Source of the DNA: Candidatus Aerophobetes bacterium Ae_b3b
GTDB taxonomy: Bacteria > Aerophobota > Aerophobia > Aerophobales > AE-B3A
Direction: 5' to 3'
NCBI GenBank assembly: GCA_005223085.1
Contig: NJBP01000001.1
Span: 25,304-89,303 of the forward strand
DNA length: 64,000 bases
Part shown: piece after piece, positions 1-64,000 of the stretch
Numbering within the stretch: position 1 is the stretch's first letter
Layout of the letters: the number at the start of each line of letters is the position of its first letter
Position numbers and translations under genes: made by a program
The notes under the pieces: model-generated
Databases searched by the model: none
What the model saw: the letters and a program-made list of their open reading frames with translations, nothing else
Told to the model about the DNA's origin: nothing

Positions 1-345
1 CAGGGGGTTGATGTTCCGGGCAAAGCCCTGCAGTGTGTGATTATTACCAAGCTCCCTTTTTCTGTACCCAATGAGCCTGCAGTGGAGGCCAAAATGGAGT
101 TTTTGCAGGCTCAGAATAAAAATCCTTTTCTTCATTATCAGCTTCCCCAGGCTATTATCCTGCTCAAACAGGGATTTGGCCGCCTTATTCGCAGCCAGGA
201 AGACAAAGGAGTGGTGGTTATTCTTGATCCTCGCCTTAAGAGCCGGAGTTACGGAAAGATGTTTCTTAATTCCCTGCCTCAGTGTGAAATAACCTCCAGT
301 TTATCCAAAGTTAAAGAATTTATGAAAGCGAATCCAATGCCGTGA
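1..345 (+). CDS. DinG-family ATP-dependent DNA helicase, C-terminal part (5' truncated)
   Basis: The frame is open from base 1 and encodes the last 114 residues of a DinG/XPD-like superfamily 2 helicase. Visible are the GVDVPG segment (motif V region), the IITKLPF stretch, and LKQGFGRLIRS, which is the motif VI arginine finger, followed by the typical VVILDPR and YG..FL.SLP ending. Family members unwind DNA with ATP and act in repair or R-loop removal. The Walker A motif and any Fe-S domain lie outside the window, so it cannot be said whether an exonuclease domain is fused. The stop overlaps the next start (GTGA), so the two genes are translationally coupled. Confidence 0.9.
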   Translation, partial: QGVDVPGKALQCVIITKLPFSVPNEPAVEAKMEFLQAQNKNPFLHYQLPQAIILLKQGFGRLIRSQEDKGVVVILDPRLKSRSYGKMFLNSLPQCEITSSLSKVKEFMKANPMP

Positions 346-1448
346 TTAAGTGTCTACATTGTGGCAAAGAATCATGGTTGATTGCCGAGAGTTTGGGCAT
401 TTGTGGGGATTGCATCAGGAAAGATTTTGAAGAGGTTCTTCCCTATATTAAGAAAGCCCATTATGGCAGCCGGGATGAGTTTGGCCTTCCTAGAGAACCA
501 CCACAGGATCCCACCGGAATAGCCTGTCGAAGGTGCGTGAATGACTGTGTAATTCCTCTGGGGAAAAGAGGATACTGCGGATTAAGACAAAATCAAGAGG
601 GAAAACTTCTTGGGGGAAGTAAAAATGAAGGAAATCTTGATTGGTATTACGATAACCTTCCTACTAATTGCGTGGCTGACTGGGTCTGTCCCGCAGGAAC
701 AGAAACCGGGTATCCTACTTATTCTTATTCTAAAGGTCCTGAGTATGGCTATAAGAATCTGGCCGTCTTTTATCATGGTTGTAGTTTCAATTGTCTTTTT
801 TGCCAGAACTGGCACTGGAGGGACGGATTAAATAGGAAAAAACACGTAACTGCCCTGCAATTAGCCCAAGCAGTAGACAGTCGAACTGCTTGTATCTGCT
901 ATTTTGGTGGTGATCCCACCCCGCAGCTTCCCCATGCCCTGGAGGCTTCTCGTCTAGCTCTAGAGAAAAATAAAGATCGCATCCTGCGTGTGTGTTGGGA
1001 GACTAATGGTGCGATGAGTTTTTCTTATTTAGAGAAAATGGCTAAGGTATCTTTAATATCAGGAGGATGTATTAAGCTCGATCTAAAAGCTTGGCATGAC
1101 GAGTTAAATATTGCTCTCTGTGGAGTAAGCAACAAAAGAACTCTGGAAAATTTCGCTCAATTATCCTCGTGGGTAGAGAAAAGGCCTGATCCTCCTTTTC
1201 TCATTGCCAGCACCTTACTTATCCCTGGCTACGTGGACGAGGAAGAAGTTTCAGCCATTGCTCATTTTATCTCTTCTTTGAATCCTAATATTCCTTATTC
1301 TCTGTTAGCTTTTTATCCCCAGTTTTATATGCATAATCTACCCACAACCTCCAGATCTCATGCAGAACGATGCAAGATCTCGGCTGAAAAAGAAGGCCTT
1401 AAGAGGGTGAGGATTGGCAATCTGAACCTCTTGAGCAATGCCTATTGA
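342..1448 (+). CDS. Radical SAM protein, pyruvate-formate-lyase-activase-like
   Basis: A 368-residue protein with a CxxxCxxC radical-SAM cluster motif at C147, C151 and C154 (CSFNCLFCQNW). It is preceded by a cysteine-rich N-terminal part: CLHCGKES and CGDC near residues 4-25, CRRC and YCGLR near residues 65-85. The PFL-activase-like family makes a 5'-deoxyadenosyl radical to activate or modify a target, but no glycyl-radical partner is encoded here, so the substrate is unknown. It starts with GTG overlapping the DinG stop by 4 bases. A decayed copy of its last codons appears at 2278-2299. Confidence 0.85.
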   Translation: MIKCLHCGKESWLIAESLGICGDCIRKDFEEVLPYIKKAHYGSRDEFGLPREPPQDPTGIACRRCVNDCVIPLGKRGYCGLRQNQEGKLLGGSKNEGNLDWYYDNLPTNCVADWVCPAGTETGYPTYSYSKGPEYGYKNLAVFYHGCSFNCLFCQNWHWRDGLNRKKHVTALQLAQAVDSRTACICYFGGDPTPQLPHALEASRLALEKNKDRILRVCWETNGAMSFSYLEKMAKVSLISGGCIKLDLKAWHDELNIALCGVSNKRTLENFAQLSSWVEKRPDPPFLIASTLLIPGYVDEEEVSAIAHFISSLNPNIPYSLLAFYPQFYMHNLPTTSRSHAERCKISAEKEGLKRVRIGNLNLLSNAY

Positions 1449-1476
1449 GGCTAGCGCGCTGCTCTTCTTTGTTTTC

Positions 1477-2088
1477 TTATCCGCCAATTGTTTTCTTCAT
1501 CACCTCAAAATCTATCTTCTCCATATACTGATGGAGCACGTTCTTGTCGGTGATTTTCCGTCCTTTCACGGTAATCAGAGTATTTGCCTCCAGGATGAGA
1601 GAAAGCTCGCCTTTTTTACCTTTGGCGGAGAACTTTTCAATAGCCTTTTCGCCTTTGACTCTTACTAGCTTGGTATCAGGCTGTCCCGCTAACATCGCAG
1701 GGTTAGCCAAAAGCATCATTACTGTCTGGAGCAAAGGTGACTGGGTTATGATTTGAATTTCTATTGATTCGCCCGTGTCTTCCTTTTTGTAGGTCCTGTT
1801 CGCGGTTATGCCTCCACCGAAAAGTGCCATGGGGGCAGCCGAGGCGCTGGGTTCTTGGGCAGTCCATCCCGACAATGGCTCAGGTAACAGCCCCTTTAAT
1901 CGTTCTGCCTGGAGATTCTGAATTTGACTCACTGCGTATTGAAGCTCGCTTGACGCTTCAGAATATTTTCCCTCCTGGTATAGTTTCTTGCCTCTTTCGA
2001 TGATGTCCGAAATTTCATCAGCCCGAGCTCCCGCCATTCCCATAAACCCCAAAATCACCACTAATAGAGCTATTACAGCTTTTTTCAT
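1477..2088 (-). CDS. Exported protein of unknown function with a short TPR-like N-terminal segment
   Basis: A 203-residue protein. The ATG at 2088 is chosen because AGGAGG lies 6 bases upstream; a GTG that adds five residues would sit on that ribosome site itself. Residues 1-23 are a signal peptide (MKKAVIALL followed by a hydrophobic stretch, cut near ARA), so the protein should be outside the cytoplasm. The next part (ISDIIERGKKLYQEGKYSEA) looks like one tetratricopeptide-type helix pair. The rest shows no motif I recognise. It is a lone minus-strand gene between two plus-strand operons and may have been inserted there. Confidence 0.75.
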   Translation of the reverse strand: MKKAVIALLVVILGFMGMAGARADEISDIIERGKKLYQEGKYSEASSELQYAVSQIQNLQAERLKGLLPEPLSGWTAQEPSASAAPMALFGGGITANRTYKKEDTGESIEIQIITQSPLLQTVMMLLANPAMLAGQPDTKLVRVKGEKAIEKFSAKGKKGELSLILEANTLITVKGRKITDKNVLHQYMEKIDFEVMKKTIGG

Positions 2089-2277
2089 TTTTTTCCTCCT
2101 CACAATTTAGCTTCCTCTGCGAAGCTAACTCTTTCCTTCTTTTATAACGCAGCGGTATTATAGCGGAACCCTGAAAGATTGGCAAGAAAGAAGTAAAATC
2201 ATTAATCTTGAAAAAATTATGTGACAAATTTTAAATAGATTTATGGAGGCGGGAAAACGAATGTTGGTTATACGAAG

Positions 2278-2299
2278 CTCTTGAGTAATACCTATTAAA
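2278..2299 (+). repeat. Decayed duplicate of the 3' end of the upstream radical-SAM gene
   Basis: Bases 2278-2296 match 1428-1446 at 17 of 19 positions; both differences are transitions. In the same frame the copy reads KLLSNTY-stop against NLLSNAY-stop in the intact gene. Similarity fades upstream, with only scattered matches back to about 2260. The copy flanks the minus-strand gene at 1477-2088, as if that gene had entered by an event that duplicated the end of its neighbour, or as if a second paralog once stood here. Confidence 0.5.
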
Positions 2300-2311
2300 A
2301 AAAAACGGTGT

Positions 2312-2349
2312 CGAGATATTCTTGACAAATCTCAGTATAAGACTACTGT
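2312..2349 (+). promoter_or_regulatory. Probable promoter built on a solo repeat end
   Basis: TTGACA at 2322-2327 and TACTGT at 2344-2349 are 16 bases apart, about 55 bases before the radical-SAM gene at 2404. Bases 2312-2326 (CGAGATATTCTTGAC) are identical to the reverse complement of 41288-41302, one end of the hairpin repeat family described at 41289, so the -35 box appears to come from a repeat remnant. The -10 box is weak. Confidence 0.4.
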
Positions 2350-2403
2350 TGTCAACAAAGACCCAAGTTTTCCGTCTCGAAAAAGACAGTCATCGGTAGA
2401 TAT

Positions 2404-3609
2404 TTGGAGCAGCTACAAAAGATGACTTATGTAGCTAGGAAATTAGATACGTACAGCAAACTAAAGAAACTGGGAGAGGTGGCCAGATTTGATGTCTGTG
2501 GCTTTCCTTCAGTGTTTACGGGCAAGAACAGAAAGTTTCAGCGGTTTAAGTTTATTTATCCGGCGGTAGGAAAGAGAGGAAGCTGCGTCCGATTATTTAA
2601 GGTCTTGCAGAGTAATGCCTGTGAAGGAAATTGTTTTTATTGTGCTAATAGAAAGGATAGGAATTTTCAAAGGATTAACTTTAGACCTGATGAACTTGCT
2701 AAACTATTTCTTCAATATTATTCAAAAGGATTGGTTGACGGACTTTTTCTTTCCTCTGCCATTAATAGATCGGTTGATCTATCAGAGGAAAGAATGTTCG
2801 AGACTGTCCAGTTACTTCGCACGCGATATGGGTATCGCGGCTACATTCACTATAAAGTGCTACCTGGCACTGATGAGTCAATAATTGATGCAGCCGCTCG
2901 ACTCGCCGATCGGCTTTCCCTGAACCTTGAGGCACCGAGTGCGAAACATTTAGCCGAGCTTTCACCCAGTAAGAACTATGCCTCAGATTTAGTGGGCGGA
3001 TTAGAGAAAATCGCTAGAATCAACCGCCAAAAACCTTTGAAGGCTGGTATCACCACTCAACTGGTGGTGGGAGCTGCTAGGGAGACAGACAGGGAGATAT
3101 TGAATCTCTCGGGTAGGCTTTATGAGGATTATAAACTTTGGCGGGTGTATTACAGTGCTTTCATGCCTATTCTAGATACTCCCTTGGAGGAGCTGCCTCC
3201 CTGTTCGCCTCTTCGTGAATACAGACTCTACCAAGCTGATTTTCTTCTAAGGAGATACGGATTTACTCCTCAGGAGCTTCCCTTTGAAAAGAATGGCAAC
3301 CTGCCGCAAGATTGCGATCCTAAACTTGTCTGGGCTCTAAGACATCAAGATAAATTTCCGATGGAGATAAATAAGGCTGATTTTCACGAGCTTTTAAGGG
3401 TGCCAGGGATAGGAATAATTTCGGCCAGGAGGATTGTGGAGACTCGGAAGCAAGAAAAGTTTACCCGACTTGATCAGTTAAGAAAAACTGGAGCCCTAAC
3501 CACCCGCGCTGGTAACTTTCTTACTCTGCAAGGTAGATTTTACGGCGGTGGGGAAAGGAAAGCCACTGGCCAAATTAATGAGCAGCTTTTTCTCTGGGAA
3601 GAACTATGA
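2404..3609 (+). CDS. Putative DNA modification/repair radical SAM protein with C-terminal helix-hairpin-helix
   Basis: A 401-residue protein with the CxxxCxxC motif at C73, C77, C80 (CEGNCFYC). After the radical-SAM barrel, residues about 320-365 form a helix-hairpin-helix (HhH) unit (ADFHELLRVPGIGIISARRI), a non-specific DNA-binding fold. The layout matches the family known as putative DNA modification/repair radical SAM protein, usually encoded beside a uracil-DNA-glycosylase-like protein. Here the coupled neighbour (ATGA overlap) is instead an endonuclease III-like protein. The TTG at 2404 has no clear ribosome site; an ATG at 2422 is an alternative start. The reaction is not established. 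Confidence 0.8.
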   Translation: MEQLQKMTYVARKLDTYSKLKKLGEVARFDVCGFPSVFTGKNRKFQRFKFIYPAVGKRGSCVRLFKVLQSNACEGNCFYCANRKDRNFQRINFRPDELAKLFLQYYSKGLVDGLFLSSAINRSVDLSEERMFETVQLLRTRYGYRGYIHYKVLPGTDESIIDAAARLADRLSLNLEAPSAKHLAELSPSKNYASDLVGGLEKIARINRQKPLKAGITTQLVVGAARETDREILNLSGRLYEDYKLWRVYYSAFMPILDTPLEELPPCSPLREYRLYQADFLLRRYGFTPQELPFEKNGNLPQDCDPKLVWALRHQDKFPMEINKADFHELLRVPGIGIISARRIVETRKQEKFTRLDQLRKTGALTTRAGNFLTLQGRFYGGGERKATGQINEQLFLWEEL

Positions 3610-4331
3610 ATAAAACCTCTGAAGTAATAAAGCCCCTGGTGAGGCAACTGGGGAAGAAATTTTCCGTGGGTTTAGGAATTGATCTTCCCTCTCTTGAAAG
3701 TTCGGAGATTTTTAAGTGGTTTTTAGTTTCCATTCTCTTTGGGGCGAGAATATCTGAGACGATTGCAGTGAAAACTTACCGGGAGTTTGAGAAAGAGAAA
3801 ATCTTATCTTCTGAGACTATTTTAAGAACCGGATGGGATGGATTAGTGGAAATACTGGATAGGGGCGGATATGTGAGATATGATTTTAAGACAGCCACCA
3901 AACTTCTAGAGGTCATGGGAAGTCTTAAGGATAAATACAGGGGAAATCTAAATGCCCTACATGAAGATTCTCTAGATTCAAGAGATCTGGAGAGAAGGAT
4001 AAAAAATTTAGGCAAAGGAATAGGCGAGGTTACGGTGGGAATATTTTTAAGAGAACTTCGAGGACTGTGGAAGAAGGCAAATCCTCCCTTGTCTCCTTTA
4101 GTGCTTACCGCGATGAGGAACTTAGCGCTGTTAGATAGAGAAACCGTCAATCGGTCAGCCCTACCATCACTAAAGTTTTTGTGGGAGAGAAATTTCGTAA
4201 AAGGAAGGAATTTTGCTGATCTCGAGGTTGCCTTGCTTCGTCTGGGGAAGAACTGGTGCCGCCCAGGTAAATGTAAAGAATGCAGATTGAAGAAATATTG
4301 TCCGTCAACCAAAGAGAAAACTCTGAGGTAA
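3606..4331 (+). CDS. Endonuclease III-like HhH-GPD protein with [4Fe-4S] motif
   Basis: A 241-residue protein. A helix-hairpin-helix resembling that of base-excision glycosylases lies near residues 135-147 (LGKGIGEVTV), and the C-terminus has C218-x4-C223-x2-C226-x5-C232, close to the Fe-S motif of endonuclease III (C-x6-C-x2-C-x5-C). The positions that in endonuclease III hold the catalytic Lys (RKTA after the hairpin) and Asp (VDTH) read EVTV and PLSPLV here, so I see neither residue. It may be a binding subunit or use another chemistry. Its ATG overlaps the radical-SAM stop by 4 bases, which implies joint function. Confidence 0.65.
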   Translation: MNKTSEVIKPLVRQLGKKFSVGLGIDLPSLESSEIFKWFLVSILFGARISETIAVKTYREFEKEKILSSETILRTGWDGLVEILDRGGYVRYDFKTATKLLEVMGSLKDKYRGNLNALHEDSLDSRDLERRIKNLGKGIGEVTVGIFLRELRGLWKKANPPLSPLVLTAMRNLALLDRETVNRSALPSLKFLWERNFVKGRNFADLEVALLRLGKNWCRPGKCKECRLKKYCPSTKEKTLR

Positions 4332-4336
4332 AAGCT

Positions 4337-5437
4337 ATGGTGAGAGAGAGAGTAGTTGTGGCTATGAGTGGAGGGGTAGATTCATCCACGGCCGCTAGTC
4401 TTCTTAAAAAAGAAAGCTACCAAGTGATTGGAATAACCATGCAGATTTGGTCTTCAGACAGGATAGCCAGTGAGGCAGATAAATTGGGCGGTTGTTGTTC
4501 TTTAGTGGCGGTAGAGGATGCTCGCCGAGTGGCACAAAAGTTGGACATCCCTTACTATGTAATGAATTTTCGGAAAGTTTTTGCGGAGAAGGTGATTACC
4601 GATTTTTGTGAGGAATACAAAAGAGGCAGGACTCCTAATCCCTGCATTAGATGTAACCAATACATAAAGTTCACTGCCTTGCTGGAAAGAGCAAAAAAGC
4701 TAGGGGCTCGCTTTATCGCTACCGGTCATTATGCCAGGATTGAGTTCGACAAAACTCGTAGAAGGCATCTTCTTAAGAAAGGTATTGATTCGAAAAAAGA
4801 TCAATCCTATGTCTTATATGCAATGACTCAGTTTCAGCTAAAGCATACTCTCATGCCTTTAGGAAATCTGACTAAGGAAAAGGTAAGGAGGATGGCACGT
4901 GAATGGGCTTTGCCGGTGGCCGATAAGTCGGAAAGTCAAGAAATCTGTTTCATTCCTGATGATGATTACGGAGAGTTTCTTAAGGAGTACCTGCCGAGGA
5001 CAACAAAGCCGGGGCCGATTCTGGATAGAGAAGGAAAAGTTCTCGGAGAGCATCAAGGAATCCTATTTTATACTGTTGGACAGCGAAAGGGGTTAGGTAT
5101 GGCCATGGGTGAGCCTTTGTATGTTGTATCTATTGATAGAAAGAAAAACGCTATCGTGGTGGGTAAAGACAGCGATGTCTATGCCGATGAATTAGTCGCT
5201 ACCCAGATAAATTACGTGGACAGGGAGAAATTAACTGAACCTATAAGGGTGAAGGCAAAGATAAGATACGGTGCGAGAGAAGCGGAGGCAATAGTTACTC
5301 CTTTGGATAAAGATAAAGTTCAGGTAAAATTCAGAAAGCCCCAGAGGGCTATTACTCCTGGACAGGCAGTGGTATTTTATGATGGGGATGTATTGGTGGG
5401 TGGAGGAACCATAGCTAAAAGTGTGAGACGAAATTGA
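4337..5437 (+). CDS. mnmA: tRNA-specific 2-thiouridylase MnmA
   Basis: A 366-residue enzyme that puts sulfur on U34 of tRNA(Lys/Glu/Gln). It has the PP-loop SGGVDSS at residues 11-17, the catalytic cysteines C103 (NPCIRC) and C204 (ESQEICFIP), and the family segments GQRKGLG and GHYARIE. The frame is open upstream to 4280, but the ATG at 4337 is preferred: it follows TGAGGT at a suitable distance, lies 5 bases after the previous stop, and the added residues match nothing in the family. It is cotranscribed with the repair pair upstream. Confidence 0.95.
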   Translation: MVRERVVVAMSGGVDSSTAASLLKKESYQVIGITMQIWSSDRIASEADKLGGCCSLVAVEDARRVAQKLDIPYYVMNFRKVFAEKVITDFCEEYKRGRTPNPCIRCNQYIKFTALLERAKKLGARFIATGHYARIEFDKTRRRHLLKKGIDSKKDQSYVLYAMTQFQLKHTLMPLGNLTKEKVRRMAREWALPVADKSESQEICFIPDDDYGEFLKEYLPRTTKPGPILDREGKVLGEHQGILFYTVGQRKGLGMAMGEPLYVVSIDRKKNAIVVGKDSDVYADELVATQINYVDREKLTEPIRVKAKIRYGAREAEAIVTPLDKDKVQVKFRKPQRAITPGQAVVFYDGDVLVGGGTIAKSVRRN

Positions 5438-5518
5438 TTAAAAATTACCAATTTGCTATGATAAAGGAAAATCTACTCAAAATCTGTAGTGATGATTGAG
5501 GTGAGGAGGTGATGAGAA

Positions 5519-5773
5519 GTGAAGGAGATAAAAATTGGTAAAGTCTCCAAATATTTTGTTCATCCAGAGGCGGCGGCCATCGAGCTTGAGGGAGGAGTAA
5601 AAGTGGGAGATACTATTCACATCAAGGGGCACACCACTGATTTTGAGCAGGAAATAGAATCTATGCAGATAGAGAATGAGCCAGTAAAAGAGGCAAAGTC
5701 GGGAGATTCCATTGGGATCAAAGTTAAGGAAAGGGTTAGGCCCCATGATCTGGTTTATAAAGTGATTGAATAA
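5519..5773 (+). CDS. Translation elongation factor-like protein (EF-Tu domain 2-like beta barrel)
   Basis: An 84-residue protein of which nearly all is one beta-barrel like domain 2 of EF-Tu/IF2 (GKVSKYFVHPEAAAIEL, KVGDTIHIKG, VKEAKSGDSIGIKV). No GTPase domain is attached. Small stand-alone proteins of this kind are widespread and of unknown role. The GTG start follows a full GGAGGTGAT ribosome site at 5505-5513. It lies 81 bases after mnmA and just before the helicase-nuclease gene. Confidence 0.75.
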   Translation: MKEIKIGKVSKYFVHPEAAAIELEGGVKVGDTIHIKGHTTDFEQEIESMQIENEPVKEAKSGDSIGIKVKERVRPHDLVYKVIE

Positions 5774-5793
5774 AAGTTCGCTGGGAGTCCGGT

Positions 5794-8718
5794 ATGTCTG
5801 TGGGTGACAAAATATTAGAAGGACTAAACCAGAAGCAGAGAGAAGCAGTCACTTATGGAGAGGGTCCCGTTTTGATTGTGGCCGGAGCAGGAACGGGAAA
5901 AACTCAGGTAATCACCAGACGTATTGCCTGGCTTATTGCTATGAAAAGGGCAAAGCCTGAGGAGATTCTGGCCCTTACCTTCACCGAAAAAGCTGCTGCT
6001 GAAATGGAGGAGAGAGTAGATATTTTGGTACCTTATGGATACACTGGAGTCTGGATTGGTACTTTCCATGCCTTTGGCGATAGTGTCTTGAGAGAGAATG
6101 CTTTGTTGTTGGGTTTGGTGCCAGACTTACAGGTATTGACCAGACCGCAGCAAATTATTTTCTTTCGTGAGCATCTCTTCGAATTCCCTTTTTCCTATTA
6201 TCGACCACTGGGTAATCCCACCAGATATATTGAAGCTATGGTTACTCTCTTCAGTCGAGCAAAAGATGAAGATGTTATCCCCGAGGAGTATCTTGCTTAT
6301 GCTGAGAGACTGAAAAAGGAAGCAGAAGAGGGACCTGACGATCCAGAGCTTGAAGAAATTGCTACCCAACAGATGGAGATAGCTCGAACTTACAAAAAAT
6401 ATCAGGATTTGCTTGCGCAACATGGAAAGATTGACTTTGGAGATCAGATAACTCTTCCTCTCAAGCTTTTTCGAACCCATCCGGCGGTGCTCCATCAATA
6501 TCAAGACCGCTTCCGCTACATCCTGGTAGATGAGTTTCAGGATACCAATTATACCCAATTCCAGTTGGTCAAGCTCCTGGCCTCCCGAGATCAGAACATC
6601 ACGGTGGTAGCGGATGATGACCAATCAATCTATAAATTTAGAGGAGCAGCTATAAGCAATATTTTGGGCTTTATGGATACCTATCCCAAAGCAAAACAAA
6701 CGGTTTTAACTGAGAACTATCGCTCTACTCAGATGATTTTAGATGCTGCCTATCGTCTGATAGGCTATAATAATCCGGATCGCCTTGAATTCAAAAATAG
6801 TATTGATAAGCATCTGAAAGCTCAGGTAAGGGAAGGACCGAGTATAAAACATCTTCACTACGATACACTCTTTAGTGAGGCAGAAGCAGCGGCCAATTTA
6901 ATTAAAAAAAAGGTAGAAAAAGAAGGTTGTGACTATCGGGATTTCGCTATTCTGGTCCGGGCAAATCGCGATGCGGATCCATTCTTGAGATCTTTAAATA
7001 TGGCCGATATACCCTGGACTTTTTCTGGAAATGAGGGACTTTACACACGGGAAGAGGTTCGTCTCCTCATTTCTTTCTTGAGAAGTGTTGCCAACTTCGA
7101 TGACAGTGTTAGCCTTTATTATCTTGCCGCTTCCGAAATATATCAGCTTTTGGCTAGAGATCTTACCTTATGTATGAATTACGCCAGTCGCAGGAATCGC
7201 TCACTTTATCATGTTTTTTCCCGGGTTTCAGAAATTTTGGAGTTGGATGAGGAGATCTCGCCCGAAAGTAAGGCCACTATCTCAAGGATAATGAAGGATC
7301 TGGAGAAGTATGCTCAATTAGCCATCAAAGGGGGTACAGGAGAGGTTCTCTACAGTTTTATTATAGATACCGGTTATCTTAAGCGTCTGACCTCTCTTTC
7401 CTCGCTCACTAACGAAGAGAAGGTTAAGAATATAGCCAGGTTCTTCGACATTATTCGCAGTATTTCCAACGTAATTACTTATGACAGAATTCCCCAGTTT
7501 ACCAGCTATCTTGATTTGCTCATGGAAGCTGGTGATAATCCTGCTGTGGCTGAAGCTGATACTGAGGCGGATGCGGTGAATGTTCTCACCATACATAAGG
7601 CAAAAGGACTGGAGTTTCCGGTAGTTATCATGGTCAGTCTTGTGTCTCAGCGATTTCCCTGTCATTATCGTCGGGAAAGTATATCTTTGCCCGATCCTCT
7701 GATTAAGGATATTCTTCCCAGTGGAGATTTTCATCTGCAGGAAGAGCGACGTCTTTTTTACGTGGGGATGACCCGAGCCAAAAGAGAGCTTTATTTTACC
7801 AGCGCCAAAGATTACGGAGGAAAGCGACCAAGAAGAGTGAGCCAGTTTGTTCTGGAGGCTCTGGATCTATTCAAGACGGAGGTGAAAGCCCAAAAGTCTT
7901 CTGCTCTGGAAGTGATAGAGCGAAGTGCCCCTAAGCCAGGTATACAACACGAATTATCTGAGGCAATCCCGCCAACAGAGATACTAACCGTAAGTTATTT
8001 CCATATAGACGATTATCTTACCTGCCCCTTAAAATATAAGTACGTTCATGTCCTTCGGGTACCTATTCTGCCTCACCATGCTGTGGTCTACGGTAAAGCT
8101 CTTCATGATGCAGTTCAAGAATATTATCGCCGTAGGCTCACAGGAGTTAAAATTACGGAGGAAGAGTTTCTGGCTGTTTTTGAGAATTCCTGGAGGAGCG
8201 AAGGATTCCTCACCCGGCAGCATGAAGAACAAAGGCTGGACGTGGGGCGAAGAACGCTGCAGTCCTTCTATCAAATGGCTCAAACAGAAAAACATTTGCC
8301 TGCCTATGTGGAAAAAGAATTTAGTTTTTTACTCAAGAACAATAGAGTTAGGGGGCGGTGGGATCGTGTGGATATCCAGGATGGAGAAGTTTGCATCATC
8401 GATTTTAAATCTTCCAATATAAGGAAGAAAGAAAAGGCCGATAAAAGAACCAGAGAGAGTCTTCAGTTAGCTATCTACGCATTGGCTTATCAAAAAATCT
8501 ATGGGAAGATACCGGATCGGGTGGAACTTCATTTTCTGGAATCGGGTCTGATAGGGACAGCAGGTCTAAGCGAGGATGATCTTAATCGGACAGTGAAAAA
8601 GATTGATAAGGCGGCAGCGGGCATTCGTGTCAGACTATACGAGGCTAAACCAGCTTATCTGGCTTGCAGGTATTGTGCTTATGAGAAAGTGTGTCCGTAT
8701 ACTGCGGGCAAAAGATAA
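5794..8718 (+). CDS. UvrD/PcrA-type helicase fused to an AddB-like Fe-S PD-(D/E)XK nuclease
   Basis: A 974-residue protein. Helicase part: Walker A GAGTGKT (31-37), a TFTEKAAAEM segment, Walker B DEFQDT (246-251), DDDQSIYKFRGA, and motif V/VI segments (TIHKAKGLEFPVV, RRLFYVGMTRAK). From about residue 730 there is a RecB/AddB-type nuclease: GRWDRVD and IDFKSS carry the metal-binding Asp and the D-x-K lysine near 856-873, then QLAIYAL. A cysteine at LTCPL plus CRYCAYEKVC near 957 form the four-Cys iron staple seen in AddB, Dna2 and Cas4. One chain thus unites functions split between AddA and AddB elsewhere; a role in double-strand-break end processing is likely but inferred. Confidence 0.88.
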   Translation: MSVGDKILEGLNQKQREAVTYGEGPVLIVAGAGTGKTQVITRRIAWLIAMKRAKPEEILALTFTEKAAAEMEERVDILVPYGYTGVWIGTFHAFGDSVLRENALLLGLVPDLQVLTRPQQIIFFREHLFEFPFSYYRPLGNPTRYIEAMVTLFSRAKDEDVIPEEYLAYAERLKKEAEEGPDDPELEEIATQQMEIARTYKKYQDLLAQHGKIDFGDQITLPLKLFRTHPAVLHQYQDRFRYILVDEFQDTNYTQFQLVKLLASRDQNITVVADDDQSIYKFRGAAISNILGFMDTYPKAKQTVLTENYRSTQMILDAAYRLIGYNNPDRLEFKNSIDKHLKAQVREGPSIKHLHYDTLFSEAEAAANLIKKKVEKEGCDYRDFAILVRANRDADPFLRSLNMADIPWTFSGNEGLYTREEVRLLISFLRSVANFDDSVSLYYLAASEIYQLLARDLTLCMNYASRRNRSLYHVFSRVSEILELDEEISPESKATISRIMKDLEKYAQLAIKGGTGEVLYSFIIDTGYLKRLTSLSSLTNEEKVKNIARFFDIIRSISNVITYDRIPQFTSYLDLLMEAGDNPAVAEADTEADAVNVLTIHKAKGLEFPVVIMVSLVSQRFPCHYRRESISLPDPLIKDILPSGDFHLQEERRLFYVGMTRAKRELYFTSAKDYGGKRPRRVSQFVLEALDLFKTEVKAQKSSALEVIERSAPKPGIQHELSEAIPPTEILTVSYFHIDDYLTCPLKYKYVHVLRVPILPHHAVVYGKALHDAVQEYYRRRLTGVKITEEEFLAVFENSWRSEGFLTRQHEEQRLDVGRRTLQSFYQMAQTEKHLPAYVEKEFSFLLKNNRVRGRWDRVDIQDGEVCIIDFKSSNIRKKEKADKRTRESLQLAIYALAYQKIYGKIPDRVELHFLESGLIGTAGLSEDDLNRTVKKIDKAAAGIRVRLYEAKPAYLACRYCAYEKVCPYTAGKR

Positions 8719-8729
8719 GCAAAGAATTA

Positions 8730-8846
8730 GTAAATGCTCAGTAAACGCCGTGTCACATTGAATTTTCAGGGTAGCCGCACCCTTTAGGGTGCGCAGGCTC
8801 TGAGCCTTGCGACTACCAAAAATGACGGGGTTCACTGAATACTTAC
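8730..8846. mobile_element. IS66-type miniature inverted-repeat element (MITE)
   Basis: A 117-bp near-complete palindrome. The ends are GTAAATGCTCAGTAAAC (8730-8746) and, read on the other strand, GTAAGTATTCAGTGAAC (8846-8830), which match at 13 of 17 positions. It is flanked by the direct repeat AAGAATTA at 8722-8729 and 8847-8854. Terminal GTAA plus an 8-bp target duplication is the signature of the IS66 family. Inside are GGTAG/CTACC arms (8770-8774, 8813-8817) and a CGCACCC-TTTA-GGGTGCG hairpin (8776-8793). It has no coding capacity and starts 11 bases after the helicase stop. Confidence 0.75.
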
Positions 8847-8864
8847 AAGAATTAGTTTCGCCGA

Positions 8865-8900
8865 CAGCGACAGAGGGGAAAAGTCCCGAGATATTCTTGA
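8865..8900. repeat. End fragment of the hairpin repeat family
   Basis: Bases around 8865-8900 (ACAGCGAC, AGGGGAAAAGTCCC, CGAGATATTCTTGA) match the reverse complement of the left end of the repeat at 41289-41326 with a few differences. It lies between the MITE's right flank and a subtype A copy at 8918, so the gap between the helicase and rmuC is filled with repeat material. Confidence 0.6.
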
Positions 8901-8917
8901 AGTATAGAAATTTCTAC

Positions 8918-9053
8918 TAATTTCTCTGAATTGTTATCAAGTAAACCTCGGCAGGCGAGATATCAGAAAAAAGAGGGGAGCAGGCTCGACTTGCTCGAGC
9001 CGTCGAGGGGGGTCATTCCGAAGGAATCGGCGAAGCCCTATTTCCCCCCTCGA
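8918..9053. repeat. Intergenic hairpin repeat, subtype A, copy 1
   Basis: Bases 8918-9012 are almost identical to 45991-46085, with only a handful of differences over 95 bases. The unit contains GGCTCGA-loop-TCGAGCC, then TCGAGGGGGG (9003-9012) pairing with CCCCCCTCGA (9044-9053) across a 31-base loop that itself holds an ATTCCGAAGGAAT palindrome. No T-run follows, so it is not a typical intrinsic terminator. Both A copies end a short distance upstream of a gene start (rmuC, rplI). Confidence 0.75.
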
Positions 9054-9078
9054 GTATCTTGAATAAAGGGAGAGAAGA

Positions 9079-10173
9079 ATGGAGTGGGCTATAACATTCA
9101 TTTTTGTTTTGCTGGCAGTTTTGGGGGTACTTACTCTATGGAACATTACAAATACCAGGAAAACCAGAAAGGATGATCAGACACTTCTCATGATAAATCA
9201 GCAGTTAAACCAGGTCTCCAATCAGGTGACCAATCAGTTGAACACAGTTATGGCTCAGGTAAATGAGCGATTAAAGGAAAATGTGCAGATGCTCAGGGAT
9301 GCGAATGAGAATATCGGGGAAAAGCTTGATAAAACTGTTAGTACGGTTAATGCGGTACAGAATAGTCTAGGAAGATTGAGTGAGGCAAATAAGCGGATTT
9401 ACGAGGTAGGCAAGGATATATCTGGCCTCCAGGAGCTTTTACGCGCGCCAACCTTTAGGGGAGAGATGGGAGAGTTTTTATTGGGTGATCTCTTGGGACA
9501 AATTCTTCCTCGAGAACATTTCACTCTTCAGTATCAATTTAAAAGTGGGGAGGTGGTAGACGCAGTTATCCATCTTGGTTCTTATTTGGTTCCGGTGGAC
9601 TCCAAGTTTCCCTTAGAGAATTTTAAAAAGATGGTTGAAAGCAGTGAGGAAAAAGAAAGAAGGGTAAATCGAAAAAAGTTTGTATCTGATGTTAAGAGGA
9701 GAATCGATGATATTGCAGAAAAATATATTGTTCCGGATGAGGGTACATTTGAATTTGCTCTGATGTACATTCCAGCTGAGAACGTTTATTACGAGACCAT
9801 AATCAAGGACGAATCTGGGAGTGAAAAGATGAGTGTTTGTACTTACGCCCTTTCTAAAAAAGTTATTCCTACCTCACCCAATAGTTTCTACGCTTACTTA
9901 ATGGCAATATTACTGGGTCTAAGGGGTTTAAAGATCGAAAAGAATGTGCGAGAGATAATTGCCAATCTAGGGCGACTCCATGGTGATTTGGGAAAATTCC
10001 AGAATGATTTTGAGATCGTGGGTAAACACATCTACAGTACTAAAAATAAATATGAGGAGGCTGAGAGAAAGTTAGGAAGACTCAGCGACAAACTGTTAAG
10101 CGTTGGAGAAGTAAAATCTTCCGATGAACTAGAAGAAAGTAGTGACTCAAATACTCACCCGGTAAAGGAGTAA
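9079..10173 (+). CDS. rmuC: DNA recombination protein RmuC family
   Basis: A 364-residue protein: an N-terminal membrane helix (residues 4-23), a long coiled coil (about 30-115, with NQVSNQVTNQLN repeats), then the RmuC nuclease-like domain. That domain has the family segments RGEMGEFLLGDLL, VVDAVIHLG and PVDSKFPLENF, the last containing the conserved Asp and Lys of the PD-(D/E)XK-like core. RmuC limits inversions at short inverted repeats. The ATG is preceded by GGGAGA. Its place next to a repeat-filled gap is suggestive but may be chance. Confidence 0.92.
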   Translation: MEWAITFIFVLLAVLGVLTLWNITNTRKTRKDDQTLLMINQQLNQVSNQVTNQLNTVMAQVNERLKENVQMLRDANENIGEKLDKTVSTVNAVQNSLGRLSEANKRIYEVGKDISGLQELLRAPTFRGEMGEFLLGDLLGQILPREHFTLQYQFKSGEVVDAVIHLGSYLVPVDSKFPLENFKKMVESSEEKERRVNRKKFVSDVKRRIDDIAEKYIVPDEGTFEFALMYIPAENVYYETIIKDESGSEKMSVCTYALSKKVIPTSPNSFYAYLMAILLGLRGLKIEKNVREIIANLGRLHGDLGKFQNDFEIVGKHIYSTKNKYEEAERKLGRLSDKLLSVGEVKSSDELEESSDSNTHPVKE

Positions 10174-10196
10174 TTTACTTGTTTTAGAGAAAGGAT

Positions 10197-10904
10197 ATGA
10201 ATATGTCGGCAAGGGATAGATTAATTGTGGCCCTGGATGTGGATACCCAAAAAGAGGCCGAGGTTTTAGTAGAAAAGTTAAGCGAGTTCGTGGGGGTGTT
10301 TAAAGTAGGGCCTCGCTTATTTACTCGCTGCGGCCCAAAAATTATAGATCTTGTTAAGGAAAAGAATAGCAGGGTTTTTTATGATGCTAAATTTTATGAT
10401 ATTCCCTCTGTGGTAAAGAAAGCTGCTCAAGCTTCGGCCGAGATGGGAGTAGATTTGCTCACTCTCCATACCCTGGGAGGTTCCGAGATGATGGAGGCCG
10501 CAGTAGAAGGGATAAGAAGCGAAAACAGTCAAGTTGACGTACTGGGGGTTACTCTTCTTACTTCCTTAAGTTCCCGAATTTTGAAAGAGGAGCTGGGAAT
10601 CGAGAGGAACTTAACCGAAGAGATTATTCACTTGGCTGGTCTTGCCAGGAAGGCTGGGTTAAACGGAGTGATTACCTCCGCCTGGGAACTTGAGGAACTC
10701 AGGAGGAATTTTGGGTCAGATTTTATTCTGGTAGTTCCTGGGATAAGGCCACTGAGAAGCGGAAAGAATGAACAGAGAAGAGTTTCCACTCCTAAAGAAG
10801 CTATAGAAAAAGGAGCTGATTTTCTGGTGGTGGGACGTCCGATCTTGAACTCCCATGATCCAGTGGAGATAACCAAAAGGATTCTAAGAGAGATGAACCA
10901 CTAG
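10197..10904 (+). CDS. pyrF: Orotidine 5'-phosphate decarboxylase
   Basis: A 235-residue TIM-barrel enzyme that makes UMP from orotidylate. Visible are LIVALDVDTQKEA at strand 1, the catalytic D-x-K-x-x-D motif in YDAKFYDIPSVV, LTLHTLGG, and the phosphate loop PGIRP. The size is normal for the bacterial family. It follows rmuC by 23 bases and uses an ATG after AAAGGAT; a second in-frame ATG two codons later is also possible. Other pyrimidine genes are absent nearby except pyrH at 31581. Confidence 0.95.
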   Translation: MNMSARDRLIVALDVDTQKEAEVLVEKLSEFVGVFKVGPRLFTRCGPKIIDLVKEKNSRVFYDAKFYDIPSVVKKAAQASAEMGVDLLTLHTLGGSEMMEAAVEGIRSENSQVDVLGVTLLTSLSSRILKEELGIERNLTEEIIHLAGLARKAGLNGVITSAWELEELRRNFGSDFILVVPGIRPLRSGKNEQRRVSTPKEAIEKGADFLVVGRPILNSHDPVEITKRILREMNH

Positions 10905-10948
10905 CCAATGAGATAGTTGTATGTCATGAAATAAATTAGGGGGTAGGA

Positions 10949-12556
10949 TTGGAGGTACTGACAATAATTTTTGGCATAGCAGGGGGATTAGCTTTATTTC
11001 TTTATGGTATACATGTGCTTAGCGAAGGTTTACAAAGAGCCGCTGGTGGAAAGTTAAAGTTAATATTGGAAAAACTAACAAATAAACCAATAAAAGCAGT
11101 AGCAACAGGAGCACTCATAACAGCAGTCATCCAGAGTAGTAGTATCACGACTATTACACTAATTGGACTAATAAATGCTGGTTTAGTGAACTTAATGCAA
11201 GCTGCTGGAGTAATAATGGGAGCTAACATAGGAACAACGATTACCGCTCAGTTAGTTGCTTTTCATATTGGAAGATATGCTTTGCCCATAATTGCCATTG
11301 GTACATTGATATTTTTTACAGCTAGAAAGAAAAAATATCATTGTTTAAGTCAGATATTACTTGGCTTTGGTATATTATTCTTAGGTATGAATTTAATGGG
11401 AGAGGGAGCTGAGCCGTTAAGCAGTTCTGCTTTTTTCTTAGATATGATGGAGAAATTTAGTAAAGTACCTGTACTTGGCGTTGCTGCTGGAGCTATTTTT
11501 ACTGGACTTATTCAGAGTAGCAGTGCAACAACTGGTTTAGTAATAGCTATGGGTATGAAAGGTTTACTTAGCTTAAAAGCAGCTATAGCCATTATAATAG
11601 GTGCAAATATAGGTACTTGTGTCACAGCTTTAATAGCCTCTATTGGCACTTCTATTTCTGCTAAAAGGGCTGCCATAGTACATACTAGCTTTAACGTAAG
11701 TGGAGCTTTAATATTTATTCCAATTATATCTCTTTTCTCTTATCTTGTTTCTTTTACTGCTACAGACTTACCGAGGCAAATTGCAAATGCTCATACTTTG
11801 TTTAATATTATGACTACCTTAATTATGTTTCCGCTAATGTTCATTCTTGTTTTTATAGCTAAAAAGGTAGTTCCTGGAAAAGATTTTTTGATAGATAGAG
11901 GTGTAAAATTTTTAGATGAAAGAATTTTGAGAACGCCTTCTATTGCTTTATCTCAAGCTGATAAAGAAACATTAAGAATGGCTGATATGACTAATGAGAT
12001 GCTGAATAAAAGTGTTGATGCTTTTATGAAAAATGATAAGGATTTAATAAGAGTTGTAATTAAACAAGAAGAGGCTGTTGATGAGTTATATGAAAATATT
12101 GATAGATATTTAGCTAAAATACCCGAAAGGAAACTAAGTAGAAAAGATTACGAAAGACTAGCGATCTTAAAACATAGCATAAATGATATTGAAAGAGTTG
12201 GAGATCATCTTAATAATGTTGTTGAATTGGCTGAGCGCAAAATGAAATCAAAATTGGTTTTCTCTGAAGCAGCCAATAGAGAAATGAGCATAATGTTTGA
12301 TGAGGTTAAGAGAGTTTACAAAAATGCTATAAAAGCATTAAAGGAAAACGATGAAAGAAGTGCTAAGATAACTTTAAAGTTAGAGGATGATATAGATGAG
12401 AAAGAGAAAGAATTTGAAGCTAATCATATAAGAAGATTAGAAAAAGGTATATGTCACCCAGCTTCTGGGATTATTTTTGTAGACACTTTACGTAACTTAG
12501 AGAGGATTAGTGATCATTCTAGAAATATTGCTAATTCTGTTGTAGTTGGTTTTTAA
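10949..12556 (+). CDS. Na/Pi cotransporter family protein with PhoU-like C-terminal domain
   Basis: A 535-residue inner-membrane protein. The membrane half (about 1-310) has two inverted repeats, each with the substrate-site motif QSSS (AVIQSSSITT and GLIQSSSATT), as in NptA/YjbB-type sodium-phosphate transporters. The C-terminal 190 residues are a PhoU-like helical domain (NDIERVGDHLNNVVELA). It starts with TTG after a GGGGGTAGGA site. Base use is unlike its neighbours: two 60-base lines I counted are 25-30% GC, against about 35-48% in two lines from mnmA and the helicase gene, which suggests later acquisition. Confidence 0.9.
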   Translation: MEVLTIIFGIAGGLALFLYGIHVLSEGLQRAAGGKLKLILEKLTNKPIKAVATGALITAVIQSSSITTITLIGLINAGLVNLMQAAGVIMGANIGTTITAQLVAFHIGRYALPIIAIGTLIFFTARKKKYHCLSQILLGFGILFLGMNLMGEGAEPLSSSAFFLDMMEKFSKVPVLGVAAGAIFTGLIQSSSATTGLVIAMGMKGLLSLKAAIAIIIGANIGTCVTALIASIGTSISAKRAAIVHTSFNVSGALIFIPIISLFSYLVSFTATDLPRQIANAHTLFNIMTTLIMFPLMFILVFIAKKVVPGKDFLIDRGVKFLDERILRTPSIALSQADKETLRMADMTNEMLNKSVDAFMKNDKDLIRVVIKQEEAVDELYENIDRYLAKIPERKLSRKDYERLAILKHSINDIERVGDHLNNVVELAERKMKSKLVFSEAANREMSIMFDEVKRVYKNAIKALKENDERSAKITLKLEDDIDEKEKEFEANHIRRLEKGICHPASGIIFVDTLRNLERISDHSRNIANSVVVGF

Positions 12557-12605
12557 AAATTGGATTGCACCCCTGTGATTGAACAGATTATGATCTGAGA
12601 GACAC

Positions 12606-12633
12606 TTGACAAATAGAAAAAATATGTTATAAT
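12606..12633 (+). promoter_or_regulatory. Consensus sigma-70 promoter of the ROK regulator gene
   Basis: TTGACA (12606-12611) and TATAAT (12628-12633) are separated by 16 bases; both hexamers match the consensus fully. Transcription would begin near 12640, about 70 bases before the regulator. The first AATTAGTAA repeat starts inside the -10 box, which would allow autoregulation. Confidence 0.8.
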
Positions 12634-12677
12634 TAGTAAACAGAAGACACTAAATTAGTAAGAAGAGTTAATTATGA
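12631..12677. promoter_or_regulatory. Candidate operator repeats (AATTAGTAA)
   Basis: AATTAGTAA occurs at 12631-12639, overlapping the -10 box, and again at 12653-12661. The second copy extends as AATTAGTAAGAAGAGTTAAT, and nearly the same 20 bases recur at 14074-14093, downstream of the regulator and before the ABC transporter. The repeats suggest binding sites for the ROK repressor encoded between them. Confidence 0.45.
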
Positions 12678-12708
12678 CACCGGGACTGACGGTGAAAGGG
12701 TAAAAGCT

Positions 12709-13971
12709 TTGGACAAAAGAGCTACGAAAGGAACCAACATTGGAATCCTGAAGAAACAAAATCAGTCTTTGATTCTTTCCGTTATTAAAGAACAGGGACC
12801 TATTTCCCGAGTAGCCATTGCCAAAAAAACTGAACTAACCAAGTCAGCAATTTCCAAAGTTGTGGGAAATCTAATCAAAGTAGGGCTGGTAGAAGAAGTG
12901 GGAACAGACAATACCTCTGTAGGACGAAAGCCTATAATGCTAAAGCTAACCACCGACAATTACTTTGTAATAGGTGTGGGGATAAGAAGAACAGAAGTTT
13001 CTGCAGGGATAGCTAACCTTCAAGGAAATATAATTACAAAAAAAAAGACGTCTTTAAGAAGAGAAGATAACCAGAAGATTATTCTAAAGAAAGTAATTGA
13101 CTTAATCTACAGGACAGTTAAAGATTCGGGCCTGGGGATGGAAAAAGTCATAGGTATAGGGATTGGAAGCCCTGGCCCTCTATATGCTCATTCCGGAGTT
13201 GTTCTCTCCCCGCCAAATTTTCCTGGATGGCATAATGTTCCTTTGAAAAAACTTATCGAAGAAGAATTTAAAATCCCCGCCTTCATCGATAATGACGCTA
13301 ATGTGGCTGCTTTAGGAGAGAAGTGGTTTGGCAACGCACAGGGAATAGATAACTTTATCTATATCCTTCTCGATAAGGGTGTGGGAGCAGGGATAGTCAT
13401 TAATGGGGAGGTATATAGAGGGATAGACGGGATAGCCGGAGAATTTGGTCATACTTCAATTTCATTAGACGGAAAAAGGTGTGAGTGTGGAAATTATGGT
13501 TGTCTGGAAAACTTTATCAGTTATTCAGCCATAATTTCAAAAACAAGGAAGTTAATATTCTCTGGCAGGAGAACGATGCTAACCAAAATAGTTAGAGGAA
13601 AACTGGGGGATATAAAGATTGAGAGACTTATAGAAGCTGCTGAAAAGGAAGATGAGCTGGCTTTGGAACTATTAGGAGAAACGGCAAGATATTTGGGCAT
13701 CGGTGTAACTAATCTAGTGAATTTGTTTAACACTAAAACCATCGTCGTCGGCGGGCAATTTGCTCAAGCGGGAGAGGTGCTCCTCGAAGGTATAAGGAAA
13801 ATAGTTAAAAAAAGGGCCTATCCTGCCGCAGCAAGGAATTTAGAGATCATGACCAGTCGTTTGGGAGAGAAGGTCTATGTAGTTGGGGCGATTGCTCTAG
13901 CGCTTTCTTTCATCTTCAAAAATCTAGAATTGATTAAAGAGAGTGAGAAAAGTTTTATGATGCAATCCTGA
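12709..13971 (+). CDS. ROK-family transcriptional regulator
   Basis: A 420-residue protein with an N-terminal winged helix (residues about 20-80: ISRVAIAKKTELTKSAISKVV) and a C-terminal sugar-kinase-like ROK domain. The ROK domain has the phosphate-loop segment GIGIGSPGPL, FIDNDANVAALGE, and the zinc motif CECGNYGCLE. Such proteins repress sugar uptake genes and release DNA when a sugar binds. It starts with TTG after GAAAGGG. The sugar-type ABC transporter begins about 630 bases downstream and is the obvious target. Confidence 0.9.
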   Translation: MDKRATKGTNIGILKKQNQSLILSVIKEQGPISRVAIAKKTELTKSAISKVVGNLIKVGLVEEVGTDNTSVGRKPIMLKLTTDNYFVIGVGIRRTEVSAGIANLQGNIITKKKTSLRREDNQKIILKKVIDLIYRTVKDSGLGMEKVIGIGIGSPGPLYAHSGVVLSPPNFPGWHNVPLKKLIEEEFKIPAFIDNDANVAALGEKWFGNAQGIDNFIYILLDKGVGAGIVINGEVYRGIDGIAGEFGHTSISLDGKRCECGNYGCLENFISYSAIISKTRKLIFSGRRTMLTKIVRGKLGDIKIERLIEAAEKEDELALELLGETARYLGIGVTNLVNLFNTKTIVVGGQFAQAGEVLLEGIRKIVKKRAYPAAARNLEIMTSRLGEKVYVVGAIALALSFIFKNLELIKESEKSFMMQS

Positions 13972-14597
13972 TGTTCTTTTCGGTTGATGATTGATATATG
14001 ACAATAACAAAAAAAATGGAAAACTCTGATAGTGGGGAGAGACAAATTTTAATTATAAACAAGGAGGACGCTGAATTAGTAAAAAGAGTTAATGATAGAT
14101 CTTGCTCAAGTTTGAGTAAGATCTCCTGAGAGAGACGGTTTCCCGCACTTGTAAAAATGAAGCGAATTTTTTTATACCTTTCAAAAGTGATTTTAGAACA
14201 ACTGGAGTATCCCGAGAGGCAAAATATTGAAAAAAGTCGTTCTCGATATGAACTCATAGTTGGAGAATCTACTAGGAAGATTCTAAAAAGAGAATTTTCT
14301 CTTCCCCAGAAATGAAAACTCAGTATAACTACACGCTCCAGTGTCTACTTCTGGATTAAGACCTGAAAGTTCCTTTGCAGTGAAGAGTTTGTTAGGACAC
14401 TCAGGGCAAAATGAGAAGTTATGAAAGGAGAAAGTTGAGAAGCTCGAGCATAACATTTCAAGCAAAAACAGTGCGAGATGAGAGGACTATTACAGAGAGT
14501 ACATATTAAAGATGGGAAGGAGGTGAGCTGAAAATACCGTGCAGTGGAGGCAAATTGTAATTTGTCTCTATATCACACAAAAAAAGGAGGTTTAGTA
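13972..14597 (+). promoter_or_regulatory. Regulatory gap between the ROK gene and the ABC transporter
   Basis: No convincing gene is seen in these 626 bases. They hold the third copy of the operator-like repeat (14074-14093), an imperfect palindrome at 14097-14124 with arms AGATCTTGCTCA and TGAGTAAGATCT (11 of 12 pairs, no T-run), and a stand-alone GGAGGTGA ribosome-site-like sequence at 14519-14526 that is not followed by a usable long frame. A clear promoter could not be identified. Confidence 0.4.
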
Positions 14598-15866
14598 ATG
14601 AAGGGAAGAAAAAAAATAATCTTGTTACTAGGATGCATGTTTATTTTCACGGTAAGTGGGTTTTCGATTGCCGGAGCACAACTTCCAAAAATCAGAGTGA
14701 TTATGATGAGTGGTAGCGAGTGCGATGGAATGCAGAAGGTAGCCGAAGCATATATCAAAGAGACCGGCAATCCAGTAGTAGTGGAGGGATTGGGAAGAGG
14801 TGAGTACCACGCTATTCTCCCTGTGCATCTCTTTTCCGCCAGTCCAGGATTTGATATCGCTTGGATTCAAAATACCTGGCTTGCGGAATATGCAGAAGCG
14901 GGAGTACTCGAGCCCTTAGATGAATTTGTTCAGGCCTCGGAGGGGTATAATATTGAGGATATATTCGGAGTAGGAAGATATAAAGGAAAAACATACGCGA
15001 TTCCAACAGATGTTAGTACTTTTTTTCTCTTTTACCGAAAAGACCTTATCAAAGAGCCCCCTCAAACTTGGAAGGAATTGCTTGAAGTTGCAAAAAAATT
15101 CAGCAAATCTCAAAATCCTCAATCACCCACAAAATATGGGATTACAGGAGATTATATTACAGGAGAAGTCCTACCTCAGACCTGGTGGAATATCATGTGG
15201 TCGATGCGGGGTGAGGTAATAGACAAAAGTGGTGAGGTTGTGGTTAACAAAAATGGGGCTTTAGAGGCCGGCAGATATTTTGAAAAATTGGCAAGAATGG
15301 AGTTGGTGCCGCCGAATCTAACTCAAGTGGGTTGGGACGATCATATTAATCATTTTGTAAATGGGGATGCGGCGATGATAGTTCCTGGCTGGAATGCAGC
15401 TTATACCGCACTTCCCGTAGCTGGTGGCTTTGGCAAATACATGAAAGCAACTTTAATACCTGGAGTAAAGCAAGAGGACGGATCTATTTTTAGGACGCCC
15501 TATGCTCATAGCTGGAACTTTGTCATTCCTGCGGCTTCGCGACATAAGAAAGCAGCTTGGGAATTCTTCAAATTTGCAACGAGCAAACAGGGGATGATAA
15601 TTTATGCTAAGACTGGTCTAGGGAATCCTCCCCGGGAGTCGGTCCTCATGAGTCCAGAAATGGCCGAAATGCGCCCCGATTTTCTTCTCATGGGAAGGAC
15701 GTTGCGGGACGCCGGATGGTTTCCTCCGGTGACATACTTTGGCAAGATATTCGACGCTCTGGATGTTGCGCTAGCTGAGATTGTTAATTTGATGAAGTCT
15801 CCTAAGGATGCCCTTGATAGAGCTGCGCGGCTAATATTGGAAGCTAAGAAAGCCGCAGAATACTAG
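14598..15866 (+). CDS. ABC transporter extracellular solute-binding protein (sugar type)
   Basis: A 422-residue binding protein. The ATG at 14598 is chosen because AGGAGG lies 7 bases before it and because it starts directly with a signal peptide (basic MKGRKK, hydrophobic core, cut near AGA); the frame is open 18 codons further upstream. The mature part resembles family 1 solute-binding proteins: a periplasmic DIAWIQNTWLAEYAEAG segment, YAIPTDVSTFFLFYRKDL, PQTWKELL, and AAWEFFKFATSKQG. It delivers a carbohydrate-like ligand to the two permeases downstream. The ligand is unknown. Confidence 0.88.
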   Translation: MKGRKKIILLLGCMFIFTVSGFSIAGAQLPKIRVIMMSGSECDGMQKVAEAYIKETGNPVVVEGLGRGEYHAILPVHLFSASPGFDIAWIQNTWLAEYAEAGVLEPLDEFVQASEGYNIEDIFGVGRYKGKTYAIPTDVSTFFLFYRKDLIKEPPQTWKELLEVAKKFSKSQNPQSPTKYGITGDYITGEVLPQTWWNIMWSMRGEVIDKSGEVVVNKNGALEAGRYFEKLARMELVPPNLTQVGWDDHINHFVNGDAAMIVPGWNAAYTALPVAGGFGKYMKATLIPGVKQEDGSIFRTPYAHSWNFVIPAASRHKKAAWEFFKFATSKQGMIIYAKTGLGNPPRESVLMSPEMAEMRPDFLLMGRTLRDAGWFPPVTYFGKIFDALDVALAEIVNLMKSPKDALDRAARLILEAKKAAEY

Positions 15867-16035
15867 TCTATTCTTTTGTAACAGTAAGAGACAACACCAC
15901 AGCCAAACACCTGAATGAGATTGACTAGAGGAAAGGAGCGGCATGATCTTTTCAAGGAGAAAAGAAACGTTGGGTGCAGGTAGCTGAAGATCGGCAAAAT
16001 AAATCTGGCCGAGGCGGGGTTACGCCGGAAGCAAA

Positions 16036-16080
16036 ATCCCGAGTTGGGGGTATTAAAAACCGTCACCCTCAACTCGGGAT
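16036..16080 (+). promoter_or_regulatory. Strong hairpin between binding-protein and permease genes
   Basis: ATCCCGAGTTGGGGGT (16036-16051) pairs with ACCCTCAACTCGGGAT (16065-16080) over 16 positions, one a G-U pair, around a 13-base loop. No T-run follows, so a complete intrinsic terminator is unlikely. The position matches hairpins elsewhere that protect the binding-protein message and lower permease expression. The second ABC operon has the same design at 61956-61983. Confidence 0.75.
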
Positions 16081-16128
16081 AACCTTATTTGATAAAAAGT
16101 TAATATTTTAGCAGCTTGAGGTACATGA

Positions 16129-17247
16129 TTGATTGGTAAGCCAAGTTTTCGACTTAAAAAGAACCTATCCACTTATAATTTATTTCAGGTCATATTTTTG
16201 ATATCAGCAGGACTTCCTGTTTTTCTGTTGATCAAAGGCTTAAGAAATGTGAATTTCTATTCCATACTAGTGTGGGGATTCTCCCTTTTTTTGTTACTCT
16301 ATTTATTTGTTCTCACTTTGTTCAAAGATAAATACCTAGCTTATACTTTGATTATCCCAGCCGTTTCGATACTCTTCCTTGTTTCGATTTATCCTTTTGT
16401 TTACTCTCTCAGGGCCAGTTTTTTTGCCGTGAGTGGCATAAATTTACGGAGGACTTGGCCATTTATAGGACTGAGAAATTATATCTCTTTATTTAGTGAT
16501 TCTCTTTTCTGGACTGTATTAATCCGGACAACCGAGTACTTAGCGCTCGCAGTAACAATTGAGCTCTTTGCCGGGTTAGCCATGGCGATTTTATTCAGTA
16601 AAGTCAGAAGGATATTCCTGAGTGTTTTCATTATTCCTATGATGATTGCTCCCATTGTTACCGGTTTATTATGGAAATCCATGTTTAATCTCGAAAATGG
16701 CTTTATAAATAAATTACTAGGATATGCGGGTTTTTCTGACGTGCCATGGTTAACCTATAAGGTGTTACCTATCTTCTCTTTCCTACCTCAACCTTATAAA
16801 CATTTAGCACAGAATTTGAATATGACCTATGGTTTTTTTTCGATTTTGATTCCGGATATTTGGCAGTGGACGCCGTTAGTAGCTTTATTTTTGCTAGCAG
16901 GGATTAAATCTTTGCCAGAAAAAGTATTCGAGTCTGCACAAATGGACGGAGCAGGAGCGTGGCAAACCTTCCGTTATATCACCATTCCTCTATTAAAACC
17001 TATAATTACAGTGACAATTCTGATACGAATGATCGATGTCTTGAAAGTTTATGAGCCCATTTGGGCTATGTTCCGTACAGGCATTGGAGTCCGGACTCTA
17101 AATATGCAACTAACCACCTATCTATTTCGCACTCACGATTTTGGCAAAGGATCAGCGCTATCGATTGTAGTACTTTTATTAGTTTCAATTATCATTACAG
17201 TTTTTCATAGAATTCTTTACAGGAGAAAGGAGACCTTCCATCGATAA
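16129..17247 (+). CDS. Sugar ABC transporter permease 1 (MalF/UgpA type)
   Basis: A 372-residue inner-membrane protein. Two to three extra hydrophobic helices (residues about 12-75) precede the usual six-helix permease core, an extension reminiscent of MalF. The EAA loop that touches the ATPase is visible as ESAQMDGAGAWQTFRYITIPLLKP. The start is TTG at 16129 with GAGGT just upstream; the ATG at 16125 runs into a stop after four codons. The stop codon lies inside the start region of the next permease gene. Confidence 0.88.
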   Translation: MIGKPSFRLKKNLSTYNLFQVIFLISAGLPVFLLIKGLRNVNFYSILVWGFSLFLLLYLFVLTLFKDKYLAYTLIIPAVSILFLVSIYPFVYSLRASFFAVSGINLRRTWPFIGLRNYISLFSDSLFWTVLIRTTEYLALAVTIELFAGLAMAILFSKVRRIFLSVFIIPMMIAPIVTGLLWKSMFNLENGFINKLLGYAGFSDVPWLTYKVLPIFSFLPQPYKHLAQNLNMTYGFFSILIPDIWQWTPLVALFLLAGIKSLPEKVFESAQMDGAGAWQTFRYITIPLLKPIITVTILIRMIDVLKVYEPIWAMFRTGIGVRTLNMQLTTYLFRTHDFGKGSALSIVVLLLVSIIITVFHRILYRRKETFHR

Positions 17248-18061
17248 CAGAAGAAATAAAATATTAATTAACCTTGGTGCTTTCGTAATTGTAGGCTTCT
17301 GGGTTTTTCCTTTGCTGTGGATGATTCTTTCTTCCTTTAAACCCTCAGAACTATTTGGTACTAAACAAATCTATTTCATTTTTAAACCGACTCTGGAGAA
17401 CTATAAGTTTATCTTCCATCAATATCCATTTCTAAGTTATCTTCGAAACAGTCTGGTAGTCACCTTTACTTCTACATTTTTGTCCATAGTCTTTGGCTCT
17501 TTAGCAGGCTACAGTCTTGCACGATTTAAAACGGGAGGAGAGCCTCTTGCATTCTGGGTTTTGTCAACTAGAATGTTGCCTCCTGCAGCGGTAATCATCC
17601 CTTTCTTCATGATTTACATGAGGGCCGGACTCATTAATACCCTATTTGGATTAATAATTGCGTACATGGTGTTTAATCTGTCGTTCGTAGTTTGGATGAC
17701 GAGGAGTTTCTTTGGTGAAATACCCGTTGAATTGGAAGAAGCTGCCATGCTCGATGGTTGCTCTAGACTTGGAGCTTTCATAAGAGTCGTTCTGCCACTG
17801 GCGAAAAATGGGATTGCTGCTACTGCTGTATTTTGTGTAGTTTTTGCTTGGAATGAATTTCTCTTTGCATTGGTTCTGACGACATCCGAAGCTGCGCAAA
17901 CTTTACCTGCTTCTGTAAATAGATTTATTACAAAGTACGAGATCCATTGGGGCCCGTTATATGCTGAGTCTACTTTGATAATCTTTCCTATCTTAATAGC
18001 AGCTTTGTTTATGCAACGATACTTGGTCCGAGGCTTAACTTTAGGAGCTCTAAAAGGATAA
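17240..18061 (+). CDS. Sugar ABC transporter permease 2 (MalG type), apparent ATC start codon
   Basis: A 273-residue permease when read from ATC at 17240. AGGAG (17228-17232) sits 7 bases before that codon, and the encoded start (DNRRNKILINLG, then a membrane helix) is what the family expects. Between the in-frame stop at 17180 and the first TTG at 17312 there is no ATG, GTG, TTG or CTG; a TTG start would delete most of the first membrane helix. The EAA loop reads EEAAMLDGCSRLGAFIRVVL. It overlaps the upstream permease by 8 bases. No ATPase gene follows. Confidence 0.8.
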   Translation: MDNRRNKILINLGAFVIVGFWVFPLLWMILSSFKPSELFGTKQIYFIFKPTLENYKFIFHQYPFLSYLRNSLVVTFTSTFLSIVFGSLAGYSLARFKTGGEPLAFWVLSTRMLPPAAVIIPFFMIYMRAGLINTLFGLIIAYMVFNLSFVVWMTRSFFGEIPVELEEAAMLDGCSRLGAFIRVVLPLAKNGIAATAVFCVVFAWNEFLFALVLTTSEAAQTLPASVNRFITKYEIHWGPLYAESTLIIFPILIAALFMQRYLVRGLTLGALKG

Positions 18062-18175
18062 AGCAGGACATGTGGACGTGACTTTTCTCTAATTGTTTCT
18101 GGTCTATTTCACTTATTAGCCACAGTAATTTCTTGATCAGGAATAGTATCAATATGAAAAAAAGGAAGGCGAACG

Positions 18176-19009
18176 ATGGCTAGAAAAATATTTGATACTC
18201 ATTTTCACATAGGAAAATGGGGAAAAAGAAAGGTATTCACTTGTGAAGTTCAACCACTTTTAAAAGAGCATGAAAATTATAAGGACTGTGAAATTTATCT
18301 CCAAGAAAATAACATTGATAAAGGGATTGTAGTTCCTACTTATTTAACGGAAGAGCCAAAAGCTGGCTTGGTGGATTATAATAGATTGGTTCTAGAAGCA
18401 GTTGATAAAGTAGACAACATTTATGGAGGATTATGGGTTTCACCAATGCCAGCGGATATGAGATACACTGAGAAAATTTTGGCGAGAGCTACTCATTCTA
18501 AAATTAAAGTTCTGAAAATGAGTGTAAATGCGTGGGGGCCTTACACCTATAGCCCAAAAAGCTGGGACAAGACATTTAGATATAATATCGAGTGCATCCT
18601 GGAATTCAGCAAGCAACATAACTTAGTTACCCAGTTACATACCGGAGTCAGTGACAGCAGGGCATTCAGTGAATTTCTTTGTCAGTACAAGTGGATTGGT
18701 AGAGTTCAGTTTGTTCATATGGGAGAGACAGTTGAGGGAGTTCTTGAATTTGTGCCACGATTTGTTAGATGGATAAAAGATAACTTTGATTTCTACTGCG
18801 ACATTGCTCTTGTCCCCGGATTCGCTCTCGGGTGGATTGTCTCAAGACTAGAGAAAATTGAAGGCGGTTTGAATAGAGTACTTTTCGGTACCGATGCTCC
18901 TTGGAGTAGCTTCCTAAGTCACTATTGGAAAGTTGAGAGTTTGGATATTGATGAAAGCTTGAAGTCCAAAATATTTTGGGATAATGCAGAAAAATTATAT
19001 GGAAAATGA
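18176..19009 (+). CDS. Amidohydrolase-family metal-dependent hydrolase
   Basis: A 277-residue TIM-barrel protein of the amidohydrolase 2 type. It has the N-terminal metal-binding DTHFHIG, then LHTGVS and QFVHMGE with further histidines, and the C-terminal FGTDAPW with the catalytic aspartate, followed by IFWDNAEKLYG as in the family. Relatives hydrolyse or decarboxylate small ring or lactone compounds, so a lactonase-type step on the imported sugar is possible but unproven. It follows the second permease by 114 bases and is probably in the same transcript. Confidence 0.8.
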   Translation: MARKIFDTHFHIGKWGKRKVFTCEVQPLLKEHENYKDCEIYLQENNIDKGIVVPTYLTEEPKAGLVDYNRLVLEAVDKVDNIYGGLWVSPMPADMRYTEKILARATHSKIKVLKMSVNAWGPYTYSPKSWDKTFRYNIECILEFSKQHNLVTQLHTGVSDSRAFSEFLCQYKWIGRVQFVHMGETVEGVLEFVPRFVRWIKDNFDFYCDIALVPGFALGWIVSRLEKIEGGLNRVLFGTDAPWSSFLSHYWKVESLDIDESLKSKIFWDNAEKLYGK

Positions 19010-19559
19010 ATTACTTATTACACAACATAGAGGAGAGTACACAAGCAAGTGCGGACCAGATTTACATATACTTATAAAATTCTGGCAAAAATTACTCTGA
19101 AAATGAGTTCAAGTTCATATGGCTACAGGGCTGGAACGTTATGAGTAACCCCTTCCAACTTTGTAAAGAGAAGGGTCTCCTGGAAGGAAATTATGAGACT
19201 TAACTCTCTCCATTCGCACTTTTTTCCCGAGGGGATTTTTAAATAACCCGATCTAACTCTAGTTTCTCCCAAATATGGCGGATAAGGAATGTATCAGATA
19301 GCGAAGACTACTTTTACTCCTTAGTTCATCTAAAATAAAGTACACTATTTTAGAAGGCTTGATTAAGGATCGAACAAGAGAATCTATCTTTCCCTTTCTC
19401 CTTAAGACATTCAGGTTGCTCCGGTTGGCTAGGGGTTTTTTGTTTAACTCTACCCTGAGCCCAGTAGGATTCTATCAGACGAAGGTAAGGGTAAGATCTA
19501 TCCCTTATTTCTATCCTTACTATGCTGGGATACATTTCATAATAACTGTCCTACAGGAA

Positions 19560-19887
19560 TTAAAGTTGGCAGGCCCAATCTTATTAAATTTCCGGCACTA
19601 CAAATTTTCAAAGATCAAAATAAAGATCCTTTATTTATAAGGGTTTTCAAAAATCAAGAGGCCGTTTTCGGTCAGGAGTTTTAAAGTTGCGTTTAAGGGA
19701 CGAAATTACCTTCTGGGATCAGATAGGCAGCGCCTACCCCCTCAGGAAATTTGGACGATGTTAGAAAGGCCGTGAAAAGGAATCCCTTTGTGACAGCCAC
19801 CGTGGAGTAGTTACTCAATGTGAGTTCGGCTCTGTAGCCAGACCTGAAAATGTAGAAGCTATGTTTGAGGAGTGGCAGAAAGTATAA
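19560..19887 (+). pseudogene. Decayed protein gene, family not recognised
   Basis: The 906-base gap between the hydrolase and ribD has no intact gene. Near its end, coding-like pieces appear in different frames: DPLFIRVFKNQEAVFGQEF up to 19683, then KVAFKGRNYLLGSD, then VRKAVKRNPFVTATVE ending at a stop at 19807, then TQCEFGSVARPENVEAMFEE running to a stop at 19887. The pieces are collinear and separated by frame changes and a stop, as expected for a dead gene. Bases 19010-19559 show nothing I can assign. Confidence 0.4.
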
Positions 19888-19915
19888 AAAAGAGAATATT
19901 CACAGATAAAAAATT

Positions 19916-21007
19916 TTATCTTACGTGTCCCTCCAGGAGAAAGTCTCCTCCCATCTTTTTGACTGAGTTAATTTCTATGAAGGGAGTTTCTTTTAAGAAG
20001 TCAACTCCTTTTCCTTCAACCCATGTCAGGGCTCCTCTTCCTCCTATTATCCGGGGAGCAAGAAAAAGGAAGATCTTGTCCACGCTTCTTTTTTCAAAAA
20101 AGGACCCAATTACTTCTCCTCCTCCCTCTACTAAAAGATTCATTATTTCGAGTTCACCTAGCTTTTTCAGAACCTCCTCCAGACCCACCTTTCCGTCTTC
20201 CTCTCCCATTATGGCTACCTTAATTCCTTTCTTCTCTAATTGCAGGAGTTTATCTTTATCTGACCATAGGGTTGTGAAGACGAAGGTGTCAGCTTTGTCT
20301 TGATCCTGTAAGATGCGCGCCTTAAGAGGAATTCTTAGTGAGCTATCCAGGACAATACGAGCAGAGTTTTTCTTGAAAGGCGGAAGAAGTGAGGGGTCAT
20401 CCCTAATTATCGTATTCACCCCAACCAGGATGGCATCTACACGATCTCGCAAGCGGTGAGCGAGTCGACGTGATTTTTCGTTGGTAATCCATTTGGATTC
20501 ACCCTTATAGGTGGCGATCTTTCCGTCTAGACTGGCCGCTGCTTTTACTATCACAAAGGGAATTCTCCTTTTCATAAATTTTAAAAAAGCCTCATTTACC
20601 TTTTCTGCTTCTTCTTTCAAGATCCCAACCTCAGTCTCTATTCCCCCTTTTTGTAGCTCCTCGATTCCCTTGCCTGAGTTTACTGGATTGGGATCCAGGG
20701 TAGCTGCTATTACCTTTTTAATTCCAGCTTTGATTATTTTCTGGGTGCAGGGAGGGGTTTTTCCCCAGTGAGAACAGGGCTCCAGACTTACGTATAAAGT
20801 AGCCCCTTTTGCCTTGGCTTTGGCCTTCTCGATAGTCTCTACCTCAGCGTGAGGACCTCCGAAATAGCGATGATATCCCTGGGCAATTATGGTCTCATTT
20901 TTTGCGAGTACAGCTCCTACCATAGGATTTGGAGATACTTTTCCTTCTCCCTTTTTCGCTAAAGACAAGGCCAACCTCATCCATTTTTCTTTCATTTTTA
21001 AAATCAC
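19916..21007 (-). CDS. ribD: Bifunctional riboflavin biosynthesis deaminase/reductase RibD
   Basis: A 363-residue enzyme for steps 2 and 3 of riboflavin synthesis. The N-terminal deaminase has the zinc ligands in PHAEVETI and EPCSHWGKTPPC. The C-terminal reductase (from about 150) has KAAASLDGKIAT, SKWITNE, DAILVGVNTIIRDDP and the VEGGGEVIGSF loop. The frame opens with GTG at 21007; the ATG at 20995 (MKEKWMRLAL) fits the family start equally well, and neither has a strong ribosome site. No other rib genes are in the window. Confidence 0.95.
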   Translation of the reverse strand: MILKMKEKWMRLALSLAKKGEGKVSPNPMVGAVLAKNETIIAQGYHRYFGGPHAEVETIEKAKAKAKGATLYVSLEPCSHWGKTPPCTQKIIKAGIKKVIAATLDPNPVNSGKGIEELQKGGIETEVGILKEEAEKVNEAFLKFMKRRIPFVIVKAAASLDGKIATYKGESKWITNEKSRRLAHRLRDRVDAILVGVNTIIRDDPSLLPPFKKNSARIVLDSSLRIPLKARILQDQDKADTFVFTTLWSDKDKLLQLEKKGIKVAIMGEEDGKVGLEEVLKKLGELEIMNLLVEGGGEVIGSFFEKRSVDKIFLFLAPRIIGGRGALTWVEGKGVDFLKETPFIEINSVKKMGGDFLLEGHVR

Positions 21008-21011
21008 ATTT

Positions 21012-21124
21012 CACCGCGGAGCACGCCGAGAATCAGGAAAATTATTAGCGACTCTCTGAATGCTTACATTTTATTAAGTTTTTCTTTTTGATTCATCTCT
21101 GCGCACTCTGCGATCTTTGCGGTG
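21012..21124. repeat. Imperfect palindromic intergenic repeat
   Basis: The ends CACCGCGGAGCACGCCGAG (21012-21030) and, on the other strand, CACCGCAAAGATCGCAGAG (21124-21106) are inverted copies with about three quarters of positions matching. They bound nearly the whole gap between asd and ribD. Similar CACCGC...GCAGAG palindromes are common intergenic repeats in environmental bacterial genomes. An internal sequence at 21051-21067 resembles the MITE end at 8831-8846 (12 of 16 positions). Confidence 0.5.
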
Positions 21125-21129
21125 GAGAT

Positions 21130-22146
21130 TTAAAGGAGATTCTCTTTAATTAATAACTCAGCAATCTGAATGGCGTTCAAAGCTGCTCCCTTACGAAGGT
21201 TATCAGCTACAATCCAGAGGTTAATCCCATTTTTGATTGATTTGTCTTTTCTAATTCTGCCCACAAAGACCTCATCTTTTTCTGCTGCTTCTAAAGGTAA
21301 AGGATATAGATGATCATCTATATTATCCTGCAGGATGACTCCGGGAGCTCGGGACAAAATCCTCTTTACTTGGGGTACGGAGAGTTCTTTTCCCATTTCC
21401 ACGGTTACCGCTTCGGAGTGGCCAATAAATACCGGCACCCGGACGCAGGTTGCCGTTACGGCCATACGATCATCTTCCATAATCTTTTTGGTCTCGTTGG
21501 CTAGCTTTAACTCCTCTTCAGTGTAGCCATTGGGTAAAAACTGTCCTATATGGGGAATAAGATTAAAGGCAATTTGATGAGGATAAACCTCCTTTTTAAT
21601 TTCTTCTCCCTTTAGCCATTGTTGGATCTGATCTTTAAGTTCCTCCATTGCTTCTCTTCCCGTTCCAGAGACTGCCTGATAGGTGGAAATGATCAACCGT
21701 TTAATACGTGTTATTTGATGAAGAGGATTTATAGCCACCACTAACTGAATGGTAGAGCAATTAGGATTTGCAATAATGCCTTGATGATTTTCGAGAGCGT
21801 CCGGATTCACCTCAGGCACCACCAGAGGTACTCCGGATTCCATCCTGAAGGCACTTGAGTTATCCACAACAACTGAACCCTTTTTCACAGCTTGAGGAGA
21901 GAATTCTTTGGAAATTTGGGCCCCCGCTGAAAAGAGAGCTATTTCCACACCTCTGAAAGAGGCGCTACTTAGCCTTTCTACCTTCAGATTTTCTCCGCAA
22001 AACCTTAAGACTCTGCCTTCCGATCTTTCTGAGGCAATTACTCGAAGATTTCCCACAGAAAAACTGCGTTCTTCCAGGATACGTAACATCTCTTCTCCTA
22101 CAGCTCCAGTTGCTCCGACTACAGCTACATTATAACCCTTGCTCAA
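21130..22146 (-). CDS. asd: Aspartate-semialdehyde dehydrogenase
   Basis: A 338-residue enzyme that reduces aspartyl phosphate with NADPH for lysine, threonine and methionine synthesis. It has the nucleotide loop VVGATGAVGEEM, the catalytic cysteine in NPNCSTIQLV, and the family segment YQAVSGTGREAM. The TTG start is supported by AGGAGG 7 bases upstream. It overlaps the aspartokinase regulatory fragment by 4 bases, so the two pathway steps are translated together. Confidence 0.95.
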   Translation of the reverse strand: MSKGYNVAVVGATGAVGEEMLRILEERSFSVGNLRVIASERSEGRVLRFCGENLKVERLSSASFRGVEIALFSAGAQISKEFSPQAVKKGSVVVDNSSAFRMESGVPLVVPEVNPDALENHQGIIANPNCSTIQLVVAINPLHQITRIKRLIISTYQAVSGTGREAMEELKDQIQQWLKGEEIKKEVYPHQIAFNLIPHIGQFLPNGYTEEELKLANETKKIMEDDRMAVTATCVRVPVFIGHSEAVTVEMGKELSVPQVKRILSRAPGVILQDNIDDHLYPLPLEAAEKDEVFVGRIRKDKSIKNGINLWIVADNLRKGAALNAIQIAELLIKENLL

Positions 22147-22649
22147 GTATCGGCCTCCTTATCCAGTTCAAATTCTCTGTGAATAACTCTTACTGCCCGC
22201 TTTCCTTCTCTTTTTTTAACCGCACAAGAAATCTTTATCTCTGAGGTGCTTATCATATCAATGTTTATTCCTTCTCTACCCAGAGCAGTAAACATACGAG
22301 CAGCTACCCCCGGGTGAGACTGCATTCCTGCCCCTACTAAGGAAACTTTGGCCATATCTGAATCGTAAATTACTTCTTTAACTTCGGTCTTTTGCTTTAT
22401 CTTTCCCATAACTTCCTTAACGTCGTTCAAATCTCCTTCTTCTACGGTGAAGGAGATATCATTGGTTCCTTCTTTCGCACTACTCTGTACGATCATATCA
22501 ACATTGATGTTTGCCTCAGCCAATCCTTTAAATATGAAACCAGCCATCCCAGGCTGATCTGGTACTTGTTTAATAGTTACCTTGGCCTCTTTTTCATTAA
22601 GGACAATCCCTGAGACGATAAAACGTTCCATAGATCCTTCTTTAATCAA
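22143..22649 (-). CDS. lysC: Aspartokinase regulatory (ACT) part, separate reading frame
   Basis: A 168-residue frame holding the two ACT domains of aspartokinase ([20 protein letters not shown] and [19 protein letters not shown], with STSEIKIS). It overlaps the catalytic fragment by 8 bases in another frame; a +1 shift (or loss of one base) would join them into a normal aspartokinase. The TTG start follows AAAGGAGGGG at a workable distance, so it could be made as a separate subunit, comparable to the beta subunit of Bacillus-type aspartokinase. A sequencing error cannot be excluded. Confidence 0.85.
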
Positions 22650-23367
22650 TTATTGTCCCCTCCTTTTGGTTAAAGCTGGAACGAGTATGTAATCGAACTC
22701 CATATTTTTTGGCTATTTCTACCGCTCGTAGATGGATGACCTGTGCACCTCCACTGGCTAGTTCCAGCATCTCTTCATAGGAGATGCGGGGAAGCTTTCT
22801 AGCCTGAGGAACTATTTGAGGATCAGCCGTATATACACCTTCCACATCGCTGCAAATTTCGCAAAGATCAGCTTTCAAAGCAGCCGCCAGAGCTACGGCC
22901 GTAATATCCGAGCCTCCTCTCCCCAAGGTAGTGATATCATTTTTGAGGGTAGCTCCCTGGTAGCCAGCTACTACAACGATTTTCCCCTTTTTCAGTTCCT
23001 CGAGGATCCTTCTGGTTTCAATTTTTTGAATGCGAGCCCTGGTGTGAGCCTCATCGGTAATTATCCGCACCTGAGGTCCGCTAAAGGCGATGGCAGACTC
23101 TCCCAACCCATGAAGAGCCATGGTTAATAAAGCACAGGAAACCATTTCTCCACTGGAAAGAAGTAGATCTAGTTCCCTTTTTGGGGGATACGGGTTAACC
23201 TGGTGGGCAAGATTAAGTAATTTATCGGTAGTATCTCCCATAGCTGAGACAACCGCTACTACTTTTTTGCCTTTCTTTTTTACCCCTACTATCCTTTCAG
23301 CAATCGCTTTAATCCTCTCCGGACAACTCAGTGAACTCCCCCCATATTTTTGTACCACCAGAGACAA
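22642..23367 (-). CDS. lysC: Aspartokinase catalytic part, separate reading frame
   Basis: A 241-residue amino-acid-kinase domain that phosphorylates aspartate. It has the VQKYGGSSL start, [26 protein letters not shown] (nucleotide and aspartate site) and [18 protein letters not shown]. It stops at EGTIID, where intact enzymes continue directly into the ACT domains. The TTG start has GAGGAAG upstream. It begins 13 bases after pncB, in the likely order pncB, lysC (two parts), asd. Confidence 0.9.
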
Positions 23368-23380
23368 TTTCTTCCTCTTC

Positions 23381-24559
23381 TTAACCTCTAGGCTCCTCCA
23401 GAAATGAAGGAATTTTTTCTAGTTGTTCAAGCACGTATTGTCTAATTTTTTGCGGAAAAGGAAGATTCTTGATGAGCTTACCTTCTTTGATTATAGGTTT
23501 CAAAAGAGGAACAAGTTCCCCTCCACAGCTACATTTTGCTACCGTCTCCTTGGAAGGAAGAATTAGACGAGTACCACAAGAGGAACATTGCCAGAGTTGT
23601 TTTTTTCCGGAACGCTTTCCCTTTTTAGAAAAAGGTTTTCCTTCAATCTCTACGATGTCTAATGAAAAATCTATCACTGGAGCATTGCTTATCCAGGTAC
23701 CTACTCCAAAGCTATCAACCACCTCTCGTAGCTCACGAATTTTCTTCTCATTGATCCCCCCCGAGACCAGAAGTTTTACCTTATTAAATCCCCTTAAGTT
23801 TAGTTCCCATCTCACCTCCTCTAAGAGTTTCAAAAGATCGCCTCTCCTCGAAGGAGGCGTATCCAGTCTCACACCAAAAAGATCTTTACCTAGTCCCTCA
23901 GCAACTCTCAGGGCTTCGAATTTTTCATCTGCTAAGGTATCTATAAGTGCCACTCGTCTCACTCTGGGTTCGATGACCTCATGGAACATTCGGGTGGCTT
24001 CTAAGGTGTCTCCGGCCAGCAAAATCAGGGCGTGGGGAATAGTTCCTATGGGCTCTTCTCCTAAATCTTGGGCACTTTTACTTACAGATATGCCATCACA
24101 TCCGCCGATGAAAGAAGCCCTGTCTATCATGGGGGTTATTCCAGGATGCATTCGCCTTGCCCCAAAATGGATAATAGATTTGCCATCGGCGGCTTTTTTG
24201 CAGCGGGCAGCCCGGGTAGCTACTCCCGAGGCCTGACAAATGAGGCCCAAAAGCGGAGTCTCATAGCACGCGAAATCACTGTAATTTCCCTCTATAAACA
24301 GAACAGGTTCAAAGGGATGAAACAGACTCCCCTCAGGCAAACCCCAGAGATTGATCTTTAATCCCTTAAGAAGATATGCTATCTCATCCAGACCTGCTAA
24401 AACTGCCCAGGGATAATCCAAGGGAAGAATCCGTGCCCTTACCTCTGCCGTAACCTTTTTATCTATATGTTTGGCTTTAAGAACCCTTACCGTTCTCTCA
24501 AAATAAACATCGGTGACCTTTCCCTTCTTAATATCATCAGGATTAGCAAGGTGGAACAT
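23381..24559 (-). CDS. pncB: Nicotinate phosphoribosyltransferase with C-terminal zinc ribbon
   Basis: A 392-residue enzyme that makes nicotinate mononucleotide for NAD salvage. Visible are [26 protein letters not shown], the catalytic-core stretch [22 protein letters not shown], and [13 protein letters not shown] with [11 protein letters not shown]. After residue 340 a zinc-ribbon tail follows, with CSSCGT and CSCGG, which is an addition to the core enzyme. The ATG at 24559 lies about 115 bases after the minus-strand half of the divergent promoter at 24680. Confidence 0.93.
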
Positions 24560-24679
24560 TATTTACCTCCCCTGTGACTTACAATCTCTATTGCTACGTC
24601 TACCAAATAAGGCCGATCCTCTTTACTTCTCTATACCAACCTTTTATGGAAAAGTTTGCCGGTCTCACAATTTCTGCCT

Positions 24680-24747
24680 ATCATAATAACTATGGCTGGA
24701 AAGTCAACCAATTGGATGGTTGACTTACTAGTCAAAATTATTATGAT
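24680..24747. promoter_or_regulatory. Symmetric divergent promoter with nested palindromes
   Basis: Two perfect palindromes share one centre (24713.5): AAGTCAACCA/TGGTTGACTT (24701-24710, 24717-24726) and ATCATAATAA/TTATTATGAT (24680-24689, 24738-24747). Each strand thus carries an identical promoter, TTGACT-16-TATGAT: plus at 24720-24725 and 24742-24747, minus at 24707-24702 and 24685-24680. The plus half would drive the small basic gene at 24798, the minus half pncB and the aspartate genes. A dimeric regulator bound at the centre could control both. Confidence 0.75.
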
Positions 24748-24797
24748 TGTTGTTCCCATAAATTTTTTCCAGATAAAAATGAGATAATGAGGAGACA

Positions 24798-24911
24798 ATG
24801 ACTCAGTATGGAAGGAAACACTTGTCTAACCGAAAGCGAGTAGGCTATCGTAACAGGTCAACTAGGATCATTAAAGCCAAGCGCAGAAAAAAGAGAAAGC
24901 AAATCTCTTAA
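24798..24911 (+). CDS. Small very basic protein, resembles a short ribosomal protein L34
   Basis: A 37-residue frame: MTQYGRKHLSNRKRVGYRN, then RSTRIIKAKRRKKRKQIS. More than a third is Lys or Arg. SNRKR, GYRNRSTR and AKRRKKRKQ line up with the SNRKR, HGFRARM-T and RRAKGRKRL segments of bL34, but the central glycine-rich piece is missing (37 against about 44 residues). A TGAGGAG ribosome site and the promoter at 24720-24747 precede it. It faces mnmE tail to tail. rpmH normally stands upstream of rnpA and yidD, so the position is unusual. Confidence 0.5.
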   Translation: MTQYGRKHLSNRKRVGYRNRSTRIIKAKRRKKRKQIS

Positions 24912-24922
24912 TAGACCAGCTA

Positions 24923-26308
24923 CTATTTCCCGATGCAAAAATGAGAGAAGATCTGGTCCAGGATCTCGTCGGTTACCACTTCTCCGGTAATCTCTCCCAG
25001 CCGGGAGATCCCTTCTTTTAAATCAAGGGCTATTAATTCCTCCGAAAATTTCTTCCTTAAGCCACCAAGTGCCCTATTTACATGTTGTTTTGTGAGTTCA
25101 AGAGCACATTGTTGCCTCAAGGTTATGATAAGGGGGTTAGAAGTAGGAAGAGTTGCTTCTTTTAAGGCAAAGTTAGCTATTTCTTCTTTGAGTTGGGCTA
25201 GATTAATCTCTTGAGTTGCCGAAATTTCCACCATTTGCTGGCAGGGAAAAAAATATCTAATTCTTTCCTGGTCAACTTTCTGGGGTAGATCCACCTTATT
25301 TATAACCACCAATGTCTTTTTCTTTTCTATCTTTCTGAAAATAGACTCATCTTCTCGACCCAAAGGGCAACTCCCATCCACCACCAGCAGTATTATGTTA
25401 GCTTCCTCAATTTTGCTCCGAGTCCTTCTCACAGCTTCTTTCTCAACTTGGCTTTCGACTTCTCTAAGTCCTGCTGTGTCAATTATCCACAAAGGAAATC
25501 CTTTGATGATGATCATCTCTTCTATTGTATCGCGGGTGGTGCCAGGAGATCGGCTCACGATGGCTCTTTCCTTCTGAAGAAGGGTGTTCAAGAGACTTGA
25601 TTTACCAACGTTGGATTTTCCTATAATCACCGTCTTTAAACCCTGTCGATAGATTCTGCTGGTTTTACCGATTTCTAATAGAGAATCAATCATCCTTAGG
25701 ATCTGCTTGAGCTGGCTTTCTTTCTCTTGGCTCGTTGGCAGCACAATATCCTCATAGCTAAAGTCTATCTCCGCCTCCAAATATGAGAGAAGATCCACCA
25801 TTTTTTTCTTAATTCCATCAATCTTCCCGGATAGATCCCCCTTCAACTGATGCACGGCTATCTCTAGATCTTTCTCTGTCTTCGCCTGAACTATATCTAA
25901 CACACTTTCTGCCTGAGAAAGATCAATTCTTCCCTTTAAAAAGGCTCTTTTGGTAAATTCACCCGGTTCAGCTAGACGAGCTCCAAATTTTAGGGTGAGT
26001 TCAAGAGATTTTCTTAAAGGAATCGGGCCTCCATGACAGTTAATTTCTACAATGTCTTCTCGGGTATAAGTTTTGGGAGCTCGCATTAAGGTAAGCAGTA
26101 CCTCGTCCACAGGCTTCTCGGCCTCAGGGTCAACTATCCATCCATAGTGGGTTCTAAAAGAGGAGGTCCAGTCAATCTTCTTTCCTTGGGGAGATCGAAA
26201 TATTTTCTTAGCTATGGAAAAAGATCTTTCTCCACTCATTCGCACAATACCGATCCCGGATTCACCTACAGGGGTGGAAAAGGTGGAGATGGTATCTTCT
26301 AAACTCAT
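24923..26308 (-). CDS. mnmE: tRNA uridine-5-carboxymethylaminomethyl modification GTPase MnmE
   Basis: A 461-residue tRNA U34 modification GTPase that works with MnmG. The N-terminal folate-binding domain starts DTISTFSTPVGESGIGIVRMSG. The G domain shows GKSNVGKSSLL, the switch SRSPGTTRDTIEE, DTAG and NKVD. The chain ends in the conserved CIGK. It overlaps yidC by 4 bases. With mnmA at 4337, two enzymes acting on the same wobble uridine are in the window. Confidence 0.97.
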   Translation of the reverse strand: MSLEDTISTFSTPVGESGIGIVRMSGERSFSIAKKIFRSPQGKKIDWTSSFRTHYGWIVDPEAEKPVDEVLLTLMRAPKTYTREDIVEINCHGGPIPLRKSLELTLKFGARLAEPGEFTKRAFLKGRIDLSQAESVLDIVQAKTEKDLEIAVHQLKGDLSGKIDGIKKKMVDLLSYLEAEIDFSYEDIVLPTSQEKESQLKQILRMIDSLLEIGKTSRIYRQGLKTVIIGKSNVGKSSLLNTLLQKERAIVSRSPGTTRDTIEEMIIIKGFPLWIIDTAGLREVESQVEKEAVRRTRSKIEEANIILLVVDGSCPLGREDESIFRKIEKKKTLVVINKVDLPQKVDQERIRYFFPCQQMVEISATQEINLAQLKEEIANFALKEATLPTSNPLIITLRQQCALELTKQHVNRALGGLRKKFSEELIALDLKEGISRLGEITGEVVTDEILDQIFSHFCIGK

Positions 26309-27804
26309 CTTCCCGTCTTAGCCGGGCTCGGCAGGACCCGTCGTCTGATAATAAAAAACTGCTGAACTATAGAGATAAGGGTAGAGGTAAACCAGTAGAG
26401 CATTACCCCGGAAGGAAGCGACCATAACATAACTATAATGAAAATGGGGAAAAACTGCATCATCTTAGCCAACCCTTCCTGTTGAGCAGCCGATTGGGCT
26501 TTTTGGGAAACTCTCTGCTGGAGAAACATGGTTCCTCCTAGCGCCAAAAGCAAAGGGATATTGGGCTTAGCCAAATCTTTTATCCACAAAAAGGAGGGAT
26601 TTTCGGAAAAAGGAAAATCAAGAAGAACCCGGTAGAGGACAAAGATAATGGGTAGTTGAACTACCATAGGAAGACATCCGGCCATGGGATTAATTTTATG
26701 CTGTTTATACACCTTCATCATCTCTATCTGCAGCCGCTTGGGATCACTCTTGAATTTCTTTTGAATAGCCTTTACTTCAGGCTGCACAGTCTGCATTCTC
26801 TGCATGGATTCAAACTGCTTGAAAGTTAGAGGAGACAAAGCTCCATAAATGAGGAGAGTCAAAAGAATGATGGCTATTCCATAGTTATGAGTGAAGCTAT
26901 AAAAGAAGAGAAGAATCTTTCCTAGCCCTACGGAAAGATAGCCCCAGGTACTGACTTTGACTGCGGAAGACAGATGATAATCTTTCCCGGTTAACTCTTT
27001 TATTGTTTGGTTAGCTAATCTGACTTTGAAGACATTCCCCGTACCGGCATAGATTATCCATCTACTCTGGCGTCGCCCATCCCTAAGCCCCCAATAATTA
27101 TCTTCAAACATCCCTCCCAGAGGTTGGTTTAGAGAGGCAAGTATTATTAGATCCTTCTTTTGCCGCAGCCCCATCCATTTTATTCCCCGGCCATAATCCT
27201 GTCTGGTTCCTTGCTTGAATTGTTCTTGAAGCTCTTCCTTGAAAAAAGCAAATTGTTCTATACGGTCGCCTTTTGTACCGATACCCTTTGGCCAGGTCAG
27301 GTGGTATTCGCTGCCTAAAGGAAGATCTTCAGTTTCAAGGCTGCACAGTCCATATTCTCCGTGCTGGGAAAGTCCAAAGGTCTTAACTACCTTAAATCCT
27401 CTTTCGCTGTCCTGCCATTCAAAGACGGCTTTTTTCGTGGTTTTATCCAATGTCGATTGAAAATCCATTCCATTCAGATCTATTTCTATCCCCTCCGGTA
27501 AAAACAGATTTAAACCCAGACCAAACCTCCCAGGAGCTATTAACTCTTTCTTAGACCTCTTTAGATACCAGGACTTGATCTTGGCTCCTCTTGAGACAAA
27601 GGTAACTGTCAAGTAGTCGTTTTCTAGAACCAGTTCCTCAGCTGATTCCGGAACAAATGGAATTTGGGAAGAAGGAATTCTTTCCTCTGGAGCCGGCGAA
27701 GGTTTTCTTTTTTGTTCTGGTGGGGCAGTCTGGCGAAAGATAAAAGTCCAGACCACCAGCACCACCACTGACAACACAATAGCTAGAATGACATTTTTCT
27801 CCAT
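26305..27804 (-). CDS. yidC: Membrane protein insertase YidC
   Basis: A 499-residue insertase. An N-terminal membrane helix (VILAIVLSVVVLVVWTFIF) is followed by a large periplasmic domain (about 50-290) and a five-helix core with YGIAIILLTLLIYG, GCLPMVVQLPI and MLWSLPSGVMLYW. The large periplasmic domain is the Gram-negative form and supports a diderm cell envelope. The ATG has AAGAGGA upstream. It lies 12 bases after yidD and overlaps mnmE. Confidence 0.96.
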   Translation of the reverse strand: MEKNVILAIVLSVVVLVVWTFIFRQTAPPEQKRKPSPAPEERIPSSQIPFVPESAEELVLENDYLTVTFVSRGAKIKSWYLKRSKKELIAPGRFGLGLNLFLPEGIEIDLNGMDFQSTLDKTTKKAVFEWQDSERGFKVVKTFGLSQHGEYGLCSLETEDLPLGSEYHLTWPKGIGTKGDRIEQFAFFKEELQEQFKQGTRQDYGRGIKWMGLRQKKDLIILASLNQPLGGMFEDNYWGLRDGRRQSRWIIYAGTGNVFKVRLANQTIKELTGKDYHLSSAVKVSTWGYLSVGLGKILLFFYSFTHNYGIAIILLTLLIYGALSPLTFKQFESMQRMQTVQPEVKAIQKKFKSDPKRLQIEMMKVYKQHKINPMAGCLPMVVQLPIIFVLYRVLLDFPFSENPSFLWIKDLAKPNIPLLLALGGTMFLQQRVSQKAQSAAQQEGLAKMMQFFPIFIIVMLWSLPSGVMLYWFTSTLISIVQQFFIIRRRVLPSPAKTGR

Positions 27805-27816
27805 AAATTTTTCCTC

Positions 27817-28059
27817 TTACTTTACCGGATCATAGCCCCCCGGGTTGAAAGGATGGCACCTTATGAGTCTGTTTATACCCAGCCAGCTCCCTTTCAATAA
27901 GCCATATTTTTCTAGAGCCTTTCGGCAATAATCTGAGCAGGTAGGATAAAACCTGCAGGAGGGAGGAAGAAATGGAGAGACGCATAGTTGATAAAAGATT
28001 ATTGCTCCTATCCCCATTTTTCTGACTCCCATCACACCCAGCCAATTATGAGCGTACAT
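27817..28059 (-). CDS. yidD: Membrane protein insertion efficiency factor YidD
   Basis: An 80-residue member of the YidD family, recognised by [28 protein letters not shown] and the terminal [13 protein letters not shown]. It assists YidC in membrane insertion. The ATG at 28059 is preceded by AAGGGG; family starts usually correspond to about residue 14 here, so the first dozen residues may be an extension. rnpA and rpmH, which usually precede it, are absent: a promoter and a divergent gene stand there instead. Confidence 0.92.
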
Positions 28060-28078
28060 TTCACTTCCCCTTGATCTT

Positions 28079-28108
28079 ATTATACTTTACTTTATCTCTC
28101 TTTGTCAA
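28079..28108 (-). promoter_or_regulatory. Promoter of yidD-yidC-mnmE
   Basis: On the minus strand TTGACA (28108-28103) and TATAAT (28084-28079) are 18 bases apart, both full consensus. Transcription would start near 28072, about 13 bases before the yidD ATG at 28059. It is back to back with the plus-strand promoter at 28134. Confidence 0.75.
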
Positions 28109-28133
28109 GTGATGGAGGTTGATCGCATTAGCT

Positions 28134-28161
28134 TTGACCTTTGGCGAACTTTTTGTATAAT
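28134..28161 (+). promoter_or_regulatory. Promoter of the phasin-like gene
   Basis: TTGACC (28134-28139) and TATAAT (28156-28161) are 16 bases apart. The gene begins at 28226 after a strong AAGGAGGTGA ribosome site. Confidence 0.75.
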
Positions 28162-28225
28162 AAACCAAGAAGGAGAAAACCCGAAGATTTTGAAAATTCA
28201 TAAAAAGAGGTAAGGAGGTGAGATG

Positions 28226-28522
28226 ATGGAAAGCCTGTTAGGTAAGTTTTTGTTATCAGGCCTGGGAATTCTGGTTCTTACTGAGGAGAAGATTGTGAAA
28301 TTTATAGAAGAATTGACTAAAGAGGGAGAGATCACTCAGAAGGGAAAAAAGGAGCTTTTGACAGAGATAATTGAGAAAGGCGAGGAAAAGAAAAAAGAGA
28401 TAGAAGGAAAAATAAGGGAGAAAGTGGAAAATATGCTTTCTCAAATGAATGTAGCTACCAAGAATGATATCCAGAAATTGGAAAAGAGGATAGCGACTTT
28501 GGAGAAAAAGAGAAAAGGTTGA
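28226..28522 (+). CDS. Phasin-like coiled-coil protein
   Basis: A 98-residue protein: a short hydrophobic N-terminus (LLGKFLLSGLGILVLTEEKI), a basic-acidic helix with KKELLTEIIEKGEEKKKEIE, and a C-terminal coiled coil (DIQKLEKRIATLEKK). The order matches small phasin-like or polyhydroxyalkanoate-regulator-like proteins found in many bacteria, whose role outside storage granules is unclear. The ATG at 28226 is preferred to that at 28223 for its 7-base spacing from GGAGG. No polyhydroxyalkanoate synthase is in the window. Confidence 0.65.
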   Translation: MESLLGKFLLSGLGILVLTEEKIVKFIEELTKEGEITQKGKKELLTEIIEKGEEKKKEIEGKIREKVENMLSQMNVATKNDIQKLEKRIATLEKKRKG

Positions 28523-28523
28523 T

Positions 28524-28552
28524 TTGACAGGCAAAGACAGCTATGATACTAT
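28524..28552 (+). promoter_or_regulatory. Possible promoter of hom
   Basis: TTGACA (28524-28529) and TACTAT (28547-28552) lie 17 bases apart, just after the phasin-like stop and 22 bases before the chosen hom start. The -35 box is perfect and the -10 box matches at 4 of 6 positions. This supports the downstream ATG as the hom start. Confidence 0.45.
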
Positions 28553-28574
28553 GTCGGGCAAAAGGGATTTAGTG

Positions 28575-29849
28575 ATGAAGGACAAGGTAGTTCACCTAGG
28601 TTTATTTGGACTAGGTACGGTGGGAGGAGGAGTAATTGAGCTTTTGTCAAGAAAAAAGGGGAAAGACCACCATAAGTTTGTCCTGGAAAAGATTGCGGTC
28701 AAGCACTTGGATAAAAAAAGACCTGTCCCGGTTCCTTTGTATCGATTGACTGCAGATCCTAGGGAAATCTTGGCTGATCCTAAGATTGATACGGTGGTGG
28801 AGGTGATGGGGGGGATAGATCCAGCTAAAGAAATAATTTTAGAAGCTCTAAAAAGGGGTAAGAATGTAATTACCGCTAACAAGGCTCTCCTGGCCCAAGC
28901 CGGGAGTGAGATTTTCAAGCAAGCGCTGGACAGCGGGTGTTATCTAGGAGTGAGAGCATCTAACATTGCTGCTTATCGTCTTATAGAAAGTTTAATTTCC
29001 TCACCTTTCCAGTTCGAGAAATTGATTGGTATCTTTAACGGGACTTGCAACTATATTTTGACAGAGATGGAAAAAAAAGGCGAAGATTTTTCTCCCATTC
29101 TCAAGAAAGCTCAGGAAATTGGCTATGCTGAGCAGAATCCTTCAGATGATATTGATGGTTACGATACTGCTCATAAACTAATTGTTCTACTTGGTTTAGC
29201 CCTGGGTTATTTTCCTCCGTTAGATTCTCTTTTTATAGAAGGGATTAGAAGGATCTCCCACCAAGATATTATCTTTGCCAAAGAATTGGGATATAGAATT
29301 AAACTTCTAGCTATTGCCAAAAGAGAAGCCAGTGAGCTGGAGGCTCGTGTCCATCCTGTTCTTCTGCCGTGGGGACGAGGTCTAGCTCGTCTGGATGGGA
29401 TAGAGAATGGAGTCGAGCTACGGGACGAAGTAGGAGTAGAGATAGGAATGCAGGCACCGGGAGCCGGTAAATACCCTGCTGCCACAGCAATTCTAGAAGA
29501 TTTAGTTAGCGTAGCCCGGGGAAGGAAGTTAATCTATCCTCAACCGAAGAGATATCTGGCCTTTAAAAAAATGGGGGAGATAAAAACCAAGTATTATTTA
29601 AGATTTAATGCTCTGGATGAGGCGGGGGTTTTAGCAAAAATTTCTGGAATTTTAGGTGATCATAATATAAGCATTAAGTCGGTCCTGCAAAAAGGAGAAA
29701 ATGAAAAACCACCAGGGGTGGTGCCGGTAATAATCCTTACCCATCGGGCAAGAGAAGACGATATTCAGGATGCCCTTGGTAAAATAGATAATTTAACCAT
29801 AGTAAGGGGAAAATCCTTGCTGATTCGAGTAGAACAAGGAATTTTCTAG
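28575..29849 (+). CDS. hom: Homoserine dehydrogenase
   Basis: A 424-residue enzyme that reduces aspartate semialdehyde to homoserine. It has the Rossmann loop [38 protein letters not shown], and the substrate-site [14 protein letters not shown]; the C-terminal ACT domain starts near [17 protein letters not shown] and should bind a feedback amino acid. The frame opens at 28524, but the ATG at 28575 fits the family and follows AAAGGGA. The other aspartate-pathway genes, lysC and asd, lie about 5 kb away on the opposite strand. Confidence 0.95.
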
Positions 29850-29869
29850 CCATTAGGAGGAAGAAACAA

Positions 29870-30949
29870 ATGTCTACAGTTACTATGAAGGAGCTATTGG
29901 AGGCTGGAGCTCATTTTGGTCATCGAAGGAGTGCTTGGAATCCTAAGATGAAACTCTACATTTATCAGGAAAGAAATCAGATACACATCCTTGATCTCAG
30001 CATAACAGTAAAAAAAATCGAGGAGGCTCGTAAGTTTGTCAGAGATCTAGCGGCGCAAGGAGGAGCTGTGTTATTCGTGGGAACTAAACAGCAAGCAAAG
30101 AAGTGTGTCCAGGAAGAGGCAAAAAGATGCGGAGCTTCTTACATTAACAATCGTTGGTTAGGAGGGTTTTTAACTAACTTTTCCACCGTAAAGAAAAGGA
30201 TAGATAGACTTCTCGAGCTAGAAAAACAGGAAGTGGAGGGTGAATGGGAAGTTCTCTCCAAGAAAGAGGAGATGGGTTTTCGCCGGGAGTTAGAGAAACT
30301 CAGACGAAACCTAGCCGGTGTCAAGAACATAACCACGCTTCCTCAAGCTCTTTTCGTGACCGACCTTAAGATAGAAGAGATAGCCGTGAGGGAAGCAAAG
30401 AGACTGGTCATTCCGATTGTAGCTATTGTGGACTCTAACGGTGATCCTAGTCTTATAGATTATCTCATTCCAGCTAATGATGATGCCATAAAAAGCATTA
30501 GACTGATTACATCTAAAATAGCCGATGCTATTTTAGAAGGAAAAACCCTTTGGGAAAAGAAACAAGAAGTATTAGAGAAAGAGGCCGAAGAGGAAAAAAT
30601 AAAGGAAGTGGAAGAAGAGATCACTAAGGAAGAATTAGAAGTAAGTGGATCTGACGAAATAAAGGCAGAAAAGGAAAAGGTTGCCGTAAAGGAAAAGGTT
30701 GCCGTAAAGGAAAAAGTTGCCGTAAAGGAAAAAGGAGAGAAAGAGGAGTTAGCTATAGAGCACTTACAACAAGAGGAGAAGCCAGAGATCGAAACCAGAG
30801 AGGAACCGGAGCAGAAAAAAGAAGATGCAGAGAAAAAGCCTAAAGCAAATGAGGGCCAGGATTTGAAAAAGACTGCTAAGGCGGAGAAAAGTAAAAAAGA
30901 AGAGACTACAGGAAGGATGAAAAAAGCAAAATCAGAAAAGGATACTTAA
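29870..30949 (+). CDS. rpsB: 30S ribosomal protein S2 with long charged tail
   Basis: A 359-residue S2. The core (1-240) is standard: [69 protein letters not shown]2 usually ends near residue 235-260, but here another 105 or so residues follow, made almost only of Lys, Glu, Ala and Thr, with a threefold VAVKEK repeat. The tail is probably disordered and may bind RNA or simply be low-complexity growth. The ATG follows GGAGGAA. It leads the rpsB-tsf-pyrH-frr operon. Confidence 0.96.
30679..30732 (+). repeat. Triple 18-bp tandem repeat inside rpsB
   Basis: Three 18-base units (GTTGCCGTAAAGGAAAAG, with one base changed in the second) encode VAVKEK three times in the charged S2 tail. In-frame repeats of this kind arise by replication slippage and can vary in copy number between strains. 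Confidence 0.85.
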
Positions 30950-30972
30950 GAGAATCTTTAAAAAGGTGAGAA

Positions 30973-31581
30973 ATGATGGAAGTTTCACTTGATAAAGTGA
31001 GGAGGTTAAGAGAGGAAACCTTAGCCAGAATCTTGGATTGTAAGAAGGCTCTGGTAGAGACAAAGGGTGATCTTGAAGAGGCAAAGAGGATTTTAAGGAG
31101 AAAGGGAATCGAGATTGCTCGGAGAAAAAGTGGTGAAAGAACCGCTCAGGGCATCATTACCTCTTATATTCATCATAATGGAAGAGTGGGGACGCTGGTA
31201 GAGATTCATTGTCAATCTGACTTTGTAGCAAAAAATTCCGAATTTCAAGAATTCGCCAAGAATATTGCTATGCATATTGCCGCCTCTGACCCTCGATGGA
31301 TATCTGCGGAAGAAATCCCGGGAAAGGTTCTTGAGGAAGAAAAGACCATTCTCAAAGCCCAGGCTGAAAAGGAAGGTAAGCCTAACAAAATTATTGAGAA
31401 AATTGTAGCAGGAAGAATAAAGAAATTTTATTCAGAGGTCTGCCTTTTAGAACAACCCTTTTTTAAGGATGAGAAAAAAACAGTCCGGCAACATCTTGAG
31501 GAGTTTATCGCCAAAGTAGGTGAAAATGTAAAAATTCACCGTTTTGTGAGATACCAGCTAAGAGAAGGTCAAAATAATTAA
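30973..31581 (+). CDS. tsf: Translation elongation factor Ts (short form)
   Basis: A 202-residue nucleotide-exchange factor for EF-Tu. The N-terminal domain starts [19 protein letters not shown] and has [14 protein letters not shown]; the core has [22 protein letters not shown] with the conserved DFVA. At about 200 residues it is the short form lacking the second core subdomain found in E. coli. Two ATGs (30973, 30976) follow AAGGTGAG and either may be used. Confidence 0.96.
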
Positions 31582-32303
31582 TGAGCCAATCAGAAATTAG
31601 ATGGAAAAGGGTTCTTCTGAAGATAGGAGGGGAAAGTTTTGCTGATGAAAAGGGCTATGGGATTTCATCTTCTCGGGTTAGCTTGATTTCTCGAGAGATA
31701 AAAGAAGTAAAAAAATTGGGCGTACGAATGGGGATAATGGTAGGAGGAGGTAATATCTTCCGAGGTGAGGTAGCTAGCAGAGAAGGAGTTGACAGAGCTA
31801 CTGCTGATTATATGGGAATGTTAGCTACTGTCCTTAATGCCTTAGTTCTTCAGGACACTCTGGAGGGGATGAAGGTGGTTACCAGAGTGCAGACCGCTAT
31901 TGGGATGCAAGAGATTGCCGAACCTTATATTCGAAGAAGAGCTCTGCGTCATCTGGAAAAGGGAAGAGTTGTTATCTTCGCAGGAGGTACAGGAAATCCT
32001 TACTTCACTACCGACACAGCAGCCGCCCTGCGTGCCTTAGAAATAGAAGCAGAGGTCATTTTAAAGGCTACTAAGGTGGACGGGATCTATTCTTCCGATC
32101 CCCTTAAGAATAGAAAAGCAAAGAAATTTGATAAAATAGACTATATTGAGGTACTCAATCGCCGATTAGGAGTCATGGATGCAACGGCAATCTCGCTCTG
32201 TATGGATAATCAGCTTCCTATCATTGTCTTTAATCTTCACCAAAAGAGCAATATCAAAAGGATACTCCTGGGAGAAAAAGTAGGCACAATTGTCACTAGA
32301 TAA
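31581..32303 (+). CDS. pyrH: UMP kinase
   Basis: A 240-residue amino-acid-kinase-fold enzyme that converts UMP to UDP. Visible are [56 protein letters not shown] and [12 protein letters not shown]. Its ATG shares a base with the tsf stop (TAATG), so the two are coupled. Confidence 0.97.
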
Positions 32304-32326
32304 AATACCTTAAAGCAGAGGAAGCA

Positions 32327-32884
32327 ATGTTAAAGGAAATTTGTCAGGAAAGCAAGGAAAGAATGGAGGAGTCTATTGGCAGTCTCTCCGAAAGATATGC
32401 CCGAATGCGAGGAGGAAGAGCTCGGGTGGATTTAGTCAGTGGGATAAAAGTCGATTGCTATGGCTCAAGGATGAGCCTGGAGCAAATCTCCAATATTTCT
32501 ATTCCTGAGCCTCGTCTTATAGTTATCGAACCATGGGACAAATCCGTTTTGGGACCCGTAGAAAAGGCGATCTTAGCTTCTGATTTAGGTATAAATCCTA
32601 CCAATGATGGAACCATAATTAGGTTAGCTGTTCCCCCTTTGACTGAGGAAAGACGGGAAAGGCTAGCCAAGATGATAAAGCAGTGGGCAGAAGAGACGAG
32701 AGTAAGTGTTAGAAATGTACGCCGAGAGGCAAGAGGGAAAATAAGCGATCTGGAAAAGAACAAAGAAATTTCTGAAGATGAGAAAAAAAGAGCCGAAAAG
32801 GATATCCAGATACTCACCGATGATTTCATAAAAGAGATTGACGAGTTTCAGGAAAGGAAAGTAAAGGAGATCTCTCAGGTTTAG
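32327..32884 (+). CDS. frr: Ribosome recycling factor
   Basis: A 185-residue factor that, with EF-G, splits the post-termination ribosome. It has RGGRARVDLVSGIKVDCYG, LIVIEPWDKSVLGPVEKAI, GINPTNDGTIIRLAVPPLTEERR and the C-terminal helix ending in DEFQERKVKEI. The ATG follows GAGGAAGCA. It closes the rpsB-tsf-pyrH-frr operon. Confidence 0.97.
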   Translation: MLKEICQESKERMEESIGSLSERYARMRGGRARVDLVSGIKVDCYGSRMSLEQISNISIPEPRLIVIEPWDKSVLGPVEKAILASDLGINPTNDGTIIRLAVPPLTEERRERLAKMIKQWAEETRVSVRNVRREARGKISDLEKNKEISEDEKKRAEKDIQILTDDFIKEIDEFQERKVKEISQV

Positions 32885-33070
32885 TACTGCCGGGCAGTTG
32901 TTTTCCTGCTGGGCGAGACTGTGAGAGGCGAGTATTTGTCTCCGGCGAGTCTTACCAATTCTCCCCCAAAGTTACTTCGATTAGAATAATCCAAAGAGCA
33001 TCTCAGCGAGAGAGGAGCGGTACTGTGGTGGTACCCAAGGAAACGTAATGAAAATAGTGAAGGGAAAGAT

Positions 33071-34099
33071 ATGTCAGAACTAAGGAAGGACCCCATTGTT
33101 GGACGATGGGTCATCATCTCCACCGAGAGAGGAAAGAGACCAGCTGATTTCATACATAGAGAAAGGTTAAAGCCTTCAAAGCTCGGACATCTTTGTCCTT
33201 TTTGTGAGGGAAACGAAGACAAAACCCCACCGGAGATCTATGCTTTGAGAAACCCAGATACTCGTCCCAATAGCCCTGGTTGGCAGGTAAGAGTAGTGGC
33301 CAATAAATTTCCCGCTCTTAGGTTAGGGGGGGATTTAGGAAGGCGGGAAGTGGGAATGTTCGATATGATGAATGGGATTGGAGCACATGAGGTGATTATT
33401 GAGTCCCCCGATCATGGAAAGACCCTTACCGATTTTGACCTACCTCACTTGAAAAAGGTTCTTTCTGTTTATAAGGAAAGGAGTCTTGATTTAAAGAAAA
33501 ATCAGCGACTTAAATATATTCTCCTCTTTAAAAATTATGGACAGGATGCCGGTGCCTCCTTAGAACATTCTCATTCTCAGCTGATAGCTACTTCTATTAT
33601 CCCCAAGCGAATCAAAGAGAAACTTCAAGGAGCTAAAAGGTATTTTGATTACAAACAAAGATGCATCTTCTGTGATATTATACACCAAGAAATAGATTAC
33701 GGGGTAAGAATAATCGGGGTGAGCCATGATTTTGTGGCCATTGCTCCTTTTGCTGCAAGATTCCCCTTTGAGGTCTGGATTCTACCACGCCGACATTCTC
33801 CCGATTTCGATCGCTCTTCCAACGAGGAACTCAGGGGTTTAGGGAAAATATTGAGATCCATTTTGAGAAGATTATCACGAGTCTTAAACAATCCTTCCTA
33901 TAATTTTGTCCTTCATGTTGCCCCTAGTCGTAGCCCCCGGCGAGGTTACTGGCAAACTATAGATAAGGACTATCACTGGCATTTAGAGATCATGCCTCGC
34001 ATCGTTAAAACAGGGGGATTTGAGTGGGGAACAGGTTTTTACATTAACCCTACTCCTCCTGAAGAAACAGCTACCTACTTGAGAGAACTGCAAGAATGA
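33071..34099 (+). CDS. galT: Galactose-1-phosphate uridylyltransferase
   Basis: A 342-residue HIT-fold enzyme that moves UMP between hexose-1-phosphate and UDP-sugar. It has KDPIVGRWVIIS, the zinc-type CPFCEGNE, the active-site H-x-H-x-Q in SLEHSHSQLIA, a second CIFCDI, and WHLEIMPR near the end. It stands alone on the plus strand, tail to tail with pgi/pmi 11 bases away. The 186-base gap before it contains no motif I can name. Confidence 0.93.
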   Translation: MSELRKDPIVGRWVIISTERGKRPADFIHRERLKPSKLGHLCPFCEGNEDKTPPEIYALRNPDTRPNSPGWQVRVVANKFPALRLGGDLGRREVGMFDMMNGIGAHEVIIESPDHGKTLTDFDLPHLKKVLSVYKERSLDLKKNQRLKYILLFKNYGQDAGASLEHSHSQLIATSIIPKRIKEKLQGAKRYFDYKQRCIFCDIIHQEIDYGVRIIGVSHDFVAIAPFAARFPFEVWILPRRHSPDFDRSSNEELRGLGKILRSILRRLSRVLNNPSYNFVLHVAPSRSPRRGYWQTIDKDYHWHLEIMPRIVKTGGFEWGTGFYINPTPPEETATYLRELQE

Positions 34100-34110
34100 C
34101 TAAGGTATCT

Positions 34111-35169
34111 TTAGATTTTGCTTAACTCTTTCTTTAAAAAATCGATCATTTTCACTGGTGTGGGGTCAACTTCCTCAGCTATAGCCAAATAAAAACTTAC
34201 CCAGTCTCCCATATATATTGCCGATAGGACTCTGGTTAACTTATCTTTCCCTTCTGTCCAGATTTCAGCCCATTTTACTTTTCTTTTTTTTATTATGGAT
34301 TGGGTAACTTCAATTCTTTTTTTAATTCTTTCTTCCTCCCTATGATCTCGAATAAAAATAGGGTAAAATCGCGTTAAATCTGTCCTTCCTTCCCCTCCCC
34401 ACCCCACAATTTCATTATGGTTAAGTTCGGGGAAAACGTCCCAGAAGGCCAAGATTTTACTATTTTCATTAAACTGGGTCTTTAACCTGTGAGCAACCAC
34501 ATCGGTATTTCCTTCTACCCCGTACACGAGAGGTATCCTCCCAATGAGTTCTTGTGCAAGGGATTTAGCCGAATTTTTGCTCAAGGGGACTTTTGGATGA
34601 CATCTCTTCCTGACGTCATGCAAAACTTGAAGTAACTCATCATAATTTTGAGGTTCTATCCATTTTAGTCTCTCTAAAACCTTAAGCATGGGAATAGATA
34701 GATAACCAATGGTTGTGCGAGGAGGCATCCCGGAAGGAACAATTAGGCATGGCACTTCATCCTGTTTGCTTAAGTCTTTTAACTTACCCCCACTGCAAAT
34801 TGAAATAAGAAAAGACCTCCTTTTCTTGCCCTCCTCATAAGCCGAAAGAGCTTCCTCAGTGTTTCCTGAATAACTCACAATGAAGACCAAGCTCTCTTCA
34901 TCTACCAGTCGAGGCAAGCCATAGTTTCGGTTGATCAAAATTGGTATTTTCAATTCTTGAAAAAGGAGGGTCTTTAATATATCGCCTCCTATAGCTGATC
35001 CACCCAGCCCACATACTACAGTCTTTTTAAATTTGCCCGGAGTTTGAGGAGAAAGGGGTAAAGTATCTGCCAGCCTAATTGCCTGCTGGCACTGAAGGGG
35101 GAAATCAAATAAGAGTTTCCACATTTTGCTTCTGTCAATCTTTTCTAACCTTTCCAGATCATCCCACAT
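34111..35169 (-). CDS. Bifunctional phosphoglucose/phosphomannose isomerase
   Basis: A 352-residue SIS-fold isomerase that interconverts glucose-6-P or mannose-6-P with fructose-6-P. Visible are VVCGLGGSAIGGDIL, FIVSYSGNTEEALSAYEEG, the MPPRTTIGYL loop, and ELNHNEIVGW with the catalytic Glu/His region, which mark the dual-function family rather than classical Pgi. The ATG has AAGGAAG upstream and lies 1 base after the ptsI stop. Confidence 0.92.
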   Translation of the reverse strand: MWDDLERLEKIDRSKMWKLLFDFPLQCQQAIRLADTLPLSPQTPGKFKKTVVCGLGGSAIGGDILKTLLFQELKIPILINRNYGLPRLVDEESLVFIVSYSGNTEEALSAYEEGKKRRSFLISICSGGKLKDLSKQDEVPCLIVPSGMPPRTTIGYLSIPMLKVLERLKWIEPQNYDELLQVLHDVRKRCHPKVPLSKNSAKSLAQELIGRIPLVYGVEGNTDVVAHRLKTQFNENSKILAFWDVFPELNHNEIVGWGGEGRTDLTRFYPIFIRDHREEERIKKRIEVTQSIIKKRKVKWAEIWTEGKDKLTRVLSAIYMGDWVSFYLAIAEEVDPTPVKMIDFLKKELSKI

Positions 35170-35170
35170 C

Positions 35171-36913
35171 TTAGCTTCCTTTCAAGATTCTTTTGATTTT
35201 CCTGGATAGCTTCCTCTGGGCGAATCTTCTGGCTTCGTATGAGGTGCTGAGTTTCAAAAGCTCTGAGGCCACTTTTTGCGTCTCTTCCCACGTCACCCCC
35301 CGAATAATTTTTTTTATCTCTAGAAGAGAAGTTGGGGCTACACTGAATTCATCTATCTCCAATCCCAGAAGAATCAAGACAAACAGCGGATCACTGGCCA
35401 TCTCTCCACAGGCTCCCACCCAAATGCCTTCACGATGAGCGCATTTTACGATATTATCGATCAATCTCAAGATGGTTGGGTGCAGAGGCTGGTAAAGATA
35501 GGCTACCTTCTCATTTACCCGGTCCACTGCCAGGCTGTATTGTATTAAATCATTCGTCCCCAGGCTAAAGAAATCAACCTCTTTGGCCAGAAGGTCAGCT
35601 ATTATCGCGGCCGAAGGGACTTCAATCATTGCTCCTACCTCGACATCGTCCGAAAAAGATGTTCCCTCTCTTTTTAGTTCTCTTTTTACCTCAGATAGAA
35701 TTGTCCTGGCCTTCTCGATCTCCTCCACTCCTGAGATCATGGGATACATAATTTTTACCTTGCCAAAACTACCAGCTCTCAAGATAGCCCTCAGCTGAAC
35801 TTTAAAGATGTCTACTTTCTCTAAACACAGTCTTATGGCCCTCCAGCCCATAAAGGGGTTTATTTCGGAAGGAACAGGAAAATGAGAGAGAAATTTATCT
35901 CCTCCCAAATCCAATGTTCTAATAATCACTGTATTAGGAGCTGCCTTCTCAGCCACTATTTTATAAGCTTGCATCTGTTCGGCCTCACTGGGTAGAGTTT
36001 CTCTATTCATATAGAGATACTCGGTTCTATATAACCCTACCCCTTCCGCTCCATCCCTTAGGGCAACATCTATCTCTTCCGGACCTGCGATATTAACTGC
36101 TAATTCTACTTCTCGGCCATCGAGGGTCTGAGGAGGTAAAGATCTCAAAGTCTCCAGTTTTCTTTGGTAAGAGAGAAACTCTTTCTGACTTCTTTTATAC
36201 CGTTCTATTTGCTTGAAAGTGGGATTAACAAATATCTTTCCTTCATTTCCATCTAGGATAATTACTGAGCCTGGTTTAACTTTCTGGGTTATGTCTCTCA
36301 ATCCAACTACGGCAGGAATCTTCAGTGAGCGAGCCATAATAGCAGTATGAGATGTTCTTCCCCCAATATTGGTGGCAAAACCCAATATTTTATCTTTCTG
36401 CATAGCCACAGTATCTGAGGGAGCAAGATCATAGGCCACCAATATTATTTCCTCCTCTAGATGAGAGAGACTCAAAGTTGGTCTCTTTAGAAGGTTAGCC
36501 AGGACTCGCTCGCCTATATCTTCTACATCTCTGAATCTTTCCTGAATAAACCCAGCCTGAGCAGAGGCAAACTTTGCTGGAAAAGCTTTGAGGGTATTTC
36601 TAAGAGATGCCTCAGCGTTCAGTCTTTGCTTCCTTATTCTATCTATGGTAGCCCCGATAAGAAGTGGATCTTCCAATATTAATAGATGAGCCTGAAAAAT
36701 GTATGCTTCCTTTTCTCCTATGGTCTTCTTTACTCTTTTTTTTATCTCCTCCAGTTCCCTTTTTGATTCTTCCACCGCTTCCCTAAATCTTTTTATTTCA
36801 GCCTCTATTACTTCTTCTTTGATTTCATATTCAAGTATACAAAAATTCTCCTTCTCCAGGATGTATACTTTTCCTATAGCAATTCCGGGAGAAGCAGCTA
36901 TTCCTTTAGGCAT
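35171..36913 (-). CDS. ptsI: Phosphoenolpyruvate-protein phosphotransferase (PTS enzyme I)
   Basis: A 580-residue enzyme I that takes phosphate from phosphoenolpyruvate. The phosphohistidine loop is GGRTSHTAIMARSL; the C-terminal barrel has GAEGVGLYRTEYLYM, GGDKFLSHFP, PMISGVEEI, GAMIEVPSAA, FFSLGTNDLIQYSLAVDR and the GACGEMA cysteine. The start follows GGAGGAGG. No HPr or enzyme II gene is in the window, so it may serve a remote or regulatory PTS. Its start overlaps folC by 16 bases. Confidence 0.96.
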   Translation of the reverse strand: MPKGIAASPGIAIGKVYILEKENFCILEYEIKEEVIEAEIKRFREAVEESKRELEEIKKRVKKTIGEKEAYIFQAHLLILEDPLLIGATIDRIRKQRLNAEASLRNTLKAFPAKFASAQAGFIQERFRDVEDIGERVLANLLKRPTLSLSHLEEEIILVAYDLAPSDTVAMQKDKILGFATNIGGRTSHTAIMARSLKIPAVVGLRDITQKVKPGSVIILDGNEGKIFVNPTFKQIERYKRSQKEFLSYQRKLETLRSLPPQTLDGREVELAVNIAGPEEIDVALRDGAEGVGLYRTEYLYMNRETLPSEAEQMQAYKIVAEKAAPNTVIIRTLDLGGDKFLSHFPVPSEINPFMGWRAIRLCLEKVDIFKVQLRAILRAGSFGKVKIMYPMISGVEEIEKARTILSEVKRELKREGTSFSDDVEVGAMIEVPSAAIIADLLAKEVDFFSLGTNDLIQYSLAVDRVNEKVAYLYQPLHPTILRLIDNIVKCAHREGIWVGACGEMASDPLFVLILLGLEIDEFSVAPTSLLEIKKIIRGVTWEETQKVASELLKLSTSYEARRFAQRKLSRKIKRILKGS

Positions 36914-38250
36914 AAACCTCCTCCATGGAGCTTTAAAATCTTTCTCGCCTCACCAACAAGGTATAGGGAGCCCGTTATACAAATTAAATCCTCATCGCGG
37001 CTTATCTTCACTGCGTATTTTAGAGCCTTAGTTAGGTCCTTTTCAATGACAACTCTTTGTTGGAATTCCTTCGTTCTTTTAGCAATATCTTCTGGCTCTG
37101 CGGCTCTTATGAATTTTATCTTAGTTAAGATTACCTCCTTAGCCAAAGGAAAAATTTCTCTGGCTACGCTGTTAACATTTTTGTCCTTGCAACAACTGAA
37201 GACAAGAATTAAATTTTGATAGTTAAAATATTCTTTTATTGTATTTTTTAATGCTTTGGCCGAGGTGGAATTATGAGCCCCATCTAAGGCTATTAAAGGG
37301 CCATTTTTTATAACTTCTATCCTTCCTGGCCAATGAACTTTCTTTAAGCCTTCCTTTATAGATTCCTTTTTTATCTCCCAACCCTGCTTGTTTAAAAGTT
37401 CACACGTTGCAACCGCCATGGCTGCGTTTGTTATTTGATGTCTTCCTATCAGAGGAAGGTAAAGCCTCTCATAACTGTCATAGAGACCTTTAAGGGAAAA
37501 AAATTGTCCATAGAGAGTACTTTCTAACTTTTTCCACCTCATTAGGTTCGATATCTTTAACAACTTTGCTTTTTTTTCCTGACAGGTCTTAGCAATAATG
37601 TCTATGACTTCATCTTCTTGGGTAGGTGTGATCACTGTAGACCTTTCTTTGATTATACCTGTCTTTTCATAGGCAATCTTATCCAACGAATTACCCAGTA
37701 ACTGAGTATGGTCAAGACCTATGGGAGAAATTAAACAGATGATCGGCTTAACAACATTAGTGGCATCTAACCTTCCTCCCAGTCCAACTTCCAATATTGA
37801 AAAATCGACCTTTTTTTTTGAAAAATATAAAAAAGCGAGACTAGTAATTACTTCAAAAAATGTTAGTGCGGATTTGACTTTTTCCACAGCTAACCTGATT
37901 TCGTCCACTAACTCAATTACTTCCTTTTGGCTAATTATTTTACCATTAACTTTTATCCTTTCTCTTAGAGAATAAAAATGCGGTGAAGTGTAAAGACCTG
38001 TTTTGAATCCTGCTTGATTCAATATGGAAGAAGTCATGACACAAATAGATCCTTTCCCCTTCGTGCCCCCAACGTGTATAACTTTACCTATTTTATGGTG
38101 GGGATTACCGAGATAATACAGAAGGGTTTCAACCCGATTTAAGTTGAAATGATCTGGATCATAAAAAAAGTCTGTATAGTATTCATAGTTAACGAAGCTA
38201 TTTAGATATTTCAATGCAGCCTTATAAGATGTAGTTGATCGAAAGCTCAT
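36898..38250 (-). CDS. folC: Folylpolyglutamate synthase/dihydrofolate synthase
   Basis: A 450-residue Mur-ligase-fold enzyme that adds glutamate to folates. The P-loop is VIHVGGTKGKGSICVM; further signs are TSPHFYSLRERI, ISPIGLDHTQLLGN, EKTGIIKE and ALDGAHNSTSAKAL. Its place after glyA and purH groups it with one-carbon metabolism. The ATG lacks a strong ribosome site. A 158-base gap to glyA shows no clear promoter. Confidence 0.94.
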   Translation of the reverse strand: MSFRSTTSYKAALKYLNSFVNYEYYTDFFYDPDHFNLNRVETLLYYLGNPHHKIGKVIHVGGTKGKGSICVMTSSILNQAGFKTGLYTSPHFYSLRERIKVNGKIISQKEVIELVDEIRLAVEKVKSALTFFEVITSLAFLYFSKKKVDFSILEVGLGGRLDATNVVKPIICLISPIGLDHTQLLGNSLDKIAYEKTGIIKERSTVITPTQEDEVIDIIAKTCQEKKAKLLKISNLMRWKKLESTLYGQFFSLKGLYDSYERLYLPLIGRHQITNAAMAVATCELLNKQGWEIKKESIKEGLKKVHWPGRIEVIKNGPLIALDGAHNSTSAKALKNTIKEYFNYQNLILVFSCCKDKNVNSVAREIFPLAKEVILTKIKFIRAAEPEDIAKRTKEFQQRVVIEKDLTKALKYAVKISRDEDLICITGSLYLVGEARKILKLHGGGLCLKE

Positions 38251-38408
38251 TCTGGATCCATCGAACGTTGAAATATTTCAGCCCTTATAGTAACTACAAA
38301 AATAATTGGTGGCGATTTTGACCTGACGTCTCCTGGAGGCTAAATATATCACGGCGAGGAGATTAGAATGAGTGTAAACAACAGGTTACTATTTAAGAGC
38401 ATGAATTT

Positions 38409-39656
38409 TTATTTCAAATCCTCATAAATGGGAAATTGCTGACAGAGCTCTCTTACCCAGCTTCTCATTTTTTTTCTCAAGGTTCTGTCCTCTGGACTCG
38501 ATAGTATTTTATTTATCCACTTTCCAATCAGTTGCATCTCAGGTTCTCTCATTCCTCTGGTAGTAAGAGCAGGGGTCCCCGGTCTTATCCCCGAGGTTAT
38601 AGAAGGCGGTTGGGGATCAAAAGGGATACTATTTTTGTTAACCACTATGCCTGCTTCTTCCAAAATAGTAGCTGCTTTATCACCTGTTAGTGATTTTTTT
38701 GACAGATCAACCAGTATAAGATGGGTATCGGTGCCACCGGAGACCAATCTTAGCCCATCTTCCCTCAAGCTCTTAGCTAATGCTTTGGCGTTGGAGACAA
38801 TCTGCTGTTGATATTCTTTAAATTCAAGTCTTTGCGCTTCCTGAAAACATACCGCTTTTGCGGCTATGGTATGCATGAATGGTCCCCCTTGAGTACCAGG
38901 AAAAATAGCTCTATCTATCCGAGAGGCAAGGTTTTGGCGACAGATGATCACTCCTCCGCGGGGACCCCGCAGAGTTTTGTGGGTGGTGGTAGTGACTACA
39001 TTAGCGTAAGGAACAGGATCCGGGTGTAGGCCAGTAACAATCAAGCCTATTATGTGAGCTACATCAGCCATAAGATAGGCACCTACCTCATCGGCAATCC
39101 TCCTCCAGTGAGAGTAATCTATAGCCCGCGGATAAGCGCTAGCCCCCACTATTATCAATTGAGGATGGCAATTTTCAGCTATAGCCTGAATTTCTTCATA
39201 ATTAAAGGTCTCCGATTCTCTATCCACTCCGTAGTTGACGATCCGATAATGAGTATGAGGTAAAGTTGACCTATTTCCATGAGAAAGATGCCCTCCATGA
39301 GACAAATTTAAGGATAAAATGGTATCTCCCGGTTTAAGCAAAGCCTGATAGATAGCTATATTAGCCTGTGTTCCTGAATGAGCCTGTACATTCACATGCT
39401 CAGCTTTAAAGATTTTTTTTGCCCGGGAAATGGCTAACTCCTCAATCTCATCTATAAATTTACAGCCCTGATAATGTCGTCTGCCTGGATATCCTTCAGC
39501 ATATTTATCAATCAAGACCGAACCTTCCACTTCCAAAACTGCCTTACTGGGATAATTTTCTGAAGGAATAAGAGTTAAACTGTTTTGCTGACGCTGAAGT
39601 TCCTGCTTAAGAATCTCATTAACCTCAGGGTCATTTTGAGCCAATGAAATAGACAT
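38409..39656 (-). CDS. glyA: Serine hydroxymethyltransferase
   Basis: A 415-residue PLP enzyme that makes glycine and methylene-tetrahydrofolate from serine. It has LIPSENYPSKAVLE, KYAEGYPGRRHYQGC, NVQAHSGTQANIA, LSHGGHLSHG and the PLP-lysine motif TTTHKTLRGPRGG. The ATG follows AAAGGAGAG and lies 13 bases after purH, which uses formyl-tetrahydrofolate, so the pairing makes metabolic sense. Confidence 0.97.
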   Translation of the reverse strand: MSISLAQNDPEVNEILKQELQRQQNSLTLIPSENYPSKAVLEVEGSVLIDKYAEGYPGRRHYQGCKFIDEIEELAISRAKKIFKAEHVNVQAHSGTQANIAIYQALLKPGDTILSLNLSHGGHLSHGNRSTLPHTHYRIVNYGVDRESETFNYEEIQAIAENCHPQLIIVGASAYPRAIDYSHWRRIADEVGAYLMADVAHIIGLIVTGLHPDPVPYANVVTTTTHKTLRGPRGGVIICRQNLASRIDRAIFPGTQGGPFMHTIAAKAVCFQEAQRLEFKEYQQQIVSNAKALAKSLREDGLRLVSGGTDTHLILVDLSKKSLTGDKAATILEEAGIVVNKNSIPFDPQPPSITSGIRPGTPALTTRGMREPEMQLIGKWINKILSSPEDRTLRKKMRSWVRELCQQFPIYEDLK

Positions 39657-39669
39657 GGAGAGCTCTCCT

Positions 39670-41235
39670 TTAATGTTTGAAATGTCTCATCCCCGTGAAC
39701 ACCATAGCCATTCTGAATCTATCGGCAGCTGCAATTATCTCTTGGTCGCGCAGCGAACCACCCGGTTGAATTAAGGCAGTTATCTCTGATTTTCCTGCCT
39801 CCTCTACCGCATCAGGAAAAGGGAAAAAGGCATCCGAAGCTAAGCATGCACCACTAGCTCTATCACCAGCCTTTCCAATGGCAAGCCTAGAAGAATCTAC
39901 CCGACTCATCTGTCCTGCTCCCACTCCAACTACCGTTTTATCTTTGGATAGAACGATGGCATTAGATTTTACATGTTTGCAGACTGTCCAGGCAAATAAA
40001 AGTTCATCCTGCTCCTTTTGAGTGGGAGCTCTTTCTGTAACTGTTCTTAGATTACTAGAAAAGTAGGTTTCTTCATCCCTTTCCTGAAAAAGAATTCCAC
40101 CTCGCACTCCTTTTATCTCGCAGCCGAGGTTTTCTCTGACTAAAGAGCCGTTGACTTTTAGAATACGTAGGTTCTTTCCCCATTTTTGCCCGGTTTTTAG
40201 GATTTCCAGAGCTTTTTTTTCATAGTCAGGGGCAATTATGGCTTCAATAAATTTATCGGGTGAAGCTATTTCTTCAGCAGTGAGGGGATCCACTGTTCTA
40301 TTTAATCCAATTATGCTTCCGAAGGCTGATACAGGATCTCCACTATAGGCATTTTTAAAAGCCTCTTGAAGATGAGAGGCACAGCCTACACCACAGGGGT
40401 TGGTATGTTTTATTACCACGGCTGCTGGTTCTCTAAATTCTGATACTATGGCTAAAGCGGCATCTAGATCCAAAAGATTATTAAAGGAAAGGTCTTTCCC
40501 CCAAAGTTTTTCAGTAGAGGAAAGACTTGGTCGAGTCTCGATCCACTCTCTGTAAAAGGCAGCCTTCTGGTGGGAGTTTTCTCCATACCTCAGATTTTTT
40601 TGTTTCTTAAAGCTCAAGTTTATTATATCAGGAAATTTTTGTCCGGTTTCCTTTTCCATGTAGTGTGCAATAAGGGCATCATATGCACTAGTTTCCTGGA
40701 AGACCCTCATAGCTAAATTAAGACAGGTGGCCTGGCTGAGACAACATCTATTTTCTTCTAACTCCTTGAGGATCTGGGGGTACTGATCAGGACCAGTCAC
40801 TGTGGCTACATAAGGAAAATTCTTCGCTGCCGCCCGAAGCATGGTAGGTCCTCCGATGTCAATGTTTTCTCTAGCCTCTTTTAGACTCACCCTGGCCTTT
40901 TGCACAACCTCCTGGAAAGGATAAAAGTTTACCACCACCATGTCGATAAGTTCAACACCGTATTGCTTTATTTCTCTCATCTGTTCAGGGTCATCCCTTA
41001 CAGCTAAAAGAGCCGCATGAATCCTGGGGTGCAAGGTTTTAACTCTTCCACCAAGCATAGCCGGACTATGGGTATACCTTGATACATCTCTTACCCGTAT
41101 CCCAGCTTCTCTAAGGGCTCGTGCTGTACCTCCGGTGGAAAGAATCTCTATTCCTAATTTGGCGAGTCCCTTAGCAAAGTCAACTATTCCTTCCTTATGG
41201 AAGACACTGATAAGAGCTCTTTTGATCTCAGGCAT
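39670..41235 (-). CDS. purH: Bifunctional AICAR formyltransferase/IMP cyclohydrolase
   Basis: A 521-residue enzyme for the last two steps of IMP synthesis. The N-terminal cyclohydrolase (MGS-like) has ILSTGGTARALREAGI, MLGGRVKTLHPRIHAALL and NIDIGGPTMLRAAAKN. The formyltransferase half has LRYGENSHQKAAFY, KHTNPCGVG, SNAIVLSKDKTVVGVGAGQMSR and DAFFPFPD. It is the first gene of a minus-strand run purH, glyA, folC, ptsI, pgi/pmi. A repeat-derived promoter lies just upstream. Confidence 0.97.
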   Translation of the reverse strand: MPEIKRALISVFHKEGIVDFAKGLAKLGIEILSTGGTARALREAGIRVRDVSRYTHSPAMLGGRVKTLHPRIHAALLAVRDDPEQMREIKQYGVELIDMVVVNFYPFQEVVQKARVSLKEARENIDIGGPTMLRAAAKNFPYVATVTGPDQYPQILKELEENRCCLSQATCLNLAMRVFQETSAYDALIAHYMEKETGQKFPDIINLSFKKQKNLRYGENSHQKAAFYREWIETRPSLSSTEKLWGKDLSFNNLLDLDAALAIVSEFREPAAVVIKHTNPCGVGCASHLQEAFKNAYSGDPVSAFGSIIGLNRTVDPLTAEEIASPDKFIEAIIAPDYEKKALEILKTGQKWGKNLRILKVNGSLVRENLGCEIKGVRGGILFQERDEETYFSSNLRTVTERAPTQKEQDELLFAWTVCKHVKSNAIVLSKDKTVVGVGAGQMSRVDSSRLAIGKAGDRASGACLASDAFFPFPDAVEEAGKSEITALIQPGGSLRDQEIIAAADRFRMAMVFTGMRHFKH

Positions 41236-41264
41236 TTTACCTTTCTCGAAAATTCCGATAATTC

Positions 41265-41292
41265 AACATAGCAAAATATTTCATTACGTCAA
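41265..41292 (-). promoter_or_regulatory. Promoter of purH with the -35 in a repeat end
   Basis: On the minus strand TTGACG (41292-41287) and TATGTT (41270-41265) are 16 bases apart; transcription would start about 23 bases before the purH ATG. Most of the -35 box lies in the left end of the repeat at 41289, the same repeat end that supplies TTGACA at 2322. Confidence 0.55.
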
Positions 41293-41540
41293 GAATATCT
41301 CGGGACTCTTCCCCTTCGTCGCTGTATATCGACTTTGGATTGCTTCTGCTCGTCTTCTCGTCTCGGGAAAGACATGAGGATCTCGAGGGGGGAAAATATT
41401 CCCCCTCAACTCATCGCTCACTGCTCCCCCTAAATTCAAAGCCTGCAGAGCTGACTCGTTAAGGTGACTGATATAAGGCTTCTTTGGGGAAAGTCCCTCG
41501 ATACGCGTATAAATCTTCTGAATGCTAATACTTTCCTGGG
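41289..41540. repeat. Intergenic hairpin repeat, subtype B, copy 1
   Basis: This stretch matches 45664-45955 closely over most of its length; for example CCCCTTCGTCGCTGTATATC and GGGAAAGACATGAGGATCTC occur in both. It carries a GAGGGGG...CCCCCTC hairpin (41384-41406). Its two ends are roughly inverted: GGGACTCTTCCCC near the left, GGGGAAAGTCCC near the right. Compared with the other copy it lacks a block of about 50 bases. It fills the divergent gap between purH and recO. Confidence 0.75.
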
Positions 41541-41554
41541 TACTATCAAGTCAG

Positions 41555-41583
41555 TTGACCGATTAGATTTGTTTTGCTATAGT
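41555..41583 (+). promoter_or_regulatory. Promoter of the recO-sigma factor operon
   Basis: TTGACC (41555-41560) and TATAGT (41578-41583) are exactly 17 bases apart. Transcription would begin near 41590, which places the upstream GTG at 41582 outside the message and supports the TTG at 41612 as the recO start. Confidence 0.7.
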
Positions 41584-41611
41584 GTCTGCGAATCAATCAT
41601 CGAGGCCGAAA

Positions 41612-42397
41612 TTGAGATTATATAAAAGTGAGGTGATTGTGCTTAGAGATTATGATCTAGGAGAACAAGATAAAATAGTTGTTTTTTATTCACGAAGATA
41701 TGGAAAGATAAAAGTGGTAGCAAAGGGGGCTAGAAGAATAAAAAGTAGGTTTGCTGCCCAGGTTCAGCCTCCTTCTTATGATAGTGTGGTAATTCACAAA
41801 GCTACGAGAGGTGGTCTGCATACCTTGAGCGAGTGTAAGATTAATTACCCTTTTATAGGGATCAGAAAGAATCTCCTTAGGTTCGCCTATAGCTGTTATC
41901 TGGCCGAGTTGATTGACAAATGTTTGGAAGAAGAACAACCAAATTCTCATCTTTTTGAACTTCTGGTAAAGACCCTTTATTGCTTAGAAAAAATTCCTAA
42001 ACAAAAGTTAAGTCTTTTGATGCGAAGTTTCGAGATAAAACTCTTAAAAATTTTGGGTTACGGGCTATACCTAAGCAGATGTATAAATTGTGGAAAAGAA
42101 AAAGGAAAGATTCAATCTCTCTTTGTTAGCATAAAGTCAGGTGGACTTCTTTGTGATGATTGCCAAGAGGAAGATAAGAACAGGCTAGAGGTTTCAAAAA
42201 AGACCGTTCTCTTGATGAATTATCTTCTTCATACAAGCCTGAAGAAGACAGTTCAACAAAATTGTGATAAGGCCATAGAAGTTGAACTGGAGGCTATTCT
42301 AAAAAGGTATCTTTCTTATCAATTATCGAGGGAGATGATTACTTCTCGCTTTGTTTGTACCTCTGAAAAGTTGGAATTGAAGCACCCAATAATATAG
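41612..42397 (+). CDS. recO: DNA repair protein RecO
   Basis: A 261-residue protein that loads RecA with RecF and RecR. The N-terminal OB fold has YKSEVIVLRDYDLGEQDKIV and GKIKVVAKGARRIKSRF; the helical part ends in a zinc site with CINCGK and CDDC. The frame opens at GTG 41582, but that codon lies inside the promoter's -10 region; the TTG at 41612 follows GAGG with 6-base spacing and matches the family start. It is followed 10 bases later by the sigma-factor gene. Confidence 0.92.
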   Translation: MRLYKSEVIVLRDYDLGEQDKIVVFYSRRYGKIKVVAKGARRIKSRFAAQVQPPSYDSVVIHKATRGGLHTLSECKINYPFIGIRKNLLRFAYSCYLAELIDKCLEEEQPNSHLFELLVKTLYCLEKIPKQKLSLLMRSFEIKLLKILGYGLYLSRCINCGKEKGKIQSLFVSIKSGGLLCDDCQEEDKNRLEVSKKTVLLMNYLLHTSLKKTVQQNCDKAIEVELEAILKRYLSYQLSREMITSRFVCTSEKLELKHPII

Positions 42398-42407
42398 GGA
42401 GGAGTCA

Positions 42408-43583
42408 GTGGAAGACCATACTGAAGAGACGGTTCATACAGAGGAGCAAAATTCATCCTTAAGCACAATTGGAAGTTATTTGGAAGGCATAGGGAAAACT
42501 CCTTTACTCACCAAAGAGGAAGAAAGGGAGCTTGCCAAGAGGATAAAAGAGGGAAAGCAAAAATTAATCCAACTTATGAGAGGATCGTCCGATATCATTA
42601 ATAAGAATAGAGAACTTCTCGTCTTATTTCAAAAGGGAGGAAAGCTGTCTAAAAACTTTGGTGATCTTGATCGTAATCCAGATAAGGTCAGGGAGATGGT
42701 TGATTTCTTAGAACACGAACTCCCGAAAATGGAGAAAATAGCGTCTGACCGAGATAAAAGGAAGATAAAACAGATCTTAAAAGAGGCAGTGAAAGTAAAA
42801 TCATCGTGTGAGGCAGACAGGAAGAAGATGATGGAAGCCAATCTTCGTCTGGTGGTAAGTTTTGCCAAAAAGTACATCGGTAGAGGAGTTTCTCTTTCAG
42901 ACCTTATCCAGGAGGGAAATATTGGCCTTTCTCGGGCTGTGGATAAGTTTGACTATGAATGTGAAAAGCGTTTTAGCACCTATGCCAGTTGGTGGATACG
43001 CCAGGCTTTATCCAGGACTATTGCTGATCAGTCAAGGACCATACGTCTTCCAGTTCACATAGCTTATTTGTTAAGAAAGTTGAGCAGAGTATCCAGACAA
43101 CTAGAACAGAAACTAAAAAGAGAGCCTACTCCCGAGGAAATTGCTGAACAGGTAGATTTTTCTCCAGAAAAGATCAGGCAAATGCTCGGAATAAGCCAGA
43201 CCACAGTCTCAATTGATAAACCGGTGGGAGAGGAAAAAAATAGTTCAATGATCGAGTTTGTTTCTAACACTAGTATACCTCCACCTGTTTATAAGCTTGC
43301 CGTAGATATGCTCAAAGAGGGGGTAAGAGAACTACTAGAAAAGGTAGTAAAAGATCCACGTGAATTGGAAATATTAAAGTTGAGATTTGATCTGGAAGAG
43401 AAAGGCGATTATTCCTTAAGACAGATTGGGAAGGAATACGGAGTCAGCAGGGAGAGAATCAGACAGATTCAGGAAAGAGCTTTAAAGAGATTAAGAGCTC
43501 CGGCGGAAGAAAGAGGATTGAGAGGTTATCTGGAACTGTTGAATAGCCTAAGGGCAGAAATGCAGGAGAGCTACACCGAATAA
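42408..43583 (+). CDS. RNA polymerase sigma-70 factor (RpoD/RpoS type)
   Basis: A 391-residue sigma factor without region 1.1. Region 1.2 is SSLSTIGSYLEGIGKTPLLT; region 2 has NLRLVVSFAKKYIGRGVSLS, DLIQEGNIGL and the -10-reading RFSTYASWWIRQA; region 3 runs through LPVHIAYLLRKLSRV; region 4 ends with the -35-binding helix YGVSRERIRQIQERALKRLR. The close-to-consensus promoters in this window suit such a factor. It is probably the primary sigma, but others may exist outside the window. A GTG start follows GGAGGAG. Confidence 0.93.
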   Translation: MEDHTEETVHTEEQNSSLSTIGSYLEGIGKTPLLTKEEERELAKRIKEGKQKLIQLMRGSSDIINKNRELLVLFQKGGKLSKNFGDLDRNPDKVREMVDFLEHELPKMEKIASDRDKRKIKQILKEAVKVKSSCEADRKKMMEANLRLVVSFAKKYIGRGVSLSDLIQEGNIGLSRAVDKFDYECEKRFSTYASWWIRQALSRTIADQSRTIRLPVHIAYLLRKLSRVSRQLEQKLKREPTPEEIAEQVDFSPEKIRQMLGISQTTVSIDKPVGEEKNSSMIEFVSNTSIPPPVYKLAVDMLKEGVRELLEKVVKDPRELEILKLRFDLEEKGDYSLRQIGKEYGVSRERIRQIQERALKRLRAPAEERGLRGYLELLNSLRAEMQESYTE

Positions 43584-43596
43584 ATGAGGAGGATGC

Positions 43597-44691
43597 TTGG
43601 CTAATCTCTCGGCCGGAATAATTGGTTTACCTAATGTTGGTAAATCAACCCTTTTTAACGCTCTTACACAAGCAGGAGCGCAGGTGGCAAAGTTTCCTTT
43701 CTCCACCGTATCTCCCAATGTGGGAAGGGCGTTGGTTCCTGATCCACGACTGGAAAGACTAGCCGAATTAGTAGATCCCGAGATTACCACGCCAGCGTCA
43801 GTGGAGTTTATAGACGTAGCTGGCCTGGTTAGAGGTGCCCATCGCGGTGAGGGCCTGGGAAATGAGTTTTTATCTAGAATAAGGTCGGTTGATCTTTTAG
43901 TTGAGGCACTGAGGTGCTTTGAAGGAAAAGAGATTGCCCATCCCGAAGGGAGTATAGATCCGATAAGAGATGCCGAGATAATTGAGTTAGAATTGCTTCT
44001 CTCTGACTTGAAAGTTGTGCAGCGGCGGTTGACAAAGCTGGATAAACTGGTAAAATCGAAAACTAAAGGAAGTCAAGAAAGATTTGGTCTTTTGCAAAAG
44101 ATTAAAACAAGCCTTGAAGAAGGAAATGCGTTGAGAAAGATTTTAACAGAAAAGGAGAAGCAAGAGCTTGTCGAAGAAGGTCTTTTGACTCTTAAGCCCT
44201 TGCTTTACGTTGCCAACGTGGATGAAAATAATCTAACTTCTCCATCCTTTTTACTTAAGAGCTTGAGAGAAGATGCCTCCCAGAAGGAACTCAGGTTAAT
44301 AGAAATATGTGCACAATTGGAGGCAGAATTGGCAGAAATGTCTGCGCCAGAGAAGGCAGAATTCCTTAAGGAGTTGAGGATAGAAGAAGGAATCAACAAG
44401 TTGATAAGAGAGGTGTACCAGCAGCTAAATTTAATTACCTTTTTCACCATCAGCGGGGGAAGGGAAGTGAGGGCCTGGTCAGTGGAAGAAGGAACCACTG
44501 CTTCTCAAGCAGCAGGCAGAGTCCATTCGGACATGCAAAAGGGCTTTGCAAGAGCAGTGGTAGTCGCGGTATCAGATTTGCTTGAGGTCGGATCAATGAA
44601 AGGGGTCAAAGAGGAAGGAAAGGTTAAGATAGAGGGAAAGGATTACTTGGTAGAGGACGGAGATGTGATACATTTTAGGTTTACTAGATAG
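43597..44691 (+). CDS. ychF: Ribosome-binding ATPase YchF
   Basis: A 364-residue Obg-family protein that prefers ATP. The P-loop is GLPNVGKSTLFNAL, followed by DVAGLVRGAHRGEGLGN (switch II region), a coiled-coil arm, and the C-terminal TGS domain that ends in VEDGDVIHFRFT. It lies 13 bases after the sigma gene; the TTG start is fixed by a GAGGAGGAT ribosome site. Confidence 0.96.
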   Translation: MANLSAGIIGLPNVGKSTLFNALTQAGAQVAKFPFSTVSPNVGRALVPDPRLERLAELVDPEITTPASVEFIDVAGLVRGAHRGEGLGNEFLSRIRSVDLLVEALRCFEGKEIAHPEGSIDPIRDAEIIELELLLSDLKVVQRRLTKLDKLVKSKTKGSQERFGLLQKIKTSLEEGNALRKILTEKEKQELVEEGLLTLKPLLYVANVDENNLTSPSFLLKSLREDASQKELRLIEICAQLEAELAEMSAPEKAEFLKELRIEEGINKLIREVYQQLNLITFFTISGGREVRAWSVEEGTTASQAAGRVHSDMQKGFARAVVVAVSDLLEVGSMKGVKEEGKVKIEGKDYLVEDGDVIHFRFTR

Positions 44692-44710
44692 CTAGAGAAG
44701 AGGTCTCAAA

Positions 44711-45076
44711 ATGGCATGGTATCAAGCAACTTTTGCTCTTAAAACCGAATTAAATGAAGAAGAAAAAACTACCCTTTTAGATGGATTTAAAAAGATTGTT
44801 AGCCATGATAAAGGTGAGGTAGTAGATATATCGCAAATGGGGGTAAGGAAGTTTGCCTATGAGGTGGAAAAAGAAAAAGAGGGCTTTTTTATCACGGTTA
44901 ATTTTCAGATAAATTCTTCAGAAGTAAATCGAGTTCGAGAGTTTCTTAAAGCCAGGGAAGGGATAGTGAGGTCGATGATAATAAGGAGAAAAGCCCCTCC
45001 GGAGAAAAAAAAGGAAGAAGGAGAGAAAAATGGCCAGTCTGAACCGCGTGATCTTAATAGGAAACCTCACTCGTGA
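44711..45076 (+). CDS. rpsF: 30S ribosomal protein S6
   Basis: A 121-residue S6: [16 protein letters not shown], the conserved [18 protein letters not shown], and [18 protein letters not shown]. After residue 97 comes a charged tail ([10 protein letters not shown]) whose codons overlap the ssb start by 47 bases, so the last 15 residues are read in two frames. The order rpsF-ssb-rpsR-rplI is a very common bacterial operon. Confidence 0.95.
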
Positions 45077-45452
45077 CCCCGAACTTCGCTACACTCCTGA
45101 TGGAACTCCTGTAGCCAGTTTTACCATCGCCGTTAATCGTGCTTTTACCACTCGGCAAGGAGAAAGAGAAGCTGATTTTATACCCATTGTAGTATGGCGG
45201 AAACGAGCCGAGACTTGCTCTGAATATCTGGCTAAGGGAAGTCAGGTAGCCGTGGAGGGAAGACTTCAGATTCGTAATTATGAAGACAAGGATGGTGTTA
45301 AAAGACGGGTAGCAGAGGTGGTTGCCTGGAGCGTCCAATTTCTGCAAAGACTAAAAAAACAACCTCTACCGGAAATTCCGGAAGAGAAGGGAGAAAACCA
45401 GATAGACAAAATTCCTCTTCCCGAAGAGAAGGGAGAAAGCCTTGAGACCTAG
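45030..45452 (+). CDS. ssb: Single-stranded DNA-binding protein
   Basis: A 140-residue SSB. The OB fold (1-105) has [65 protein letters not shown]. The acidic tail lacks a clear DDDIPF-type tip and contains the repeated PEEKGE instead, so binding to repair partners may differ. Its AAGGAGAG ribosome site lies within rpsF. Confidence 0.95.
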
Positions 45453-45663
45453 ACCTCTACTTAAAAAAAGAAGGGTTTGTATTTTTTGCCGGTCAAGAAG
45501 TGATTCTATAAACCATCTGGATGTAAAAGCTCTCGGATATTATATCGATAGTCGAGCTCGAATAAAAAACAGAAGGCGCACCGGTACCTGTGCTAAGCAT
45601 CAACGAAAGTTATCCAGAGCAATTAAAAAAGCTAGAGAGATGGCGCTTTTACCTTATAAATAA
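45442..45663 (+). CDS. rpsR: 30S ribosomal protein S18
   Basis: A 73-residue S18 of the zinc-binding (C+) type: [19 protein letters not shown], then [20 protein letters not shown] and the ending MALLPYK. CxxC plus CAKH supply the four zinc ligands. It starts with TTG 11 bases inside ssb after AAGGGAGAA. A 460-base repeat block follows before rplI. Confidence 0.95.
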
Positions 45664-45955
45664 GAGAATCTCAGGACTGTTCCCCTTCGTCGCTGTATAT
45701 CGACTTTGGATTATTTCTGCTCGTTTTCTCGTTTCGGGAAAGACATGAGGATCTCGAGGGGGGAAACATCCCCCCTCGACGCTACGCTGCTCCCCCCAAA
45801 TTCAAAAACAGGCAGAACTCGTCACTTTCGCTCCTCAGACAACACGTCTTTCTTTTTCCTCGACTCGAAGACTCGGTAAGGTGGCTGATATAAGGCTCCT
45901 CCGGGGAAAGTCCCTCGATAGGCGTATAAATCTCTAAATATTAATACTTTTCTGA
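45664..45955. repeat. Intergenic hairpin repeat, subtype B, copy 2
   Basis: It begins immediately after the rpsR stop and parallels 41289-41540. It contains a perfect 10-bp hairpin, TCGAGGGGGG (45754-45763) with CCCCCCTCGA (45770-45779), six-base loop. A stretch of about 50 bases near 45820-45875 is absent from copy 1. Its right part (GGTGGCTGATATAAGGCTCC, GGGGAAAGTCCCTCGATA) matches copy 1 again. Confidence 0.75.
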
Positions 45956-45990
45956 GTAATCGAGGGTGGGTTCAGGCATAGGAACTAAAG

Positions 45991-46101
45991 TAATTTCTCT
46001 GAATTGTTATGAAGTAAACCTCGGCAGACCAGATATCAGAAAAAAGAGGGGAGCAGGCTCGACTTTCTCGAGCCGTCGAGGGGGGATATTTCCCCCCTTG
46101 A
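45991..46101. repeat. Intergenic hairpin repeat, subtype A, copy 2
   Basis: This unit is nearly identical to 8918-9012 and contains GGCTCGA/TCGAGCC and the stem TCGAGGGGGG (46076-46085) with CCCCCCTTGA (46092-46101). It resembles the reverse complement of the hairpin part of subtype B (shared GGGGAGCAG, then GAGGGGGG, AT-rich loop, CCCCCC), so this block looks like two related units in opposite orientation. It ends 24 bases before rplI. Confidence 0.75.
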
Positions 46102-46125
46102 GTATTTTGTGTGAAAGGATAGAAG

Positions 46126-46602
46126 ATGGAAATTATATTAACGGAAAATATCAACAATCTGGGGCAGAAGGATGAGATAGTCGAGGTAGCTGATGGCTAT
46201 GCGCGTAATTTTCTTATCCCCAAAAATTTGGCCTTGAAAGCAACTCCCGGCAATGTTAAGCAATGTAAGGAGAAGAAAAAGCTCATCCAACAGAAGAGAG
46301 AGAAGGGAAAGTTCAAGGCGCTTAGAGTGGCAGAAAAACTACGAGGAGTAAGACTGGTATTGGAAAGAGAGATGGGGGAGGAAGGAAAGTTGTTCGGGGT
46401 GGTTACCTCGCAGGATATTGTTCAGGAGATTAAAAAGAGGTTTAGTCTAGAGATAGATCATAGAAAGGTTAATTTAGACGAACCTATTCGAGTCATTGGA
46501 ATCAAGAAGGTTTCTCTCAAATTGCATCTTGAGGTGGAGATTGATCTCGAGGTGGAGCTGAAAAAATGCGAAAAGAACACCAAAAGAGCTCAAAATGGGT
46601 AA
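46126..46602 (+). CDS. rplI: 50S ribosomal protein L9
   Basis: A 158-residue L9. The N-terminal rRNA-binding domain has ILTENINNLGQKDEIVEVADGYARNFLIPKNLA; a long helix (KEKKKLIQQKREKGKFKALR) links to the C-terminal domain with GKLFGVVTSQDIVQEIKKRF and IRVIGIKKVSLKLH. The ATG follows AAAGGAT. The spacing from rpsR is unusually large because of the repeats. Confidence 0.96.
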   Translation: MEIILTENINNLGQKDEIVEVADGYARNFLIPKNLALKATPGNVKQCKEKKKLIQQKREKGKFKALRVAEKLRGVRLVLEREMGEEGKLFGVVTSQDIVQEIKKRFSLEIDHRKVNLDEPIRVIGIKKVSLKLHLEVEIDLEVELKKCEKNTKRAQNG

Positions 46603-47878
46603 TAAGAAAAATAAAATTTATATAATTGATGTTACTAACCGGGATGGAGTTCAAACCTCCAGATTGGGGTTAGCCAAATTAGAAAAGACTATTATTAACT
46701 TTTATCTAAATGATATGGGAATTTATCAGTCAGAGTTTGGTTTTCCCTTTACTAATCATGAAATAAGTTATCTTAAGGCTAATCTTGAACTCGCCAAAAT
46801 GGGAGTGCTTCAGCCGATAATCTTGAGTGGCTGGTGTAGAGCAGTCAAAGATGATGTAAAGAGAGCTCTGGCTATAGGAGTTGAGTATCTTAATATATCT
46901 ATATCTACTTCTCAACAGATGGTTAAAGGAAAATTCGAGGGTAGAATGGTTAGGGACCCTGAGAAGAATCTATCCAAACCTACTATAATAGGAATGATGG
47001 TAGAGACTCTTGAGGAGGCCAAAAAGGGAGGGATGAAGGTAGTAGGAGTAAATGCTGAAGATGCCTCTCGAACGGATGATGCGTTTTTGTTGAAATTCAG
47101 TCGAGTAGCTAAGGAGTATGGTGCGGACAGAATAAGATATTGTGACACGCTGGGCTGCGATGACCCTTTTACCGTCTACACTCGAGTAAAAAACCTAGCT
47201 GAAGAAATCCAAATACCCATAGAAATACACTGCCACAACGATCTGGGATTGGCGGTAGCTTGTTCAGTGGCTGGAGCCAAAGGAGCTATAGATGCCGGAG
47301 TAGATGCTTATATAAATACCTGCGTTAATGGAATGGGGGAAAGAGCAGGTAATGCAGATTTGATATCAGTAATATTAACTTTAAGGAAGTCCAACGGTCT
47401 AAAAGACTTGAATCTTCTAGATGAAAGAGTAGATCTTTCCAAAGCCTGGAAAATCGCTAAATACGCTTCTTATGCTTTTGGTATTCCCATCCCGGTGAAC
47501 CAGGTAGGAGTGGGAGGAAATGCTTTTGCTCATGAATCGGGAATCCACGCTGATGGAGCTTTAAAAGATAGACGTAACTATGAACTTTATGATTTCGAAG
47601 AATTAGGAAGAGGAGAACCTGAGATAATACAAACGGGAAGAAAGATAACCACAGGAGAATATGGTGGGATTAAAGGATTTAGGAATGTCTATGAGAAGCT
47701 GGAGATTGAATTTAAGGATAAAAAAGAGGCTTATAAAATCTTGGAGTTAGCTCGCTATGCTAACGTACACACTCAAAAACCCCTTATCGATGATGAACTT
47801 CGTTTCATTGCCCACTATCCTGAACAAGCCAGGCAAATTCTAACTGTTACTCCTCCCAATCTAGACGATCTAGATTAG
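46595..47878 (+). CDS. Homocitrate/isopropylmalate synthase family enzyme, possibly Re-citrate synthase
   Basis: A 427-residue DRE-TIM enzyme that joins acetyl-CoA to a 2-oxo acid. Motifs: DVTNRDGVQT at the start, the metal site HCHNDLGLAVA, NGMGERAGNADL, and HESGIHADGALKD. DVTNRDGVQTSRLGLAKLEK with SEFGFPFTNHE is closer, from memory, to clostridial enzymes that include Re-citrate synthase than to NifV or LeuA. If so it makes citrate from oxaloacetate in an anaerobe. It lacks the LeuA regulatory domain. It overlaps rplI by 8 bases and murC tail to tail by 4. Confidence 0.8.
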   Translation: MGNKKNKIYIIDVTNRDGVQTSRLGLAKLEKTIINFYLNDMGIYQSEFGFPFTNHEISYLKANLELAKMGVLQPIILSGWCRAVKDDVKRALAIGVEYLNISISTSQQMVKGKFEGRMVRDPEKNLSKPTIIGMMVETLEEAKKGGMKVVGVNAEDASRTDDAFLLKFSRVAKEYGADRIRYCDTLGCDDPFTVYTRVKNLAEEIQIPIEIHCHNDLGLAVACSVAGAKGAIDAGVDAYINTCVNGMGERAGNADLISVILTLRKSNGLKDLNLLDERVDLSKAWKIAKYASYAFGIPIPVNQVGVGGNAFAHESGIHADGALKDRRNYELYDFEELGRGEPEIIQTGRKITTGEYGGIKGFRNVYEKLEIEFKDKKEAYKILELARYANVHTQKPLIDDELRFIAHYPEQARQILTVTPPNLDDLD

Positions 47879-49284
47879 TTAGATTCTGCCAAAAACCGCT
47901 TTCCCACTTCCCACACGTTGCCTGCTCCAATAGTCAGTATTAAGTCATTCTTCCTGGACTCTTTTCTTAAAAAATCCAGGATTTGTTCCGGAGCTGAAAA
48001 ATAATAAGTTGGTTTTGATCGGTGCCCTTTAACCTCATTGAATAATAATCTCCCGCTGACTCCAGCTATAGGACTTTCCCCGGCAGGATAAATTTTGGTT
48101 AACAGGAGAATATCCGCATCATTAAAACAGCGAGCGAATTTAGAAAGAAGCATTTTAGTTCGACTGTAACGATGAGGCTGAAAGACCACAACTATTCGTG
48201 GTTTTATTCTCTTCGCAGCCTTTAAAACCTCCTCGATCTCAGTGGGATGGTGAGCATAGTCATCAATTACCAAGATCCCGGAACCTGTTTGTCCTACTGG
48301 TTCAAATCTTCTTTTTACTCCTTGAAAGGAAGAAAGACTTACCTTAATCTGATCCCATCCTACTCCCATACTTCTACCCACTGTGATAGCTGCTAAAGAA
48401 TTATATACATTGTACCGACCAGATAGAGCAACCGTAATCCTCTCCAATTCTTTTCCTCTATATCTAACTTCATAAGAGGAGGTAAACTCTTCTAATCTAA
48501 CTTTATTAGCTACTACATCAGCTTCTGAATCTATCCCATAGCTGATCAGTCTTTGAGAATAATGTAAAGAGATTCTTTTTAAGACTTTTTTTAGCAAAAG
48601 ATCATCTTTATTCACGATTAAAGTACCTTCGGCTTTAAGGTTATGAGTAAATTGAATAAATGCCTCAACGAGTTTATTTTGGGAGCCATAATAATCCAGG
48701 TGATCATCTTCCAAACCGGTAAGGACGCAGATTTTGGGAAGAAGATACAAAAAGGAACCATCAGATTCATCACTTTCCACTACCGCGTATCTATCCCCTC
48801 CTAATTGGCTGTTACTACCAATCTCATTCAGCTCTCCTCCAATGAACATAGTAGGATTTTTACCTGCCCGATGGAGAATAGAAGAAATAAGGGAAGTAGT
48901 GGTGGTTTTTCCATGAGTCCCGGCGACGACAATACTTTCTTTGTCTCGTATGAGATATCCTAGAAGTTTTCCTCTGGAGATAGCTGGGATTTGTTTTCTT
49001 TTTGCCTCCAGAAGTTCAGGATTATCGGCCGCAATGATGGAGGAAAATATCACCAAGTCGACTCCCTTAAGATGGGAAGAATCATGGCCCTGGTAAATGG
49101 TAGCTCCTTTGGCTTGTAGCTTTTTGGTTAGACTGTTTTTTCTCTTATCCGAACCGCTTATTAAATAGCCCATTTGCAACAATACCCGAGCCAGCCCACT
49201 CATGCCTATTCCTCCAATTCCTATGAAGTGAATAGACCGAACTCCTTTTAGCATTGAGTTGAGCTCAAGAAAATTGAAGGACAT
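47875..49284 (-). CDS. murC: UDP-N-acetylmuramate-L-alanine ligase
   Basis: A 469-residue Mur ligase that adds L-alanine in peptidoglycan synthesis. N-terminal IHFIGIGGIGMSGLARVLL, P-loop VAGTHGKTTTTSLIS, VVESDESDGSFL, LEDDHLDYYG, IDDYAHHPTEIEEVL and the C-terminal VVFQPHRYSRTKML are all present. It is the last gene of secD-secF-murG-murC. Confidence 0.97.
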   Translation of the reverse strand: MSFNFLELNSMLKGVRSIHFIGIGGIGMSGLARVLLQMGYLISGSDKRKNSLTKKLQAKGATIYQGHDSSHLKGVDLVIFSSIIAADNPELLEAKRKQIPAISRGKLLGYLIRDKESIVVAGTHGKTTTTSLISSILHRAGKNPTMFIGGELNEIGSNSQLGGDRYAVVESDESDGSFLYLLPKICVLTGLEDDHLDYYGSQNKLVEAFIQFTHNLKAEGTLIVNKDDLLLKKVLKRISLHYSQRLISYGIDSEADVVANKVRLEEFTSSYEVRYRGKELERITVALSGRYNVYNSLAAITVGRSMGVGWDQIKVSLSSFQGVKRRFEPVGQTGSGILVIDDYAHHPTEIEEVLKAAKRIKPRIVVVFQPHRYSRTKMLLSKFARCFNDADILLLTKIYPAGESPIAGVSGRLLFNEVKGHRSKPTYYFSAPEQILDFLRKESRKNDLILTIGAGNVWEVGKRFLAESN

Positions 49285-49303
49285 TTTTTTCTGTACCTCA
49301 TTT

Positions 49304-50413
49304 TTATTGATTGACCAGGCTAAATATTAGTCTTACTACCTTCCTGGTAGCCTGTGGTTTGCCTAGCGTTTTACTTTTTTCGGCCATTCGTTTAAGAAAG
49401 CTTTTATTGGTGATTAAGTCCAAAATGGTGGTTTTTAATTTTTCTGGGGTGAGATCCTCCTCTAAAATGAGGTAAGCTGCTCCTATGACTTGCAAAACCT
49501 CTGCATTTTTCCATTGATGTCCCCCGGTAGCATGTGGATAAGGAACTAAGATAGCCGGCAGTCCTCGAGAGGTGACTTCGGCCATGGTTGTTGCTCCGCT
49601 TCTACAGACAACTAAATCTGAGGCAGCGTAAGCGTATTCCATTTGAGGTAAGTAGGAAAGGATTAGCGATTTTATGGCCACGGATTTAAAGGATGTTCTG
49701 ACCCATTCTACATCTTTTTTCCCGGTGATGAAAATTATCTGAATTTCTTTGCCTAATTTTTCTTGTAGTAAGAGCTTCATCGCTTCTATTCCAAATTTAT
49801 TCAAGCTATGAGCTCCTTGACTGCCCCCTAAAAAAAGAAGGGTAAATTTATCTTTACCCAGACCTAACTTTTCTATTGCTTCTTCTTTTCTTACTTTTGT
49901 GATTTCGCTACGGATAGGATTACCGGTAAGGTAGGTTTTTCGTAGTAGCCTCGGAGAAAGATATTTCTGTGTCTCCGAGAAACTAAGAGCTATTCTCGAT
50001 GTCCATGGTGCAAGAAGCCTGTTACTCAGAGAAAGCCGCACATTTTGCTCACAGATCAAACTCGGAATGCCGAAAAAAGAAGCGAGTATAATCAGCGGAC
50101 ATGAATGGAAACTTCCCATTCCTATAACTACTTGGGGTTTAAATGTCCAGAGAATAAAAAGGGATTGAAGAAAGGATATACACAGGCCCCACCCGAAGAC
50201 TATCCACTTACTCGAAAGATATCTGGGATAACTCTGGATACTTATTTGGCGTAAGTTAAATCCCTGTGATGAAACAAGGTAAGACTCAAGTTCCCTTTCT
50301 CCTCCCACCATGAGAATTTCATCAGCAAGGCGGTGTTCCTTAAGATAGGAAGCTATGGCTAATCCGGGATAGATATGCCCCCCGGTGCCTCCTGCAGCAA
50401 TTAATATTCTCAT
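49304..50413 (-). CDS. murG: UDP-GlcNAc:lipid I N-acetylglucosaminyltransferase MurG
   Basis: A 369-residue GT-B glycosyltransferase that makes lipid II at the inner membrane face. The N-terminal loop is IAAGGTGGHIYPGLAIA; the C-terminal donor site has LFLGGSQGAHSLN, DLVVCRSGATTMAE and LVPYPHATGGHQWKNA. Its ATG overlaps the secF stop by 4 bases, tying wall synthesis to the export genes. Confidence 0.97.
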   Translation of the reverse strand: MRILIAAGGTGGHIYPGLAIASYLKEHRLADEILMVGGERELESYLVSSQGFNLRQISIQSYPRYLSSKWIVFGWGLCISFLQSLFILWTFKPQVVIGMGSFHSCPLIILASFFGIPSLICEQNVRLSLSNRLLAPWTSRIALSFSETQKYLSPRLLRKTYLTGNPIRSEITKVRKEEAIEKLGLGKDKFTLLFLGGSQGAHSLNKFGIEAMKLLLQEKLGKEIQIIFITGKKDVEWVRTSFKSVAIKSLILSYLPQMEYAYAASDLVVCRSGATTMAEVTSRGLPAILVPYPHATGGHQWKNAEVLQVIGAAYLILEEDLTPEKLKTTILDLITNKSFLKRMAEKSKTLGKPQATRKVVRLIFSLVNQ

Positions 50414-51753
50414 TTGCGCTTTTTCTTATATTTTGGTCGCTTGCCTCTTTTTTTGTTATATTTTTTGATTTTTGTTTCTACCGGTTTTGCTGGTTCTTTT
50501 TCTCCTATCTTTGTCTTCTCTTTATTGGTTCGGCCTACTTCAGCTTTTCCTACCTCTATTTTTTGTTTCCCGGTCGGGATTTTTTCTGCCTCAGTGGTCC
50601 TTAGCTCAACTTTCTCGCGTCTTACCGGGACCTTCTCTAGAGTACCTCTTTCCCAGCTATATACAATGGGGGTAGCTACAAAACTTGAGGAATAGGTCCC
50701 CACTATTATTCCCACCAGGAGAGCAAAGGTAAACCCATGAATCGCAGCTCCTCCCCACAGAAATAGAACCAGGACGACTATGAAAGTAGTTAGGGAGGTA
50801 ATAATAGTTCTAGGCAGGGACTGATTAATACTTAGGTTAAGGATTCTTTTCAAAGAGATCCGCTTTCCCTTTCGGTAGGTCTTGAGATTTTCCTTGGCCC
50901 GAGCATAAATGACGATAGTATCATTTAGCGAATACCCAATTATAGTGAGAAGAGCAGCGATCACCGGAAGATTGAACTCAAAATTCCCCAAAGAGAGGGC
51001 CCCGATGCTGATAAAGACATCATGAATTAAGGCGACCACCGCTCCCCCGGCAAACTTAAAGTCGAATCTCCAGCCAATATAGATGAGCATACCAGCCAGA
51101 GCAAAAATTATAGCCAGTACGGCTTTGCGCCGAAGCTCTTCACTGACCTTGGGACCAATCAAGTTAATACTTCGAACCTCAAAGGTATTCTTTTTTTCTT
51201 TGAATTCATCTCTTAGGGCTTGCTCAATTCTGGCGGTGGTCTTTTTGTGAATAATTCCCTGCATAAGAGAAATGAGGGGAGCTCTCTCTATCTGGTTGAT
51301 ATTGATTTTTTCGGTCTGGGAAGGCTCAACGGTTAGAAGACCGGCGAGATTTTCATATCCTACCGCTTCTATTCCAGGAAGACTTTTTAACTCCTCAAGA
51401 TGGGTAAACTTACCGTGTTTTTCTCGATAAGCAATTATCTGTGAAACAATATTCTGAGAAACCTGCTCTACACCAGTCCTTACAAGGACTAAGTTATCCT
51501 TCTTTTCCCCGTACTGCTGTATAACTGCTCCACCTAAGCCTATCTTAGCCAGACCCGATCTTATCCGGCTAATAGAAGGAGACTCTGTGAATTGGAGATG
51601 AATCTCTATTCCCCCGGTAAAATCTAAACCAAGCTTTGGTCCTCCTTTTAAAATGAGAGAAGTAAGGCCGGCAACTATGGCAGCTCCGGAGATAAAAATG
51701 GCTACTTTTCTCAATTCAACGAAGTCTATGTGGGTTTCACCAAAGAAACGCAT
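50410..51753 (-). CDS. secF: Protein translocase subunit SecF with inserted HhH-like segment and basic tail
   Basis: A 447-residue SecF, against about 300 in most bacteria. The standard parts are LGLDFTGGIEIHLQF, the membrane core with FALAGMLIYIGWRFDF, DVFISIGALSL and TIIGYSLNDTIVIYARAKEN. The extra length has two sources. Residues about 98-160, in the first external domain, hold IIAYREKHGKFTHLEELKSL-PGIE, which looks like a ComEA-type helix-hairpin-helix. After about residue 375 comes a hydrophilic tail ending in KKYNKKRGKRPKYKKKRK. It is 9 bases after secD. Confidence 0.94.
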   Translation of the reverse strand: MRFFGETHIDFVELRKVAIFISGAAIVAGLTSLILKGGPKLGLDFTGGIEIHLQFTESPSISRIRSGLAKIGLGGAVIQQYGEKKDNLVLVRTGVEQVSQNIVSQIIAYREKHGKFTHLEELKSLPGIEAVGYENLAGLLTVEPSQTEKININQIERAPLISLMQGIIHKKTTARIEQALRDEFKEKKNTFEVRSINLIGPKVSEELRRKAVLAIIFALAGMLIYIGWRFDFKFAGGAVVALIHDVFISIGALSLGNFEFNLPVIAALLTIIGYSLNDTIVIYARAKENLKTYRKGKRISLKRILNLSINQSLPRTIITSLTTFIVVLVLFLWGGAAIHGFTFALLVGIIVGTYSSSFVATPIVYSWERGTLEKVPVRREKVELRTTEAEKIPTGKQKIEVGKAEVGRTNKEKTKIGEKEPAKPVETKIKKYNKKRGKRPKYKKKRK

Positions 51754-51762
51754 TCTTTCTTC

Positions 51763-53055
51763 CTAGATACTGAGTTTGCTCACCGGTCGTCCGGCTAATA
51801 AGAGGTTAAAGATAACCCGAGTCGCTACGATAGATGTAAATAGACTTATTAATATGCCGATAGATAGGGTGGTGGCGAATCCCTTGATGGGACCGGTACC
51901 AAATTGAAAAAGAACCAGGGCAACAATTAGGGTGGTTATGTTAGCATCCAGAATGGTGCGAAGAGCCCTTTCATAACCAGCATCAACAGCCGAACGAGGG
52001 GCCCTTTCCCCCCTCAATTCTTCCCTTATTCTTTCAAAAATAATTACGTTGGCGTCGATACTCATTCCGATAGTGAGGATAATCCCGGCAATCCCGGGAA
52101 GAGTCAAAGTAGCCTTTAAGGCTGCCAAGGCTCCCAATAAAAAAAGTAGATTCAGTAGGAGGGCTGAGTCGGCGATTAAACCCGCCTTTTTATAATATAT
52201 CCCCATAAAGACGATAACGCAGATCATGCCGATAATTCCTGATAATAACCCCTTTCGAATAGAGTCTCGTCCTAGTGAAGGACCGATCCAAGTATTTTGG
52301 ATAGGTGTAAAGGGCACCGGTAGAGCACCGCTTTTGAGAACTATTCTGAGCTCATTAGACTCATCTATAGTAAAGTTTCCTTCAATGACTGCTTTCCCTC
52401 CGGTAATTCGGGTCTTTATCACCGGTGCCGATTTAACGACGTTATCCAGTATTATGGCAAGCCTTTCTCCAATATGTTTTCCCGTAATCTCAGAAAACTT
52501 ATCGGCTCCTTCAGCATTAAAATCGAGCGCTACATAAGGCTGACCCCATTGATCCATCTCTACCCGAGCGTCCTTTATGGCTCTGCCTGACAAAAGAGTA
52601 TCTTTCTTTAGCAGGTAGGGAGTCCCTTGAGAATTATAGAGAATCTCGTTATCAGGAGGTACTTCTCCCTTAAGAGCCTTGTTTATGTCTCCGGCCTCAT
52701 CTACCAACTTGAACTCCAAAAGGGCGGTCTTGCCGATGAGATCCACAGCACTTTGGCGATTTTTTATCCCTGGGAGATCCACCACAATCCTGGTATCTCC
52801 CTGACGAGTAATAGTAGGCTCTCTTACGCCAAACTGGTCTATTCTATTTCTTATAACCTCTAAACCCATAGCTACGGCATCTTTAACATTTTCTTCGGGA
52901 GGAAGTTTGGAGGTGTCTGCTTCCAGTACTAGATGCATACCTCCTTTTAAATCAAGTCCGAGATGTATCTTCTCACCCGGAGGATAGATGGCCCATATGG
53001 CTAAAGCTATCAATCCCAATATGAACAGCATCAGCCAATTACTATAGCGATACAT
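51763..53055 (-). CDS. secD: Protein translocase subunit SecD
   Basis: A 430-residue SecD. An N-terminal membrane helix is followed by HLGLDLKGGMHLVLEAD, the P1 domain with NRIDQFGVREPTI and RIVVDLPGIK, GNFTIDESNELRIVLKSGALP, and the membrane core with LTIGMSIDANVIIFERIREE. SecDF uses ion flow to pull exported proteins. The start follows GAAGGAGG. First gene of the minus-strand secD-secF-murG-murC run. Confidence 0.97.
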   Translation of the reverse strand: MYRYSNWLMLFILGLIALAIWAIYPPGEKIHLGLDLKGGMHLVLEADTSKLPPEENVKDAVAMGLEVIRNRIDQFGVREPTITRQGDTRIVVDLPGIKNRQSAVDLIGKTALLEFKLVDEAGDINKALKGEVPPDNEILYNSQGTPYLLKKDTLLSGRAIKDARVEMDQWGQPYVALDFNAEGADKFSEITGKHIGERLAIILDNVVKSAPVIKTRITGGKAVIEGNFTIDESNELRIVLKSGALPVPFTPIQNTWIGPSLGRDSIRKGLLSGIIGMICVIVFMGIYYKKAGLIADSALLLNLLFLLGALAALKATLTLPGIAGIILTIGMSIDANVIIFERIREELRGERAPRSAVDAGYERALRTILDANITTLIVALVLFQFGTGPIKGFATTLSIGILISLFTSIVATRVIFNLLLAGRPVSKLSI

Positions 53056-53118
53056 CTCGTGCCTCCTTCACAGAAATTGAAGGAACCTCTCTTTATCAGG
53101 ACTGTAGCAATTTTTCTC

Positions 53119-53147
53119 AATTTACCATAAAGCAAAAAAAATGTCAA
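53119..53147 (-). promoter_or_regulatory. Promoter of secD-secF-murG-murC
   Basis: On the minus strand TTGACA (53147-53142) and TAAATT (53124-53119) lie 17 bases apart. Transcription would start near 53112, about 57 bases before the secD ATG. The -10 box is partial. Confidence 0.5.
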
Positions 53148-53299
53148 ATTCATTGGGGGAACTCCAGATTCCTTTGGTGAAATCACTGGACATTTCTAAA
53201 AAATTATGCTAATTTGAAATCGAAAGGTTGGGGAGATTAGTAGCGAAAGGCTCATATTTATGCAGTTTATAATAAAATAAAGTAACTAAAGGAGAGAAA

Positions 53300-54862
53300 G
53301 TGGCGAATAAGGCTAAAATCGGGATTCTAGATTTTAACGATGAGCGGGAACATGTGCTTCAGGGGACTTTCGAAAATGCTCAGGGGTTAAAGAAAAATGT
53401 GGTGGAGACTTTAGAAAAAACTGGGGAGATGGACATTATCGACCCCAGTGAATCTTTCACCAGGTTTGATAAAATGGTTTGGCGTCCGGAGATAGTAAGA
53501 AAACAGGCAAGAATGTTAGCCCGCGCTGGCATAGATGGTGTGATCTTCCACTACAGTGTGTGGGCCTCTCCTCGACTGGCTAGACTAGCAGCTCAAATAC
53601 TGATCAGAGAAAACAAGAAAAAGAATAAATCCACTCCTATTGTGGTACTTACCAATTTAGCCCCTCAACAGCCTGGCATGGTAGGAGGAATGGCTGCGGC
53701 AGGAGGGCTGGATCAATTGGGGATACCTAATTTTCGGATCTGGAGCACAAAACTAAGTGAGGATTCGACAAAGGTCAAACAGGTGATAGCTTTTGCCAGA
53801 TTTGCTCGAGACCGAGCTAGGACCTCCGCTTCCGCAGATGAGGTAATCGAACGACTTCACGGCCAGATCTACGGAGAAATTGGCGGACGAAGTATCCAAA
53901 TTGTCACCGCAGAAGCTGATCCTCTTCAATGGTCCAGGATCTTTGGTGTGGATATTCAACCCATCGGGCAGGCTGAAATCATCCGAAAGGCTAACCAGAT
54001 GATTCAGTGGAGTAAAGGAATAAATAGTGAGATAGTTAGTATAAAAGATGAGCGAATCTCAAAAGCCTTTGATTTTCTTACCAGATACACAAAAAGTATA
54101 AATTATGATGATAAATTCAGCCAGGGTAAACTTAAATATGAATTAGCCTGTTATTACGCTACTCAGGATATCATCGCGGAAAATGATCTTGATTTCATGG
54201 GGATAAAATGTCAGCCGGAGATGAGCGAGTATCACGTGACTCAATGTCTAACCCATGCTTTCAGCAATGATAATCGGGGTCCGGGAGGCGAGGAGAAAAA
54301 GGTTGTTGTCTGTGCCTGTGAAGACGACAAGGACGCTGCTTTGACTCAACAGATAATGTATCTATTAACCGGTAAACCAACTATGTTTGCTGATTTTAGG
54401 CACCTCGATCCCGAAAAGGAAATTCTTTATCTGGTAAATTGTGGTGCTCACACTCCCTGGTTTGCCACCCGGACTGATGATGTAGAGAGTAATCTAGACA
54501 AGATCAGTCTGGATAAGCAAGCCTTTTTCTATGCCGCCTGTGGAGCAACAGTAAACTTTGATGCAGCTCCGGGACCGGTAACCGGAGCCAGGCTTGGAAG
54601 AAAAAATGGAAGATACTGGATGAATATAGTTCCGGGCGAATTTGTGGAGAGACCACCTGATACCCTAATTACTACTCCAGGATGGCCTCATGCTTTTATG
54701 AGATTCAGAGTTCCTATGGAACAACTTTTTCGAGAACACCCGTGCAATCATATCCAGATAGTGGCAGAAGACTGCGTGGCTGGGTTGGTTGAAATATGTG
54801 AAAAATTGGGCATTGGATATAAAGTGCAGGATAAAAACTTAGAGTTTGAGAAGACGGTCTAA
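53300..54862 (+). CDS. L-fucose/L-arabinose isomerase family protein
   Basis: A 520-residue protein of the AI/FI aldose-ketose isomerase fold. The family core is visible: VVVCACEDDKDAALTQQIMY, LLTGKPTMFADFRHLD, and the late HIQIVAED with a histidine where the metal-binding His is expected. The glutamate in QPEMSEYHV and the acidic residues of ACEDD could complete the metal site. It begins with GTG after AAAGGAGAG. The sugar cannot be named; the genes downstream suggest the product enters a CoA-dependent route. A TATAAT stands at 53268-53273 without a good -35 box. Confidence 0.75.
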   Translation: MANKAKIGILDFNDEREHVLQGTFENAQGLKKNVVETLEKTGEMDIIDPSESFTRFDKMVWRPEIVRKQARMLARAGIDGVIFHYSVWASPRLARLAAQILIRENKKKNKSTPIVVLTNLAPQQPGMVGGMAAAGGLDQLGIPNFRIWSTKLSEDSTKVKQVIAFARFARDRARTSASADEVIERLHGQIYGEIGGRSIQIVTAEADPLQWSRIFGVDIQPIGQAEIIRKANQMIQWSKGINSEIVSIKDERISKAFDFLTRYTKSINYDDKFSQGKLKYELACYYATQDIIAENDLDFMGIKCQPEMSEYHVTQCLTHAFSNDNRGPGGEEKKVVVCACEDDKDAALTQQIMYLLTGKPTMFADFRHLDPEKEILYLVNCGAHTPWFATRTDDVESNLDKISLDKQAFFYAACGATVNFDAAPGPVTGARLGRKNGRYWMNIVPGEFVERPPDTLITTPGWPHAFMRFRVPMEQLFREHPCNHIQIVAEDCVAGLVEICEKLGIGYKVQDKNLEFEKTV

Positions 54863-54901
54863 AAGATAAATGATCTCTAGCGGTATACCAACGAGGGCTG
54901 G

Positions 54902-56494
54902 ATGGTTAAATTTGTAAGTTCGGAAGAAGCAGTAAATTTGATTCAGGACGGGATGACCACGGCAACTGTGGGTTTCACTTTGATGGGAGTTGCTGAAGAG
55001 ATTCTCTCTGAAATTGAGAGAAGCTTTCTTCAAAAAGGATCTCCTAAATCACTTACTCTACTTCATGCCGCTGGGCAGAGCGATACCAAAAATGGTCTGG
55101 AACACTTCGCTCATGAAGGACTTCTTAAAAGAATCATCGGTTCTCATTGGGGCTTTGCACCTCAAATAAGTCGATTGATCCAGGATAATAAGATTGAAGC
55201 TTATGCCCTGCCACAAGGGCGAATTGTCAACTTGTATAAAGCAATGGGAGGGGGAGCACCTGGACTTTTATCTCCCATTGGATTGAATACCTTTGTAGAT
55301 CCCCGAGTAGAAGGGGGAAAGATGAATCTTCGCACGCAGAATTGCGAGAATCTAGTGGAACTTCTTGAAGTAAATAAAAGACCCTATCTTTTTTATAAGG
55401 CGATACCCGTTGATATTGCCATTATGCGCGGGACCACTGCTGATGAAAATGGGAATATTACTATGGAAGAAGAAGCTGTTAAACTTGAGGCTCTATCAGC
55501 GGCATTAACTGCACGCCGCTTTGGTGGTATGGTTATAGTGCAGGTAAAGCGGGTAGCTAAACGAGGCTCTTTTCATCCAAAGGAGATTATAGTCCCGGGT
55601 ATATTTGTTGACGCAGTAGTAGTAGTCAAAAGTCCTGAGAACCATCATCGACAGACCGCAGGAACCGTTTTTGATCCTTCCTATAATGGCGATATCAAAA
55701 CTCCTGAGGCCTCATTTCAGTCTATTCCTCTCAACATTCGCAAAGTCATCGGGCGTCGAGCAATCCAGGAAGTCAAACCAGGAGCCATTATTAATTTAGG
55801 TACTGGAATTCCCGGAGATACTGTGGGGCATATTGGTGCAGAGGAGGGAATATTGAATGACCTGGTCCTGACGGTTGAGTCGGGCACAATTGGAGGAATT
55901 CCGGAGGGGGGAACAGACTTTGGCATTGCCCGAAATCCAGAGGCCATAATTAATCATATGGATCAGTTTGATTTCTACACCGGTTGTGGTGTGGACGTCA
56001 CCTTTATGGGAGCTGCCGAGGTTGATAAAGAGGGGAACGTAAACGCAAGTAAATTTGGATCAAGGGTAGCAGGATGTGGGGGTTTTATCGATATTACCCA
56101 AATGGCCAAAAAGGTAGTTTTTTGCCTTTCTTTCACGGTGGGAAGATCAGATATTAATGTAGAGGATGGAAGGCTAAAGATCAAAAAGGATGGACTACCC
56201 AAAAAATTTCTTCCCAGGGTCAATCAAATTAGTTTTAGTGGAGAATTTGCGAACCAACGCTCACAACGAGTTTTATATGTGACCGAACGAGCGGTCTTCG
56301 AACTTACCTCTGAAGGGCTTACTTTGACAGAGATTGCACCAGGCGTGGATCTGTATCACGATGTGTTGGAGAAAATGCAGTTCAAGCCAAGAATTAATCC
56401 TCATCTCAAGCAAATGTCTTCCGAGATTTTCCAGCAAGGCCCCATGGGATTGAATACTGAGTTTACATATGGGGGGATAGTACGGGAAGGCTAA
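54902..56494 (+). CDS. Acyl-CoA:carboxylate CoA-transferase (family I, single chain)
   Basis: A 530-residue protein that fuses the alpha and beta halves of a family I CoA-transferase, as in propionate CoA-transferase. The alpha half has GMTTATVGF and the LPQGRIVNLYKAMGGGAPG loop; the beta half has LGTGIPGDTVG and the active-site glutamate E326 in VESGTIGGIPEGG. It would exchange CoA between an acyl-CoA and a free acid, probably activating a beta-keto or hydroxy acid for the thiolase. It lies 39 bases after the isomerase gene. Confidence 0.9.
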   Translation: MVKFVSSEEAVNLIQDGMTTATVGFTLMGVAEEILSEIERSFLQKGSPKSLTLLHAAGQSDTKNGLEHFAHEGLLKRIIGSHWGFAPQISRLIQDNKIEAYALPQGRIVNLYKAMGGGAPGLLSPIGLNTFVDPRVEGGKMNLRTQNCENLVELLEVNKRPYLFYKAIPVDIAIMRGTTADENGNITMEEEAVKLEALSAALTARRFGGMVIVQVKRVAKRGSFHPKEIIVPGIFVDAVVVVKSPENHHRQTAGTVFDPSYNGDIKTPEASFQSIPLNIRKVIGRRAIQEVKPGAIINLGTGIPGDTVGHIGAEEGILNDLVLTVESGTIGGIPEGGTDFGIARNPEAIINHMDQFDFYTGCGVDVTFMGAAEVDKEGNVNASKFGSRVAGCGGFIDITQMAKKVVFCLSFTVGRSDINVEDGRLKIKKDGLPKKFLPRVNQISFSGEFANQRSQRVLYVTERAVFELTSEGLTLTEIAPGVDLYHDVLEKMQFKPRINPHLKQMSSEIFQQGPMGLNTEFTYGGIVREG

Positions 56495-56545
56495 ATTTTT
56501 CAGGGGTTTGAGTCAAAATTTCTTGAGGAAAGGAGAGAGGCTAAA

Positions 56546-57283
56546 GTGAGACTATCAGGAAAGAAGGCGGTGGTTACCGGTTCAGGAAGGGGCATAGGAA
56601 GAGCCATTGCTCTAAAACTAGCCCAGGAAGGTGCTGACGTAATAGCGGCTGATATTAATGCTGAGAATGTTCGAAAAGTGGCTGAAGAAATAAAGAAATT
56701 GGGAGTAAAGGGAATTGCGCTCAAGGTCGATGTTTCAAAAAAAGAAGGGGCCGAAAAGATATTTAAGACAATCAAAGAAGAATTTGGAAGACTAGACGTC
56801 CTGGTCAACAACGCAGGGATCAACCGCGATGCAATGCTGCATAAAATGACAGATGATGAGTGGAATCAGGTATTGGCGATAAACCTTACCGGAGTTTTCT
56901 TCTGTACTCGGGCAGCTGCAAAAATCATGAGAGATCAGAGGTATGGCAGAATTATTAATATTTCCTCAGCCAGCTGGTTAGGTAATATAGGACAGGCTAA
57001 TTATAGCGCTTCCAAAGCCGGGGTGCTGGGTCTCTCAAGGACAGCCGCCCGAGAACTGGCACGTAAAGGAATAACGGTTAATGTAATCTGTCCCGGCTTT
57101 ATCGATACTGAGATGACTAGAGCTGTCCCGGAAAGAATAAAGGAAATAATATTAAGTAGAATTCCTACCAGACGGATAGGAAAGCCGGAAGAAGTAGCCA
57201 ATGTGGTGGCATTCTTGGCTTCGGATGAGGCCAGTTATGTAACCGGGGCAATCATAGATGTTGGTGGGGGGATGGTTTTGTAG
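56546..57283 (+). CDS. Short-chain dehydrogenase/reductase, FabG-like
   Basis: A 245-residue SDR. The cofactor loop is TGSGRGIGRA, followed by the DINAE charge pattern, NNAG, the catalytic serine in SSASWLG, YSASK, and the ending VTGAIIDVGGGM. It resembles beta-ketoacyl-ACP/CoA reductases, but next to a thiolase and a CoA-transferase it more likely handles a 3-hydroxy/3-oxo acid or acyl-CoA. GTG start after AAAGGAGAG. Confidence 0.9.
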   Translation: MRLSGKKAVVTGSGRGIGRAIALKLAQEGADVIAADINAENVRKVAEEIKKLGVKGIALKVDVSKKEGAEKIFKTIKEEFGRLDVLVNNAGINRDAMLHKMTDDEWNQVLAINLTGVFFCTRAAAKIMRDQRYGRIINISSASWLGNIGQANYSASKAGVLGLSRTAARELARKGITVNVICPGFIDTEMTRAVPERIKEIILSRIPTRRIGKPEEVANVVAFLASDEASYVTGAIIDVGGGMVL

Positions 57284-57302
57284 TTCTGAAGGAGGTAAAA
57301 TT

Positions 57303-58529
57303 ATGCTGAATAAAGACATAGCTATTGTTTCCTACAGCCGAACGCCTGTCGGGAAATTCGGGATGTCTCTGAAGGACATTTCCTCTCTCGATCTGGGAGC
57401 ACTAGTAATCAGAGCAGCGGTCAAGAGAGCTGGACTTAAGCCCGAACAGATTGACCGGGTAGTTATGGGAGAAAATATTCAGACTACACCGAGAGGTGAT
57501 CCTGCGCGCCATGTACTTCTTCGAGCTGGTCTTTCTTTCCAGACAGATGACTACTCAATTAATATGAATTGCTCCTCTGGCATGAGAGCGGTTGTCTGTG
57601 CAGCTCAGGATATCATTCTGGGAGAGCGCGAAATTATCGTTGCTGGTGGCATGGAAAATATGAGTCTGTCTCCTCATTTTGTGGAAGGTGTTCGCTGGGG
57701 GCTAAAACTTGGAGGTGCCAGGCTCGTAGATTTTCTTTCTGACTATATTCTGCCAGATGCTGGCCCGATGGCTGAGAATGTTGCGGAAAGATACGGAATC
57801 AGTAGAAATGAACAGGATGAATTTGCCTACGAAAGTCATATGAGGGCAATTAAGGCCATCGATGAAAAAAAGTTTGTTGAAGAAATCGTTCCCGTTCCAG
57901 TAAAGGCGATTAAGGAAAAGGCTGCCATAGAGACCGTCTTGGAGGATAAACTGGTTCCATTACCGGAAGAGACCACTGGAAATGACCTGTTTAAAGTAGA
58001 TGAGCATCCTCGTCGTGATACTTCTCTAGAGAAACTTTCCTCCTTGAGGCCTATCTTCAAAAGAGGAGGTACCGTGACTGCTGGTAATGCCTCAGGAATA
58101 AATGATGGGGCGGCTGCCTTGGTTTTAATGAAAGAAGAAAAGGCAAAAGAGTTTGGCCTTTCGCCTCTTGCCCATCTTAGAGCGTGGGAATCGGCCGGTA
58201 TTGAACCGGAATTATTTGGCATGGGTCCGGTCCCGGCAGTGAAAAGGCTGCTAAATAAAGAGAATTTAAATATTGAGCACATTGATCTTTTTGAAATTAA
58301 CGAAGCCTTTGCTTCTTCGACAATAGCAGTTATGCGAGAGTTAAAAATAGACCCTCAAAAGGTCAACCCAAATGGAGGAGCCATTGCACTCGGCCATCCT
58401 GTCGGTGCTACCGGCGTTATCATGATGATAAAGTTAATTAACGAGATGAGGCGGAGAAAATCCAAATATGGAATAGCCGCCATGTGTGTAGGTAGTGGTC
58501 AGGGTATGGCAGTAATGATAGAAGTATAG
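57303..58529 (+). CDS. Thiolase (acetyl-CoA acetyltransferase family)
   Basis: A 408-residue thiolase. The nucleophilic cysteine is in NMNCSSGMRAV, the histidine in NPNGGAIALGHPVGATG and the second cysteine in MCVGSGQGMAV; EINEAFASS is also present. In the catabolic direction it would cleave a beta-ketoacyl-CoA to acetyl-CoA. The frame opens at 57258 inside the SDR gene, but the ATG at 57303 follows GGAGG at good spacing and starts with the family's LNKDIAIVSYSRTPVGKFG. Confidence 0.94.
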   Translation: MLNKDIAIVSYSRTPVGKFGMSLKDISSLDLGALVIRAAVKRAGLKPEQIDRVVMGENIQTTPRGDPARHVLLRAGLSFQTDDYSINMNCSSGMRAVVCAAQDIILGEREIIVAGGMENMSLSPHFVEGVRWGLKLGGARLVDFLSDYILPDAGPMAENVAERYGISRNEQDEFAYESHMRAIKAIDEKKFVEEIVPVPVKAIKEKAAIETVLEDKLVPLPEETTGNDLFKVDEHPRRDTSLEKLSSLRPIFKRGGTVTAGNASGINDGAAALVLMKEEKAKEFGLSPLAHLRAWESAGIEPELFGMGPVPAVKRLLNKENLNIEHIDLFEINEAFASSTIAVMRELKIDPQKVNPNGGAIALGHPVGATGVIMMIKLINEMRRRKSKYGIAAMCVGSGQGMAVMIEV

Positions 58530-58545
58530 TTGATGTGAGGAAAAA

Positions 58546-60387
58546 ATGGGCTTTGGATTTTGCGGAAAAATAATTCGAGTAGACTTATCAAAGAGCAAAG
58601 TGAATGTAGAGAGTTTAGGAGAAACGATTTTTAGAGACTACTTAAGCGGAAGTGGGATAGCTGCCAAGATCCTCAGCCAAGAATATGATAACTCTTTTGA
58701 TCCTTTTGATGCAAATAGCCCCATTGTTTTTATGGCCGGTCTTTTAACTGGAACTCCCGTGCCTGCCGCTTGCAAAGCTTCTTTCTGTGCCAGGTCACCC
58801 CAAACTGAAATTTGGGATGAGGCCACCGTGGGAGGATACTGGGGAGCTGAATTGAAATTCACCGGTCACGATGGGATAGTGGTTACTGGTAGGGCAGAAA
58901 AGCCGGTATATCTGTGGATTGATGATGACGAAATCTATATAAAATCTGCTCAAAGTATCTGGGGATTAGATACTTATCTTACCACCAACAAATTGTTAGA
59001 AGGCACTGATTCTAAAGCACGGGTTGCCTGTATAGGACAGGCAGGCGAAAATCTATGCAGGATGGCATCGGTAATGATTGATGGAAGAGAAAGTAGAGCC
59101 GCAGCAAGAGGCGGCCTGGGAGCAGCAATGGGTTCAAAGATGCTTAAAGCCATTGTTGTGCGGGGTAGCAAACGACCGAGCGTTAAAGAGAGGGAGAAAC
59201 TCCTTCAGTCAATCCGCAAGACTCTCCCCTTTCTTAAGGAAAATACTGTAGCTTTGAGTAAATTTGGTACCGCAAATGGTATGTTTGCAGTAGTTGAGCC
59301 TATAGGAGATCTACCCATCAAGAATTTTATTGAGGGAAAATGGGAAGAGGGTGCAAAAAAAACCACCGGTGAAACTCTCATAAAAAGGTTTTTTACCAGA
59401 GACTATGGCTGCTTTGGTTGTCCAATCCGCTGTGGCAAGGTTATTAAGTTAAGCAGAAAGGGTGATCAAGGAGAAGAATTACATGCACCCGAATATGAGT
59501 CAAATGCTGCTCTAGGTGCTCTTTGTTTAAATGATAATCTTGAAGCTATTTCTGAAGCTAATGATTGGTGCAATAGATATGGCTTAGATACTATTTCCAC
59601 TGGAGTGACCATTGCCTTCGCCATAGAGGCTTATGAAAAGAATTTACTCACTGTATCTGACACTAATGGAATAGAACTCATCTGGGGAAATAGTCGGGCA
59701 ATAGTTGAAATTATTCACAAAATAGCCAGACGAGAAGGAATAGGTGATCTACTAGCCGATGGGACCTGTGAGGCAGCAAGACGGATTGGCAAAAATTCTG
59801 GTGAGTTTGCTATACACGTTAAGGGATTAGAACTTCCTATGCATGATCCTCGTGCTTTCGTCAGCATGGCGCTTAATTACGCAACAGCTAACAGAGGTGC
59901 CTGTCATTTAGATACTTTGTCTTATACTTTCGAAAAAGGGCCACCAGTAAATGGTCTACCTTACGATCATTCTTTAAGTCCTCATGATATAAGGGGAAAA
60001 GCAGAGATAACGGTAAAATTACAGAACTATATGGCCTGCTTTAATGCCCTGGGATTATGTAAATTTCTTTTTTGTGGAAAAATAGGACCACCTCAGATAA
60101 CCGAGTGGCTTAATTTAGTTACTGGATGGAGTGTGACTCCGGAAGAATTAATCAAAGTGGGAGAAAGGCTCTTTAACTTAAAGAGAATTTATAACTACAA
60201 ATTAGGCATTAGTCGAAAGGATGATTTTCTCCCCCTGAGACTTTTAACTTTGGACCGCAACAAAGGAGGTGCCAGGGGAAGCCTGCCTCACCTAGGGAAA
60301 ATGCTGGGAGAATATTACAGTCTTCGGGGCTGGACTGAAGAAGGTATCCCCACCCGAGAGAAGTTAGATGACCTGGGCTTAAAATAG
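58546..60387 (+). CDS. Aldehyde:ferredoxin oxidoreductase family protein (tungsten type)
   Basis: A 613-residue AOR-family enzyme. It has FCARSPQTEIWDEATVGGYW, the pterin-binding RAAARGGLGAAMGSKMLKA, the Fe-S cysteines in YGCFGCPIRCGK (C-x2-C-x3-C) and a later cysteine in ALGLCKF, and HVKGLELPMHDPRA. AOR enzymes oxidise aldehydes to acids and reduce ferredoxin, using tungsten bound to two pterins. The substrate is unknown; its place in the cluster suggests an aldehyde formed from the imported carbohydrate. ATG start 17 bases after the thiolase. Confidence 0.93.
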   Translation: MGFGFCGKIIRVDLSKSKVNVESLGETIFRDYLSGSGIAAKILSQEYDNSFDPFDANSPIVFMAGLLTGTPVPAACKASFCARSPQTEIWDEATVGGYWGAELKFTGHDGIVVTGRAEKPVYLWIDDDEIYIKSAQSIWGLDTYLTTNKLLEGTDSKARVACIGQAGENLCRMASVMIDGRESRAAARGGLGAAMGSKMLKAIVVRGSKRPSVKEREKLLQSIRKTLPFLKENTVALSKFGTANGMFAVVEPIGDLPIKNFIEGKWEEGAKKTTGETLIKRFFTRDYGCFGCPIRCGKVIKLSRKGDQGEELHAPEYESNAALGALCLNDNLEAISEANDWCNRYGLDTISTGVTIAFAIEAYEKNLLTVSDTNGIELIWGNSRAIVEIIHKIARREGIGDLLADGTCEAARRIGKNSGEFAIHVKGLELPMHDPRAFVSMALNYATANRGACHLDTLSYTFEKGPPVNGLPYDHSLSPHDIRGKAEITVKLQNYMACFNALGLCKFLFCGKIGPPQITEWLNLVTGWSVTPEELIKVGERLFNLKRIYNYKLGISRKDDFLPLRLLTLDRNKGGARGSLPHLGKMLGEYYSLRGWTEEGIPTREKLDDLGLK

Positions 60388-60464
60388 GATCTCCAAAAAG
60401 TTATCGGTAGATCGACGTAAGAAGAAGACGTTGCTTAAACGAAAAAAAACGAAGGGAGGTGATG

Positions 60465-60503
60465 GTGGTAAGGAAAGAAGTGGGTAAAGAATTAAAATTT
60501 TAA
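60465..60503 (+). CDS. Possible 12-residue leader peptide before the ABC operon
   Basis: A GTG at 60465 (or the in-frame ATG at 60462) follows GGGAGG and reads VVRKEVGKELKF before a stop at 60503, directly ahead of the binding-protein gene's own ribosome site. A similar stand-alone GGAGGTGA occurs before the first binding-protein gene (14519-14526). Such mini-genes can regulate the next gene by coupling. No hairpin attenuator is evident, and chance is possible. Confidence 0.25.
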   Translation: MVRKEVGKELKF

Positions 60504-60516
60504 AAAGGAGGATAAA

Positions 60517-61947
60517 ATGGGACGAAAAATCCTGGGTTTAACAGTATGTGTGGCCTTGCTGGTCTCGCTAGTCGGGGGAGTGGTGGTTGCTCAGGCAAAA
60601 GAAGTCACTCTAACAGTAGTAGGCGATGCCGGCCACAATCTAAGGCCCTTTGAGTGGTATAAAGATGACTTCTTCAAAAAATTCGGGGTCAAGCTCAAAG
60701 TCATTGGAGTACCCTTTGCCGAGACTTACGAGAAGATGAAAATTGAATTCGTTACCCACACTGGTGCCTACGATATTGTAGTTGTGTTTCCAAAGTTCAT
60801 GGGAGATTTTGCCGGAAATGGTTATCTTGTAGATCTGGATGAATATGCGAAAAAGCTCGATCCCAAGATGGATGATGTGACCCCGGGTTATGGGAAACTT
60901 TATTGTAAATACGGAGGTAAGCTATATGCTGTCCCCTTTGATGGTGACGTGCTAAGCCTGTATTACAGAAAGGACCTTTTTGACAGTGGGACGGAAAAAG
61001 CTGCCTTTAAAGCTGGATATGGTTATGATCTTAAGCCACCTGCGACCTGGAAGGAGTATCTTGAAGTTGCTAAGTTCTTTACCCGAAATAAAGGTGAAAA
61101 ACTGGCGGGAGAAGTACTGAACAGGGACTTTTATGGAACTGCCTTCTATGGCCAGAGAGACTGGGCCTGGGCCTGGTGGGGAAATCGATTTGGCACTCTG
61201 GGCGGAGTGTACTTCGATGAGCGGACCATGGAGCCGGCGATTAACTCTAAAGCCGGTGTTGATGCTCTAAACGACATGATAGCGATAAAAGAATTCTGCC
61301 CTCCTGATATCCTTGCTTTCGGGTATGAGGAATTAAAGGATGCGTTTCTCAATGGACAGACGTCCATGGTCATTCAATGGCCCTGTGTCGGTAAAAAGGG
61401 AGCTGATCCAGAACAGTCGAAAATTGTGGGAAAGGTCGGAGTGGCCGGGGTACCGGGAGGTATGGTCAAGGGAAAACTCTACCGGCGGGCGATGATGCCT
61501 TGTGGTCGGGTTTTGGCAGTGACCAAAGACTCCAAGTATCCCTGGGAAGCCTATCAGGTAATTCAGTATTTGACCACCGTGACCAGCCTTGATGATGTCT
61601 CCACGGCTGAAACTGGACTTGATCCTTACCGCTACTCCCATTTCGCGCATCCAGAAGCATATGAGATGTTTGCTGACGTTGAGTCGGCAAAGATATACCT
61701 GGCCGGAGTGGAGGCCAACATGGAAGTTGGTTATCCGGAGTTGACCATTCCGGGAGCTGCGCAGTATGGGGATGTGCTGGGCCTCGAAATTACCAAGGCT
61801 TTGGCTGGAGAAAAAAGTGCCAAAGTTGCCCTCAATGCAGCAGCCAAGGAATGGACAGAGATTACCAAGCGGTTCGGACTGAAAGAACAGAGGAAGCTGT
61901 ATCAGGCATTGGTTAAGGGTTGGAGAGAAGCCGGTCTCTGGAAGTAG
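60517..61947 (+). CDS. ABC transporter solute-binding protein (sugar type), second system
   Basis: A 476-residue exported binding protein: signal peptide at 1-27 (MGRKILGL, hydrophobic core, cut near AQA), then YDIVVVFPKFMGDFAGNGYL, LYAVPFDGDVLSLYYRKDLF, PPATWKEYLEVAKFF and WEAYQVIQYLTT, typical of carbohydrate-binding family 1 proteins. It is larger than the first system's protein (422 residues). The ATG is preceded by AAAGGAGG. It follows the AOR gene by 129 bases and is probably in the same regulon. Confidence 0.9.
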   Translation: MGRKILGLTVCVALLVSLVGGVVVAQAKEVTLTVVGDAGHNLRPFEWYKDDFFKKFGVKLKVIGVPFAETYEKMKIEFVTHTGAYDIVVVFPKFMGDFAGNGYLVDLDEYAKKLDPKMDDVTPGYGKLYCKYGGKLYAVPFDGDVLSLYYRKDLFDSGTEKAAFKAGYGYDLKPPATWKEYLEVAKFFTRNKGEKLAGEVLNRDFYGTAFYGQRDWAWAWWGNRFGTLGGVYFDERTMEPAINSKAGVDALNDMIAIKEFCPPDILAFGYEELKDAFLNGQTSMVIQWPCVGKKGADPEQSKIVGKVGVAGVPGGMVKGKLYRRAMMPCGRVLAVTKDSKYPWEAYQVIQYLTTVTSLDDVSTAETGLDPYRYSHFAHPEAYEMFADVESAKIYLAGVEANMEVGYPELTIPGAAQYGDVLGLEITKALAGEKSAKVALNAAAKEWTEITKRFGLKEQRKLYQALVKGWREAGLWK

Positions 61948-61955
61948 AACAAAAA

Positions 61956-61983
61956 GGGGGTAGGAATTAAAATTCCTACCCCC
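61956..61983 (+). promoter_or_regulatory. Perfect hairpin between binding-protein and permease genes
   Basis: GGGGGTAGGAATT (61956-61968) pairs without error to AATTCCTACCCCC (61971-61983) around a 2-base gap, 9 bases after the binding-protein stop. No T-run follows. The placement matches 16036-16080 in the first ABC operon, although the sequences are unrelated. Confidence 0.8.
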
Positions 61984-62026
61984 GGCTCAGTCTTAAAGTC
62001 AGAAAAATTTTGAAAAGAGGTGTTGG

Positions 62027-62917
62027 ATGGGCAGTGAGAAATCTAGAATCAGGAGTCTCCGAATAAGAAGGCTCACCCCTCTTTTCTTCATCTTACCCTG
62101 TATCCTCATCTTGCTTGCCGTCTCCATATTTCCCTTGCTGTATTCCCTTTGGCTCAGTTTTAATTCCTGGGAATTGGCCATGGGGCTGCCTAAGAGGTTC
62201 ATCGGCTTGGGAAATTATATAAGGCTCTTTCAGGACGTCAGATTCTGGTTGTCTATGAAGAATATGGGAAAAGTGCTCCTTTTTGGGGTGGGTTCGCAGT
62301 TTCTCATTGGATTTACTCTGGCTTTACTCCTGAATAGAGAATTTCGGTCGAGAACCTTAGTGGCTACTCTTTTTCTTTTACCCACCATGATAGCTCCGGT
62401 GGTAATTGGATGTACCTGGAGGCAGATTTATCACTATAGCTATGGTCCTTTAAACTATTTTCTTCAAGCCACCCGCTTAAGCGGAGGAATAAACTGGCTG
62501 GCTGATATCAAACTTGCCTTACCCTCCATCATCATCAGTGATACTTGGGAGTGGACACCCTTTATGATGGTAGTGTTGTTAGCAGGTCTTCAGTCTATAC
62601 CGGTAGATCTTCAAGAAGTGGCAGCTATAGATGGCGCCTCCCGGTGGCAAATATTCTGGCACATAACTCTACCTTTTTTAAAGCCGATTATCATCGTGGT
62701 CATACTTATCAGGGCCATGGATGCTTTTAAACTATTCGATCTGGTGGTGCTGCTTACCAGAGGAGGACCAGGAAGCTCCTCAGAAACAGTAGCTTATTAT
62801 AATTATCTGAGTGCTTTTAAGCACTTCAGTATGGGGTACGCTGCGGCTATGTCCTATATTCAACTCGTTGTCATTATCATCATCGCCAACTTCTTCTTAA
62901 GATTTTTAAGGGAGTAG
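62027..62917 (+). CDS. Sugar ABC transporter permease 1, second system
   Basis: A 296-residue permease with six membrane helices, starting RLTPLFFILPCILILLAVSI as in UgpA/MalF-type proteins but without the extra N-terminal helices of the first system. The EAA loop is EVAAIDGASRWQIFWHITLP. It forms the membrane channel with the next gene's product. ATG start after AGAGGTG. Confidence 0.9.
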   Translation: MGSEKSRIRSLRIRRLTPLFFILPCILILLAVSIFPLLYSLWLSFNSWELAMGLPKRFIGLGNYIRLFQDVRFWLSMKNMGKVLLFGVGSQFLIGFTLALLLNREFRSRTLVATLFLLPTMIAPVVIGCTWRQIYHYSYGPLNYFLQATRLSGGINWLADIKLALPSIIISDTWEWTPFMMVVLLAGLQSIPVDLQEVAAIDGASRWQIFWHITLPFLKPIIIVVILIRAMDAFKLFDLVVLLTRGGPGSSSETVAYYNYLSAFKHFSMGYAAAMSYIQLVVIIIIANFFLRFLRE

Positions 62918-62921
62918 CTGT

Positions 62922-63770
62922 ATGGATAAGGGGAAGAAACCTGAGAAGGGGAAGCGGTCATCTAAGTCAAACACCCTTATTTTTGTGGTTATAGGGATTT
63001 TTTTGGTTCTTTTCCTGAGTCCAATGTTGTGGATGGTGCTCACTGGCTTTAAGCATCGGGGAGAATTTTTTACTTATCCGCCGGCTTTCATTCCCAAACA
63101 CTTTGACTGGAGTAATTTCCTGGGAGGGATTAAACTTGGCGGAGGAAAAGCAATCTTTGATATTTTGATCATTGCTAGCTCATCGGCCCTCATCTCCTTG
63201 GTAGTTGGTTCTTTGGCCGCTTACAGTCTTTCCAGATTTAAAATTGGCGGAAAAAACCTGGCTTTCTGGATTCTATCCATCAGAATGCTTCCTCCTATTG
63301 CGGCTGCTCTTCCTCTTTTTATTCTCTATAGCTCTCTTCACCTCCTCGATACTTATGGAGCTCTCATTATTACCTACAGCCTTATGAATATACCGTTCGC
63401 GGTCTGGATGTTGAAGGGATTCTTTGATGAACTGCCCCCCTCGTTGGAAGAGTCGGCTCTGGTGGATGGGTGTGGTCGCTTAGCAGCTTTTTACAAGATA
63501 GCACTTCCTCTGATTGCCCCGGGTCTGGTGGCTACCACTCTATTTAACTTTATCTTTTCCTGGAATGAGTTTCTCTTTGCTTTGGTCTTCACTCGCTCCC
63601 ATGTTACTCCGCTTACCGTATTTATTGCTGGTTTAATCGGGGGGCATGAGATTCTTTGGGGAGAGATTGCCGCTGTTGGTACCATGGCTAGTCTTCCCAT
63701 TATAGTCTTAGCTATCTTCCTGCAGAGGTATCTGGTAAGAGGATTAACTATGGGGGCAGTTAAAGGATAA
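62922..63770 (+). CDS. Sugar ABC transporter permease 2, second system
   Basis: A 282-residue MalG-type permease; it begins 4 bases after the first permease. A basic start is followed by a first membrane helix ending MLWMVLTGFK, which aligns with PLLWMILSSFK of the permease at 17240. The EAA loop is EESALVDGCGRLAAFYKIAL and the end YLVRGLTMGAVKG matches YLVRGLTLGALKG of its counterpart. No ATPase gene follows, so a shared ATPase elsewhere is likely. Confidence 0.9.
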   Translation: MDKGKKPEKGKRSSKSNTLIFVVIGIFLVLFLSPMLWMVLTGFKHRGEFFTYPPAFIPKHFDWSNFLGGIKLGGGKAIFDILIIASSSALISLVVGSLAAYSLSRFKIGGKNLAFWILSIRMLPPIAAALPLFILYSSLHLLDTYGALIITYSLMNIPFAVWMLKGFFDELPPSLEESALVDGCGRLAAFYKIALPLIAPGLVATTLFNFIFSWNEFLFALVFTRSHVTPLTVFIAGLIGGHEILWGEIAAVGTMASLPIIVLAIFLQRYLVRGLTMGAVKG

Positions 63771-63779
63771 TTGCTTTCT

Positions 63780-64000
63780 TTAAAGCATCTGCATTGCCTT
63801 TTTCACTTCTCTTAAGGTAGAGGTGGTTACCTGGCTAGCCGTCTCTTTTCCTTTCTTTAGAATCTTATCTAAACTTTCTTTTTCTTTCTCAAGTTCTTTT
63901 CTTTTTTGACGAAAAGGGGCAAGATAGTTAATTAAAATACGGGCTAGATTTTTTTTGCAGGTAGTGCAGGCCAGAGATCCTTCTTTGCAATCCTTGAAAA
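63780..64000 (-). CDS. trpS: Tryptophanyl-tRNA synthetase, C-terminal part (truncated by window end)
   Basis: The minus-strand frame from the window edge to the stop at 63780 encodes 73 residues: CKEGSLACTTCKKNLARIL, then NYLAPFRQKRKELEKEKES, ILKKGKETA and TLREVKKAMQML. This matches the C-terminal end of bacterial TrpRS (C-x-x-CK, LAPI-x-R, the EGAEKAR region and TM-x-EV-x-x-AMGL). The catalytic domain lies beyond the window. It ends 9 bases from the permease stop, tail to tail. Confidence 0.75.
   Translation of the reverse strand, partial: FKDCKEGSLACTTCKKNLARILINYLAPFRQKRKELEKEKESLDKILKKGKETASQVTTSTLREVKKAMQML

Follow-up and report, generated by a model that had tools for sequence, protein, structure and literature searches.

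A back-to-back pair of near-identical predicted promoters between pncB and a small L34-like gene in an Aerophobetes draft genome, possibly formed by inverted duplication

Between pncB and the gene of a small basic protein lies a 68-bp segment in which two promoter-like sequences with identical hexamers face away from each other around a common centre. This arrangement raises the question of whether the symmetry marks an operator that switches both directions of transcription, or whether it has a different origin. The analysis covers the window, that is, the whole 64,000-nucleotide stretch of DNA presented here. The genome to which it belongs (G000) is a 2.04-Mb draft of 86 contigs that is approximately 89% complete. 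A sister species of the same genus (G001) and other relatives served for comparison.

The elements of the segment are the following:

24680..24747, no strand: quasi-palindrome of 68 bp containing both promoters, with 26 of 34 pairs matching
24680..24707, minus strand: predicted pncB promoter, TTGACT-16-TATGAT, predicted start at about 24673
24720..24747, plus strand: predicted promoter of the L34-like gene, TTGACT-16-TATGAT, predicted start at about 24754
24720..24735, no strand: small perfect palindrome TTGACT-TACT-AGTCAA within the right promoter, with no further exact copy in the genome

Both strands carry outward-pointing sigma-70-type hexamers with 16-nt spacers, and each promoter has 10 of the 12 consensus bases. 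By sequence, the site at 24680-24747 is thus a predicted back-to-back sigma-70 pair, defined as hexamers on both strands, a spacing of 16-18 nt and outward orientation. The -35 boxes are 12 bp apart, and the -10 boxes lie at opposite ends of the 68 bp. The original prediction gave the exact coordinates and hexamers, the 16-nt spacer length and the separation of 12 bp between the -35 boxes, and its divergent sigma-70-type promoters are borne out by the same TTGACT-16-TATGAT arrangement on both strands. Its description of the symmetry as perfect holds only in part. The nested arms do share one centre, at 24713/24714: the outer arms ATCATAATAA and TTATTATGAT occupy 24680-24689 and 24738-24747, and the inner arms AAGTCAACCA and TGGTTGACTT, which match perfectly and lie midway between the -35 boxes, occupy 24701-24710 and 24717-24726. 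Overall, however, the symmetry is imperfect: the 31-nt arms are 84% identical, and full matching is confined to two 10-bp blocks in each arm, one at the -35 and one at the -10 box. These symmetric blocks consist of the promoter elements and a few flanking bases.

Promoter-like sites in the region numbered 10, compared with 11.3 in shuffled sequences, which is no excess. The activity of both promoters is predicted from the consensus in an uncultured organism, and both may fire. The best reading is that these are two nearly identical, ordinary housekeeping-type promoters pointing apart, and that the site is a lineage-specific case of a known kind. Divergent pairs of promoters occur commonly, and the site as such is therefore ordinary.

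We assessed how unusual the symmetry is. With 26 of 34 matching pairs, the segment is the best even-centred palindrome of its size in the 64-kb window, to which this statistic applies; 60 random first-order Markov sequences used as the control peaked at 23. Two identical promoters facing apart necessarily constitute an inverted repeat; this accounts for the shared centre, and part of the symmetry follows from the promoters themselves. Outside the hexamers, the two promoters agree at 14 of 19 positions; among the 7,871 pairings of promoter-like sites within the window, 2 reach this level, one of them being this pair. Genome-wide, back-to-back -35 cores numbered 64, compared with 48 for the reversed control, a mild excess only. 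The genome contains one copy each of the 131-bp region and the inner 26-bp palindrome. This rules out an insertion element and also a mobile repeat, one of the outcomes that the original prediction had named as fatal to its claim.

Leftward, the segment is followed by an operon with these genes:

23381..24559, minus strand: nicotinate phosphoribosyltransferase (pncB), NF006415 at 499 bits against a cut-off of 243
22642..23367, minus strand: catalytic half of aspartate kinase, by family match
22143..22649, minus strand: ACT regulatory half of aspartate kinase, a separate overlapping gene, by family match
21130..22146, minus strand: aspartate-semialdehyde dehydrogenase (asd), by family match
19916..21007, minus strand: riboflavin deaminase/reductase (ribD), which follows asd in G001 too

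These family matches confirm the identities first proposed for pncB, aspartate kinase and asd, and G001 keeps the same gene order of pncB, two aspartate kinase genes, asd and ribD. The catalytic and ACT genes (22143-23367, minus strand) overlap by 8 nt in different frames, and the ACT-half gene has a TTG start preceded by an internal ribosome-binding site. Across the order, the two halves likewise lie in different frames or apart in relatives. An Rfam search of the window gave no hit; a riboswitch in the leader, or any known RNA of another kind there, is accordingly rejected.

Rightward, two genes adjoin the segment:

24798..24911, plus strand: 37-aa basic protein, probably a short, diverged bL34 (rpmH), with a good ribosome-binding site
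24923..26308, minus strand: mnmE, convergent with the L34-like gene, by family match

Homologues of the 37-aa protein with 47-89% identity are present in G001, G002, G005 (two copies), G006, G009 and G010, and the 15 nucleotide differences between the G000 and G001 genes comprise 11 synonymous and 4 non-synonymous changes; the reading frame is therefore a real gene. It was found in about half of the 17 draft genomes of the order. Its likeliest identity, judged from sequence, is a shortened and diverged bL34. A bL34 would be expected to show a C-terminal G(F/Y)R...RRRKGRKRL core in a genome with no other L34; a profile comparison with the C-terminal half of bL34 covered 24 columns with a probability of 64% (P 6e-5). 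The G000 protein itself gave no match to PF00468 or TIGR01030 above the cut-off; among eight family members, three match PF00468 (best E 0.012), one matches TIGR01030 (E 0.2), and one also touches an SRA-like ribosome-associated family (E 0.013).

Across the order, no L34 above the Pfam cut-off was obtained from any of the 17 genomes, and the 36-37-aa L34-like protein (24798-24911, plus strand; L053-L058 and L061) may replace L34 in this order. Neither a recognisable L34 nor the L34-like protein was seen in about half of the drafts, and G005 has two differing copies of the gene, L144 and L141, on contigs C27 and C133. A title-level literature search on L34 loss in candidate phyla returned nothing specific. 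Elsewhere in the window, a second tight divergent pair is present at 28079-28161, with TTGACA-18-TATAAT leftward to yidD-yidC-mnmE, TTGACC-16-TATAAT rightward, and -35 boxes 25 bp apart. The usual order of that cluster is rpmH-rnpA-yidD-yidC; rpmH and rnpA were not seen in the yidD-yidC cluster near this second pair.

The two directions were originally proposed to exclude each other unless a dimeric regulator intervenes. Such a regulator would use the inner palindrome, AAGTCAACCA-N6-TGGTTGACTT, or the smaller TTGACT-N4-AGTCAA, as an operator that switches both directions. The perfect inner arms and their position midway between the -35 boxes are consistent with this, shared operators are frequent between divergent genes, and plasmid pLS20 exemplifies a real switch built from overlapping divergent promoters and a regulator (PMC4207663). 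The genome, however, offers no good second site for the inner palindrome, with none at up to 2 mismatches and one unconvincing site at 3, and TTGACT-N4-AGTCAA is near the control level, with 6 sites within one mismatch against 4 in the control. A regulon for either element is accordingly rejected. Searches of the approximately 89% complete genome with PF02829 and PF21906 (NiaR, NrtR) gave no match while the controls matched, which rejects an operator of a known NAD repressor, and no regulator gene is adjacent. The palindrome is also missing in G001 although the pncB promoter is retained there. With no indication of a dimeric regulator, we consider an operator distinctly unlikely, though a regulator of an unfamiliar kind might act at this site alone.

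Comparison with G001 places the segment at a rearrangement. The pncB promoter of G001 is identical at 26 of 31 nt, with hexamers and spacer kept, and the DNA upstream of its -35 box is unrelated to that of G000. Conservation of the palindrome before pncB, proposed earlier as a check, is thus absent in the sister species, which has kept the left promoter alone. The alignment defines one further feature:

24709..24775, no strand: junction of 67 bp between the pncB block and the rpmH-mnmE block

On the pncB side, homology with G001 ends at 24708, the base adjoining the -35 box, and it resumes at 24776 in the rpmH-mnmE block; the intervening 67 bp, which include the right promoter, do not align to G001 at either of its two equivalent positions. 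Only G000 has the right promoter and the adjacency of pncB and rpmH. In G001, a DUF498-like gene (identified by eye) precedes the L34-like gene, and pncB faces a divergent 314-aa gene. These two neighbours adjoin each other in G000, on another contig, which indicates a reciprocal exchange of neighbours between the genomes, and the exchange junction in G000 coincides with the centre of the palindrome. In the remaining relatives, the L34-like gene has yet other neighbours, and pncB commonly follows an ABC-transporter ATPase-like gene (judged by eye). The stretch before the L34-like gene of G001 (L142, 295-443) contains short degenerate repeats (GATCAGTGAGCAGTGGTCAGTGGTTAGTG) and no clear promoter. 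In G001 and the other relatives examined, pncB does not adjoin the L34-like gene. The proposed link of NAD and aspartate metabolism with a ribosomal protein therefore most likely reflects a chance gene order that arose recently in a single lineage.

A junction unique to G000, at an inverted repeat where misassembly is possible and in an incomplete draft of 86 contigs, might instead be a chimeric join in the metagenome assembly. The site, however, lies inside a long contig with genes and start regions intact on both flanks, and one chimeric join would not also produce the complementary junction on another G000 contig, where the DUF498-like gene lies beside the 314-aa gene. An assembly artefact is therefore highly improbable.

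The arms themselves bear on the origin of the symmetry. Over 31 nt, the left and right arms differ at 5 positions, the left arm and G001 at 5, and the right arm and G001 at 9. Of the 5 positions at which left and right differ, 4 have the G001 base in the left arm; of the 5 at which left and G001 differ, 4 have the base of G000 in the right arm (chance of 4 of 5, P ~0.02). The left arm is thus intermediate between the right arm and G001, which fits copying of the right arm from the left after the species split. This comparison, which rests on 31 nt and one sister genome, suggests that the right promoter is an inverted copy of the left made after that split.

The left promoter would accordingly be placed as the inherited pncB promoter, and the right one, in lineage-unique DNA at the rearrangement junction, would be its inverted copy, formed by snap-back or template-switch duplication. 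This copy would have given the relocated rpmH-like gene its promoter, and the symmetry would be mainly a trace of origin and not an operator. Each promoter would bind RNA polymerase alone, with core footprints that abut or overlap, and strong occupancy of one side would lower the other without a dedicated regulator. We assign a probability of roughly 0.55 to this explanation as a whole: two ordinary promoters, the second derived by inverted duplication at the junction, with possible polymerase competition. Firing from both promoters, the direction and mechanism of the duplication, and the competition are what we infer within it. That the rearrangement set a ribosomal-protein gene beside the pncB promoter and that a snap-back reverse copy now drives this gene, the two being coupled regulator-free by polymerase competition, is a more tentative proposal, to which we give clearly less than even odds. 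The breakpoints showed neither a direct repeat nor a donor sequence, and a narrow literature search for promoter origin by inverted duplication found nothing.

Homogenisation of two older promoters by template switching is an alternative that would look similar. In a related account, rpmH already had its own sigma-70 promoter, the rearrangement set two similar AT-rich promoters back to back, and the additional symmetry is due to chance or to later template-switch homogenisation. In some relatives, for example G004, G009 and G010, pncB or the L34-like gene is preceded by a promoter of sigma-70 type, and template switching is known to homogenise the arms of imperfect inverted repeats (PMC8604942, PMC7202029). 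Agreement at 14 of 19 non-hexamer positions is nevertheless rare, and nothing resembling the right arm is found upstream of the L34-like gene of G001; we consider this account unlikely on balance. If the reversed-copy origin is true, the locus is a small, readable case of a displaced gene gaining a ready-made promoter in one step, and its operator-like palindrome is a mutation scar, which advises caution in motif-based prediction of regulators.

The geometry originally emphasised, promoters near enough for RNA polymerases to interfere, holds up at 12 bp between the -35 boxes. RNA polymerase footprint sizes are established, and if both promoters work, the upstream footprint edges would meet or overlap between these boxes, so that competition is possible. 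Mutual exclusion of the two directions is plausible from this arrangement. On pLS20, polymerase can bind just one of two overlapping promoters (PMC4207663). At the five E. coli bidirectional promoters studied in PMC12825309, competition was seen only with one side strongly activated, the basal level of activity being insufficient for it; mutual exclusion is therefore not to be assumed as the default.

The pLS20 Pc/Pr pair (PMC4207663) resembles the present site in that divergent promoters lie within reach of one polymerase footprint and one side can hinder the other. The pLS20 promoters, however, are unequal in strength and are served by a dedicated regulator and DNA looping, whereas here hexamers and spacers are identical, no regulator was found, and the genes are housekeeping genes. 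The bidirectional promoters of Warman and colleagues (PMC12825309, PMC10268837) share with it symmetric DNA, divergent transcription (predicted in the present case) and potential polymerase competition. They have one shared -10 region and start sites 7-25 bp apart, whereas this locus has two full promoters with predicted starts about 80 bp apart; with -10 boxes at opposite ends of 68 bp, it is not a bidirectional promoter as defined in PMC10268837, where the -10 elements coincide or overlap. Finally, in quasipalindrome template-switch mutations (PMC7202029, PMC8604942), inverted repeats are created or homogenised from the other arm, and an arm here likewise looks copied; the present case differs in that the stretch that appears copied is a whole promoter at a rearrangement junction.
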